From the IMG/VR virus record IMGVR_UViG_3300017991_000257, positions 1-34,389 of that record: a stretch of 34,389 nucleotides of DNA. The stretch is one strand, 5' to 3'. The DNA is from a virus. The first letter of the stretch is position 1, and the number at the start of each line of letters is the position of its first letter. A program made the position numbers and the translations under genes. This document shows positions 1-34,389 of the stretch, one piece after another. The notes beneath the pieces are model-generated. The model did not search any database and had not been told where the DNA came from. It saw only the letters and a list, made by a program, of their open reading frames with translations.

Positions 1-65
1 GAACAAAAAAAATACTACGTCATATTGCCCCGACGCCCAAAATTTCGGCCGCGACCCGGGAAAAA

Positions 66-2057
66 TTGAGCGCCTACAGGAAAACGGCCCGGGAATCCGC
101 CCGGGACGTTGGCTTGCACCTACCGACGGCGCCGGAACTGTTGAGGAAAAAGCGCGCGCTACGAAAGGACCTAAAAAAATTCCTGGTTGGGGTTTTGCCG
201 GAAAGATTTTTCCGCCCGTTTTCAAGGGACCAGGTTAGATTTATTTCGGAACTCCAAAATTCAATCATGCACGGGGGGCAACAGGCCGTAGCATTGCCCC
301 GCGGCGAAGGCAAGACGACAATAATTATCGGCGCCATTCTTTGGGCAATCCTTTACGGTTGGCGCCGGTACGTCGTCGCGGTCGCGGCCGACCAGGGGGC
401 CGCGGAACGATTGTTGGACGGCATACGGGCCGCCCTGGATTCGTCCGAAGTTGTTAACAAGTTGTTTCCCGAGGCGGCCCATTATGCCCGCGCCCTGGAA
501 AACTTGCCGCAACGCGCGGCCGGCCAGTTGGCAAACGAGACGCCGACGGGGATAACCTGGCGCGCGAACTGCCTAATATTGGCCCAGGTCGCGGCGGGGC
601 CGGACGAATACGCGCCGGGCGCCGTTATTGAGGCCCGGGGGTTGACCGGACGAATTAGGGGGTTGCAACAAACGTTGCAAGACGGGACCGTAGTTAGGCC
701 GGATATGTATTTCATAGACGACCCCCAAACCCGGGAATCCGCGAAGTCCCCCGAGCAATGCCGGGACCGTTTGGAAATAATCCGGGCCGATATCATGGGG
801 GGCGCCGGCATAGGCCGCGACGTCGCCGCTATTATGGCTTGCACGGTAATTTGCGAAGGGGATTTGGTCGACCAGGTCCTTAACGAATGGCGAAGCATAC
901 GGGCCGCGGCGTTGTACGTCGAACCCAAGGCCGCGAATACCCTATGGCGGGAATACGTCGATATGCGGCGCCGGGCGCGCCGGGACGGTACGGAAAGGAA
1001 AATATGCAACGCGTTCTATCGAAGGCACCGCCGGAAGATGGACGCCGGCGCCAAGGTCGGGAATCCCCATAGGCGGAACGAAGGGGATTTGTCGGCGTTG
1101 CAGACCATCTACAATTATTTGGCCGACAACGGCGAGGCGTCGTATAGGTCGGAACTTCAAAACGACCCCAGGGGCCAGGAATCGGCGCTATATCAAATCA
1201 CGGTTAAAACCGTCGAATCCAGGTTTAACGGGCTGGAACGTTGCGACGCCCCCGAGGATTGCCATTTCATAATAGCCGGCGTCGACGTCAACTTTTACGC
1301 GTTAAATTGGGTTGTCGTCGCGGTCCGCGGGGATTTCGCTACATTCGTTGTCGACTATGGCCGGTACCCGGCCCACGGGGAACCTTTATGGCAACCAGGC
1401 GCCAAAGGGACGGCCGAGGCGGCAATATATATGGGCGTCGTCGACCTGGCGGACCAGTTGCGGCTACGCCATCCCCGGCTAGGGTTGTTCGCGGTTGACG
1501 GCAATTACGCGACGGATACCATTTGCCGGGCCGTTGACCATTTAGACCGAACCCTGCCGTTGCGGGTTATGGTAATGCGCGGCGTCCCGTCGGACCGCTA
1601 CAGTTTGCCGGCGGACGGCAAAAAGAAAATCCAGGACGGCCAGGAATGTTTCTACGGCGTCGGCGTCCGCGGCCCCCATGTTGTTTTCAATTCGCACTAT
1701 TGGCACAAGCGCGCCCAGGAAGGTTTTTTGTTGACCCCGGGCGCCCCTGGCGCCATAAGTCTATGGGGGGATAGCAACGCGGACCATTCGACATTCGCGG
1801 CCCATGTTTGCGCGGATAGATTGTTGGCAGTTGAAACCAACAAGGGAAAGGAAACTCATAAATGGTCGAGGAAACCAAACGACCGAAACGATTTGGGGGA
1901 CGCATTGGTAATGGCAATGGCGCCGGCGTCTTTGTTCGGCGCCCAGGCGACGGACATCCCGCAACGCATAGCGGCGCCGGCCGACGCGCCCGCGGCGCCG
2001 GCAACGCCCAAACCGCCGGCAAGGCGCCGGCAACGCGTTAGGACCATAGAAATATAA
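66..2057 (+). CDS. terL: Terminase large subunit (TerL)
   Basis: This is the ATP-driven DNA packaging motor and nuclease that docks on the portal. A Walker A motif, PRGEGKTT, lies at residues 78-85 and a Walker B, MYFIDD, at about 214-219. The C-terminal RNase H-like nuclease half shows acidic positions in AGVDVNFY (about 404-411), AVDGNYATD (about residue 480) and NDLGDALVMA near residue 620. The length of 663 aa is on the long side for the family. The listed start is a TTG at 66. The same frame has no stop back to base 1 and the TTG has no good ribosome binding site, so the true start may lie upstream of the window. A small terminase was not recognised; it may also lie upstream. The radical SAM gene follows after 15 bases. 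Confidence 0.93.
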   Translation: MSAYRKTARESARDVGLHLPTAPELLRKKRALRKDLKKFLVGVLPERFFRPFSRDQVRFISELQNSIMHGGQQAVALPRGEGKTTIIIGAILWAILYGWRRYVVAVAADQGAAERLLDGIRAALDSSEVVNKLFPEAAHYARALENLPQRAAGQLANETPTGITWRANCLILAQVAAGPDEYAPGAVIEARGLTGRIRGLQQTLQDGTVVRPDMYFIDDPQTRESAKSPEQCRDRLEIIRADIMGGAGIGRDVAAIMACTVICEGDLVDQVLNEWRSIRAAALYVEPKAANTLWREYVDMRRRARRDGTERKICNAFYRRHRRKMDAGAKVGNPHRRNEGDLSALQTIYNYLADNGEASYRSELQNDPRGQESALYQITVKTVESRFNGLERCDAPEDCHFIIAGVDVNFYALNWVVVAVRGDFATFVVDYGRYPAHGEPLWQPGAKGTAEAAIYMGVVDLADQLRLRHPRLGLFAVDGNYATDTICRAVDHLDRTLPLRVMVMRGVPSDRYSLPADGKKKIQDGQECFYGVGVRGPHVVFNSHYWHKRAQEGFLLTPGAPGAISLWGDSNADHSTFAAHVCADRLLAVETNKGKETHKWSRKPNDRNDLGDALVMAMAPASLFGAQATDIPQRIAAPADAPAAPATPKPPARRRQRVRTIEI

Positions 2058-2072
2058 CGAAAGGCCGCAACC

Positions 2073-3110
2073 ATGTTCCCGACGATTTCTACCGGCAAGA
2101 CCTACGGCGCGTTTTTCCCTTGGAAGGCGCTATTATACCCGGAAAAATGCCGGGCAATATTGCGCGGGGAGTTTCCGCCCCCGGTTACGATTCACGTTTA
2201 CCCTACCAACCGTTGCAATAACAATTGCGATTTTTGCATTATGCGGCGCGAACGGTTGACCGGCGGGGACCTAAAGCCGGCCGTCGCGGAAAAAATCGTA
2301 GCCTACGCGAACGCTAACGGCGTCGGGGCCATTCACGTTTCCGGCGGCGGGGAACCCACGTTATGGAACGGCGATATGCGGATTTTCGGCGCGTTCAAGG
2401 GGACCAAGGTATTATCGACAAACGGGCGCGCGCTATCATTGCAAACCGCGCGGTTGTTCGACCGGATTAGAATTAGCGTTAACGCCGGCACCGCGGCGAC
2501 CTACGAAACACAAACCGGGACGCCCCCGGGGACCTGGGATTATTTGGTCGCCGGGATTACGGACATATGCCAACGACCGGACCGACCGACCGGCCAGGAA
2601 ATCGGCCTTGGGTTTGTGGCGACGCCGGCAAACTGGCGGGAAATCCCTATGGCCATTCGTTTGGCCCAGGACGTCGGCGCCGATTTCGTCCATATCCGGC
2701 CGGCATATTATCCCCGGGGGACGGTCGACGACGCGGAAATCCGGCGTTTGGCCGCGGCGATTTGGCATTGTTGCGAGGCTTGCGAGGGTAATAGTAACGG
2801 GGTCCAGGTCTACGGGTCGTCGGAAAAGTTCGCGGGATACTGGTCGCCCCGGGGATTTCGCAAGTGCAAGGCGTCGCCGTTACACGCCGTAATTGCCGCG
2901 GACGGCCGTTTCCTGGTTTGCCAGGACGTTTTCGAAAGGTTCGGGGATTTGAATAACCAGGGATTCCGCGAGGCGTGGGAATCCCCCGACCATGCCGCGG
3001 CAATTGCAAGGATAAACGTCGACGATTGCCCGCGTTGCGTCATGGGCCGACCAAACGAAATATTAGAGCATATATTCGAACGGGACGAAATACTAGCGGG
3101 GTTGCTATGA
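2073..3110 (+). CDS. Radical SAM protein with SPASM-like C-terminal cysteines
   Basis: This protein has a radical SAM cluster motif CX3CX2C (C48, C52, C55), followed by VSGGGEP at residues 89-95, the usual SAM-binding turn. The C-terminal part has more cysteines (C265, C283, C319, C322 and a C233/C234/C237 group), as in SPASM/Twitch proteins that hold a second iron-sulphur cluster and often act on peptides. The substrate cannot be read from the sequence. It is the first gene of a tight four-gene set with three glycosyltransferases: its stop overlaps the next start (ATGA at 3107-3110). I infer a role in modifying a virion peptide or its sugar. It is not QueE-like, because QueE has a different cysteine spacing. 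The start ATG follows a GAAAGG ribosome binding site. Confidence 0.88.
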   Translation: MFPTISTGKTYGAFFPWKALLYPEKCRAILRGEFPPPVTIHVYPTNRCNNNCDFCIMRRERLTGGDLKPAVAEKIVAYANANGVGAIHVSGGGEPTLWNGDMRIFGAFKGTKVLSTNGRALSLQTARLFDRIRISVNAGTAATYETQTGTPPGTWDYLVAGITDICQRPDRPTGQEIGLGFVATPANWREIPMAIRLAQDVGADFVHIRPAYYPRGTVDDAEIRRLAAAIWHCCEACEGNSNGVQVYGSSEKFAGYWSPRGFRKCKASPLHAVIAADGRFLVCQDVFERFGDLNNQGFREAWESPDHAAAIARINVDDCPRCVMGRPNEILEHIFERDEILAGLL

Positions 3111-4003
3111 AGGTTGCAGTCATGTATAGCGGCGTCGGCGGACCGAACGGCGCGGATTACGTCGCGGAATTTCTAGCCCGGGGGTTTTCCCCCATTTGTG
3201 AAACTACGCTAATAGGCCGGCACGGGTCCTATCCGGTCGAACATTTGAAGATACCCGCGGGGACGGATTTGGTTGTGCATTCGTCGGGGTTCAACCTAAC
3301 CCCCGACGTTGTCCGACGGATTCGGGACGCGGCGCCGTTGTATCTATGGACGCATAACGACGAGATAGGATGGTGGCGCGACCGAATCGCCCCGGTTACA
3401 AATTTGGTCGACGTCCATTTTTCCTACACGCGCCGGCATGGTTGGGGCGACCACGTTAAATACTTGCCATTGGCCGCGGACCCCACGATATATTTCCCCA
3501 TGGAAAAGCGCGAGGATTACGACCTGGCGCTAATCGGCGCCGCGCGCCATTGGCGGAAAACCTTTTGCGAACTGCTAGAACGTCGCGGGGGTTTCCGTTG
3601 CTATTGGGGTTGGGCAATGTCGACGCCGGCCGCGGACGTCAACCGTATTTATAACGCAACGCGGGTTGTAATAGCGCCGGTCCAGGATTGCGACGAGGAC
3701 GAACCCGGCCGCGCCTGGGGTTGCCCCTGTAGGACGTTCGACGTTCCAGCGGCGGGCGCGTTCCAAATCCAGGTCGACCGCGGGGGGCTGGCGGACGTTT
3801 ACCCGGACGCCGTCGCGTTGCCGGCTATCCGGGACATAGACGCGGCCGCCGATTTTTGGCTGGCGGAAATCCGGTCATGGCTGGACAACCCCGGCGCCCG
3901 TCGCGACCAGGCCGACCGCGATTACCGCGAAACCATATCGCGACACACCTACAGGCACCGCGCCCAAACCATGATTGACCATTTTAACGGAAAGGGGTTG
4001 TAA
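3107..4003 (+). CDS. CgeB-like glycosyltransferase (GT-B, family 1 type)
   Basis: This 298-residue protein resembles the CgeB / Glyco_trans_1_2 group, which transfers sugars from nucleotide-sugar donors. Visible hallmarks are LPLAADPTIYFP (about residues 124-135), the CRTFDVPAAGAFQIQ segment that matches the R-x-(F/Y)-E-(I/V)-xA-x-G-A pattern, and the C-terminal HTYRHRAQTM helix with family-typical H and R residues. I chose the ATG at 3107, which overlaps the preceding stop as ATGA. The frame is open further upstream but that part only shadows the radical SAM gene. The stop overlaps the next start as TAATG. Donor and acceptor are unknown. In context it probably extends or starts a glycan on a phage protein. 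Confidence 0.82.
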   Translation: MKVAVMYSGVGGPNGADYVAEFLARGFSPICETTLIGRHGSYPVEHLKIPAGTDLVVHSSGFNLTPDVVRRIRDAAPLYLWTHNDEIGWWRDRIAPVTNLVDVHFSYTRRHGWGDHVKYLPLAADPTIYFPMEKREDYDLALIGAARHWRKTFCELLERRGGFRCYWGWAMSTPAADVNRIYNATRVVIAPVQDCDEDEPGRAWGCPCRTFDVPAAGAFQIQVDRGGLADVYPDAVALPAIRDIDAAADFWLAEIRSWLDNPGARRDQADRDYRETISRHTYRHRAQTMIDHFNGKGL

Positions 4004-4776
4004 TGTCGACGACGACAATTTCCGCGATTTGCCCGACGTATGCTAGGCCGCATTTACTCCGCGAGGCCGTCGAAAGTTTCCGCCGGCAACGGTTCAAGGG
4101 GACCGCGGAATTGATAGTATACAACAATTATCCCGACCAAACGATTATCATAGACGAATCCGATTTTCCCCGGGGGTTTTCGGTCAAGGTCATAAACGAC
4201 CAGGAACCCCCGGATTCCCTGGGGGAATGTTACAACCGGGCCATAGCCCACGCCGGCGGCCGCTATCTTTGCCCCTGGGAAGACGACGACATCTATTTAC
4301 CCTGGCGCCTTGCCGACGCCGTCGAGGCCCTGGAATCGAACGGCGCGGAATATCATAAAAGGCCCCATGCCTGGTTTTACAATTACGGGCGAATCGTCGG
4401 GCCGGTTTCCAATCTTTTCTTTTGCGCGGGGACCTGGGCCGCGGGTTTGTTCCGCCGGGTCGGGGGTTGCCGCGGGGATTTCGCGGCGACGGACCAGGCA
4501 TTGGAAGCGCGATTGGTTGGCGGAACCGACGACGCGATTACCGAACCGCGGGACCTCAAAAAAATCTTTTATATCTATCGTTGGGCCGGCGTAACCGCGC
4601 ATTTGTCCGGGATTAAGGACGGCCGCGAGGGGTTCGAACAGACCCGGGCGATTTTGCGGCGGGGGCAACCTACCGGGAAAGTTTTAATCCGTCCGGGTTG
4701 GGCGCGCGACTATGTCGCCATGGTCGAAAACTGGATTTCTAGCCATCCCGGAATGGGGGAGGAATACGACGTATGA
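4003..4776 (+). CDS. GT-A fold glycosyltransferase, family 2 type
   Basis: The N-terminus (TISAICPTYARPHLLREAVE) is the usual nucleotide-sugar binding strand and helix of GT2 enzymes. The metal-binding motif appears as WEDDDIYLP at residues 92-100. The protein has 257 residues and ends without a membrane segment, so it is a soluble enzyme. It is translationally coupled on both sides: TAATG with the CgeB-like gene and ATGA with the next glycosyltransferase. The family and motif are clear. Which sugar it moves and onto what is not. Together with its neighbours it could build a glycan of two or three sugars. Confidence 0.88.
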   Translation: MSTTTISAICPTYARPHLLREAVESFRRQRFKGTAELIVYNNYPDQTIIIDESDFPRGFSVKVINDQEPPDSLGECYNRAIAHAGGRYLCPWEDDDIYLPWRLADAVEALESNGAEYHKRPHAWFYNYGRIVGPVSNLFFCAGTWAAGLFRRVGGCRGDFAATDQALEARLVGGTDDAITEPRDLKKIFYIYRWAGVTAHLSGIKDGREGFEQTRAILRRGQPTGKVLIRPGWARDYVAMVENWISSHPGMGEEYDV

Positions 4777-6068
4777 ATAAACGCTATACCGTCGTTATCG
4801 CGGAACGCAACGAACCCGACCTAAAGGCGACCGTTTCAGATATCCGCGCAAATTCCGCCCTGGCCGACGTCGTCGTAATTAGCGACAAGACGGGACGCGG
4901 CCCCCAGGCTTGCCGGCATTACGGGATAACCCAGGCGAAAACGGATATCGTTATAATAGTTGACGGCCATATGAGATTCGCGCCGGGCAGTCTAGACAAA
5001 ATGGCCGCCGCGGCGTTGCCCGGCGACGTCGTAGGTTGCGCGCTATGCCATCATAACGCGGATTTATCCTTTGAGGATTCCCCCTATGCCGGCGCGCGTT
5101 GGGCCTGGAAATCCGAGGACCGCGGCCAATATTTCGTCCTAACGGGCAAATGGCGGGACCGCGCGGACCTGGGGGCTATACCTTGCGTCATGGGCGCCTG
5201 CTATTCGTTTTCGCGGGCCTGGTACGAAAAAATCGGGTCCCCCTGGCGTTTGGGTCGGGGTTGGGGGTTGGACGAAGAAACCTTATCCCTGGCGACCTGG
5301 CTAATGGGGGGGCGTTGCGAACAGGTCGCGGCGGAAGTTGCGCACCAGTACCGGATACAATCGACGTTGCCCTACAGGTTGTCGGCCGCCCAATCCGCCG
5401 GCGTTTGGGCAAACCGGATAACATTCCTGGAAATGTTGCCGTTGCCCGACCAGGACCGCGACGAATTGACGGCATGGCTACACCAAAACGGGGCGTTGCG
5501 GGGTCCCGCCGGCGTCGCGGTTCGAAACATGGTCGACCATGTAGCGACCGCGGCAATCCGCGAAACCCTGGCCGCGGGGCCGCGAACCTTTGCCGAATGG
5601 AAAACAACGTTTATAACTCAAACCGAAGGGGAGCCGCAAATGAGAAAAGAACTATTGGACCGCGCCAAACGCGCGGGAATCGACGGCGCGAAAATGACCA
5701 ATGCCGAGATTAAAAAGGCCCTGGCGGAACCCGACGCCGGCAAGGTCGCGGAAATGGTCGCGGGGGCCGGCGCCACTATGGAAAGGCCGCCGGCGGGATT
5801 CCTGGGGACGTTGGGAACCCCGGCAAAGAAAAAACGGGGGCGCCCGAGGAAAACGACGACGACCGCGACGACGCCGGCAACGCCCCCGCCGGCGCGCGCG
5901 GAAAGAATCCCGAACAGGATAACCGCGGACCTTGGGGCGCCTTGTGTCCATTGCGGCCATAGGTACGACCATAAAATAACAAATACGTTCCCGAACGGCA
6001 ACCGGCGCCGGGTTTGCGGGAAATGCGGCCGGCCATTCATTACCCGCGAAATCCCGCCCGGCGAATAA
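4773..6068 (+). CDS. Polypeptide GalNAc-transferase-like glycosyltransferase fused to a DNA-binding-like tail
   Basis: Residues 1 to about 200 form a GT-A domain with the layout of polypeptide GalNAc-transferases: start strand YTVVIAERNEPDL, a DGH metal motif at 64-66 (DxH in that family), a GACYSFSRAWYEKIG segment at 141-155 (family: GGxFxxxRxYFExIG), WGLDEETLSLATWLMGG at 164-180 (family: WGGENLELSFRxWxCGG) and a conserved late histidine, H191. That family puts the first sugar on Ser or Thr of a protein. From residue 290 on, the sequence changes character: a SAP-like helix pair, an AT-hook-like KRGRPRK, a Thr/Pro-rich linker and a CXXC/CXXC zinc ribbon. This C-terminal part has its own start signal and is listed separately. 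Start ATG overlaps the preceding stop (ATGA). Confidence 0.8.
   Translation: MNKRYTVVIAERNEPDLKATVSDIRANSALADVVVISDKTGRGPQACRHYGITQAKTDIVIIVDGHMRFAPGSLDKMAAAALPGDVVGCALCHHNADLSFEDSPYAGARWAWKSEDRGQYFVLTGKWRDRADLGAIPCVMGACYSFSRAWYEKIGSPWRLGRGWGLDEETLSLATWLMGGRCEQVAAEVAHQYRIQSTLPYRLSAAQSAGVWANRITFLEMLPLPDQDRDELTAWLHQNGALRGPAGVAVRNMVDHVATAAIRETLAAGPRTFAEWKTTFITQTEGEPQMRKELLDRAKRAGIDGAKMTNAEIKKALAEPDAGKVAEMVAGAGATMERPPAGFLGTLGTPAKKKRGRPRKTTTTATTPATPPPARAERIPNRITADLGAPCVHCGHRYDHKITNTFPNGNRRRVCGKCGRPFITREIPPGE
5640..6068 (+). CDS. Nested in-frame start: SAP-like / AT-hook / zinc-ribbon protein
   Basis: An ATG at 5640 lies in frame inside the glycosyltransferase gene and is preceded by a strong ribosome binding site, AAGGGGAG at 5626-5633, with 6 bases between. 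It would give a 142-residue product: a helix pair resembling SAP/HeH DNA-binding motifs (residues 3-29), an AT-hook-like KRGRPRK (65-71), a Thr/Pro-rich stretch and a zinc ribbon (C102, C105, C126, C129). This could be a separate DNA-binding protein, made either alone or also as the tail of the enzyme. The layout suggests two genes that were joined by loss of a stop codon. Independent translation is inferred from the ribosome binding site, not shown. Confidence 0.6.
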   Translation: MRKELLDRAKRAGIDGAKMTNAEIKKALAEPDAGKVAEMVAGAGATMERPPAGFLGTLGTPAKKKRGRPRKTTTTATTPATPPPARAERIPNRITADLGAPCVHCGHRYDHKITNTFPNGNRRRVCGKCGRPFITREIPPGE

Positions 6069-6074
6069 ATTTAA

Positions 6075-6089
6075 TTATAGATGCTATAA
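6075..6089. promoter_or_regulatory. Inverted repeat TTATAG-ATG-CTATAA in the gap before the head genes
   Basis: The 107-base gap between the glycosyltransferase operon and the head genes contains a perfect 6-base inverted repeat, TTATAG and CTATAA, separated by 3 bases, in an AT-rich patch. It may be an operator or part of a promoter for the structural genes. I see no convincing -35 box at the correct distance, so no promoter is claimed. Confidence 0.35.
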
Positions 6090-6175
6090 CAAACGTCCCG
6101 CGTAACTATTGAGTTTCGCGGATTTTGGCGCTATTCGTCCCCTGTATGACGGGAACCTAACCCCCGGGGGCCGGA

Positions 6176-6400
6176 ATGGCTTTGTTAACCGTTGCCGAAC
6201 AGTTGGAACAGGTCCAGGCCGCGATAACCGCCGTATTGTTGAACCAATCTTATACCCTTGACGGCCGGACCGTTACCCGCGCGAACCTTGACGCATTGCA
6301 ACGGCGCGAGGAATATTTAACGAAACGCTACAAAGCCGAAACCGGCGCCCGTCCCGTCCTGTCAACCATGAATATGGAAGGGGTCGGGTACGATGATTAA
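6176..6400 (+). CDS. gpW-like head-tail connector or small head protein
   Basis: This 74-residue protein sits just upstream of the portal, where lambda gpW-type proteins are found. The pattern of an N-terminal helix (AEQLEQVQAAITAVL), a short turn with YTLDGRTVTRANLDAL and a second helix RREEYLTKRY matches the small helix-hairpin-helix of gpW-like proteins. gpW plugs the portal channel and joins head to tail. The ATG at 6176 follows a G-rich ribosome binding site. Its end overlaps the portal start by 8 bases, which suggests coupled translation. The family call rests on position, size and pattern only. Confidence 0.6.
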   Translation: MALLTVAEQLEQVQAAITAVLLNQSYTLDGRTVTRANLDALQRREEYLTKRYKAETGARPVLSTMNMEGVGYDD

Positions 6401-7904
6401 GACAACGCAACCGCGCCCCTTGCGTTCCGCCGTCGACCTGGTCGACACTAACGGCGCCGCTATTCGGCTAGGCTATAACGCGGTCCAGGACAAAGGCCGC
6501 CGGCAACCCCCCCGGTCCAAAATCGTTAGCGAAGACAAGGAACTAACGAAGGTAAAACGAAAAAAACTTATCGCGACGGCGAAGGACCAACCCCGGAACA
6601 ATTCGATTTTAGCCTGGATGCTACGCCGGCATTTAGACTATGTTAGCCGGTTCGATTTGCATATTCGAACGGGAAACCCGGACCTGGACAAGCGGGTTTA
6701 TTTTCTGTTCAAGCGCGCCGCGCGTCGCGAAAATTTCGACATTGCCGGGCGCCATGACCGTTACGCATTTATGCGGATTTTCGAGGCTTGCAAGACGATT
6801 GACGGGGACGCCGCGGCGCTAAAACTGGATTCCGGCCATTTGCAGGGGGTCGAATCCGACCTAATAACGACCCCGTCCAATTTGGACCAGGTCCCGAAGG
6901 AATTTAAGGAAAAAATATCCGATTTGGGGCTAGTGCTTAACGCCGCAATGAGGACGGAATATTTTTGCGTATGTTCCCGCGACCCGGACAATTCCAATAA
7001 CCGAATTTTCCAACAAATGGTAGCGGCCGCGGACGTCATTTTTGACGGGTATTTTACTAGGTTCAGTCAATCACGGGGAATAACGTTGTTCGCGCCGGCC
7101 TTGAATATGGCCGCGGACCTTTCCGAAACCCTGGAATGGGTCGCGTTAAAGGCTAAACTTCATGCCTTGTTTGGGCTGGCTTTTATGCGCCAGGCCCCCG
7201 AGCAAATGCGCTGGAACAAAACCGGATACGACGGGTCGACCGACAACGAAACCACGGACAAAAACCCCTACGAAGTCAACATAAACCCCAGGGGGATTTT
7301 TACCCTTGACCTGGACCCGGGCGACAAGGTCGAACCCGTCGAATCCAAGACGCCGTCCGGGGAACTGTTGGGTTTTTCCCGCGAGGAAATCCGAATGGTT
7401 TTGTTGGCGTTGGACATTCCATTTACGGCCTATGATTCCATGAAATCGTCGTTTAGCGCCAGGATTGCCGACCGTTCCGAATACGAGGAATCCGCGGAGG
7501 AAAAGCGAAGGAAAAACGCGGCCGTATTGCGGGAATATTCGGATTGGCGCCTAGACGATTGGTCCGAATCCGACGACAAATTGCCGGACCTTATGGCGGC
7601 CGCGAAAATCGACGCGGACGAATTAAAGGAAAAGGTCGAATGGATACCGACCGGGACGCCCTGGCTAGATAAGCGGAACGAAATCGCCGGCGACAAGGAC
7701 GCTATAAGTTTAGGCGTGGATTCCGCCGTCCGCGTCGCCAGGCGCCGCGGGATTGACGCATATCAAATAATCGACGAACAAGCGGAATTTTTGGCCTATG
7801 CCAAATCCAAGGGGGTCCCAATCTACGTTGCGGCCCCCGGCCAGGTCGCGACCGAGGAAACGCAACCAAACGCGCCGGACGAACCGGCCGACGACGGAGA
7901 ATAA
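6393..7904 (+). CDS. Portal protein (lambda type)
   Basis: This 503-residue protein forms the ring through which DNA enters and leaves the head. Features of the lambda-type portal group are the N-terminal basic region, the segment ATAKDQPRNNSILAWMLRRH (residues 61-80; typically an R-N-N/NP turn followed by a helix) and the long helical C-terminal half. Near 315-360 it has GELLGFSREEIRMVLLAL and a SSFSARIADRSEYEESAE stretch that matches the conserved nYSSaRa...e pattern of these portals. It overlaps the upstream gpW-like gene by 8 bases and is followed 2 bases later by the prohead protease. Confidence 0.87.
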   Translation: MIKTTQPRPLRSAVDLVDTNGAAIRLGYNAVQDKGRRQPPRSKIVSEDKELTKVKRKKLIATAKDQPRNNSILAWMLRRHLDYVSRFDLHIRTGNPDLDKRVYFLFKRAARRENFDIAGRHDRYAFMRIFEACKTIDGDAAALKLDSGHLQGVESDLITTPSNLDQVPKEFKEKISDLGLVLNAAMRTEYFCVCSRDPDNSNNRIFQQMVAAADVIFDGYFTRFSQSRGITLFAPALNMAADLSETLEWVALKAKLHALFGLAFMRQAPEQMRWNKTGYDGSTDNETTDKNPYEVNINPRGIFTLDLDPGDKVEPVESKTPSGELLGFSREEIRMVLLALDIPFTAYDSMKSSFSARIADRSEYEESAEEKRRKNAAVLREYSDWRLDDWSESDDKLPDLMAAAKIDADELKEKVEWIPTGTPWLDKRNEIAGDKDAISLGVDSAVRVARRRGIDAYQIIDEQAEFLAYAKSKGVPIYVAAPGQVATEETQPNAPDEPADDGE

Positions 7905-7906
7905 AA

Positions 7907-9232
7907 ATGCTGGCAACTACACGATGGCTATCGTCCGGGTTCGCCCCGGCCCGCGCGGAAAAGGTAGACGCCGAACGCGGCATTATTTACGGAATGTCCG
8001 TTGTTACGGCCGGCGAGGCCAAGGGACACGGGGTAAACCTGGACCGCGAATTTATCGCGCGGACCGTCGAACTTGGCAACGCCAAACGCCAGGGGGTTAA
8101 AACCCGGTTCGGTCATCCCAATATGTGTTCTACGGCCCTGGGGACCTTTTTGGGCCGAACAAAGAATTTCCGGGAATCCCCCGACGGAAACCGGGCGTTG
8201 GCGGATTTGTATCTGTCCAACGAGGCGAAGGCGACCCCCCACGGGGATTTATTCGCCTACGTCGTCGGCATGGCCAAAAATGAACCGGATATGTTCGGCG
8301 CGTCCATTGTGTTTACGCCGGGGGACACCTACAAACGCGACGCAAACGGGGCCAAAATATTTTCGGACGCCCCCGATTTTGACCGGGTAGACGGCCCCGA
8401 GTTTGTCGAAATAGACGAATTGCGGGCCGCGGATACCGTCGACGACCCGGCCGCAAACGACGGCCTATTTTCGCGGTTTTCAAAAGAAACCCTGGCCGGG
8501 CAAATGACGGAATTTCTAGACCTTCATCCCCAAATTTGGGACGCGGTCCGGGAAAATTCCGACCTGTTCGAATCCCTGGTCCCCTATGCGGACCGGCTAT
8601 CCGAATTTTTCAACCGCTATAACGAGTACAAACAACAGAAAGGCGAGGCGATGAAAAAGGCAAAGAAGACGGCCGGCGCAGAGCCGGCGGCCGCCCAGGA
8701 CCCGGAACTTTTCGAAGGCGAGGACGCCCCCGCGGCCGACGCCCCGGCGCCGGAATCCCCGGCCCCCGAGGCCCCCAAGGCCCCCGAGGCCGACGCCCCG
8801 CCGGCGGAACCCGAACCCGAGGCCCCCGCCGCGCCTGCCGAAGATTCCCCGAAACCGGACGCCCCGGCCCCCGAGGCAGACGCCCCGGCCGCCCCGGCGG
8901 AAGGCAAACCCCAAGACGCGGACCCGGAGTCGGAAACCGCGCCCGAGCCAACCCCCGAACCGGAACCCGAGGCGCCGGCGTTGCGTAAATTCGCCGTCGA
9001 CGAACTCAAGGCCCTGGCGAAAGAGTTTGGCCCGGAAATCGCCGTCGCAACGGTAGTTAGCGGCGGGTCCCGCGTCGACGCCCTGGCGGCCCAAAACGCC
9101 GAACTCAAGGCCCAAAACGCGGAACTTACGAAAAAGGCGGGCAAGGCCGCCGGCGTCGCGCCGGTCATGGCAACCCCCGCGGACAAGTCCAAGAAAGGCG
9201 CAACGATTTTGGACATTGTCAAAGGCGAATAA
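7907..9232 (+). CDS. Prohead protease fused to scaffold domain
   Basis: Residues 1 to about 190 look like a phage head-maturation serine protease. A likely catalytic histidine lies in RFGHPNM (H70) and a likely catalytic serine in FGASIVF (S133). A middle region (about 190-250) is helical. It is followed by a very long Ala/Pro/Glu/Asp-rich linker (about 265-350) and a C-terminal domain ending with a coiled-coil-like NAELKAQNAELTKKA and TILDIVKGE, which is typical of a capsid-binding scaffold end. The protease cleaves scaffold and capsid during head assembly. The gene lies between portal and major capsid, as expected. The scaffold part also has its own start, listed separately. Confidence 0.82.
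   Translation: MLATTRWLSSGFAPARAEKVDAERGIIYGMSVVTAGEAKGHGVNLDREFIARTVELGNAKRQGVKTRFGHPNMCSTALGTFLGRTKNFRESPDGNRALADLYLSNEAKATPHGDLFAYVVGMAKNEPDMFGASIVFTPGDTYKRDANGAKIFSDAPDFDRVDGPEFVEIDELRAADTVDDPAANDGLFSRFSKETLAGQMTEFLDLHPQIWDAVRENSDLFESLVPYADRLSEFFNRYNEYKQQKGEAMKKAKKTAGAEPAAAQDPELFEGEDAPAADAPAPESPAPEAPKAPEADAPPAEPEPEAPAAPAEDSPKPDAPAPEADAPAAPAEGKPQDADPESETAPEPTPEPEPEAPALRKFAVDELKALAKEFGPEIAVATVVSGGSRVDALAAQNAELKAQNAELTKKAGKAAGVAPVMATPADKSKKGATILDIVKGE
8651..9232 (+). CDS. Nested scaffold protein (internal in-frame start)
   Basis: An ATG at 8651 lies in frame within the protease gene and is preceded by a good ribosome binding site, GAAAGG at 8638-8643, with 7 bases between. It gives a 193-residue product: a short Lys-rich start, an acidic Ala/Pro-rich linker and the C-terminal capsid-binding region. 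This copies the lambda arrangement, where the scaffold Nu3 starts inside the protease gene C. The free scaffold would be made in excess over the protease fusion. Independent start is inferred from the ribosome binding site and the known precedent. Confidence 0.7.
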   Translation: MKKAKKTAGAEPAAAQDPELFEGEDAPAADAPAPESPAPEAPKAPEADAPPAEPEPEAPAAPAEDSPKPDAPAPEADAPAAPAEGKPQDADPESETAPEPTPEPEPEAPALRKFAVDELKALAKEFGPEIAVATVVSGGSRVDALAAQNAELKAQNAELTKKAGKAAGVAPVMATPADKSKKGATILDIVKGE

Positions 9233-9282
9233 CAAACGGCGAGGCGTGAAACCCTAGCCAAAAACAAAGCGAGAAACAGAAA

Positions 9283-10242
<960 letters not shown>

Positions 10243-10250
10243 ACCCCAAA

Positions 10251-10292
10251 CCCCCCCTGCCCCTGGGGGGCCGGCAACCTAGCCGGTCCCCC
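10251..10292 (+). promoter_or_regulatory. GC-rich hairpin pair after the capsid gene
   Basis: Between the capsid stop and the next gene, the arms 10265-10275 (GGGGGGCCGGC) and 10282-10292 (GCCGGTCCCCC) can form an 11-pair stem with one G-U pair and a 6-base loop. The same G run (10265-10270) could instead pair with the C run at 10251-10257. The two folds exclude each other. No U-tract follows, so this is more likely an RNA-stability, processing or attenuation element than a simple terminator. Confidence 0.55.
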
Positions 10293-10314
10293 GGGGATTT
10301 CTAAAGGGGAAACC

Positions 10315-10725
10315 ATGACGACCCTGGCCCAACAGTTGGAAATAGACGCCGCGGCAATCCTGGCGGATTTGCCGAAAACCGATAGCGTCGTTTTCCAGGA
10401 ACCGACCGACACCACGGGCGACGACGGGCAAACGACCAGGACCTGGTCGACCCTGGCAACGGCCGATTGCAACGTAGAAGTTAAGGACGTCAAAGAGGAA
10501 TATATAAACGAACGGCTATCCGTTTTCCGGTTGTATTCCATCGTCGGGCCGTATATCCCAGGCATAACGGAAAAATGCCGGGCGATTTACCAAGGCAAAA
10601 CGCTAAACATTGCCAGGATAAAATCCGACGAAATAACGAAACGCTATCTAATGGTCGAAGCATACGCGGACAAGGATACATACGAAAACGCATTTATAAC
10701 CACTACGACGACGACGACAACCTAG
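10315..10725 (+). CDS. Head-closure / head-tail joining protein with 8-Thr tail
   Basis: This 136-residue protein is the first gene of the connector set after the capsid. Its small beta-rich composition and late region (GKTLNIARIKSDEITKRYLM, in which a strand is followed by a basic-charged strand) resemble SPP1 gp16 / HK97-type head-closure proteins. These seal the connector once packaging ends. It ends AFI followed by eight Thr, then TAG. The ATG at 10315 has a strong ribosome binding site (AAAGGGGAAACC). The family call rests on position and weak sequence pattern. The Thr tail is seen directly. Confidence 0.62.
   Translation: MTTLAQQLEIDAAAILADLPKTDSVVFQEPTDTTGDDGQTTRTWSTLATADCNVEVKDVKEEYINERLSVFRLYSIVGPYIPGITEKCRAIYQGKTLNIARIKSDEITKRYLMVEAYADKDTYENAFITTTTTTTT
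10699..10722 (+). repeat. Thr-codon run coding 8 Thr
   Basis: Eight Thr codons, using ACC, ACT, ACG and ACA, lie directly before the TAG stop of the head-closure gene. Confidence 0.93.
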
Positions 10726-10736
10726 CGGGGCGCGAA

Positions 10737-11162
10737 ATGGCGCGGACGGTAAATATTGACATTGTCGGGAACCTAACGCTACAACGCAAGTTGTTAGCGT
10801 TGGGGCGCCATGCCCAATTGCGGGTTTTGCGTCCGGCCGTTAAGTTTGCCCTAACCCCGATTAGCCGGCGCGCGCGAAGTTTGGCGCCGAAACAATCCGG
10901 CCTGCTGAAAAAGGCAATTAAGCCTATCGTATCGAAACGGGACGCCGTCGGCAAGGTTTGGGTCGACCCTAAAATAGTTGGCGAATACAACGGCGAAAAA
11001 CGTTGGCCGATGAAATATGCCCATTTGGTCGAATTTGGAAACAAGTACATGGCGCCGCGGTCGTTTATCCGCGCGGCCCGCGACCAGGGGCGCGCCGAGG
11101 CGCTAAACCGATTGCGCGAAAAGGTACGGTCGGGATTAAAACGAGAGGCGGCGCGCGCATGA
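10737..11162 (+). CDS. HK97 gp10-like connector protein
   Basis: This 141-residue basic protein has the hallmarks of the HK97 gp10 family: an N-terminal strand (TVNIDIVGNLTLQRKLLAL), the segment ALTPISRRARSLAPKQSGLL with conserved AR..aP...G.L, a strand-rich centre, and YAHLVEFGNKYMAPRSFIR near residues 98-116, the classic (Y/H)-(V/L)-E-x-G...aPFl motif. Proteins of this family act at the head-tail junction. I chose ATG 10737, 11 bases after the previous stop. The frame is open further back but only shadows the upstream gene. It has no Thr tail, unlike its neighbours. It overlaps the next start as ATGA. Confidence 0.85.
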   Translation: MARTVNIDIVGNLTLQRKLLALGRHAQLRVLRPAVKFALTPISRRARSLAPKQSGLLKKAIKPIVSKRDAVGKVWVDPKIVGEYNGEKRWPMKYAHLVEFGNKYMAPRSFIRAARDQGRAEALNRLREKVRSGLKREAARA

Positions 11163-11629
11163 TTCGAACGTCGTTAAGGCTTTACCTTTTGTCTGTCCAG
11201 GCCGTTTTTGACCTGGTCGCGGCCCGCATTTACGCGGCGCCGGCGCCCCAAGGCGTAACGTTTCCGTTTTTGATTATTTCGCGCCTGTATGGCGAATCCG
11301 ATTTGTCCCATGCCGGGATTTCCGGGCGCGCGAGGGAAACTTGGCAAATAGATTGTTACGCCAAATCCCAATCCGGCGTCGACAACCTGGCCGACGCCGT
11401 CCGCCGGGCCTTGCATGGGTTCGCGGGGGATATGCAGGGGACTAACGTTTCCTATTGTGCAATGGCCGTTAAACGCGATTTGACGGACATTGCGGGGGAC
11501 GCGTCCCAGGCCGCGGAATACCGCGTGGAAATGGAATTTACCATTACGCACGACGAAGCGACCGAGGATAGGATAACGACGACGACAACCACGACGACAA
11601 CCACGACGACAACCACAACGACAACCTAG
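11159..11629 (+). CDS. DUF3168-like tail terminator with 17-Thr tail
   Basis: This 156-residue protein matches the DUF3168 / tail-completion pattern: LLSVQAVFDLVAARIYAAPAPQGVTFPFLIISRL (with the AVxxLVxxRIY...P.G...P.i.i.ri theme), then ETWQIDCYAKSQSGVDNLADAVRRALHG. Such proteins cap the end of the tail tube next to the head. The final 17 residues before TAG are all Thr, coded by a 12-base unit (ACGACGACAACC) repeated about four times. I chose ATG 11159, which overlaps the upstream stop as ATGA. The tail sits outside the recognised domain. Confidence 0.82.
   Translation: MIRTSLRLYLLSVQAVFDLVAARIYAAPAPQGVTFPFLIISRLYGESDLSHAGISGRARETWQIDCYAKSQSGVDNLADAVRRALHGFAGDMQGTNVSYCAMAVKRDLTDIAGDASQAAEYRVEMEFTITHDEATEDRITTTTTTTTTTTTTTTTT
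11576..11626 (+). repeat. 12-base Thr-codon repeat coding 17 Thr
   Basis: Seventeen Thr codons before the TAG stop are built from a 12-base unit (ACGACGACAACC) with small changes at each end. The repeat unit differs from the 6-base unit in the capsid gene, so the two tails appear to have expanded independently. Confidence 0.94.
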
Positions 11630-11646
11630 AAGGAAAGGTAACGACC

Positions 11647-12081
11647 ATGGCAAGCAAAAAGGACGGATTCGGGGTTCGGATTACCCTGGAAACTTCCGGG
11701 GTCACGTTCAAGGAAAAAAGCGTAACCCCCCCGGGAATCGAAGGCCAGGACCCGGTCGACGTAACCAACAATTCCAAGGCGAGTTTCCGCGAAAAGTACG
11801 CGCGCGCCTTGAAGGAAATCACGCCGGCGTCGGGTTCGGTCGAATACGACGCGTCGCAACTGGCGGCAATTAATGGCGCGGTTAACGTCCATCAGTTTGT
11901 CCGCCTGGATTTCGAGGAAGGCGACGCCCTGGGGTTTTACGGATTCCTCCGTAATTTCGTCCCCGACGAAATGACCGACGGCGAGGCGCCTACCGCGGCC
12001 CTGGAATTGGTCCCCTGCGGGGTCAACGCGTCCGGGACCGAGGAAGGAATTAACTACTACACGACCACGACCACAACCTAA
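11647..12081 (+). CDS. Major tail (tube) protein with 6-Thr tail
   Basis: This 144-residue protein lies between the tail terminator and the tail-assembly chaperone pair, which is the standard place of the siphovirus tail tube. It is beta-rich, with alternating strands (GVRITLETSGVTFKEKSVTPP, then a region with ALGFYGFLRN) that fit a tube subunit. It ends NYY followed by six Thr and TAA. Ribosome binding site GAAAGG precedes the ATG at 11647. The call rests mainly on gene order. The C-terminal Thr tail would decorate the outside of the tail shaft if it is exposed. Confidence 0.78.
   Translation: MASKKDGFGVRITLETSGVTFKEKSVTPPGIEGQDPVDVTNNSKASFREKYARALKEITPASGSVEYDASQLAAINGAVNVHQFVRLDFEEGDALGFYGFLRNFVPDEMTDGEAPTAALELVPCGVNASGTEEGINYYTTTTTT
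12061..12078 (+). repeat. Thr-codon run coding 6 Thr
   Basis: Six Thr codons (ACG, ACC, ACG, ACC, ACA, ACC) lie directly before the TAA of the tail tube gene. Confidence 0.93.
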
Positions 12082-12099
12082 ACCCGAAAGGGGCGTTAA

Positions 12100-12459
12100 A
12101 TGCTGAATCGGGCGGAACTGTTGGCGGCGGCCGGCGTTGGGGTCAAGACCCGCGCGGCGACTATCGACGGCGTCGGGGAAATCCTGTTAAGGGAATTTTC
12201 CGGGTTGGACCGGGACGAATATTTCACCCGGCTAATTACCGCGCCGAAGGTATCGCACAACGGCGAGGAAATCCCCAACCCGGCCGGGTTGAAAACCTGG
12301 GCCGTTAGCGTCGCCGTCCGCAACCCGGACGGGTCGCCAATGTTCAAGGACGCCGACGACGCCGGCGCCAACCTTTCCCCGACGGCAATAGACGCAATTT
12401 TCGACGTCATAGCGGACGAAAATTCGCTAATGGACGCGAGGCGGGCCGAAAAAAACTAA
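12100..12459 (+). CDS. Tail assembly chaperone, gpG-like (unshifted product)
   Basis: This 119-residue protein directly precedes the tape measure region and follows the tube, as lambda gpG does. It includes EILLREFSGLDRDEYF and TPTAIDAIFDVIADENSLMDARRAEKN, a helical C-terminus typical of these chaperones. The zero-frame product stops at TAA 12457-12459, immediately after a slippery site. The longer, frameshifted product is listed next. These proteins bind the tape measure protein during tail assembly and are not in the finished virion. The ribosome binding site is GAAAGGGG ahead of ATG 12100. Confidence 0.85.
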   Translation: MLNRAELLAAAGVGVKTRAATIDGVGEILLREFSGLDRDEYFTRLITAPKVSHNGEEIPNPAGLKTWAVSVAVRNPDGSPMFKDADDAGANLSPTAIDAIFDVIADENSLMDARRAEKN

Positions 12460-12800
12460 ATGACAACCCGGAGCGTCGGGCCTGGTTTATCCTGGCCCGC
12501 GCCCTGGGAAAAGGGGTCGCGGAATGTCAAGCGACAATATCCAGCCGGGAATTTGCCGAATGGCAGATTTTTTTCCGCGACGACCCGCCGGACCCTTACC
12601 GGGCGGATTTGCGCCTGGCCCTGCTAGATTGGCATCTTCACCATTTACTGGCGGCAAAGCGGACGCCGGCGTTACGTCGGTTAAAGGTAACGGATTTGGC
12701 CCTAAAATTCGAAAAGGCGCCGCAAACGGGCAAGGACCAGCACGGGGCCTATTTGACGAAAAAACGGGCCTGGCTGGCATTAGCGGGGATTAAACGATAA
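12100..12800 (+). CDS. gpGT-like frameshifted tail assembly chaperone
   Basis: A -1 shift at 12450-12456 joins the 119-residue gpG-like part to 114 further residues read in the -1 frame, giving about 233 aa. The shifted part has REFAEWQIFFRDDPPDPYRADLR, which matches the conserved (S/T)-x-x-E-(F/L)-xEWxxYx...P.G..RxD.R pattern of the gpT-type domain (DUF4035-like). This domain recruits the tube protein to the tape measure. Downstream of the shift no in-frame ATG is well placed with a ribosome binding site, so translation from a separate start is less likely. Its stop overlaps the tape-measure start as TAATG. Confidence 0.85.
12450..12456 (+). promoter_or_regulatory. -1 frameshift slippery site A AAA AAC
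   Basis: The heptamer AAAAAAC is set in the zero frame as A AAA AAC, one of the canonical -1 slippery sequences, and is followed at once by the zero-frame TAA stop. The -1 frame is then open from 12456 to the TAA at 12798-12800. Position and layout match the G/GT frameshift of siphovirus tail chaperones. Confidence 0.9.
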
Positions 12801-14380
12801 TGGCTAACGTCGGAACATTGGCCGTTTACCTAACCGGCAACGCGTCCCGGTTTAATAAAACCATGATGGGCGCGCAACGGACCTTGTCGAATTTCGGCCG
12901 GGCCGCGTCGGGTATTGGGGGAATGATTGCCGGCGCCCTGGGGGGCGTTGGCGTGGGCCTGGCGCTAAAATCTTCCCTGGAAGCATACAACGCCCAGGAA
13001 TCCGCGTTAACGAAGTTAAACGCGGTCCTACAGGCGACCGGCGGGGCCGCGGGGTTTACCGTCGGGGAATTGCATAAATTCGCCGGCGAACTCCAAAAAT
13101 CGACGACCTACGGCGACGACGCGACGGAATCCGTTATGGCCGTTTTGGCGACGTTTAAGGACATTAAGGGGGACGTATTCAAGGACGCGACCCGTTCAAT
13201 TTTGGATATGTCCGAAGTCCTGGGGACGGACGCCAAGGCCGGCGCGATTCAATTGGGCAAGGCGCTAAACGACCCAATCCGCGGCGTTACGGCGCTAACC
13301 CGGGTCGGCGTTTCCTTTACCCAGGAACAGAAAAACCAAATTGAGAATTTCCAAAAACAGGGGGATTTAGTCGCGGCCCAACAAATCATTTTAACGGAAC
13401 TTGCGTCGGAATTTGGCGGCGCCGCGGAGGCGGCCGCAAAGACTACGGCCGGCAAGATTAAGCAAATGTCGAACGCGTTTGGCGACGTCAAGGAACAAAT
13501 CGGATTTATTTTGGTCGAGGGGTTCAAATTGCCGGAACTAATGGAAACCGTCCGGGAAAAAATCGCCCAGGTACAGGCCGCATTTGAATCCGGCCAGGTT
13601 ATGAAATGGTTTATTGAAACCAAATTTATTTTTATGAAAATTGGCGCGGTCCTGGCCGTCTTTGGCGAAAACATAGCGACGCAAATTTTATGGATTGGCG
13701 AAAATTGGGGCAAACTATGGAAAAACGCGTTGGCAATCGGAACCGGGTTTTTAACCGATTTCGCTAACGTATTCATTAACGGCATAACGACCATAGTTAA
13801 AACCTACATGGCGCTATTTTCGAATAGTTGGGGATTTGTCCGGGACGGATTTTTGGCGCTATGGGATTATATCCGGTCCGGGGGGACGGATTCCGACGCG
13901 TTTAGCGGGCTATTGGAAAACGCAAAGGCCCGAATGGCGGACATAGGCCAAACGGCCGTCGACGGCCTGGCGAAAACAGTTGGCGACATTGGCCGCGAGA
14001 CGGAAAAGGCAATGGCCGCGGCCGGTGTTACTAAACTTGAATTGCAGGGATTGGACGAAATCCTATCCAAGTTTGCCGAACTCGACGCGCAAAAGGCAAG
14101 GGAAATAGCGGCTATCGCGCCGGCGTTTGCGGACCTTTTGGGCCAGGCCGTCAAAAAGGCGCCCCCCGTCCCGGTCAAGACGGAACTAACCGGACCCGTG
14201 AAGTTTGCCGCGGCCGTCGAAAAAGGGACGCTAGAAGCATACAAGGCGGAAATCGGACGGTCGACGGTTGAGGAAAACATATTAAAGGTCAACCGGGAAC
14301 AATTGGCCGTAGAACGCGAACAGTTGACAATATCAAAACGCGGCGCCGGCGATTTCGAACTGGCGGAAATCGGGGTTTAA
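12800..14380 (+). CDS. Tape measure protein
   Basis: This 526-residue protein sets tail length and is ejected ahead of DNA. The N-terminal region (GTLAVYLTGNASRFNKTMMGAQRTLSNF) is typical of tape measure starts, followed by a Gly/Ala hydrophobic stretch (about residues 34-54) and the conserved segment DDATESVMAVLATFKDI...AIQLGKALNDPIRGVTALTRVGVSFT found in many of these proteins. The C-terminal half is largely helical and ends with a coiled-coil-like NILKVNREQLAVEREQL. The length is short for the family and implies a tail of roughly 80 nm by the usual rule of thumb (an estimate). The start ATG overlaps the chaperone stop (TAATG). Confidence 0.92.
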   Translation: MANVGTLAVYLTGNASRFNKTMMGAQRTLSNFGRAASGIGGMIAGALGGVGVGLALKSSLEAYNAQESALTKLNAVLQATGGAAGFTVGELHKFAGELQKSTTYGDDATESVMAVLATFKDIKGDVFKDATRSILDMSEVLGTDAKAGAIQLGKALNDPIRGVTALTRVGVSFTQEQKNQIENFQKQGDLVAAQQIILTELASEFGGAAEAAAKTTAGKIKQMSNAFGDVKEQIGFILVEGFKLPELMETVREKIAQVQAAFESGQVMKWFIETKFIFMKIGAVLAVFGENIATQILWIGENWGKLWKNALAIGTGFLTDFANVFINGITTIVKTYMALFSNSWGFVRDGFLALWDYIRSGGTDSDAFSGLLENAKARMADIGQTAVDGLAKTVGDIGRETEKAMAAAGVTKLELQGLDEILSKFAELDAQKAREIAAIAPAFADLLGQAVKKAPPVPVKTELTGPVKFAAAVEKGTLEAYKAEIGRSTVEENILKVNREQLAVEREQLTISKRGAGDFELAEIGV

Positions 14381-14382
14381 CC

Positions 14383-15309
14383 ATGGCTATTAGGGTTGAG
14401 GAACAATACGCGAAACGAACCGGCAACCGGACAAACGCCGGCGTTACGACCTACGGCCGCGTCTACAACGTCATTTCGACTAGCGGGGCCTTGAGCGAAA
14501 AAGCCGCGTTGGACGCGGTCGATACGGTAACGGCCGCGACCGTCCCAAAACCTTTCGAAGTTCACCCCGACGACGCCCGGGCCAAGGTCGCGTCGGTTTC
14601 CGCCGCGGTTTCCGACGCAACCAACCATATTTGGGAAATAACCGTCGGGTATGAAATCCCGAAGGGGGCCGGGACCCATAGTAGCGACGACGAAACCGAA
14701 GACCCTTGCACCGCGCGGCCGGTTGTTCGGTTCGGGTCGGCGCCATATACAAAGATAATGGAACGCGCGTATTTCCTAGACGAACCCGACCCGGACACCC
14801 AGGGAAATCCGTCCTTGCATTTGGAAAATTCCGCCGGCGACCCGTTCGACCCGCCGGTCCAGGAGGAACTAAACCGGCCGATTATTGAAATCGAATACAA
14901 TACCCGCCGGTTTTCCCCACAACTAAAAATCGACCTTGAGGGGACAATAAATCTAACCGCCCAGGTCGTCGCCAGTATTCAAATACCGGCGAAAAAAGGC
15001 CGAATCGTGCAATTGGGGGCTAACCCCCTTTATGACGATAACGACGACCTATATTGGAAAATGTCGGTTGTTATAGAATTGAACATGGAAGGATACACGC
15101 GGCAAATACTGGACCAGGGATTTTATTTCCTGGACGGCGACGACAAAAAAGAAATAACCTTGTTGGACAAGGACGGGCAATCCGTCCCCGCGACCGAGCC
15201 GCAAAAACTGAACGGGTCCGGGGAACTGTCGTCGTTTCCGGTTTTCCTTCCATTCGAAACCAAATGGCCGGCGTCATGGGCGCCGCTAAACCTTCCCCGG
15301 AGTTATTGA
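14383..15309 (+). CDS. Putative distal tail / baseplate protein
   Basis: This 308-residue protein is not recognised by family. It lies immediately after the tape measure, where distal tail and tail-tip proteins are found. It is beta-rich and acidic, with repeated hydrophobic strands (ITVGYEIPKG; PIIEIEYNTRRFSPQLKIDLEG; DDLYWKMSVVIELNMEGYTRQILDQGFYFLDGDDKK). The predicted role is inferred from gene order. ATG at 14383 follows the tape measure stop by 2 bases and the TGA is 1 base from the next ATG, so it forms part of one transcript. Confidence 0.45.
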   Translation: MAIRVEEQYAKRTGNRTNAGVTTYGRVYNVISTSGALSEKAALDAVDTVTAATVPKPFEVHPDDARAKVASVSAAVSDATNHIWEITVGYEIPKGAGTHSSDDETEDPCTARPVVRFGSAPYTKIMERAYFLDEPDPDTQGNPSLHLENSAGDPFDPPVQEELNRPIIEIEYNTRRFSPQLKIDLEGTINLTAQVVASIQIPAKKGRIVQLGANPLYDDNDDLYWKMSVVIELNMEGYTRQILDQGFYFLDGDDKKEITLLDKDGQSVPATEPQKLNGSGELSSFPVFLPFETKWPASWAPLNLPRSY

Positions 15310-15310
15310 A

Positions 15311-15685
15311 ATGGCTAAAGGGGTCATATTTACGCGGGAATCGGCCGGGCGGATTGGCGCCGCGGTTCGACGCGTCGAAAAAATGCCCCAGGCCGACGCC
15401 GTAATCCGCGGAAACCATAAACCCCGGAGCGTCGCCGGGACGGCCCTATATTGGGCCGAAATAACCGCCAAAACCGACGACACAACCTATACCGGCGATA
15501 TCTATAACGACCGGAACGCGGACGCCCTGGCGTCGGACGTTACCGTCCGCGTCCATGACCTGGCCGCCGGCGAAACCATAGCAAACGGGACGTTTTTACC
15601 CGTCGCCCTGGAACCCTGGACCGAGGGGGACCCGGCCGAAACGGTTACATATTGGACCGTTAAACAACAAATAGGGTTATTCTAA
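15311..15685 (+). CDS. Putative small tail protein, unknown
   Basis: This is a 124-residue protein of unknown family between two distal tail proteins. The sequence is beta-rich with no membrane segment and no motif that I recognise. ATG 15311 is one base after the preceding TGA. The stop TAA overlaps the next start (TAATG), which points to coupled translation with the following tail protein. Its role in the tail tip is inferred from position only. Confidence 0.5.
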   Translation: MAKGVIFTRESAGRIGAAVRRVEKMPQADAVIRGNHKPRSVAGTALYWAEITAKTDDTTYTGDIYNDRNADALASDVTVRVHDLAAGETIANGTFLPVALEPWTEGDPAETVTYWTVKQQIGLF

Positions 15686-16404
15686 TGAGTAAGCGCCAGG
15701 TTGAAATTTGGTACGACGTCGTTAACGACGTCTTGAGAGACGCGAACGGCGAGGAATTGAACTCAATTCTATACCCGTTTATCTATTTCGAGGAACAACC
15801 GATATTCCAGGTCCATCTAGTGACCGATTCGGATTTGACCCCGCTAACGACCATAACCGGGTCCGTTTCGTTGTCCGCGGTCATAGACGACGATTTTGAT
15901 GCCGAAGACGACGCGTATTGTAAGACGCTAAATGCGGGAATGAACGTCGCCGGGGATTGGGTCGGGGGCGGAAACGCCGACATTTCCCAGGGGCAAGTTT
16001 CAATTAGGCTAGACGCCAACAATACCAACTATGAAACGAAAATCGGGGAAACCCGAAAGAAAAACGTTTATTTGGAAATCCAGGTTAGGGACGCCGGGGA
16101 CGATGAATTGCAAGCCGCGTTCGAATTTCCCATGGTCGCAAAGAACTTGCGCGACCAATCCGGGTCGGTCCCCCCGGCGCCCGCGGGCGACTACTACACA
16201 AAGACGGAAATAGACGCCCTGCTATTGGCTTGTTTGGTCCAGCCCGTCCGCTATCTCGAAATGGTCGACGTCGGCACCGAGGAACGGCGCTATTTCTACC
16301 TAGAAAACGGGATAGACACAAACGGCCCGACCACCACGACCACGACTACGACAACCACGACGACCACGACTACGACGACAACCACTACGACGACCACGAC
16401 ATAA
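15685..16404 (+). CDS. Tail protein with 24-Thr C-terminal tail
   Basis: This 239-residue protein has a beta-rich N-terminal part (YDVVNDVLRDANGEELNSI..., IYFEEQPIFQVHLVTDSD) and a GDYYTKTEIDAL segment near residue 168, a motif common in fibre or receptor-binding proteins where it starts a trimeric helical region. The chain ends with GP and then 24 consecutive Thr before TAA, the longest of the six tails in the window. The codons mix ACC, ACG, ACA and ACT. I cannot assign a family. Position between tail tip genes and adhesion genes suggests a surface-exposed fibre or upper baseplate part. Confidence 0.55.
   Translation: MSKRQVEIWYDVVNDVLRDANGEELNSILYPFIYFEEQPIFQVHLVTDSDLTPLTTITGSVSLSAVIDDDFDAEDDAYCKTLNAGMNVAGDWVGGGNADISQGQVSIRLDANNTNYETKIGETRKKNVYLEIQVRDAGDDELQAAFEFPMVAKNLRDQSGSVPPAPAGDYYTKTEIDALLLACLVQPVRYLEMVDVGTEERRYFYLENGIDTNGPTTTTTTTTTTTTTTTTTTTTTTTT
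16330..16401 (+). repeat. Thr-codon run coding 24 Thr
   Basis: Twenty-four Thr codons directly before TAA form an imperfect repeat that mixes ACC, ACG, ACA and ACT. The codon mix makes long slippage less likely than in the capsid tail, so the length is probably maintained at protein level. Confidence 0.94.
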
Positions 16405-16420
16405 AGAAAGGTTACGGCCA

Positions 16421-16762
16421 ATGTCTAGCGTTACCATTAAACGCGGGGAAACGTTCAAGTTTACCGGGACGGTAAACGGGCTAACGGCCGGCCTTTCCGG
16501 TTGGACGTTGGATTCGCAAATTAGGCAACGCGGGGCCTTAATCGACCAATTGATTGTTACCATTACGGATTCCGGCGCCGGGGAATTTACCGTCGAGGAA
16601 AGCGCCGCGGGCGTTACCCTAACCTGGCCCCTGGCGTCGTCTGTCGGCCTGGGGACGGCTAACGGCCTTAAATGGGATATCCGTTTGGTAACTCCATTGG
16701 GCCGGGTTTTGTTCACCGAAACAATAGACGTCGAAGTAATCGACCAACAAACCGAGGATTAA
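16421..16762 (+). CDS. BppU-like N-terminal / Ig-like tail protein
   Basis: This 113-residue protein starts SSVTIKRGETFKFTGTVNG and continues LSGWTLDSQIRQRGALIDQLIVTITDSGAGEFTV...LTWPL...LKWDIRLVTPLGRVLFTETIDVEVI. This is the pattern of a common small beta-sandwich phage tail domain (often an upper-baseplate BppU-like N-terminus): a strand with (R/K)-G-(E/D), GWT..SQIR, then WDI. Such domains join fibres to the baseplate. ATG 16421 follows AAAGAAAGG. Confidence 0.6.
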   Translation: MSSVTIKRGETFKFTGTVNGLTAGLSGWTLDSQIRQRGALIDQLIVTITDSGAGEFTVEESAAGVTLTWPLASSVGLGTANGLKWDIRLVTPLGRVLFTETIDVEVIDQQTED

Positions 16763-16766
16763 CGCT

Positions 16767-17480
16767 ATGGCTATGTCCATTACTTTAACGTCGGAATCCG
16801 CGACCCTGTCGGTTACGGTTTCGTCGTCGGGAACCCAGGGACCAATCGGGGTTAACTGGTTGGGGGAATGGTCCGGGGCAACCCAATATTCTGTCCGCGA
16901 CGCCGTAACCTACCAGGGGTCGACCTATTACGCATTGCAGACCGGGACCGATAAAAACCCCGTCACCGAAACGGCATATTGGGCGATTTTGGCCCGCGGC
17001 GTCTATTGGCGCGCGGCCTGGTCGGGGGCGACGGCCTATCTAACCGGCGACGCCGTATCCTATGCCGGCGCGTCTTATTACGCATTGCAGGCCGGCACAA
17101 ACAAAAACCCGACAACCGAGCCGACCTATTGGGGCCTAATGGCCGCGAGGGGCGACGACTATCCTTCCGTCTATCTGTCCGGCGCCGGCCCCCATGCCCC
17201 GACCCTGGGGCAAGCCGGGTCCATGTTTTGGCTATCGCATACCGCGGCGAATGTCTTTACAATTCCGGCAAATGCTACGGTTGCGTTTCCCGTCGGGACG
17301 AAACTTTCCGTTATCCAGGAAGGGGCCGGGATAACGACTATCCAGGCGGCCGCGGGCGTTACCCTTAACGGCGTAACCCCTGGCGGGGTCGCCATTTGGC
17401 GCCAGTACGGCGCCGCGACATTGGTTAAGCGCGCGGAAAATACATGGGTTATATTCGGCGCCGTCGGAGTAGTGGCATGA
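16767..17480 (+). CDS. Tail fibre with two CBM5/12-like repeats
   Basis: This 237-residue fibre has two tandem copies of a carbohydrate-binding type 5/12 (chitin-binding like) motif, at about residues 31-72 and 81-122. Each has W-x-GEWSGATQY/AY..GDAVxYxGxxYYALQxGTxKNPxTExxYW. The C-terminal half is a beta-rich fibre tip (FTIPANATVAFPVGTKLSVIQEGAG) of a type that repeats in phage fibres. It probably binds host surface glycans. Two possible ATGs lie six bases apart at 16767 and 16773. ATGA overlap links it to the next gene. Confidence 0.75.
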   Translation: MAMSITLTSESATLSVTVSSSGTQGPIGVNWLGEWSGATQYSVRDAVTYQGSTYYALQTGTDKNPVTETAYWAILARGVYWRAAWSGATAYLTGDAVSYAGASYYALQAGTNKNPTTEPTYWGLMAARGDDYPSVYLSGAGPHAPTLGQAGSMFWLSHTAANVFTIPANATVAFPVGTKLSVIQEGAGITTIQAAAGVTLNGVTPGGVAIWRQYGAATLVKRAENTWVIFGAVGVVA

Positions 17481-18796
17481 TTGGAATAGCCGCAATAAAC
17501 CAGGACCCGTTTTCTACCGAATGGAAAACGGACAACGCCGGCGCGACCGGGGCAAACCAAATCGGGTTGCCCCTGTACGCCGGCGGGGATTATGATTTTT
17601 GGGTTTATTGGGGGGACGGTACGGCCGACCGGATAACGGCCTGGGATGACGCGGCCAAAATCCACACCTACGCGGCGTCGGGGTCCTATTCGGTTAGGAT
17701 TGAAGGAAAGACGCTAACCAACTGGAATTTTAATACGACAATAACAAAGGACCCCGAAAAGATAACCGCCGTTCGAAAATGGGGGCGAATCTTTAGATTC
17801 GGGACCGCCGGAAATTATTTCTTGAATTGCACAAATCTAGATGTTACGGCAACCGATATCCCCATAATCCCGCCGACGTTCGCCCAGGCGTTTACGGGTT
17901 GCGCGACGTTAACCGACCTTCCCCGGGCGGACGAATGGGAAATGTCCGCCGTAACTTCAATTTACCGTATGTTCTACGGTTGCGTCAACTTTAACGGCAA
18001 CGTCGGAAATTGGAACTTACCGCTAGCAACAAATTTCCAACAGGTTTTCGACGGTTGCGCGGCGTTTAACAACGGGGGTTCGCCGTCCATCAATAACTGG
18101 CGCGTTCCGGCCGGCCAAAACTTTTCCTATGTTTTCCGGTATTGCGCGGCATTTAACCAACCTATCGGGGGTTGGCAGTTGGGCGCCGCGACAACGTTTA
18201 ACCGGGCCTTTTGGGGTTGTTCCATATTCGACCAGGATTTAAGCGCCTGGGACGTTAGCACCGTAACCGATTTTTCCTATATGTTTTATCTATGTTCCGC
18301 GTTCAATAATGGCGGGTCCTCCGGGATTGGCAACTGGCAAACCGACGCCCTGGAACTTACGGTTAGCCAATTTCAATACGCAAGCGAATTTAACCAACCT
18401 ATCGGGGGTTGGAATATGGCGGCCGTTACCAATACCGGAAATATGTTTTTCGAGGCTATAAAGTTTAACCAGGATTTAAGCGCCTGGGACGTTGCCGCGG
18501 TTACTTATATGGGGTCCATGTTCCGTTCCCCCTTTGGCGACCCAATGGCTTTCGACCAAAACCTGGGGGCCTGGGACGTCCAAAACGTCGCCAATTTTAC
18601 GTCGTTTCTAGTCTATTCCCAATTGTCCGTCGCCAATTATGACGCATTATTGATTGGTTGGGCCGCGTTGCCGTCATTGGTCGCGGGCCTTTCCTTTAAC
18701 GGCGGGTTTTCCCAATATAGCCCGGCGGGCGCCGCGGCCCGGGACTATATAATTTCGACCTATGGCTGGACATTTACCGACGGGGGGCCGGCATGA
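17477..18796 (+). CDS. BspA-like (DUF285) repeat fibre with PKD-like N-terminus
   Basis: This 439-residue protein starts with a PKD-like beta-sandwich (YAGGDYDFWVYWGDGTADRI, residues 34-53; WGDGT hallmark). It continues as DUF285 / BspA-like repeats from about 130 to the end: FNQPIGGW, FDQDLSAWDVSTVTDFSYMF and similar units recur with regular spacing. Such repeats in bacterial surface proteins bind host partners. Here they probably form a receptor-binding surface. ATG 17477 overlaps the preceding stop (ATGA). The open frame reaches further upstream but that part shadows the previous gene. Confidence 0.85.
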   Translation: MIGIAAINQDPFSTEWKTDNAGATGANQIGLPLYAGGDYDFWVYWGDGTADRITAWDDAAKIHTYAASGSYSVRIEGKTLTNWNFNTTITKDPEKITAVRKWGRIFRFGTAGNYFLNCTNLDVTATDIPIIPPTFAQAFTGCATLTDLPRADEWEMSAVTSIYRMFYGCVNFNGNVGNWNLPLATNFQQVFDGCAAFNNGGSPSINNWRVPAGQNFSYVFRYCAAFNQPIGGWQLGAATTFNRAFWGCSIFDQDLSAWDVSTVTDFSYMFYLCSAFNNGGSSGIGNWQTDALELTVSQFQYASEFNQPIGGWNMAAVTNTGNMFFEAIKFNQDLSAWDVAAVTYMGSMFRSPFGDPMAFDQNLGAWDVQNVANFTSFLVYSQLSVANYDALLIGWAALPSLVAGLSFNGGFSQYSPAGAAARDYIISTYGWTFTDGGPA

Positions 18797-19005
18797 TTTC
18801 CGAGCATAAAAACACAACCCAGGCGACGGAATATTTCATAGCCCACGGGTCCGACGACGTTTGCCATTGCGGCGAATTGTCCCCCGGCCAGGTCGTCGCG
18901 ACGGGGCGCCCAATCCTGGAAATTTTTTCGACGGAACCCGAATACACCGCGCGCCGCGCGGCGTTAGGCATACCCGAACCCGAACCCGAAGGGGTCCCCG
19001 AATGA
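18793..19005 (+). CDS. Small protein with acidic Pro-rich end, unknown
   Basis: This 70-residue protein starts with an ATG overlapping the preceding stop (ATGA, 18793-18796), and its own stop overlaps the next start. It has a CHCG pair (about residues 24-27) and ends with a PEPEPEGVPE tail, which is disordered. No family is recognised. The overlap at both ends argues it is a real translated gene within the tail operon. Confidence 0.55.
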   Translation: MISEHKNTTQATEYFIAHGSDDVCHCGELSPGQVVATGRPILEIFSTEPEYTARRAALGIPEPEPEGVPE

Positions 19006-20387
19006 AAGACGCAACCCGAATCCGAATCCTGGCCGGCGCCGCCGGCGCCGTCGCCCTGTTGTCAGTAATCGCGGCGACCCCTGGGGTTATGAAATCCCTA
19101 ATGGTCGACGGGTCGAACCAATGCAACCAGGTCGCGGAATTTCTGCAAACCATAACGTTTAGCAATGCGACGGCACTAAAAACCGACGTTATCGCGGAAC
19201 GCACCGGGGCCGCCGGGGTTACAATAGATGGAATGTTAGTAAAGGATTTAGGCATAACGCTAAACGCAATTAACGATAGCGGAATTGACGGGATAACTAT
19301 CGACGGAATAAACGTTAAGGACGGCGTCGTATATACCGATACGGTTTCCGAGGCTAGCGCGGACGCCGGCGTAACGGTCGACGGGTTGCTAATTAAGGAC
19401 GGCGCGATTTCGGGTATGGGGAACGTCATTGGCCCGGCGACGAATACCGCGGATAGCGTCCCGCAATGGAACGGCGCGGATTCAAAGACGCTAAAAGACG
19501 GCCTCGCCGTCGGGAATAGCGCCGGGAACCTGGTTTCCCGGTCCGCGGACAATACGCTAGACGCTAGGATTATCGCGCCAATTGGCGTTGTCGCCAGTAT
19601 TGACATCGCGACGCCGTCCGGCTTGACGTTGGAAGGGATTTCGGAACGGACATTGGACGCCGGCGTTATCGTTGAGGGGGTAACGTTCAAGGATTCCGGG
19701 CTGGCCCTGGGGGCCGACGCCGACGGCGACCTTTATTATCGCGCCGGGGGCGTCCTGGCGCGTTTGGCGAAGGGGACCGCGTTTCAATCTTTGGCCATGA
19801 ATAGCGGCGCGACGGCGCCGGAATGGGCCGGGTCCGAGTTTGGCTTTGTCTATATCGACGCCGGCGCCATGGCCCCGGCTACAACCAATGGCGCGACGAC
19901 CGCGACCAAGGAAACGTCGTCGAACAAGGTAAACTATGATGTAATGGTATTCCCGGGGACCGGGTCCGGGTCCGCGGACACCCACGCCTGGTTCAAGATT
20001 CAAATGCCCGAGGATTGGGATTTCGGAAATATCACGTTCCGCGCCAATTGGGAACCGGCTACGGGGGCGTCCGCGTCCGATTATGTCCAGTTGTATCTAG
20101 CCGCGGTCGCCGTTGCCAATGACGGCGCGGTAGACGTCGCCTTGGGAACGGCCTTGACAACCGACGACCAGGTTATAACCGTCGGGGATTTGCATATAAC
20201 CCCCAAACCCGTTTCGCTATCCTTGACCGTCGGGGGTTCGCCGGCGACCGGGGCCTACCAAACCGTCTATTTTCGCATTTCCCGAAACTACGATTACGAC
20301 GGCGGGGGGACGGCAATGGCCGAGGATTTGTGGCTACACGGCATAAAGATTAAATACACCAAAAAGAATAGCCCGGAGGATTTCTAA
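19002..20387 (+). CDS. Tail fibre / spike with GVTIDG repeats
   Basis: This 461-residue protein starts with a charged N-terminus and a hydrophobic segment at about residues 8-30 (ILAGAAGAVALLSVIAATPGV). It carries four copies of a short motif ([ER]-T/S-xx-AGVTIDGxxxKDG) near residues 66, 91, 115 and 210. Beta-rich domains follow. The repeat resembles those seen in other environmental phage fibre proteins. ATG 19002 overlaps the upstream TGA. A longer open frame upstream is probably a shadow. The TAATG overlap links it to the LamG gene. I infer an adhesion role. Confidence 0.6.
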   Translation: MKDATRIRILAGAAGAVALLSVIAATPGVMKSLMVDGSNQCNQVAEFLQTITFSNATALKTDVIAERTGAAGVTIDGMLVKDLGITLNAINDSGIDGITIDGINVKDGVVYTDTVSEASADAGVTVDGLLIKDGAISGMGNVIGPATNTADSVPQWNGADSKTLKDGLAVGNSAGNLVSRSADNTLDARIIAPIGVVASIDIATPSGLTLEGISERTLDAGVIVEGVTFKDSGLALGADADGDLYYRAGGVLARLAKGTAFQSLAMNSGATAPEWAGSEFGFVYIDAGAMAPATTNGATTATKETSSNKVNYDVMVFPGTGSGSADTHAWFKIQMPEDWDFGNITFRANWEPATGASASDYVQLYLAAVAVANDGAVDVALGTALTTDDQVITVGDLHITPKPVSLSLTVGGSPATGAYQTVYFRISRNYDYDGGGTAMAEDLWLHGIKIKYTKKNSPEDF

Positions 20388-21142
20388 TGGGTTATTTACG
20401 GCATAGGCGCCGGCATTTCCGGGACGGGGGCGCCGGAAGTTGGACGGCAAACGAAGGCGATTTAGACCCCATTACCGGGAACCTGGTCGCCTATTGGCCC
20501 CTTGAGGAATCCAGCGGGAACCGATTGGATTTGGTTTCTTCAATAATCGCCAACCCCGTTAGCGACCAGGGGCGGGTAGCGGGAAAATATAATTACGGAT
20601 TATATTGCAACGCTACCGGGCGCCTTGTCGTAACAAATACCGTCCTGGACATTGCAACCCTGGTTACATCTTCATTTTCCGCGTTTGCCTGGGCAAAGAC
20701 GTCCGCAACGTCCCAACAATTAATTTTCGAATGCGCGGGAACGGCCTTTGGGGGGTCCGGGAATGGCGGCGCGGCCTTATGGCAAAGGAACGATTCCGGC
20801 TATGTAATGAACGCGCGGTTATGGGATAGTAGCGCGGCGTCGATAGCGGACATTAAATCGGCCGCGGCCTACAACGACGGAAATTATCATTTATTTGGGA
20901 TGGTTTACGACAGTTCGGCGCCGTTGTTGAAAGTATGGACGGACAATGTAAATGCGTCCGTTGTCCCGTCCGCGGCCGTCGGAAACAATTACAACGACGC
21001 CGGCATTGGCGGGGAAAACAGTTCGGGGGGGAGTAAATGGGGGGACGCTATCGACGAATTTTCCTTATGGGATATCGCCTTAAATGATACCCAAGTAGCG
21101 GCCCTATACAATAGCGGAACCGGCGCGTTTTATTTGGGATAG
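20387..21142 (+). CDS. LamG-like lectin-fold tail protein
   Basis: This 251-residue protein is a concanavalin-type (LamG-like) jellyroll domain: GNLVAYWPLEESSGNRLDLVS is the canonical start, followed by SSFSAFAWAKT, GGAALWQ, and the end DEFSLWDIALNDTQVAALYN. Such domains bind sugars or other ligands on surfaces. The N-terminal about 30 residues are basic and may be a linker to the virion. It overlaps the upstream stop (TAATG). It probably acts in host binding together with the fibre genes on each side. Confidence 0.82.
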   Translation: MGYLRHRRRHFRDGGAGSWTANEGDLDPITGNLVAYWPLEESSGNRLDLVSSIIANPVSDQGRVAGKYNYGLYCNATGRLVVTNTVLDIATLVTSSFSAFAWAKTSATSQQLIFECAGTAFGGSGNGGAALWQRNDSGYVMNARLWDSSAASIADIKSAAAYNDGNYHLFGMVYDSSAPLLKVWTDNVNASVVPSAAVGNNYNDAGIGGENSSGGSKWGDAIDEFSLWDIALNDTQVAALYNSGTGAFYLG

Positions 21143-21147
21143 CAATT

Positions 21148-21528
21148 ATGCGCGAACTAGACGCAAAGACGGTTTTAGCGATAGCCTGGCACCAGGCCCG
21201 GGTATCGCCGTTGCGTCCGGTTTGCGACGTAAATTGGCGAATCGCCGGCGGCCTGGCGTCGCGATTGGCGGCCAAAACCGGGACGGTTGCATGGTACGAC
21301 GCCAAGGCCGACGCGGTCGTAATCCCCGCCCAATATGCGTCGGTTTGCGCGGACGAAATGTACGCGCCGACGATAACCCATGAACTGACCCACGCTTACC
21401 AATGCTTGCGAATGGGTTTTATCTGCTTTCAATTCGCTAAAACCTTCCGCCGTCGGCTAATTGAGGCCGAGGCCGTCCGCGAGGAAAAGCGCGCGCAAAA
21501 AATACTAAACGTCGGGGTCCTGGACTAA
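21148..21528 (+). CDS. Putative zinc metallopeptidase (HExxH)
   Basis: This 126-residue protein has TITHELTHAYQ at residues 75-85 (H78, E79, H82), the HExxH zinc-binding signature of metallopeptidases, with a nearby EAEA (about 106-109) that could supply the third ligand. It lies between adhesion proteins, so it may cleave host surface proteins or a maturing virion protein. I saw no signal peptide. Start ATG 21148 follows the LamG stop by 5 bases and the TAATG links it to the next gene. It is short for a stand-alone peptidase, so it may be a minimal catalytic core. Confidence 0.62.
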   Translation: MRELDAKTVLAIAWHQARVSPLRPVCDVNWRIAGGLASRLAAKTGTVAWYDAKADAVVIPAQYASVCADEMYAPTITHELTHAYQCLRMGFICFQFAKTFRRRLIEAEAVREEKRAQKILNVGVLD

Positions 21529-22496
21529 TGGCGGGTTGGGATACAAATTGGGTCGAATCCCAGGGGATAGGAAAACTTCCCCTAAACGCGTTCAACCAAT
21601 TGCGCGCGGCCCTGGCGGAACGGGCCGCGGTAATGAATAGCGCGCCGACCTTGCCGGCGAACCTTTCCGCCGGCGAATTGCCGTCGGCGTCCTGGTTTAC
21701 GACGTTTCAATCCGCGGTTACGGCAATGTTGCCGGCGTCCCCGTCCGGGTCCCTTTATGGTTGGGTCAACCATAACGATAGCGCGACGCGCGTTGGCTAT
21801 TGGGACGGCGCGGCCTGGGGGGCAAACGCCGGGCCTAGTCTTTCGTTTTGGTCACAATCGACAATGCTAACGCAAATCGGGGCCGCGTCGCGGGTCGCGG
21901 CGCCAGGCGCCGGGGATATTTGGCAATCCGCGGCATGGGCCTACCAACAGTATCAGATACTAAATCAATTACGATGGTATGGCCGCCTGGCGCCGGAATC
22001 CTTGTCAACAAACGTATTTTACAAATACGGAAGTTCGGCCATAGACTATCCGACGGCCGCGGCAATCCATGACGCAATGGCATGGGCCGCGGTTTCGACG
22101 GCGCCCGTTCCCAACAATACCCGGAACAACTGTTGGCAGGCCCAGGCCGTCGGGGGGTCCTTTTGGAAACAATCCATTAAATGGGTTTGGTCCTGGTCAA
22201 CCTGGGGGGTATCGTCCGCGGAGTTCGACGTTTACGTTAGGCCGAACCAATTAACCGGCGGCCCCGTCTACAATATGCACACGGCAAACGTCGCCAACTA
22301 TGTAAAAAATATAACTGTCGCCCCTAGTACGGGATTTGAATACGGCGGGACCCACGCGCTAACCCCGACGCTAAACAATACGATTTGGTTCCGGGCGACG
22401 TCGAATTGGTACGGGCTATATCTAGTCGTCAAGTTCGACGTTTCGGGGGGATTCGACTACTACGACCCGGACCCGCCGGCTACGACGACGACCTAG
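21528..22496 (+). CDS. Putative tail adhesion protein with 4-Thr tail
   Basis: This 322-residue protein is not recognised by family. It is Trp- and Tyr-rich (for example WKQSIKWVWSWSTWGVSSAEFDVYV), with a helical start (LNAFNQLRAALAERAAV) and a beta-rich end. Its C-terminus reads DPDPPATTTT and then TAG, giving a short version of the Thr tail found on other virion proteins. It follows the metallopeptidase by a TAATG overlap and is the last gene before the lysis candidates. I infer a virion role from position and tail. Confidence 0.5.
   Translation: MAGWDTNWVESQGIGKLPLNAFNQLRAALAERAAVMNSAPTLPANLSAGELPSASWFTTFQSAVTAMLPASPSGSLYGWVNHNDSATRVGYWDGAAWGANAGPSLSFWSQSTMLTQIGAASRVAAPGAGDIWQSAAWAYQQYQILNQLRWYGRLAPESLSTNVFYKYGSSAIDYPTAAAIHDAMAWAAVSTAPVPNNTRNNCWQAQAVGGSFWKQSIKWVWSWSTWGVSSAEFDVYVRPNQLTGGPVYNMHTANVANYVKNITVAPSTGFEYGGTHALTPTLNNTIWFRATSNWYGLYLVVKFDVSGGFDYYDPDPPATTTT
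22482..22493 (+). repeat. Short Thr-codon run coding 4 Thr
   Basis: Four Thr codons (ACG ACG ACG ACC) directly before TAG. Too short to be convincing alone, but it fits the pattern of the five longer runs. Confidence 0.7.
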
Positions 22497-22512
22497 CAAA
22501 AGGAAAACCAAC

Positions 22513-22653
22513 ATGGGCCTATTAAAAAAACTGGCCGCCCTGGCGCGGCGCGCGTTTGGGGCCTATCAAAACTTGACCCCCGAGGAAAAAAAGCGCCTGG
22601 CGGAAAACGCCAAAAAACTATCGGAACGGGTCCTAAAAAATGCCCGACACTAA
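22513..22653 (+). CDS. Small basic amphipathic protein (46 aa)
   Basis: This 46-residue ORF begins at ATG 22513 after AAAAGGAAAACC. It is Lys/Arg-rich, with an amphipathic helix pattern (GLLKKLAALARRAFGAYQNL, then EEKKRLAENAKKLSERV). It has no membrane segment. It overlaps the next start by 14 bases. It may act with the lysis genes or be a small tail-tip part. Function is unknown. Confidence 0.5.
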   Translation: MGLLKKLAALARRAFGAYQNLTPEEKKRLAENAKKLSERVLKNARH

Positions 22654-23005
22654 AAGCATACCAAAGCCGAACCGCGGCCAAAATTTCGTCGACGAACTGG
22701 CCGATACCATGGTATCCCGTTTGCGGGCGGACCATACTTGTTTTCACGAACCCGAAATAGCCCGGTTGCTAGAAGCCCGCGAGGGGATACGCGAGGACGT
22801 ACAGGAAATAAAAAATTCCGTAAAGGAAATAACAAAGGCCGTCGCCGCAAACGCCAAGGAAATAGAACGGAACGCCAGGGACATCCTGGTAATCCGTTCC
22901 GAGCGAAAAACGGTCCGTTATATCGTATCGGGCGTTATTGGCGCCCTGGGGGGCGGGGGCGTCGTCGGGGGAATCTTGAAATTTTTACATTGGGGGCAAA
23001 AATGA
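22640..23005 (+). CDS. Holin-like protein (coiled coil plus C-terminal TM)
   Basis: This 121-residue protein has a coiled-coil-like stretch (about residues 45-90: EAREGIREDVQEIKNSVKEI...) and a single membrane segment at about 93-116 (TVRYIVSGVIGALGGGGVVGG), a layout like XhlA-type holin-associated proteins. It would sit in the inner membrane and help release phage. It follows the tail genes and precedes a lipoprotein gene. An endolysin was not recognised nearby, so its lysis role is tentative. Confidence 0.6.
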   Translation: MPDTKSIPKPNRGQNFVDELADTMVSRLRADHTCFHEPEIARLLEAREGIREDVQEIKNSVKEITKAVAANAKEIERNARDILVIRSERKTVRYIVSGVIGALGGGGVVGGILKFLHWGQK

Positions 23006-23229
23006 AAACCGGATTTCTAGCCGTCCTGGTCATGGCCGCGGCCGTCGCATTTGCGGCGGGTTGTAAGTCTATTCACCGCACAACCGAGATAACGACGACG
23101 AAACCCGACGGAACAATTGTCGTCGAAAAATCCAAGTTCGACGACGAATCCTTTACCCTTGGGTTTTCGGAGGGGGCTGGAAAGACCGTAAACTTGCCGG
23201 ACGTTAGCGTAGTTGGGGGCGGGCTATGA
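23002..23229 (+). CDS. Small lipoprotein, candidate outer-membrane spanin
   Basis: This 75-residue protein starts with MKTGFLAVLV and a hydrophobic core, then AAGC at residues 18-21, a lipobox with C21 as the lipid-bearing cysteine. The mature part is about 55 residues. It follows the holin-like gene with an ATGA overlap and is of the size of Rz1-type spanins. If so, the host is Gram-negative. Without a clear i-spanin partner the spanin call is weak, and it could be another phage lipoprotein. Confidence 0.6.
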   Translation: MKTGFLAVLVMAAAVAFAAGCKSIHRTTEITTTKPDGTIVVEKSKFDDESFTLGFSEGAGKTVNLPDVSVVGGGL

Positions 23230-23705
23230 ACGTCGACAAAATCGAATTTTTAACCCCCTTGGATTATCGGCACGTTACCGGCCAGGAAATAATCCTAATC
23301 GCCCCGTTTGTCGCGGACGTCGACGACGAACTAATAGAAGTCCCGCCGGGATTCCATTGCGACGGCGCCAGCATACCGCGCGTCGCCTGGCGCCTGGTCG
23401 GACATCCTTTCGGGGATTACCTGGAATCCGCCGTTATCCATGATTGGCTATACACAACGGAAAGATTCCCGCGCGGGGTTTGCGACAATATCTTTTTGGC
23501 CGGCATGGTCTACCAAAATATTTCCTGGTGGCGCCGTAACCTAATGGCCCGGGCCGTCAAGGATTGGGGCTGGATTGTTTGGGCCGGCCATACCCAGGAA
23601 ACCAAGGACGCCGCAAACAAATTATTGGACCTGTATATTATGGGCAACGGGGACCCCGACGATTGGCCCTGCCCCTTGGGTCCCGAATGGTTGCCGGTAA
23701 ACTAA
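23226..23705 (+). CDS. DUF1353 family protein
   Basis: This 159-residue protein has the core of DUF1353: VPPGFHCDGASIPRVAWRLVGHPFGDYLESAVIHDWLY (about residues 38-75), then a CDNIFLAGM helix. Members are common in phages near lysis or tail genes and have no established biochemical role. The IHDW motif and the DGASIP turn are invariant features. ATG 23226 overlaps the upstream stop (ATGA). Confidence 0.85.
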   Translation: MNVDKIEFLTPLDYRHVTGQEIILIAPFVADVDDELIEVPPGFHCDGASIPRVAWRLVGHPFGDYLESAVIHDWLYTTERFPRGVCDNIFLAGMVYQNISWWRRNLMARAVKDWGWIVWAGHTQETKDAANKLLDLYIMGNGDPDDWPCPLGPEWLPVN

Positions 23706-23716
23706 AGGGGGAAACC

Positions 23717-23944
23717 ATGGCGAAGTGCAACGAAAAGACGGAAGTATATAGCCGGGTTTGCGGCTATCATCGTCCCGTGACAACCTGGAACGTCGGCAAG
23801 CGCGAGGAATTTAGCGCGCGCCGAACCTTCAAGATTCCGACGACGGCGAAACTTTCAACCCCCGCGCCCCCGACCAGGACGGGGCCGCCCGTTAAAGCCG
23901 GGCCGCGGGGGTCTATCCATGCCGTCGGGCGTAACGTCGCATAA
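23717..23944 (+). CDS. Small NrdD C-terminus-like protein
   Basis: This 75-residue protein begins CNEKTEVYSRVCGYHRP (residues 4-20) and continues with WNVGKREEFSARRTF (24-38). This closely follows the C-terminal loop of class III (anaerobic) ribonucleotide reductase NrdD, where the RVxGY glycine carries the glycyl radical and WNxGKxxEFxxR follows. The catalytic core is absent. The remainder is Pro/Thr-rich and disordered. Short NrdD-like ORFs occur in phages with unknown function. It could be a spare glycyl-radical domain or an unrelated zinc-binding fold. ATG 23717 follows a strong ribosome binding site, AAAGGGGGAAACC. Confidence 0.7.
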   Translation: MAKCNEKTEVYSRVCGYHRPVTTWNVGKREEFSARRTFKIPTTAKLSTPAPPTRTGPPVKAGPRGSIHAVGRNVA

Positions 23945-23952
23945 TTGGCAAT

Positions 23953-23962
23953 AGGTTAACCT
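23953..23962. promoter_or_regulatory. Palindrome AGGTTAACCT upstream of early genes
   Basis: A perfect 10-base palindrome lies about 95 bases before the strong promoter. It shares the TAGGTT half-site with the operator in that promoter (24067-24072), so both may bind the same regulator. It is the first of several symmetric sites in this 188-base gap. Confidence 0.45.
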
Positions 23963-23995
23963 TCCCCCGCCAGTAAAAATCTTGTAATTATTTTT

Positions 23996-24010
23996 CGTTG
24001 TATACCAACG
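23996..24010. promoter_or_regulatory. Inverted repeat CGTTG-TATAC-CAACG
   Basis: A perfect 5-base inverted repeat with a TATAC centre. An overlapping longer symmetry GTTGTA (23997-24002) with TACAAC (24014-24019 or nearby) can also be seen. It may be an operator for the early promoter 40 bases downstream. Confidence 0.45.
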
Positions 24011-24048
24011 AGTTACAACTATTCCCGGGAAAATTAAATTTTTGCCCC

Positions 24049-24077
24049 TTGACTAACCTAGCCGGATAGGTTATACT
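24049..24077 (+). promoter_or_regulatory. Sigma70-like promoter with embedded operator (early region)
   Basis: TTGACT at 24049-24054 and TATACT at 24072-24077 are separated by 17 bases, which is a near-consensus promoter. The spacer holds a perfect inverted repeat, AACCTA (24055-24060) and TAGGTT (24067-24072), with 6 bases between. A repressor bound here would block polymerase. It reads into the small-gene region starting at 24133. Confidence 0.85.
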
Positions 24078-24096
24078 GTCCCCTAGAAACCAAACC

Positions 24097-24111
24097 GCCC
24101 CGGGCAGGGGC
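24097..24111 (+). promoter_or_regulatory. 5' leader hairpin 1 (GCCCC ... GGGGC)
   Basis: A 5-pair stem with a 5-base loop lies in the early mRNA leader just before the ribosome binding site AAAGAAAGG of the gene at 24133. The same hairpin-plus-leader pattern recurs before two later genes (24628 and 24952). Confidence 0.5.
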
Positions 24112-24132
24112 AACAAAGAAAGGCAGGGAAAA

Positions 24133-24615
24133 ATGAACAACGCGAATGAAGGCACCGAGGGAAAAGGCGGGTTCGAACGGGTTCGGGTTTCGGGAGATTT
24201 CGTCGAACTCAAGACTACCGAATTTCGCGTCCGCGACGATTACGGCCGATTGGTTGGCGCGCGGACCGCAATCCGGGAAGTCACGTTCCGCCCCGCGAAC
24301 CGCGAAACCGACCGGCAATTCTATACCATGAAATCCCCCGCCCTGGTCCAGTTTTCGGTTGACGTCCGGGCCGCGCGGTTGCCGCGGTTGGGTTCGGAAT
24401 ATTTGCCCTACGGGGCCAGCCATAGGCATCTTTATTTCGACAACCTGGCCGACGCCCAGGCGAAGGCGGCCGAACTGGTCGAAAAGATGCGGAAACGCTA
24501 CGAAAAGAAATACGGCAAGCCGACGCCCCCGCCGGCCGCTCCGACCCCCGAACCCCCGACCCCCGGGGCGTTGGAATCGTCTTGCAAATCCTATATGGCA
24601 AGTTGCGGCCTGTAA
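24133..24615 (+). CDS. Early hypothetical protein
   Basis: This 160-residue protein is the first gene after the strong promoter. The N-terminal two thirds are mixed alpha/beta (TTEFRVRDDYGRLVGARTAIREVTFRPANRE...), followed by a Pro-rich linker (PTPPPAAPTPEPPTPG) and a short C-terminus (SCKSYMASCGL). No family is recognised. Position suggests an early, host-takeover type gene. Confidence 0.6.
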   Translation: MNNANEGTEGKGGFERVRVSGDFVELKTTEFRVRDDYGRLVGARTAIREVTFRPANRETDRQFYTMKSPALVQFSVDVRAARLPRLGSEYLPYGASHRHLYFDNLADAQAKAAELVEKMRKRYEKKYGKPTPPPAAPTPEPPTPGALESSCKSYMASCGL

Positions 24616-24627
24616 CCAACCCAAGAC

Positions 24628-24648
24628 GCCCCGGGGGTTTCCCGGGGC
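24628..24648 (+). promoter_or_regulatory. 5' leader hairpin 2
   Basis: GCCCCGGG (24628-24635) and CCCGGGGC (24641-24648) form an 8-pair stem with a 5-base loop in the 54-base gap before the next gene, followed by CAACAAAGAAAGGCGGGAAAA and ATG. The same leader text precedes the gene at 24133. Confidence 0.55.
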
Positions 24649-24669
24649 AACAAAGAAAGGCGGGAAAAG

Positions 24670-24939
24670 ATGAACAACGAAAAGAAAGCGGAACGGTTAG
24701 ACTTGGCGGCCGAGGCGTTGAACGCGTCCATGGCGCGGCGTTGCGGCGGGGTTTCCTTGGCCGAAACGGGCGCGGTTGCTACTATGCGCGAGGTCGCAAA
24801 GCAATTGCGGATTGAAAATGCCGAACTGCTGACCATTGCCCGGGATTTGGTTTTTGCCGCGGATGCCAAACTGTTAAGCGAACGGCACCGCGTAGTTGAG
24901 CGCGCCCGCGCCGCAATTGCCAAGGCCGACGGCAACTAA
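24670..24939 (+). CDS. Early hypothetical protein, helical
   Basis: This 89-residue protein is largely helical and Ala/Glu/Arg-rich (LDLAAEALNASMARR, ENAELLTIARDLVFAADAKLLSE). Its start repeats the leader pattern and begins MNNEKKAERL; the gene at 24133 also starts MNN. No family is recognised. Confidence 0.6.
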   Translation: MNNEKKAERLDLAAEALNASMARRCGGVSLAETGAVATMREVAKQLRIENAELLTIARDLVFAADAKLLSERHRVVERARAAIAKADGN

Positions 24940-24951
24940 CCAACCCAAGGC

Positions 24952-24972
24952 GCCCCGGGGGGTCCCCGGGGC
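24952..24972 (+). promoter_or_regulatory. 5' leader hairpin 3
   Basis: GCCCCGGGG (24952-24960) and CCCCGGGGC (24964-24972) form a 9-pair stem with a 3-base loop in the 51-base gap before the gene at 24991. It resembles the two hairpins upstream and follows the same CCAACCCAAG text after the preceding stop. Confidence 0.55.
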
Positions 24973-24990
24973 TAGGAAAGGCGCTAGACC

Positions 24991-25212
24991 ATGCAAATTT
25001 CAGTAGAACGGCAACCGGCGGGATATTGGGTCGGGGTTCGCTATGGCCGTCGCGGGCGCGTCCTGGGGGTATTAATGCGGCGCCCCCTGGGGGTTGCCCG
25101 CGCGTTGCCGGCGTTGCGCTATCTTATCCGCAAACGGCGCCCCCTGGCCGAAATCCGGGATTGGCAAACCAACGCCGACGTTTGGGCCGCTATCCGCGGG
25201 GAAAGGGGCTAG
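24991..25212 (+). CDS. Small basic early protein
   Basis: This 73-residue protein is Arg-rich (VRYGRRGRVLGVLMRRPLGVARALPALRYLIRKRRPLAE). Its strong positive charge suggests nucleic acid binding, but no family is recognised. ATG 24991 follows AAAGGCGCTAGACC and the gene stops 3 bases before the next start. Confidence 0.55.
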   Translation: MQISVERQPAGYWVGVRYGRRGRVLGVLMRRPLGVARALPALRYLIRKRRPLAEIRDWQTNADVWAAIRGERG

Positions 25213-25215
25213 ACC

Positions 25216-25704
25216 ATGCCCAATACCGAACATGGACAAGCGCGCGCGGTCCCCGGCGGGGAACGCGGCCCTAACGGCGAATGGTACAAGGGGGGCGCCT
25301 TTATCGCCACAACCGACGCCCCCAAGGCGCCGGCCCGCGTCGATTGCCGGACCCCCGAGCAAATCGCGCGGGACGCCGCGCGCCAGGCCGCGGACGCCGC
25401 GCGCGCCGCTAAATTTGCCGAATGGCTGGCGGCCCGGCGTCCGGTCCTGGAACCCTATTATAAACGATTCCTGGCCGTTCCCTATGGGGTTAGCGCCGAA
25501 CGTTGGGCGGATATGCTGGCGAACGGCAACGCCGGGTTTATTCCGAACCTTGCCCGGGAATTGCGGGATTGTGGCTATCTGACCCCGCGCCAGGCCCATT
25601 ATTTCGCCAGGGAAATCTATCCGGGTCGCGGCCGCGCGGATTCCGAAAAACGTTTCGACCTTGAGGACCTTTTGACCATGCAACCCGAAAGCGAAAGGCG
25701 CTAA
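25216..25704 (+). CDS. Early hypothetical protein
   Basis: This 162-residue protein has a flexible N-terminus, then helices (PEQIARDAARQAADAARAAKFAEWLAARRPVLEPYYKRF). The last 60 residues are helical and acidic. ATG 25216 has the same GAAAGGGGCTAGACC leader as its neighbour. No family is recognised. Confidence 0.6.
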   Translation: MPNTEHGQARAVPGGERGPNGEWYKGGAFIATTDAPKAPARVDCRTPEQIARDAARQAADAARAAKFAEWLAARRPVLEPYYKRFLAVPYGVSAERWADMLANGNAGFIPNLARELRDCGYLTPRQAHYFAREIYPGRGRADSEKRFDLEDLLTMQPESERR

Positions 25705-25705
25705 C

Positions 25706-25987
25706 ATGAAAACCCGAATGGTTAACCGAGTTAAGGACGCGCAAAAACGGAAAGCCGGTTTTGATTACTGGAAACTGATTGGGTTTCGCGACGGCAAGGC
25801 CGCGCGCCGTCTTTGCGTCCCCCGTTTCCTTTCCCTATCTTTCCAAAAGGCATATTCCCAAGGATACGAAATGGGGACGGCGGCGCCGCCGGCCCATGAA
25901 ACCCCGGGAACGGCCGAATTTGACGCGGCGCGCGCGGACGCGGCTACGGTTGCCCAGGCCGTCAAACTTTCGAAAATGGGGCGTTAG
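25706..25987 (+). CDS. Small hypothetical protein
   Basis: This 93-residue protein is basic at the start (MKTRMVNRVKDAQKRKAGFDYWKLIGFRDGKAARR) and Ala-rich at the end. No family or motif is recognised. It starts 1 base after the preceding stop in the same operon. Confidence 0.5.
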   Translation: MKTRMVNRVKDAQKRKAGFDYWKLIGFRDGKAARRLCVPRFLSLSFQKAYSQGYEMGTAAPPAHETPGTAEFDAARADAATVAQAVKLSKMGR

Positions 25988-25990
25988 ACC

Positions 25991-26308
25991 ATGCCTAAAA
26001 TCAGCATATCCACAAAGGCCGCCTGGCGGCCGCATTGGGGGCCGGCGCCGTTGCCTAACGGCGCGCGGGCCTGGGGGACCGTTACCGTTGCCGGCTACGA
26101 TACCGGCGCCCTGGTCGAAACCCGCGCCGGCGTCTATGTCCAGGGAAACGCCGGCAAATATCGGGCGTTGCCGCAACGTGAAATCTACCTGGCGTTGCGA
26201 CAGGCCCAAATAGCCCGCGTCAAGTCGCCGGCGCGCGCCATGGCATCCCGTCGCAACGGGCGCCGCGGCGGACGGCCGCGAACCAAGGACCGGGGGCCGG
26301 CCGCGTGA
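25991..26308 (+). CDS. Small protein with KSPA / GGRPR basic tail
   Basis: This 105-residue protein has a beta-rich N-terminal domain (residues 1-60) and ends with a basic tail: VKSPARAMASRR then GRRGGRPRTKD (about 77-100). GGRPR resembles an AT-hook core and the KSPAK-A-R-N-G-GGRPR arrangement recurs in small phage proteins, also in the gene at 27014 in part. It probably binds nucleic acid. Its stop overlaps the next start (GTGA). Confidence 0.5.
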   Translation: MPKISISTKAAWRPHWGPAPLPNGARAWGTVTVAGYDTGALVETRAGVYVQGNAGKYRALPQREIYLALRQAQIARVKSPARAMASRRNGRRGGRPRTKDRGPAA

Positions 26309-26964
26309 TTATCCTACTTGACGCAAGCGCTAAAAAGGTCCAGGCCGCCCGGGACAAATACGGGGATATATTCGGGCAATTGCTAGTCCCGGGAACGTGC
26401 AATAGCCTAACGGCGCGGCGCCTGGCGTCCCCCATAACGCCCCTGGGGTTGGATAATGGTTGCTATGCCGGCACGTTGGACCGGCGCGCCTGGATTGCCG
26501 GAATAAAGGCCGTTGCCGGGGACCCCGGATTAAAATTTGTTGCCATGCCGGACACCTGGGGGGACGCGCGCCGAACCTTGGAATTATTCACGATTGCCCG
26601 GGAATGGGTCCCCGCCGGCGTCCCCTTGGCATTAGTAGCCCAGGACGGGTTAGCGGACCTTTCGATACCATGGGACGAAATAAAGGCCGTTTTCCTTGGG
26701 GGTTCGGACGATTGGCGCGCGTCCCATGCCGCGGTTTGCGTCCTAAAGGCCGCGCGAATCCTTGGGAAATGGGTACACGTTGGGCGCGTCAATACGCCGG
26801 CCGCTATCCGGCGTTGGCGCCCCCTGGCCGATAGTTGCGACGGGTCCGGGGTTTCCCGATATGACGATATGCTACACCAGGCCGCCCGGGCCTTGACGGA
26901 CGCCGGCGACGACACGCCGGACCTTTTCGAATCAGAAAAAAATCTAACCGGACCCCTTGACTAG
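26305..26964 (+). CDS. DpdA-like (TGT-fold) candidate DNA 7-deazaguanine transferase
   Basis: This 219-residue protein resembles the phage DpdA group, related to queuine tRNA-ribosyltransferase, which inserts 7-deazaguanine bases into DNA and so blocks restriction. Visible pattern, in order: LGLDNGCY (48-54; D50), FVAMPD (78-83), LVAQDG (110-115), VFLGGSDDWR (129-138), HVGRVNTPAAIRR (158-170) and SCDGSGVSRYD (177-187). The zinc-binding cysteines of tRNA enzymes are absent, as in DpdA. The start is a GTG overlapping the preceding stop (GTGA). No preQ0 or archaeosine synthesis genes are seen in the window, so the base would have to come from the host or lie outside. It could be another TGT-like enzyme. 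Confidence 0.62.
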   Translation: MIILLDASAKKVQAARDKYGDIFGQLLVPGTCNSLTARRLASPITPLGLDNGCYAGTLDRRAWIAGIKAVAGDPGLKFVAMPDTWGDARRTLELFTIAREWVPAGVPLALVAQDGLADLSIPWDEIKAVFLGGSDDWRASHAAVCVLKAARILGKWVHVGRVNTPAAIRRWRPLADSCDGSGVSRYDDMLHQAARALTDAGDDTPDLFESEKNLTGPLD

Positions 26965-26985
26965 CCAACCGATTGGCTATAGATT
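26957..26985 (+). promoter_or_regulatory. Second sigma70-like promoter with embedded operator
   Basis: TTGACT at 26957-26962 and TAGATT at 26980-26985 are separated by 17 bases. The spacer starts with a perfect inverted repeat AGCCAA (26963-26968) and TTGGCT (26973-26978), with 4 bases between. Layout and -35 box are the same as at 24049, but the palindrome differs, so a related yet distinct repressor or a second operator class is suggested. It overlaps the end of the DpdA-like gene and reads into the gene at 27014. Confidence 0.75.
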
Positions 26986-27013
26986 GCCCGGAAACGCCGA
27001 AAGGATAGCGACA

Positions 27014-27352
27014 ATGCCGAACCCGGCCGACAACCCGAACCGGAAGGAAAGACGCAAGCGAACCGCGTTGGCGCGCGCCGCCGGCCTATTGGGGCGCCTG
27101 GGGGGGAAAGCCAGGTCCCCGGCGAAGACGGCCGCGGCCCGGGCTAACGCCAGGAAACCGCGCCGGCGCGGCGTCTTTACCTATTTTTGCGCGAATTGCG
27201 GCCATGACCGATTCGCGACGGCAAAGAAATCCGGGGGCGTCCGAACCCTGGTACGTTGCCGGCGTTGCGGGCAACTCCATGGGTATTGCCATAGGCCCAT
27301 AGATGAAACCAAAACGAAAAAGGACGCCGGCAAATGCAAGACGACCCGATAG
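27014..27352 (+). CDS. Small zinc-ribbon protein with basic N-terminus
   Basis: This 112-residue protein has a basic KRRTALARAAG...LGGKARSPAKTAAARANARKPRRR region (residues 15-52) and a zinc ribbon, CXXC at 59-62 and CXXC at 82-85 (ANCGHDRF, RCRRCGQ). It probably binds nucleic acid. I chose ATG 27014, because it has the ribosome binding site GAAAGGA. The frame is open back to 26957 through the promoter. Confidence 0.65.
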   Translation: MPNPADNPNRKERRKRTALARAAGLLGRLGGKARSPAKTAAARANARKPRRRGVFTYFCANCGHDRFATAKKSGGVRTLVRCRRCGQLHGYCHRPIDETKTKKDAGKCKTTR

Positions 27353-27471
27353 AGGAACTGATAAACCGAATCCTTGGGGGATTGGTCGCCGCTATGGTTT
27401 TCCTTGCGTTTTGCGGCGCGATGTATATTGCCGCTAGGATTATTCTTTTTGCCGCAACGAACCCCAACTAA
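27334..27471 (+). CDS. Small membrane protein (45 aa)
   Basis: This 45-residue ORF overlaps the end of the previous gene by 19 bases and has AAAAAGGA ahead of ATG 27334. It has one long hydrophobic segment (GLVAAMVFLAFCGAMYIAARIILFA, about residues 16-40) after an acidic N-terminus. It would sit in the membrane. Function is unknown: a holin or a superinfection-exclusion protein is possible but not supported. Confidence 0.5.
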   Translation: MQDDPIEELINRILGGLVAAMVFLAFCGAMYIAARIILFAATNPN

Positions 27472-27539
27472 CGAAAGGCCGCGCCGGCGGACCCGGCAAA
27501 CCCAATAGCCAAAAGCCACAACCAAAAGGAAATCGGCAA

Positions 27540-28133
27540 ATGGCAATCCTACAGGAACCCCCCGTTTCCATGAGTTCCCTATTTTGGGACCTTTCAAGCG
27601 AACCAATCCCCCCGCCCGGTACATACCTGGCGACCTGTATCGACGTCGTCGACAAGTTCGGGGTTTCGCGGCCGAAATACGAGGACCGCAACCAAACCGA
27701 AAAGGTCGATTTGACGGCGTTTCTTTTTGGCTTGCGCGACCAGGCCGGAACCCCGTTCCGAATCGCGACCCGTTCTATGCGGATTTCGATTAAGGACAAT
27801 TCCAACCTATACGGATTCCTCCGGTCCTGGTTGGGCCGCGCGCCCGTCGTCGGTTGGGATTACGTCGAAATGAAGGGGAAAAAGGCCCTGCTGACCGTCG
27901 ACCATGAAACCCGGCGCGACGGCACCAAATACGCAACAATCGTTACCGTTTCCCCCGTCCCCGCCGGCTACACGCAACCCGCGCCGGCACCCGCGGCGCC
28001 GTCGCCATTGCCGGCGCCCGCGGCCCCCTCGCCCGTCAACGTCGCGCCCCCGCCGGCCGCGCCGGCCCCGGCGCCCGCGTCCCAACCCCAGGCCGCCGAC
28101 CTTGGACCCGGCGAGGATAAGATACCGTTCTAA
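27540..28133 (+). CDS. Single-stranded DNA binding-like protein
   Basis: This 197-residue protein has an N-terminal beta-rich domain (residues about 25-140) and a long Pro/Ala-rich linker (about 142-185). Its final residues GEDKIPF match the acidic C-terminal tip of SSB proteins that recruits repair and replication partners. It lies at the head of the replication module. The fold is not confirmed from sequence. A replication protein with an SSB-like tail is likely. ATG 27540. Confidence 0.62.
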   Translation: MAILQEPPVSMSSLFWDLSSEPIPPPGTYLATCIDVVDKFGVSRPKYEDRNQTEKVDLTAFLFGLRDQAGTPFRIATRSMRISIKDNSNLYGFLRSWLGRAPVVGWDYVEMKGKKALLTVDHETRRDGTKYATIVTVSPVPAGYTQPAPAPAAPSPLPAPAAPSPVNVAPPPAAPAPAPASQPQAADLGPGEDKIPF

Positions 28134-28167
28134 CGCGGCTTGCCGCAAACCCGGGCCGGTTAGGCCC

Positions 28168-28200
28168 AACCCCCGGGGGGCGGGTGGCGCCCCCGGGGTT
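28168..28200 (+). promoter_or_regulatory. Long GC-rich hairpin before the nuclease gene
   Basis: The arms 28168-28182 and 28188-28200 are near-perfect complements (AACCCCC... and ...CGGGGTT, one bulge on the left) in the 93-base gap between two replication genes. It resembles the hairpins in the early region. No U-tract follows at once, so attenuation or mRNA processing is as likely as termination. Confidence 0.5.
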
Positions 28201-28226
28201 TCCCTAAACAAAAGGCAGGGGCAACC

Positions 28227-29030
28227 ATGGCTATCCTTTACAAGACGGAACGCGACAATTCGCATTGGTACACGCGCGACGGCAATCCGCAACATTTCAC
28301 CCCGGGCCGCAACGGAAAGGAACGGCCGGTATGGATTACCGACGCCCGGCGCCTGGGATTGTTGCCTAGCGTTACCAATATCCTGGGAATAATCGCAAAA
28401 CCCCAATTGGAAAACTGGAAACTAAAACAGGTCGCCATAGCGGCGTTGCGCAACCCCCGCGGCCAGGACGAACCCGAAGACTACTACATAGACCGTTTGG
28501 TGGAAATGTCCAAAATGGGCGTTAAGGACGCCGCGGACCTTGGAACTAGGGTCCATGCCGCATTGGACGCCGCATTGGCCGGCAACCCCTATCCCGACGA
28601 CCTGGCGCCATACGTTAGGCCCGTCGTCGAATGGCGGAACCAAACCGAAATAGAAATAACCGAAAGGGAAATCGTAGTAACGAACAACGCCGAAGGTTAC
28701 GCCGGCCGCGTCGACGTCCTTTTCAGTTACGGAAAATCCGGGATTGGAATCCTTGACTACAAGACGCGCAAGACTAAACCCGGCGAACCTTGCCAGGCTT
28801 ACGACGGACAGGCCGCGCAACTGGCGGCCTATGCCGCGGCGTACTACGGCGCCGAACGGTTGCAACGCGTCCTAATGGCTAATATTTTTATCTCGTCGAC
28901 CGAACCCGGGCGAATGGACGTTGTAAAGCACGACGACCCCGAACGGCATTACGCCTATTTCCTGGCGGCCGCGGCCGTATGGCGTTACGCCAAGGATTAC
29001 GACCCGCGAAAGGCAACCGGCAATGAATAG
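28227..29030 (+). CDS. PD-(D/E)XK nuclease (RecB / Cas4-like exonuclease)
   Basis: This 267-residue protein has the PD-(D/E)XK signature: H110 (GTRVHAAL), YAGRVDVLF (D163), GIGILDYKTRK (D177, K179) and QLAAYAAAY (Q198). These match phage and RecB-type nucleases used in recombination and end processing. It directly precedes DNA polymerase, with overlap of 8 bases. ATG 28227 follows AAAAGGCAGGGG. Confidence 0.85.
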   Translation: MAILYKTERDNSHWYTRDGNPQHFTPGRNGKERPVWITDARRLGLLPSVTNILGIIAKPQLENWKLKQVAIAALRNPRGQDEPEDYYIDRLVEMSKMGVKDAADLGTRVHAALDAALAGNPYPDDLAPYVRPVVEWRNQTEIEITEREIVVTNNAEGYAGRVDVLFSYGKSGIGILDYKTRKTKPGEPCQAYDGQAAQLAAYAAAYYGAERLQRVLMANIFISSTEPGRMDVVKHDDPERHYAYFLAAAAVWRYAKDYDPRKATGNE

Positions 29031-31020
29031 CGAACGGCGCCAACAATTGCTAGACCTTTCAACCGACGGCGGGGACGCCGCGGAAATAGCGACGGCGGAT
29101 TTGTTCGCGGAATTTGACGACAACCGGCCGGACCCGGGCTACCCCAAGGGGGCGCCCAGCCCCTGCCCGGCCGAATCCGACAACCCCCAGGGACCCGGGC
29201 CGGCCGGCCTATCCGAAATCCCCGAGATTCCCGACGGGGATTTCCCCCTGGCCCTGGATTTCGAAACCTACTACGACAAGGATTGCACGGTTAGCGAAAT
29301 GGGTTATTGGCGATACGCGCACCATCCCAAATTCCGGGTTTTGCTCGTCGGGTACGCGTACCGGCAACCCGGCGGGGATATACATTGCGGCGCCGTCGAC
29401 CCCCGGATTTTCCCCTGGGGGTCGATAACCGGGCGCCAGGTCCTGGCCCATAACGCCGCATTTGATATGGCCGTTTATTCCCGTTTAGCAGAAGATGGAA
29501 CGGCCCCCGCCGGCTACGAACCCCGGGAATGGATAGATACCGCGGCAATGTCGCGCTATTTCCAATGCCCCGGCGATTTGGCCGGCGCGGCCTTGGCTAT
29601 CCTGGGAACCGTCGTCGACAAGGCGCCGCGCGACAACGCCAAGGGGGCGACCATGGCGACCCCCGAATATGCCCGCTATTGCGCCCAGGACGCGCGCCTA
29701 TGCCTTGAACTTTGGGAATCCGCCGGCAAGTATTGGCCCACGGCCGAACGTCGAATTTCGGCCCTAACAATGGAAATTGGCCGGCGAGGAATCGCGGTCG
29801 ACCCGGCGGCCTGGCGGACCCTTGGCAAACTTACCGGCGACCTTGAAACCTTGGACGCGAGTTTCCCATGGTCGGGGACGGCCCCGCCGACGTCGCCAAA
29901 GGCGCTAAAGGACTATTGCGCGCTAAAGGGATTCGAACCCCCGGAATCCACGGACATTAAATCCCCGAAATTCATAACCTGGGCCGCAAATTCCCGCGGC
30001 GAAATCCGGGATTTGGTCGGCAAGATGCAGACCCGGCGAAGGCTAAACCGGCGGATTTCCGTATTGCGCGCCATGTATAACCGGACGTTCCCGACGCAAC
30101 CCGCCGGCGAAAGGCTGGAAACCTATCTAAAGTATTGCGGCGCCGCGCCTGGCCGATGGTCCGGCGGGGGCCGCGGCTGGAACCCCCAAAACATAAATTC
30201 CGATGGTGAATTTTGCGACGTCCGGGGATTTTTGGTCCCCGCCCCCGGAAAGGTTTTCGGGGTTATCGACCTGGCCCAAATTGAGGCCCGGATATTGCTA
30301 TGGCTGGCCGGCGACCATGACACCCTGGACCGAATCCGGGCGGGATTGGGCGTCTATGAGGCCCACGCCCGCGCAACCATGCATTGGACCGGGGGCGACC
30401 TAAAATCCGAAAACCCGAGGCTATACAAACTGGCAAAGGCCCGCGTTTTGGGCCTGGGATACGGTTGCGGCGCCGGTAAATTCGCCGTCGTCGCAAAGGC
30501 TATGGCCGGCCTTGACCTGGACCCCAAACTGGCCGCGTCTATCGTCCGCGACTATCGCAAGACAAACGCCCCGATTTGCGCGTATTGGGACAAACTGGAA
30601 AGCGAATGTATGGCGGCCGCCGGGACGCCGTCGCTAACGTTTGCGTCCGTCTTGCCGTCGGGACGGCAAATCCTATACCGAAACGTCAAGGTTACGGACA
30701 AGGGACCCGACAAAAAACCGGAATTGACCGCGGAACAGATAAAGGGGGAAAGGCCGGTCCGCCTATGGGGCGCCATATTGGCCGAAAACGCGGTCCAGGG
30801 GACGGCAAGGGACGTTTTCGCGGACCGTCTTTTGGCGTTGTCGGCGTCCGCGTTCCGCGCCGTCCTTTTGGTACATGATGAATACGTTTTGGAACTGGAC
30901 CAGGACCGCGCGCCGCAACTGCTGGAAACCGCTATGGCCATTGTCCGCAAAACGCCGGAATGGGCCGCGGATTTGCCCCTGGATTGTGAAGGGAAATTAA
31001 TGGAAAGGTACGCGAAATGA
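29023..31020 (+). CDS. DNA polymerase, family A
   Basis: This 665-residue protein has a DEDD 3'-5' exonuclease at the front (LALDFETYYDKD: D79, E81; VLAHNAAFDMAVYS; YARYCAQDARLCLELW) and a family A polymerase core. Motif A appears as VIDLAQIEARI (about residues 414-424), motif B as RVLGLGYGCGAGKF (about 472-486) and motif C as LLVHDEYVLEL (about 615-625). Motif A has DLAQIEAR in place of the usual DYSQIELR, a form found in other phage polymerases. It replicates the phage genome. It overlaps the nuclease gene upstream and the next gene as ATGA. Confidence 0.93.
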   Translation: MNSERRQQLLDLSTDGGDAAEIATADLFAEFDDNRPDPGYPKGAPSPCPAESDNPQGPGPAGLSEIPEIPDGDFPLALDFETYYDKDCTVSEMGYWRYAHHPKFRVLLVGYAYRQPGGDIHCGAVDPRIFPWGSITGRQVLAHNAAFDMAVYSRLAEDGTAPAGYEPREWIDTAAMSRYFQCPGDLAGAALAILGTVVDKAPRDNAKGATMATPEYARYCAQDARLCLELWESAGKYWPTAERRISALTMEIGRRGIAVDPAAWRTLGKLTGDLETLDASFPWSGTAPPTSPKALKDYCALKGFEPPESTDIKSPKFITWAANSRGEIRDLVGKMQTRRRLNRRISVLRAMYNRTFPTQPAGERLETYLKYCGAAPGRWSGGGRGWNPQNINSDGEFCDVRGFLVPAPGKVFGVIDLAQIEARILLWLAGDHDTLDRIRAGLGVYEAHARATMHWTGGDLKSENPRLYKLAKARVLGLGYGCGAGKFAVVAKAMAGLDLDPKLAASIVRDYRKTNAPICAYWDKLESECMAAAGTPSLTFASVLPSGRQILYRNVKVTDKGPDKKPELTAEQIKGERPVRLWGAILAENAVQGTARDVFADRLLALSASAFRAVLLVHDEYVLELDQDRAPQLLETAMAIVRKTPEWAADLPLDCEGKLMERYAK

Positions 31021-31376
31021 TTACGTCAAAGCCCTATTACCAACCCCTGTTCGACCATATGGCTAACGAACACAACCTAACCCTAATCGAATCGGAAATG
31101 GGCGAAATTTGTAGGGTCGTTGCAGAAATGGAAAGGAACGCCCCCAGGTCATTCCACGATTACCGTTGCGATTGCACCGAATGTAAATTGGGCCGGACCG
31201 TCGACCGTCTAACCGCGGAGTTTCGGCAATCCGAGGCCCGGAACCTGGCGATAGTCGCCCGTCTTAAAGCCGCGTTGGCGGCCGCGGCCAAATCCCCGAC
31301 GGACAAGGAACCCCTTAAAACGTTGCGAACCGCCGTCGCATTAATTATCGACCTTGAAGACAAGGCGCGGAGGTGA
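31017..31376 (+). CDS. Hypothetical protein with CXCXXC
   Basis: This 119-residue protein is helical with a CDCTECK motif (about residues 49-55), which may bind zinc, and a C-terminal helical region (ARNLAIVARLKAALAAAAKS). It overlaps the polymerase stop (ATGA). No family is recognised. Position in the replication module suggests a helper role. Confidence 0.55.
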   Translation: MITSKPYYQPLFDHMANEHNLTLIESEMGEICRVVAEMERNAPRSFHDYRCDCTECKLGRTVDRLTAEFRQSEARNLAIVARLKAALAAAAKSPTDKEPLKTLRTAVALIIDLEDKARR

Positions 31377-31384
31377 TAGAAACT

Positions 31385-31681
31385 ATGAAAACCATGTTTA
31401 CGCATAGTGAACTAATAACGAATAGTTTAGCAATAACCATAATGGAAGTATTAGGGGAGGTTGGGATTGTCGTTAGTGTTAGTTATGGACCCATGAAAAA
31501 CCCCGTTGGCGTTTACGAACGCCGATGGTCCGTACAATGCTTAAACACTACAAATAACGCCCAATTTGAACGGCCATACGCGGCGGAATCCTATCGCCAG
31601 GCCGTCGCCATTGCCGTTAACGAATGTAAAAAACGGGGATGGATTCCCGCGGACGTTGAGGATGTAGACACCCGCCCATGA
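31385..31681 (+). CDS. Hypothetical protein with AT-rich, atypical 5' half
   Basis: I choose ATG 31385, giving 98 aa, because the text GGAGGTGAT at 31369-31377, a full Shine-Dalgarno match, lies just upstream. An alternative GTG at 31373 would make it 102 aa and overlap the preceding stop. The first half is clearly more AT-rich than any neighbour (for example TTAGCAATAACC). The C-terminal part has SYRQAVAIAVNECKKRGW. No family is recognised. It ends ATGA-overlapping the primase gene. Confidence 0.6.
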   Translation: MKTMFTHSELITNSLAITIMEVLGEVGIVVSVSYGPMKNPVGVYERRWSVQCLNTTNNAQFERPYAAESYRQAVAIAVNECKKRGWIPADVEDVDTRP

Positions 31682-32559
31682 TACTAACCCCCTATTCCGC
31701 GTCAACCGCGCGCCTGTTGGCGGACCCCCCGGCGACGGGCAAGGGGCGCCATTTGTGGCTATTCAAGGTCGCGGCGCGATTAATCCACGCCGGCGCCGAC
31801 CCCCAGGACGTCGAACGGCGCCTAACGGACTACGCCGTCCGCCATGGCTGGCGCGATAGGGTCCGGCAAATCCCAAAGGACATAGAAAAAATTACCCGGC
31901 ACGTTGCCCAAGGCGTCGCGAGGCCGGCCGCGCGGGTATCCTGGCCGCCGGCAAACGACAACGCGCGCCGGCTATTGTTCAAGGCGCCGCGGTTGTTCGA
32001 ACCCGAACCATGCCTAGCGACCGCGGCCGACGCATTGGCCGCATTGTACGACCCCAAGGAACTGGTTTGCGTCGCGCCGGCCATGACCAACGCCCATACA
32101 ATGCGGGTCCTGGAGTTCGCGCCGTCGGCCGCGACATTGCAATTCATCGTAGCAAACCCAATGCGCGCCAGGTCCGGCCGGACCCAGGACGGCAACCCGT
32201 CCGCGCGTTGTTTGGAAAACGCCGGCGACCCCGACCGGCGCCGTTTCGTCGTCGTCGAGTTCGACACCGGGGACGCGTTGCCCGACCAGGCCGCGGTATT
32301 GTCGGCGCTATCGTCGCCATTGGCGCCCCTAGTCATGGCCGTATTTAGCGGCGGGAAGTCTATCCACGGTTGGTATAGGGTAGACGGTTTGCCGTCAAAA
32401 AAGCACGTTCTAGCGTTGTTTGCCTATGCCGTTTACCTGGGGGCCGACCCTAGCCTATGGGATATGGCTAAATTGGTCCGTTTCCCCGGCGGAATCCGCG
32501 ACGGCAACATACCACAACCTATTTTTTACCTTAAAGGGGGTCCGAACCATGCCCGATAA
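31678..32559 (+). CDS. AEP-type primase
   Basis: This 293-residue protein carries features of archaeo-eukaryotic-type primases: VVEFDTGD at about residues 192-199 (hh-D/E-x-D theme, metal binding), SGGKSIHGWYRVDG (224-237), in which SGxKSxH is the nucleotide-binding motif, and DMAKLVRFPGGIRDG (262-276), in which R-x-P-G/x-x-R is typical. It primes DNA synthesis. The N-terminal part (1-100) is helical. It overlaps the helicase start by 11 bases. Confidence 0.82.
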   Translation: MILTPYSASTARLLADPPATGKGRHLWLFKVAARLIHAGADPQDVERRLTDYAVRHGWRDRVRQIPKDIEKITRHVAQGVARPAARVSWPPANDNARRLLFKAPRLFEPEPCLATAADALAALYDPKELVCVAPAMTNAHTMRVLEFAPSAATLQFIVANPMRARSGRTQDGNPSARCLENAGDPDRRRFVVVEFDTGDALPDQAAVLSALSSPLAPLVMAVFSGGKSIHGWYRVDGLPSKKHVLALFAYAVYLGADPSLWDMAKLVRFPGGIRDGNIPQPIFYLKGGPNHAR

Positions 32560-33781
32560 AGAAACCCCGGCGACAACGGCGCCGGCGGACGCCAACCCCT
32601 GGTTTTCGGATTTGCAGTTTCGCGCCTGGCTGGAACAATCCGGCCAGGCCCCTACAATCCTTCCCCCCAACGTTTCCCCGATAGACCTTTTGGATTTCCC
32701 CGTTAACGCGGACCCTAGCGAACTTATACCTAGCCGTTACCTATGCCGCGGCGGGTCGTTACTGTTGGCGGCGCCAACCGGCGTCGGGAAATCGTCGTTT
32801 ATCGTGCAATTCGCGATATCCGCGGCCGTAGGTCGCGATTTTTTCGGAATGGCATTTAACCGTCCGCTATCCGCCGTCATAGTCCAGGCCGAAAACGACC
32901 TGGGGGACCTTGCCGAAATCTACCAGGGGGTTTTTCACGCGTTTAGCGCCGGCGTCGACGGCGTCCCCGCGTTGTCCGTACCGGAAACCGAACTAGTAGC
33001 CAAAAACCTAACGTTCTACCGCGAAACCGCGCGTTCCGGCAAGGCATTTGCGGACGTTATCCGCGCCATTGCCGAAAGACACGCCCCGGACCTAATAATA
33101 GTCGACCCGGCATTGGCGTTTTTAGGCGGGGATTCGTCCGCCCAGGTCGACGTTTCGGCATGGTTGCGTAACCATATCCAGCCCGTATTACTTGAAACCG
33201 GCGTTTGCCTTGTCGTCGTACATCATAGCCCCAAACCGTTACGCCAGGCCCAGGGGCGCGACCTATGGGCCGCCGAGGATTTCGCCTACCTGGGGGCCGG
33301 GTCCGCCGAATGGGCCAATTGGGCGCGCGCCGTTTTGGTTCTAATCCGAACCGAAACCCCCGGCGTTTTCGTTTTGGTCGCGGCAAAGCGGGGAAACCGG
33401 CTAGGCTGGAAGGACGCCGACGGAAAACCCGTCCGCGAACGATTGATATCCCACGCCCGCGACCTGGACCGTATATATTGGCGCGACCCCGACTATGAGG
33501 AAACCCACAAAGAGACAAAGCGCAAGATAGCCGCGGAAGGTTTCCAGCGATTGGGCGAAGTGTTCTACGACGACAACGAACGCGCCGCGGGATTGCCGGC
33601 GCGCGAAATCATAGACCGCGCCATTACCCGACATATCACAAAGACGAAAAACCCCCGTCCCATGGTCCATAAGTGGATTACCGGACCCCAGGCGCGCGCC
33701 GTCGCGGCCGGCGTCCTGGAATCTTGCGGCGACGGTTTGTATAGGCCAAAACCCCCCGCGCCAACCAACGTACCATTTTAA
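32549..33781 (+). CDS. RecA-like replicative helicase / RepA-type ATPase
   Basis: This 410-residue protein has a Walker A at LLAAPTGVGKSSF (residues 72-84), Walker B at DLIIVDPALAFLGG (about 181-194) and a sensor strand CLVVVHHSPKP, which fits the AAA_25 / RepA-like helicase group. The C-terminus from about 325 is a winged-helix-like domain (PAREIIDRAITRHITKTKNPRPMVHKWI). With the primase it unwinds DNA at the fork. I chose ATG 32549 after AAAGGGGGTCCGAACC; the frame is open further upstream but shadows the primase. Confidence 0.86.
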   Translation: MPDKETPATTAPADANPWFSDLQFRAWLEQSGQAPTILPPNVSPIDLLDFPVNADPSELIPSRYLCRGGSLLLAAPTGVGKSSFIVQFAISAAVGRDFFGMAFNRPLSAVIVQAENDLGDLAEIYQGVFHAFSAGVDGVPALSVPETELVAKNLTFYRETARSGKAFADVIRAIAERHAPDLIIVDPALAFLGGDSSAQVDVSAWLRNHIQPVLLETGVCLVVVHHSPKPLRQAQGRDLWAAEDFAYLGAGSAEWANWARAVLVLIRTETPGVFVLVAAKRGNRLGWKDADGKPVRERLISHARDLDRIYWRDPDYEETHKETKRKIAAEGFQRLGEVFYDDNERAAGLPAREIIDRAITRHITKTKNPRPMVHKWITGPQARAVAAGVLESCGDGLYRPKPPAPTNVPF

Positions 33782-34020
33782 CCTATAGGCTAAACAATGT
33801 TAGATAGCGTAACCGCTAACCGTAACCGCCCCGTTACCGGCGTAACCGGCTATTCTCGCCTTGGGTACCGAGAGGGGGCGTATACCGTACCCGTAACCTC
33901 CCCCCCCTGTAAAGGGGGGGGGGGTTACGTTAGGGACGGTTACGCCCCCGGCCCCTGGCCGGCCCGTATCCGGTTACGCTATTGGTTACGGTTACACCAA
34001 CAACGAAAGGATAAAAAGAA
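33782..34020. other. Symmetrical GTAACC / GGTTAC repeat array (candidate origin or control region)
   Basis: This is the largest gap in the window apart from the end. GTAACC occurs four times in forward form (33809, 33822, 33842, 33893) and then GGTTAC occurs five times in reverse form (33923, 33938, 33972, 33984, 33990), with a few near copies such as GTTACC at 33833. The two sets face each other around a hairpin at 33893-33928. A CCTATAGG palindrome lies at 33782-33789. Repeats with inverted orientation around a hairpin are typical of origin or partition-like sites, but no binding protein is recognised. A reading frame (33797-34060) crosses the array but is not taken as a gene. Confidence 0.8.
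33893..33928 (+). terminator. 15-pair hairpin at the centre of the repeat array
   Basis: GTAACCT followed by eight C (33893-33907) faces eleven G followed by TTAC (33914-33928), with a 6-base TGTAAA loop. In RNA the stem is 15 pairs with one G-U pair. There is no U-tract after it, so a terminator role is uncertain. It could equally be the core of an origin or a polymerase-blocking structure. Confidence 0.5.
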
Positions 34021-34233
34021 ATGCAGACGCCGAACAAGACTAGCGAACAACGCGGGTTAAAGAAACTACGCGACCCCGGCGGCTGGCTAGTCCGCGCCGA
34101 ACATCCCGAATGGTCGCGGCCTAACCGAAAGGCCGCGGCAAGGATTATAGCGCGCCAGGCGCGCGCAAAGGCCCAAGGAATGGACAATAGGTCCCAGGGG
34201 TATACCTTGCCCGGGTCGGCAAAGAAAGTTTAA
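34021..34233 (+). CDS. Small basic hypothetical protein
   Basis: This 70-residue protein is basic and helical (SEQRGLKKLRDPGGWLVRAEHPEWSRPNRKAAARIIARQARAKAQG). ATG 34021 follows CGAAAGGATAAAAAGA, a good ribosome binding site. No family is recognised. It starts immediately after the repeat array. Confidence 0.6.
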   Translation: MQTPNKTSEQRGLKKLRDPGGWLVRAEHPEWSRPNRKAAARIIARQARAKAQGMDNRSQGYTLPGSAKKV

Positions 34234-34245
34234 GGACGGGCCGCT

Positions 34246-34389
34246 ATGGCTAAACAGAAAAAGCGAACGTGTATGGGTTGCGGCGCCGTCATGCCGGCGT
34301 CCAAGGGGATAACCGATTCGCATTACTGCGAAATCTGTAGAAAAGACAAACCCCCCAATGGGTCCTTCCAGCCCCAAAACAAGGCAACC
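34246..34389 (+). CDS. Zinc-ribbon protein, 3' end outside the window
   Basis: ATG 34246 begins a basic start (MAKQKKRTCMGCG) with CXXC at residues 9-12 and CXXC at 28-31 (CEICRK), a zinc ribbon. The frame is open to the last base, so at least 48 residues are present and the end is missing. Function is unknown. A nucleic-acid role is likely. Confidence 0.6.
   Translation, partial: MAKQKKRTCMGCGAVMPASKGITDSHYCEICRKDKPPNGSFQPQNKAT

Follow-up and report, generated by a model that had tools for sequence, protein, structure and literature searches.

A radical SAM and glycosyltransferase gene cassette in a phage with poly-threonine-tailed structural proteins, a candidate virion O-glycosylation system

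Background

Polypeptide GalNAc-transferases (GALNTs) initiate mucin-type O-glycosylation on Thr or Ser residues and phages with glycosylated particle proteins are, to our knowledge, few. The closest described phage system is that of mycobacteriophages Che8 and Corndog, whose own glycosyltransferases glycosylate the capsid and tail-tube proteins (Freeman et al. 2023, as cited in PMC12363180 and PMC11256854). The viral sequence analysed here, IMG/VR record IMGVR_UViG_3300017991_000257 (positions 1–34,389, one strand; this whole stretch is "the window" below), is similar in that it encodes glycosyltransferases for which virion proteins are the acceptors, the latter only by our proposal. It differs in that these virion proteins end in Thr runs, whereas those of Che8 have the C-termini ...KTGS (capsid) and ...SDGS (major tail protein), without poly-Thr, and in that its glycosyltransferase genes lie between the terminase and portal genes, whereas those of the Che8 group are found towards the 3' genome end (PMC11256854). 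No radical SAM gene is described for the Che8/Corndog system in PMC12363180 and PMC11256854, and we found no earlier description of a poly-Thr/glycosylation cassette of the kind reported below.

Gene content and layout of the cassette

The cassette consists of four overlapping genes at 2073–6068, between the terminase gene (66–2057) and the portal gene (6393–7904), and encodes in order a radical SAM enzyme, a GT-B glycosyltransferase and two GT2 glycosyltransferases, here called GT2a and GT2b.

66–2057, + strand: terminase large subunit (Pfam GpA_nuclease; PHROG TerL), the left flank
2073–3110, + strand: gene 1, radical SAM "twitch" enzyme, 345 aa (PF04055, 2e-10; PF13186, 1e-5; Cys pattern; fold model)
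3107–4003, + strand: gene 2, GT-B glycosyltransferase (Glyco_trans_1_2), 298 aa counted from ATG (PF13524, 4e-16); the sister cassette has a GT17 instead
4003–4776, + strand: gene 3, GT2a glycosyltransferase (PWEDDDIYLPWR), 257 aa (PF00535, 2e-10)
4773–6068, + strand: gene 4, GT2b plus zinc ribbon, 431 aa
4773–5639, + strand: GT2b domain, polypeptide GalNAc-transferase-like (PDB profile search; D64-x-H66, W164-G..D-E-E..GG, H191)
5640–6068, + strand: helical and zinc-ribbon part of the fusion, in frame with GT2b; a start ATG of its own, preceded by GGGGAG, is kept
6176–6400, + strand: small conserved gene between the zinc-ribbon gene and portal, flanking the insertion site
6393–7904, + strand: portal, lambda-type (Pfam, PHROG), the right flank

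Pfam matches above cut-off are Radical_SAM plus the SPASM model, Glyco_trans_1_2, Glycos_transf_2 and Glycos_transf_2, and the 1/2, 2/3 and 3/4 gene junctions are ATGA, TAATG and ATGA; the initial annotation, which had placed four overlapping genes at this terminase–portal site, is thus reproduced in its coordinates and in all three junctions. Ribosome-binding-like sequences lie upstream of genes 1, 3 and 4, and gene 2 looks translationally coupled. The same annotation had called the cassette "fixed", which the sister phage contradicts, since its order is GT17, radical SAM, GT2, GT2/zinc-ribbon, with the first glycosyltransferase and the radical SAM gene both swapped. Its GT2a and GT2b orthologues are 35% and 60% identical to those of the window. 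No relationship is recognisable between the two radical SAM proteins (BLASTP E 0.24); that of the sister is also twitch-type, and lacks the middle Cys of CX3CX2C.

The radical SAM enzyme

The gene 1 protein has the features of the superfamily, a CX3CX2C motif (C48/C52/C55, the SAM cluster ligands) within a partial TIM barrel in the fold model, and four auxiliary Cys, arranged as C265-x12-G-x4-C283 and C319-x2-C322, of which C265, C283 and C322 are invariant in the family alignment with 10 viral relatives. The SPASM seven-Cys motif is CX9-15GX4C-gap-CX2CX5CX3C-gap-C (PMC6231123), and the gene 1 protein is without its CX5CX3C part and its final Cys. Because its auxiliary Cys number four and not seven, it is a twitch-type enzyme with one predicted auxiliary cluster and not a full SPASM protein, twitch domains being shortened SPASM forms whose single auxiliary cluster has at most four Cys ligands; of the earlier label "radical SAM/SPASM-like", the first half stands (PF04055, CX3CX2C) and the second gives way to twitch. 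No curated NCBIfam equivalog was reached by this protein, the best being TIGR04317 with 48 bits against a cut-off of 380. Its fold model (pLDDT 78.6) is DesII/SkfB/BlsE-like, with Z scores of 22.8 for DesII, 21.6 for BlsE and 15.3 for BtrN at about 15% identity; DesII, SkfB and BlsE fall within about 1 Z unit of one another and SuiB is also matched, so that sugar- and peptide-acting enzymes tie and the substrate class could not be read from the fold. BlsE and DesII, radical SAM enzymes with sugar substrates, are also among the best matches in the profile search.

The 16 viral relatives of the protein lie nearly all within islands of glycosyltransferase, epimerase, methyltransferase or transketolase genes, in phages without Thr tails, the closest of them also without Ser/Thr tracts, and a plasmid relative (Streptomyces) adjoins the gene for UDP-galactopyranose mutase. 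The enzyme is therefore not Thr-tail-specific, and a sugar is a likelier substrate than a peptide. The initial annotation had named a radical SAM gene in relatives without Thr tails as a finding that would count against it, and at the family level these 16 relatives are such a finding. Its suggestion that the enzyme might epimerise or cross-link residues or else remodel the glycan divides: action on the sugar is favoured, and peptide epimerisation or cross-linking is less likely. The idea that radical SAM genes and Thr tails are always paired was rejected, both on these relatives and because the radical SAM proteins of other Thr-tail records, judged by eye, are of other types: QueE-like (G011), cobalamin-type (G014) or TAGT-associated (G027). 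Scanning viral contigs with single sequences, those of the window's radical SAM protein and terminase, gave no matches.

The glycosyltransferases

A GT2b profile built from two sequences was compared with all solved structures (PDB), and every significant match was a polypeptide GalNAc-transferase (E 1.6e-5), a remote relationship. The alignment runs through DxH, WG.(D/E)E, GG and VxH; the DxH metal motif of family GT27 is present as D64-G-H66 in both GT2b and its sister orthologue, and GT2b has the Gal/GalNAc-T motif with the third metal-ligand His (WG.(D/E)E..GG..E...V.H). With a predicted structure of pLDDT 41.5, the GALNT likeness of GT2b is one of sequence profile only. The ricin-type lectin domain of GALNTs is absent from gene 4, whose C-terminus is helical plus zinc ribbon; in untailed relatives the zinc-ribbon protein is encoded by a separate gene, with no glycosyltransferase there. 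Run as a control, the GT2a profile matches PglI and SpsA, and GT2a has 42 other viral relatives. GT2b is thus the probable first-sugar enzyme, while GT2a and the GT-B enzyme are each probable extending enzymes, and the earlier proposal of one first-sugar enzyme and two extenders in a dedicated pathway gains from the GALNT-like profile of gene 4 and from the link to Thr tails described below.

The W of the Gal/GalNAc-T motif is absent from some other phage glycosyltransferases.

Poly-threonine tails and their association with the cassette

Six structural-module proteins of the window carry C-terminal Thr tails, of 15, 8, 17, 6, 24 and 4 residues.

9283–10242, + strand: major capsid protein, 15 C-terminal Thr (PHROG 212), proposed acceptor
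10315–10725, + strand: head closure protein, 8 C-terminal Thr (PF05521, PHROG 25), proposed acceptor
11159–11629, + strand: tail terminator, 17 C-terminal Thr (PF11367, PHROG 347), proposed acceptor
11647–12081, + strand: probable tail-tube protein, 6 C-terminal Thr (located ahead of the tape measure gene; unmatched in Pfam/PHROG-type searches), proposed acceptor
15685–16404, + strand: tail-module protein, 24 C-terminal Thr (sister orthologue also Thr-tailed), proposed acceptor
21528–22496, + strand: structural-module protein, 4 C-terminal Thr, a weak case

The Thr codons of five of the tails are mixed in about the proportions of the genome (57 codons, p 0.12), and the tails are therefore not a simple trinucleotide repeat. 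We found no description of poly-Thr phage tails in the literature, and they go unmentioned in the excerpted text of the sole survey of phage low-complexity tracts.

Related capsid proteins are encoded on 36 viral contigs, and among these the poly-Thr-tailed ones fall into a single clade of the capsid tree (support 100/99). Both testable Thr-tailed contigs have the cassette and none of 17 untailed relatives with an intact terminase–portal interval does (Fisher p 0.006 by contig, and 0.02 when near-copies are merged into 8 lineages), which bears out the expectation of the initial annotation that the cassette accompanies Thr tails. Three further Thr-tailed contigs (L112, L113 and L116) were left out of this count because they begin inside or after the cassette site. 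Neither PF04055 nor PF00535 matched anything in the records of 27 relatives, and a portal scan of bacterial genomes gave no matches. Since the association is that of one clade, it may reflect a single evolutionary event.

Several unrelated phage groups also have Thr tails, by convergence. Outside the capsid family, four Thr-tail phage records encode a DxH/GGE(N/H) GT2, and the profile of the GT2 from these phages has GALNT10 as its best match (2.9e-7). We do not assert direct kinship of GT2b with these enzymes, as the profile–profile E is 0.007 and the GT2a control does as well. GT2a relatives occur in another phage group in which Thr/Ser-rich tracts in structural-module genes accompany a DxH GT2 in all 14 region-spanning contigs; the profile of the group-2 DxH GT2 (L209) matches PglI and not GALNTs, its GALNT likeness being by motifs only. 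Most Thr-tail contigs of other groups, the majority of them fragmentary, have no GT2 or radical SAM match.

Proposed function and alternatives

Judged from sequence, the four genes are rather more probably than otherwise a virion O-glycosylation cassette that acts on the Thr tails and in which the sugar is tailored by the radical SAM enzyme. Like a polypeptide GalNAc-transferase, and comparably to mucin synthesis in animal cells, GT2b would place an initial sugar, probably HexNAc with a UDP-sugar as donor, on Thr of the C-terminal tails of capsid, neck and tail proteins. The chain would be lengthened by GT2a and the GT-B enzyme, and the twitch enzyme would oxidise, epimerise or deoxygenate the sugar, not the peptide, its substrate being a nucleotide sugar or the glycan. 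The cassette would have been inserted, in the Thr-tailed clade, between the terminase gene and the zinc-ribbon gene, and its last glycosyltransferase then fused to the zinc-ribbon protein. The benefit might be shielding, adhesion or mimicry of the host surface.

Phage glycosyltransferases often modify the host cell surface. That the cassette alters capsule, LPS or wall polysaccharide, giving a superinfection block or serotype change unrelated to the Thr tails, accords with how common such activity is among these enzymes and with the radical SAM relatives in sugar islands of large phages, which might act on host glycans. We nevertheless think it unlikely, as the genes are embedded in the structural module with terminase and portal on either side, inspection of the interval by eye showed no flippase or membrane anchor, and the cassette tracks the tailed capsid clade. 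Slightly less likely again is protein glycosylation with the polypeptide as substrate of the radical SAM enzyme, which might, for instance, oxidise or epimerise Thr either ahead of sugar addition or following it. Peptide maturases occur among twitch/SPASM enzymes, and the SkfB and SuiB fold matches equal those of the sugar enzymes; however, the closest viral relatives come from phages that have no Thr or Ser/Thr tracts, where they lie in sugar islands, the plasmid relative nearest to the sister radical SAM protein is in a 2-deoxy-scyllo-inosose synthase cluster, and no RRE-like peptide-binding domain was noted.

We regard as improbable that the cassette glycosylates phage DNA at a hypermodified base, with the zinc ribbon targeting GT2b to DNA. 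The zinc-ribbon protein fused to GT2b does have an AT-hook-like stretch, KKRGRPRK, and a radical SAM–TAGT–TAGT–radical SAM set of DNA-modification type occurs in Thr-tail record G027, but the AT-hook-like stretch is absent in the sister phage, the zinc-ribbon protein occurs without a glycosyltransferase in untailed relatives, the window has no TAGT or thymidylate-synthase-type hydroxymethylase match and its glycosyltransferases do not match TAGT, the best match by profile is with glycosyltransferases that act on proteins, and the cassette goes with Thr tails. Equally improbable is that the tails are neutral slippage expansions, the glycosyltransferases serving otherwise and hitch-hiking in one clade, for although there is a single clade and tail length varies from 4 to 24, the Thr codons are mixed and match genome usage, six different structural-module proteins are tailed, and the tails are convergent in unrelated phage groups.

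A wider view, possible though held more tentatively than virion glycosylation as such, is of a phage mucin-like system in which a GALNT-like enzyme glycosylates poly-Thr tails of many virion proteins and a radical SAM enzyme finishes the glycan, tails and enzymes being gained together as a module that recurs in unrelated phages. Such a module would give a sequence rule, a poly-Thr C-terminus plus a DxH-type GT2, usable to find glycosylated virions in metagenomes. The system makes testable a phage GALNT-like initiating enzyme, homopolymeric Thr as a natural O-glycan acceptor and twitch radical SAM tailoring of a protein-linked sugar. The sugar coat could influence particle adhesion or recognition, and O-glycoprotein production in bacteria could use the enzymes as a compact tool.

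Comparison with known systems

The TET/TAGT hypermodification sets share with the window phage radical SAM plus glycosyltransferase genes, but the TAGT set of G027 sits outside the structural module and the window is without TAGT. In phage MW202801 a radical SAM protein 27% identical to that of the window is followed by a GT2 and, further on, by a GT-B within the structural module; that set lies after the capsid gene, is without Thr tails and has extra PhyH, methyltransferase and NodB-like genes. BtrN, DesII and BlsE, whose substrates are sugars or cyclitols, share the radical SAM core with the window enzyme at about 15% identity, and BtrN has one four-Cys auxiliary cluster site (PMC6231123, PMC9012708), as is predicted for the window enzyme. 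Similarity of GT2b to the GT27 GALNTs is remote, and they have a lectin domain where GT2b has its zinc-ribbon tail, but the two are alike in profile, DxH, Gal/GalNAc-T-like motif and third metal His and, by our proposal only in the case of the window, in a Thr-rich acceptor.

The cassette between terminase and portal

In this 34,389-base IMG/VR virus record, four genes whose ends overlap (ATGA, TAATG, ATGA) lie between the terminase gene and the small gene that precedes portal:

66-2057, terminase large subunit, left flank of the cassette
2073-3110, radical SAM enzyme
3107-4003, GT-B glycosyltransferase
4003-4776, GT2a
4773-6068, GT2b fused to a zinc ribbon (5640-6068)
6176-6400, small gene (roughly 70 amino acids in relatives), between cassette and portal
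6393-7904, portal, right flank of the cassette

The Pfam matches above cut-off are, in gene order, Radical_SAM plus a SPASM model, Glyco_trans_1_2, Glycos_transf_2 and Glycos_transf_2, and together with the overlapping gene ends they confirm the radical SAM and three-glycosyltransferase operon of the initial annotation. Its description of the cassette as fixed holds for the place and the GT2 pair only. The same module is found on one 19.5-kb contig of a sister phage (L094/L110/L115; portal 62% and capsid 51% identical), where the order ahead of portal is GT17, radical SAM, GT2 and GT2/zinc ribbon. Because the GT2s are orthologous (35% identical for GT2a, 56% for GT2b), the radical SAM proteins have no recognisable kinship (BLASTP E 0.24) and the first glycosyltransferase is of another family, the place and GT2 pair are conserved and the radical SAM enzyme and third glycosyltransferase exchangeable. 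The sister radical SAM protein (L094:895-1662) has CQLAKAHPWC at the CX3CX2C position, lacking the middle cysteine, and so may be unusual or inactive; a Sodalis plasmid relative of it has a normal CX3CX2C motif.

Thr tails and their distribution

Six structural-module proteins of the window terminate in Thr runs, and the sister phage orthologues have Thr tails too.

Thr tails of structural-module proteins in the window
Capsid protein, 15
Head closure protein, 8
Tail terminator, 17
Probable tail-tube protein, 6
Tail-module protein, 24
Further structural-module protein, 4

The tails are unlikely to be neutral; their Thr codons are mixed and match genome Thr usage (57 codons in five of the tails, p 0.12), so it is as protein sequence that the run is maintained. 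When 2.9 million viral contigs were scanned for ten Thr codons ahead of TAA or TAG, 70 stretches emerged, many of them phage gene C-termini, several per genome, in other kinds of phage.

A capsid scan yielded 36 related contigs, in which the Thr-tailed capsids (window, L115, L112, L113, L116) are separated from the others by a branch supported at 100/99. The co-occurrence of cassette and tails, which the initial annotation proposed checking, was borne out: both testable tailed contigs, the window and L115, carry the cassette (L112, L113 and L116 begin inside or after the site and were left out of this count), and nothing cassette-like is present in the intact terminase-portal interval (0.3–1.6 kb) of the 17 untailed contigs, nearly all of which have there a stand-alone zinc-ribbon protein of ~60–150 amino acids and the roughly 70-amino-acid gene. 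The 27 records searched among the capsid relatives gave no radical SAM or GT2 match. Fisher's test gives p 0.006 when contigs are counted and 0.02 when near-copies are merged into 8 lineages; since the tailed clade represents a single evolutionary unit, these values reflect association within one event.

The window and L115 both have the last GT2 joined in frame to the zinc-ribbon protein, stand-alone homologues of which were recovered at E 3e-21 and 2e-18. The window junction (5640) keeps an ATG with GGGGAG, which looks like a scar of cassette insertion. Helical plus zinc-ribbon proteins occur between terminase and portal across the phage group (window 5640-6068; L121:2633-2932; L127:2055-2246; L118:2699-3115), with a ribbon that by eye looks similar to the small DNA- or RNA-binding ribbons of phages.

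Predicted functions of the cassette enzymes

Against all solved structures, every match of the GT2b catalytic-part profile up to E 0.1 was a polypeptide GalNAc-transferase (PGANT9 at 1.6e-5, GALNT10, GALNT1 and the GALNT in entry 6s22); the control profile, GT2a, matched PglI and SpsA instead. The alignment spans DxH (D64, H66), WG.(D/E)E, GG and the V-x-H histidine (H191), which are the Mn-binding and Gal/GalNAc-T motifs known for these transferases. Because a lectin domain is absent and relatives are too few for a usable fold model, GT2b is left outside GT27 and described only as probably working like a member.

Four Thr-tail records outside the capsid family (G001, G009, G027, G037) encode a GT2 that has both DxH and GGE(N/H). 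Its profile has GALNT10 as best match (2.9e-7); of 45 comparison records, 44 gave no match to this profile and one a weak match. Direct profile comparison with GT2b was no better than control, so close kinship is not claimed. G027 carries this GT2 (L100:6892-7944) separately from a radical SAM - TAGT - TAGT - radical SAM set of DNA-hypermodification type (L099:6455-10023). GT2a has 42 further viral relatives; in all 14 region-spanning contigs of its main group, structural-module genes with Thr/Ser-rich tracts are followed by a DxH GT2 and then by GT2a, and no radical SAM gene of the window's family is present. None of 32 untailed capsid relatives or 16 radical SAM relatives has such tracts. 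In L209:3836-6267 and relatives (L178-L216), mucin-like Thr/Ser-rich structural-module proteins adjoin the DxH GT2 and GT2a homologue.

The window radical SAM enzyme has three SAM-cluster cysteines and only four auxiliary ones (C265-x12-G-x4-C283 and C319-x2-C322), so that under the definitions of PMC6231123 it is predicted to be of the one-cluster twitch type and not seven-cysteine SPASM; the initial "SPASM-like" label thus fails, in spite of the Pfam model match, and "radical SAM" stands. It falls in no curated radical SAM subgroup. Nearly all of its 16 viral relatives (21–28% identical) adjoin glycosyltransferases, NAD-dependent epimerases, methyltransferases or transketolase halves (Pfam on ten of the neighbours, the remainder assigned by eye). 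The L156 island stops at head-tail connector-like genes, and L166 resembles the sister phage in having a GT17 gene ahead of the radical SAM gene. Sugar islands of large phages (L152, L157, L158, L164, L148) share a conserved order of transketolase half, radical SAM and TPP-enzyme/E1 half, and the 707-amino-acid relative at L164:4690-6813 has an apparent intein interrupting its CX3CX2C region (CFFCLVAGTRVVTENGESAIENIKTGDRVFAPDG). A bacterial plasmid relative of the window enzyme lies in a UDP-galactopyranose mutase cluster, and that of the sister protein in a 2-deoxy-scyllo-inosose synthase cluster, the setting of BtrN. This context favours a sugar substrate over the rival of peptide chemistry; the family profile matches BlsE, MoaA, SkfB, anSME, DesII and BtrN, and DesII, SkfB and BlsE tie against the fold model (pLDDT 78.6), so fold alone does not settle the substrate, which agrees with PMC6231123.

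From the observed module, tails, clade-limited presence and motifs, the likeliest reading is a virion O-glycosylation pathway in which GT2b would start a glycan on Thr, GT2a and the GT-B enzyme would extend it, and the radical SAM enzyme would oxidise, epimerise or deoxygenate the sugar. Less probably, the same enzymes could instead change the host surface. Glycosylation of phage DNA is an unlikely reading, as thymidylate synthase and TAGT have no match in the window (a Tet_JBP search of it had no positive control).

Phage virion glycosylation is already known from Che8 and others (cited in PMC12363180); unlike the window proteins, the Che8 capsid and major tail proteins are without Thr tails. 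In the literature searched, poly-Thr tails accompanied by such a cassette were not described.

Follow-up and report, generated by a model that had tools for sequence, protein, structure and literature searches.

The polypeptide GalNAc-transferases of family GT27 initiate the mucin-type O-glycans of animals and apicomplexans. On the phage side, C-terminal O-glycans on mycobacteriophage virion proteins were reportedly described by Freeman et al. in 2023. In mycobacteriophages Che8, Corndog, and Myrna, the capsid and tail-tube proteins are glycosylated by glycosyltransferases that the phages encode (PMC12363180). The locus analyzed herein has in common with these systems (Che8 gp110, Corndog gp38, Myrna) that the glycosyltransferases are encoded by the phage. 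It differs in that the Che8 capsid protein ends in KTGS and its major tail protein in SDGS, with no Thr run. Moreover, its enzyme falls outside the Che8 gp108-110 glycosyltransferase family, members of which gave no match to the phage enzyme profile described below, even at E = 10. Phage virion glycosylation as such is hence a known kind of system; what is new here is the enzyme family and the homopolymer tag.

The window, i.e., the whole 34,389-nucleotide stretch of viral DNA analyzed (IMG/VR record IMGVR_UViG_3300017991_000257), contains a glycosyltransferase gene within a head and packaging gene cluster, as well as several late genes whose products end in runs of threonine (Table 1). Based on sequence and a predicted structure, this gene probably encodes a GT27-like O-glycosyltransferase that glycosylates the Thr-rich tails of the phage's own virion proteins.

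Table 1. Features of the window, with related genes in other phages where indicated.
Feature	Position	Strand	Support
Terminase large subunit	66..2057	+	PHROG 38, 5.9e-26
Radical SAM/SPASM enzyme, possible sugar or substrate modifier	2073..3110	+	PF04055, PF13186
GT-B-type (Glyco_trans_1_2), putative glycan-extending enzyme	3107..4003	+	PF13524, 4e-16
GT2-type glycosyltransferase partner, DDD motif	4003..4776	+	PF00535, 2e-10
Full gene, GT27-like glycosyltransferase with C-terminal zinc ribbon, 431 aa	4773..6068	+	ORF; orthologous fused ORFs in L058, L117, L004, L259, L287
GT-A catalytic domain, residues 1 to about 285	4773..5627	+	AlphaFold pLDDT 84.6; GT27 profile and fold matches
D64-G65-H66 metal motif (DxH)	4962..4970	+	Aligned with DSH of GalNAc-T2/T9/T10; D and H in 20/20
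WGLDEETLSLATWLMGG, counterpart of WGGENLEISF..W.CGG	5262..5312	+	HMM alignment; G165, E168, D/E167 each 20/20
H191, counterpart of third Mn ligand (His of VGHxxR segment)	5343..5345	+	Alignment; 20/20
Internal Shine-Dalgarno-like site and ATG 5640	5626..5642	+	Same point in L058, L117
C-terminal zinc ribbon (CVHC...CGKC)	5943..6053	+	Weak Pfam zinc-ribbon matches; homologous to stand-alone genes in relatives
Stand-alone zinc-ribbon genes of capsid-lineage-1 phages	L268 2696-3112, L270 1992-2219, L272 2621-2929, L277 189-419, L282 2052-2243		Directly upstream of portal
Small gene between glycosyltransferase gene and portal	6176-6400		
Portal protein	6393..7904	+	PF05136, 1.1e-26
441-aa protein, presumably protease or scaffold	Between portal and major capsid protein		
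Major capsid protein, proposed acceptor	9283..10242	+	PF20911, 6.9e-19; phrog_212
Poly-Thr T15 of major capsid protein	10195..10239	+	Tails T14 in L058, T7AAT6AAT7AG in L117, ST6SSS in L004/L259/L287
Poly-Thr T8 of head-closure protein (10315-10725)	10699..10722	+	PF05521, 2e-9; L110 orthologue T7A
Poly-Thr T17 of tail terminator (11159-11629)	11576..11626	+	PF11367, 9.6e-12; L110 orthologue T12
Poly-Thr T6 of probable major tail protein (11647-12081)	12061..12078	+	Position after tail terminator; L110 orthologue T8
Poly-Thr T24 of late protein (15685-16404)	16330..16401	+	L110 orthologue T20
Short Thr tail T4 (PPATTTT) of late protein (21528-22496)	22482..22493	+	

An earlier note on this DNA had pointed to hallmarks of polypeptide GalNAc-transferases in the gene product, and this resemblance leads both by sequence profile and by predicted structure. 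Specifically, a phmmer search of the PDB with the single 289-aa query returned GalNAc-T10 as its best match (3.3e-5), and all 15 matches down to E = 10 were GalNAc-Ts. A profile constructed from seven homologues, using phage sequences only, was then compared to the PDB by hmmsearch and matched GT27 structures across residues 2 to about 250 at 5e-20 to 1e-14, as well as an apicomplexan GT27 member at 3e-9; the best family other than GT27 reached 1.1e-5, and only in the N-terminal, nucleotide-binding half. With an AlphaFold model built from seven sequences (pTM 0.87; pLDDT in Table 1), Foldseek recovered GT27 members in 50 of 50 cases among the matches listed. VIA Z values for GT27 were 21.5-25.6 (rmsd about 2.6-3.3 over 245-266 of the 289 residues), with GlfT2 next (17.8), and chondroitin polymerase (15.3), B4GALNT1 (14.3), and B4GALT1 (13.8) below it. 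By profile and by fold, GT27 is therefore the family nearest to the GT-A domain, ahead of GT2 and the other GT-A families. A closer structural match to lipid- or glycan-directed GT2 enzymes, which the earlier note had named as the result that would overturn its proposal, was not found in this comparison, GT2 structures ranking under GT27 by both measures. The only Pfam match above threshold was to the broad GT2 model, Glycos_transf_2 (1.1e-6).

The motifs that had drawn attention to the gene, at D64/H66, W164-180, and H191, are more than chance, because the single query by itself finds GalNAc-Ts. Both the D64-G65-H66 metal motif and H191 are present in the translation, and D64, H66, and H191 are invariant in all 20 phage members of the family, as are R48, G51, G165, and E168, while residue 167 is D or E throughout. 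These three residues align with the DxH and late His metal triad of GT27, in which their counterparts bind Mn (PMC11074326). The W164-GLDEETLSLATWLMGG-180 segment likewise exists and has a GT27 counterpart, but its likeness to WGGEN did not hold: every one of the 20 members reads WG-x-(D/E)-E (W164 being Y or F in three), so that E168 stands in place of the N that, together with E, contacts GalNAc in GT27.

Overall, both profile and predicted fold show that the phage enzyme shares the entire GT-A catalytic domain with GT27; also common to the two are the metal triad, the donor-site R and G, the WG..E..S..W..GG segment, and the HxxR...PY segment. In contrast to GT27, it is cytoplasmic, only 16-20% identical, and has (D/E)-E for the E-N sugar-binding pair. 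It also lacks the ricin-type lectin domain (no Pfam match to a lectin domain in the 431-aa protein) and the N-terminal membrane anchor and stem region, residue 1 aligning with the start of the GT27 catalytic domain (structure chain residue 134); instead it has a zinc ribbon, with which the frame ends, in one phage lineage (lineage 1) or nothing in another (lineage 2). Because of the (D/E)-E in place of E-N and the missing lectin domain, we use the name GT27-like rather than assigning the enzyme to GT27, and on the sequence evidence it would be premature to call it a polypeptide GalNAc-transferase.

The ORF list and translation establish that the glycosyltransferase gene beginning at 4773 is real, its start ATG overlapping the stop codon of the preceding GT2 gene (ATGA). 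However, the end previously given, 5639, is not a stop; the frame runs on for 142 codons to 6068, and these codons, which form a Thr/Pro-rich linker and the zinc ribbon, are in the same open frame in relatives as well. The earlier end is understandable, because a Shine-Dalgarno-like aaggggag (5626-5633) followed by the ATG at 5640, both inside the glycosyltransferase frame, resembles a start site. The site and ATG are kept at the corresponding position in L058 and L117, and from the sequence it is possible that ATG 5640 is an internal start that yields a free zinc-ribbon protein. By Pfam, the ribbon weakly resembles those of NrdR and IS1595. Relatives without the glycosyltransferase (L268, L270, L272, L277, and L282) carry a lone homologous ribbon gene, likewise weakly NrdR/IS1595-like, upstream of portal. 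This suggests that the enzyme became joined in frame to a phage gene that predates the fusion, and whose zinc-ribbon product may still be translated from a separate start. Lineage-2 enzymes are without the ribbon.

Upstream, the genes run from terminase through radical SAM/SPASM, GT-B, and GT2 to the GT27-like gene, followed by the small gene, portal, the 441-aa protein, and capsid. The core of GT2 and GT27-like genes was retained in L058, L117, L004, and L287, and homologues of the GT2 partner (1e-37 to 1e-25) were found beside the distant enzymes of lineage-2 phages L005, L006, and L118. In L110, the place of the radical SAM gene is taken by a CxxC-rich protein of ~263 aa that looks radical SAM/SPASM-like by eye. 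We also noted that the late protein at 17444-18796 has, by eye, BspA/DUF285-type repeats and is possibly an adhesin or tail fibre.

Thr-tailed virion proteins, which had been named as the likely partners of the enzyme, do exist in the window, where six late proteins end in threonine runs directly before the stop codon (Table 1). The runs are uninterrupted and use a mixture of synonymous codons (within T24, 11 ACG, 7 ACC, 3 ACT, and 3 ACA), which indicates that selection acts on the protein. The sister phage L110, whose enzyme is 59% identical in the glycosyltransferase domain, has five tails (the capsid tail being T14) on the same orthologues as the window, with different lengths. Such termini are rare: among open frames of 100 codons or more in 120 random viral stretches, a T-run of at least five in the last 20 residues occurred in 1 of 2519, and random non-overlapping frames contained no run of even four (0 of 1035). 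Across relatives, the tails remain Thr-rich while length and flanks vary (T15, T7AAT6AAT7AG, ST6SSSV, YPT7PTTPQ, ETTSTTSTTF). In the connector region of L117, a protein that is probably the tail terminator (10462-10938) has its Thr run at the N-terminus (MPDTTTTTTTTTG) and not at the C-terminus. A search of open-access literature on poly-Thr tails of phage proteins found nothing relevant.

We compared the occurrence of enzyme and tail within two phage lineages. The first, to which the window belongs, was searched both by capsid protein (80 homologues) and, separately, by enzyme. The enzyme was visible in seven loci, namely the window, L117, L253 (the L058/L110 contig), L259, L263 (the L004 contig), L287, and L280, in which it is cut by the contig end, and a Thr-rich capsid tail was present in 7/7; L117, with the tail given in Table 1, was found via its enzyme alone. 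Among loci in which the region was visible without the enzyme, 1/30 was Thr-tailed (L256, a 10-kb fragment with no glycosyltransferase at the syntenic place). The lineage-1 tree shows that the loci depend on one another, those with neither enzyme nor tail lying together on one side of one branch.

Lineage 2 (L005, L006, L118) has an unrelated putative capsid protein of 570-700 aa that had no match in PHROGs and is putatively the major capsid protein from its place among genes presumed, by size and order, to encode portal and scaffold. This protein was found in 56 loci, and the enzyme was looked for in 43 whole records from among them. It was present in 14, and 11 of the 14 capsid proteins end in T-runs or TTSTTSTT; the other three (L348, L350, and L347) have a SQADANAKAL-type C-terminal extension instead. 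A Thr tail was absent from all seven records that were at least 36 kb long and had no enzyme (Fisher 0.001, inflated by kinship). Fisher values overstate the association because the sequences share ancestry. The lineage-2 tree places the change in enzyme and the change in tail on a single branch (SH-aLRT 99), after which the tail was lost twice, where the protein acquired a different C-terminal extension. About one or two changes are needed on the tree of each lineage. Taken together, the two lineages amount to about two independent joint events, after which both traits were retained for long. The earlier note's suggestion that enzyme and Thr-tailed virion proteins form an enzyme-substrate pair is thus supported by co-occurrence in two lineages with unrelated capsid proteins.

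Poly-Thr C-termini before the stop were found on several virion-like proteins in 98 stretches of other phages (L007-L104), some of which have three or more tails per genome. Mostly, the available contigs of such phages had no GT27-like enzyme, and only G025 gave a confident new match; G001 and G047 were included in this search as known carriers of the glycosyltransferase. The idea that all poly-Thr phages carry the enzyme was accordingly rejected, G025 being the only confident case among records found by their tails, and a general richness of poly-Thr phages in GT2 was not supported either (6/40 versus 8/44). Since most other Thr-tailed phages are without the enzyme in their available contigs, Thr tails as such do not need it, and those of phages in which it was not found must be served by other enzymes or have another purpose. 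Conserved search patterns were chosen from the alignment with GalNAc-T fragments. A single-protein search of viral and genome contigs gave no related loci, a match in a faecal phage (H21/L003) was spurious, and genome contigs scanned with the phage alignment contained no relatives.

The one bacterial relative that was found is encoded on a plasmid. This Cytobacillus spongiae glycosyltransferase (WP_233812127) matches the phage family profile at 4e-32 and has DAH, WGHEDVELS, and KHLFR motifs, but differs from the phage enzyme of the window in being bacterial and without a zinc ribbon, and in having WGHED as in glycan-extending enzymes. The Cytobacillus plasmid gene (L002 5899-6774; DAH, WGHED) adjoins a galactosyltransferase-related protein.

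Under the explanation that we favor, the enzyme would be a Mn-dependent, nucleotide-sugar glycosyltransferase of GT-A fold from a phage clade related to GT27, and would attach sugar to Thr hydroxyls at the C-termini of capsid, head-tail connector, and tail proteins. The neighboring GT2 would then extend or modify the glycan, as would the GT-B and radical SAM enzymes in the window phage, producing a sugar-coated virion; catalytic activity, acceptor, order of steps, and role on the particle are what we infer here. There is some chance, albeit a low one, that the enzyme acts on the tails second, extending a chain in the manner of GT2/GT7-like enzymes on glycans, once the GT2 (4003-4776) or an enzyme of the host has made the bond to Thr. 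Glycan-extending GT-A enzymes carry E-D/E motifs, to which (D/E)-E is nearer than to the E-N of GT27, and in both lineages the GT2 partner is found beside the GT27-like enzyme; yet the glycan-extending structures (15.3, 14.3, 13.8) scored far under GT27 (21.5-25.6), and the HxxR...PY segment conserved here is the one seen in GT27, which acts on peptides. Unmodified tails, sticky or structural, that co-occur with the glycosyltransferase through shared ancestry only would accommodate the roughly one joint change per lineage and the many Thr-tailed phages without the enzyme. We regard this as very improbable, given that the coincidence must have happened in two lineages with unrelated capsid proteins and that the tails stay Thr-rich while their length and flanking residues change freely.

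Many phage GT2 enzymes act on host surface glycans or lipids in superinfection exclusion or serotype conversion, GtrB-type phage glycosyltransferases are common, and Glycos_transf_2 was the lone Pfam match above threshold, but such a role seems very unlikely for an enzyme with no membrane segment apparent in its sequence, whose gene lies between those for terminase and portal in a stretch of late head and packaging genes, with lipid- and glycan-directed GT2 structures as clearly worse matches, and tracking the Thr tails of capsid proteins. Even less credible is glycosylation of modified bases in phage DNA, with the zinc ribbon binding DNA, as might be read from the weak NrdR/IS1595 likeness and from the fused gene adjoining packaging genes. 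No base hydroxylase, hydroxymethylase, or DNA methyltransferase was detected among the window genes scanned with Pfam; the ribbon also stands alone in relatives without the glycosyltransferase and is missing from lineage-2 enzymes, and the Thr tails would be left unexplained.

More generally, we lean toward the view that GT27-like, mucin-type O-glycosylation decorates homopolymeric Thr tails in at least two phage lineages, with a low-complexity tag defining the substrate. The locus connects phage virions with an enzyme family known chiefly from animal mucins, and places both halves of a testable enzyme-substrate pair within one small genome. If this explanation is true, phage virion glycosylation would reach beyond mycobacteriophages and would have arisen with a different enzyme family, while simple soluble bacterial enzymes would be capable of O-glycosylating a plain Thr tag. 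It would also bear on the origin of GT27, and would constitute a prokaryotic virus counterpart of mucin-domain glycosylation.

Follow-up and report, generated by a model that had tools for sequence, protein, structure and literature searches.

What role might be played by a short word repeated many times directly behind the helicase gene of a virus, in DNA that seems to encode no protein? The question was raised by an initial annotation of IMG/VR record IMGVR_UViG_3300017991_000257, all 34,389 nt of which we analysed as a single window, and which suggested a replication origin, a pause site or a partition-like site. A word search found four + strand copies of GTAACC here, at 33809, 33822, 33842 and 33893, and five − strand copies, at 33923, 33938, 33972, 33984 and 33990. 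Nine exact copies of GTAACC/GGTTAC therefore lie within 187 bp (33809–33995), four forward and then five reverse, at exactly the positions originally annotated. Outside the array there are 22 copies in 34 kb, the number expected by chance (21.9). When the segment 33782–34020 was shuffled with its dinucleotides preserved, the mean was 0.9 copies and the maximum five; none of 20,000 shuffles reached nine. The array is thereby confirmed as annotated, with one caution: the strict switch in orientation is weak by itself, having a probability of ∼4% for nine sites and any split point, and arrays found elsewhere mix their orientations.

The iteron together with its flanking bases is best given as CGTAACCG. 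The left set (33809–33847, + strand) consists of the exact copies at 33809, 33822 and 33842, and is interleaved with the one-mismatch copies CTAACC at 33816 and GTTACC at 33833, which bring the spacing to 7, 6, 11 and 9. The fourth forward iteron (33893–33898) has a one-mismatch GTACCC alongside it at 33887. On the − strand, the iterons at 33923 and 33938 (together 33923–33943) are followed by a right set (33972–33995) with copies at 33972, 33984 and 33990. This spacing is looser than the usual 8–12 bp, unless the one-mismatch copies are counted. The GC-rich hairpin reported at the orientation switch is indeed present (33892–33929). It has a C8 TGTAAA G11 core and arms of 17 nt with one mismatch (33892–33908 and 33913–33929), each carrying one iteron (33893 forward, 33923 reverse), and its DNA fold of −20.3 kcal/mol has a z-score of −4.3. 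The hairpin forms the tip of a longer imperfect palindrome of 76 nt (33874–33949; −37.6 kcal/mol, z −6.6). AT-rich DNA lies on both sides, ∼60% AT at 33761–33820 and 57–65% AT at 33981–34040, the latter overlapping the start of the gene at 34021, as compared with 42% for the whole virus. These flanks are possible unwinding elements.

The array adjoins replication genes, as had been noted. Immediately before it is the gene for a replicative helicase of the RecA-like AAA_25 family (32549–33781, + strand; PF13481, E = 9e-22, with matches to PHROG DNA primase/helicase families), which probably starts at the ATG at 32549 and whose stop codon is 28 nt ahead of the first iteron. Just upstream of it on the same strand is a putative primase (31678–32559), for which the only family match is phrog_2597, DNA primase, at E = 0.006; the assignment relies on this weak match and on the motifs EFD, SGGKSIH and RFPGG, read by eye, which suggest the AEP/PrimPol type. 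Further upstream, also on the + strand, are a PD-(D/E)XK exonuclease (28227–29030; Pfam and PHROG matches) and a family A DNA polymerase (29023–31020; PF00476, E = 3e-14, phrog_17). The order is thus exonuclease, polymerase, two small genes, putative primase and AAA_25 helicase, and the virus has a replication set of its own in the exonuclease, polymerase, helicase and putative primase. A structure model of the helicase from its single sequence (pLDDT 38) was too poor to reveal a DNA-binding domain or tail, and a search by sequence found no relative of the helicase with a solved structure.

Could the repeats be a by-product of coding? An open frame of 87 codons (33797–34060) crosses the array. 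Its codon score is −0.09, as against 0.31 to 0.53 for 17 reference genes of the virus and 0.21 to 0.33 for the small genes at 31017, 31373 and 34021, and it had no match in Pfam or PHROG. We therefore rejected the coding explanation, in which frames of the VTGVTG-like type would generate the repeats, since the frame in the window scores below every gene compared; the earlier statement that coding does not account for the array is borne out. With this frame non-coding, the array lies in a gap of ∼240 bp that separates the helicase stop codon (33781) from the following gene, which encodes a small basic protein of 70 amino acids (34021–34233, + strand; AAAGGA before the ATG, codon score 0.21).

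We then looked for the same arrangement elsewhere. Neither megablast nor protein searches with the helicase, the terminase and the portal found a close relative of the virus in IMG/VR or among named phages; the best helicase match among named phages was to Wolbachia phage WO, at ∼25% identity. Relatives of the polymerase were found, and were rejected as relatives of the virus because they have no other window protein in common. In the open-access literature we found no paper describing GTAACC as a phage origin repeat. IMG/VR and GTDB genomes were scanned for clustered GTAACCG. As matches are often coding repeats, these were removed before counting, as were duplicates, and 76 distinct intergenic GTAACC arrays from two of the three scans were kept. 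In these, the commonest same-strand spacing is 9 bp and a G follows the word in 80%. Where the adjacent gene encodes at least 350 amino acids, it reads towards the array, which is then 3′ of the gene, in 33 cases, and away from it in six. Among 68 proteins neighbouring the viral arrays, we recognised DUF5906 (15), D5_N (8), VapE (6), DUF927 (5), Terminase_2 (5) and AAA_25 (2). A permuted word of equal composition served as control. It gave 30 loci, mostly of three to four copies, five of them intergenic and none beside a primase-helicase family, compared with 58 of 86 intergenic for GTAACC. Near the GTDB genome loci were DUF927 (5), DUF5906 (3), D5_N (2), VapE (1) and integrases (6), and none of these four helicase families appeared among the distant genes around the same loci.

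Two viral contigs, L339 and L346, reproduce the arrangement of the window, with a GTAACC array 1 and 10 nt past the stop of an AAA_25 helicase gene. The array of the first (L339:4726–4903) includes a CCCCCC-TAAA-GGGGGG hairpin that recalls the C8-TGTAAA-G11 of the window. A comparable hairpin is found in only two of the 76 arrays, and we rejected it as a general origin element. Orientations in the related arrays are mixed and the left–right symmetry is not conserved. An AT-rich stretch inside the array is usual in GTAACC arrays, yet is absent between the iteron sets of the window (rank 3 of 75).

The scans also turned up individual elements of some interest. An array of 13 copies (L409, E. coli JP538, NZ_AP025180.1, ∼3.7266 Mb; also L282) belongs to an E. 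coli island that resembles a capsid-forming PICI, as it also carries integrases, a P2-type capsid gene and genes for a toprim-domain protein and an Icd-like protein; a search of 5,426 complete E. coli genomes found this array in 46. In the cultured Flavobacterium phage FPSV-S1, eight GTAACC copies stand directly 3′ of the VapE helicase gene (L411:22061–22315), and the Flavobacterium phage pippi8-1, with a related VapE, has GGAACA repeats in the same 3′ position (L412:10688–10990). In Bordetella phage BPP-1 (L546, 26.56–27.18 kb), two plus two inverted copies of the 9-bp CGAGGCAAA surround an AT-rich hairpin ∼470–570 nt behind the primase gene.

The terminase neighbours raise the possibility that the array is instead a packaging site, a cos or pac region bound by a small terminase. 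The large terminase of the virus is encoded at 66–2057 (Pfam and PHROG matches), and, if the two ends of the record are neighbours in the genome, the array would be slightly upstream of the terminase genes. Besides the five Terminase_2-like genes of the viral scan, several of the records L084, L100, L125, L147, L185, L190, L297, L308 and L322 have GTAACC arrays ∼70–130 nt upstream of terminase-small-like genes (LTRKQELFVxELV...), and seven of these terminase-array records, some of which are fragments, contained no DUF5906, AAA_25 (above the cut-off) or DnaB_C helicase. Because GTAACC arrays also precede such genes where no helicase is recognised, we give packaging some weight, and still regard it as unlikely: replication helicases are by far the commonest neighbours of the arrays, also in satellites and chromosomal elements, and the array of the window is 28 nt behind a helicase gene.

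Elsewhere in the window, the segment 2073–6068, which separates the large terminase from portal-like genes, encodes a protein with a CxxxCxxC motif as in radical SAM enzymes and two glycosyltransferase-looking proteins (all by eye). The likely capsid protein (9283–10242) has a C-terminal run of about fifteen threonines, and the protein encoded at 21528–22496 ends in a shorter one.

Scans that require GTAACC cannot show whether the word itself is special. Loci were therefore redrawn by protein family only, with VapE taken from three phyla and DUF927 and AAA_25 from one, and an array was scored when any hexamer had at least six copies, with a shuffle p < 0.01, in the first 400 nt after the helicase gene. 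Arrays were present 3′ of 17 of 40 VapE, 15 of 29 DUF927 and 12 of 30 AAA_25 genes (44/99 in total). On the 5′ side the corresponding numbers were 0/17, 1/22 and 0/23 (1/62), and behind unrelated genes 2/82, so that the two controls together yielded arrays in three of 144 stretches. The top hexamers vary (GTTCCC, GTCCCC, GTTGCC, GTTCAC, TTCCCG and others). GTAACC was the top word in only one of the 44 family-sampled arrays, and the idea that it is a universal phage iteron was dropped. By the same measure the window has an array behind its helicase gene (nine copies, 0/300 shuffles) and none behind four other genes. Because the window passes and arrays are common behind helicases, we take its array to be a member of a widespread plan, in which GTAACC is one of many iterons.

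Mixed-orientation short intergenic repeats occur at operators and partition sites too, and in this general respect the array would also suit a role in partition, or as a set of operators to which a phage repressor or activator binds. We consider either very improbable, since the ten window genes scanned include no recognisable repressor, ParA or ParB, the array is single, and in other elements the position of such arrays tracks helicase genes. Nothing that we found supports the pause site or the partition-like site of the initial annotation.

The region might alternatively act as RNA: between the helicase gene and the gene at 34021 there would be a long structured leader or a site of processing (an RNase III site, an attenuator or an antiterminator). 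The two flanking genes are read in the same direction, and the array region as RNA has a strong predicted fold of about −117 to −119 kcal/mol, with a z-score of −6.5 against dinucleotide shuffles and of −7.4 when the iterons are kept fixed during shuffling. Good folding is nevertheless common among the other arrays (median spacer-shuffle z −3.6), and the folding in the window may therefore be incidental, or belong to an origin structure. Moreover, the array region has no Rfam match at the gathering score, there is no T run on either side of the hairpin, which also led us to reject an intrinsic terminator, comparable arrays lie between genes of several orientations, and a rod-shaped RNA needs no short repeated word at variable spacing. 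On this evidence a role as RNA seems improbable.

The preferred reading, a replication origin, draws on comparison with origins already described. A plasmid carrying pri-rep-ori of the phage-inducible island EcCICFT073 replicates and its mutants do not (PMC6092414); reading its sequence, we found 11 copies of TCTACC/GGTAGA within 290 nt after pri-rep. In PICI origins two iteron sets flank an AT-rich region (PMC6092414). The SaPI Rep protein reads iterons directly downstream of its own gene through its C-terminal domain (PMC7581432). These PICI and SaPI origins (EcCICFT073, SaPI Rep-ori) share with the window a mixed-orientation hexamer array directly 3′ of a replication gene. They differ from it in that PICIs have an AT-rich middle and Pri-Rep, whereas the window has a GC palindrome and an AAA_25 helicase and belongs to a virus with structural genes. 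As its centre is GC-rich and its AT-rich DNA lies outside the array, we did not file the window as a PICI origin, and place it only in the wider plan of P4, PICI and SaPI, with which it shares several non-coding copies of a short word, facing both ways, and a position directly 3′ of a helicase gene.

Phage P4 has 8-bp type 1 repeats (TGTTCACC) in both orientations at ori and crr, the latter 3′ of the gene for the alpha primase-helicase; unlike the window, it uses another repeat word, has two separate sites and an SF3-type alpha, and lacks a GTAACC array. In the putative origin of SCCmec, Cch2 binds short iterons downstream of cch2 through the C-terminal domain of the helicase, with inverted repeats nearby (PMC7581432); here the iteron is AAGTG, in three copies only, and the helicase is MCM-like. 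In pRN1, as in phage BIP-1, the origin includes a long stem-loop located 3′ of the gene for an AEP primase-helicase, and in pRN1 this stem-loop, of ∼100 nt, is needed for replication (PMC4234260). A stem-loop in this position is present in the window, whereas the match to a primase is weak and its helicase belongs to AAA_25 rather than SF3; for pRN1, an archaeal plasmid, and BIP-1 no iteron array has been reported. The oriV of RSF1010 (IncQ) combines iterons with a RepA helicase and a RepB′ primase that are separate proteins, and uses ssi hairpins for priming (PMC4234260). Its iterons are bound by a dedicated RepC, and no iteron binder of the RepC type was recognised among the ten window genes scanned.

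Based on these helicase-linked arrays and known origins, we conclude that the array is probably the replication origin of the virus, with a likelihood of roughly three in four. The origin originally proposed is supported in that unrelated viruses and mobile elements have such arrays immediately 3′ of their primase-helicase genes, including the functional origin of EcCICFT073 (PMC6092414). Neither of the two refutations envisaged at the outset applies, as the region is under no coding constraint and similar arrays accompany this kind of gene elsewhere. The GC-skew plot, suggested at the outset as a check for an origin, speaks against it: the skew does not switch at the array and turns near 27 kb, in a record that ends 400 bp past the array. 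Such an origin would be of a known kind, and the arrangement in the window is a variant, in which a long GC-rich palindrome takes the place of the usual AT-rich DNA between the iterons.

How might such an origin work? The iteron (C)GTAACC(G) would be bound by an initiator encoded by the virus. The most likely initiator or loader is the AAA_25 helicase, which may make contact with its C-terminal tail, possibly together with the adjacent primase. The oppositely oriented iteron sets could load two helicase rings facing each other, and the DNA would presumably open at the AT-rich flanks. Once single-stranded, the long palindrome may fold and provide a start site for the primase. A stronger version of this proposal sees the locus as a composite origin without a described precedent, in which the iterons sit on a long GC-rich palindrome, the AAA_25 helicase itself reads them in place of a separate Rep, the extruded palindrome is the primase start, and the same plan recurs across the AAA_25 helicases of many mobile elements (arrays at 12 of 30 sampled loci). 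We regard this version as conceivable and rather doubtful.

The main interest of the array lies in the general rule that it exposes. In most uncultured phages the origins are unmapped. The comparison suggests a rule that is testable at scale, namely to search the first 400 nt after any helicase gene of the VapE, D5/DUF5906, DUF927 or AAA_25 type for a hexamer repeated in both orientations. For VapE, DUF927 and AAA_25 it held in the 44 of 99 loci given above, and it could supply candidate origins and initiator–iteron pairs for many viruses and satellites. Because relatives carry different hexamers at one position, GTAACC in FPSV-S1 and GGAACA in pippi8-1, the co-evolution of initiator and iteron would be testable in cultured phages.
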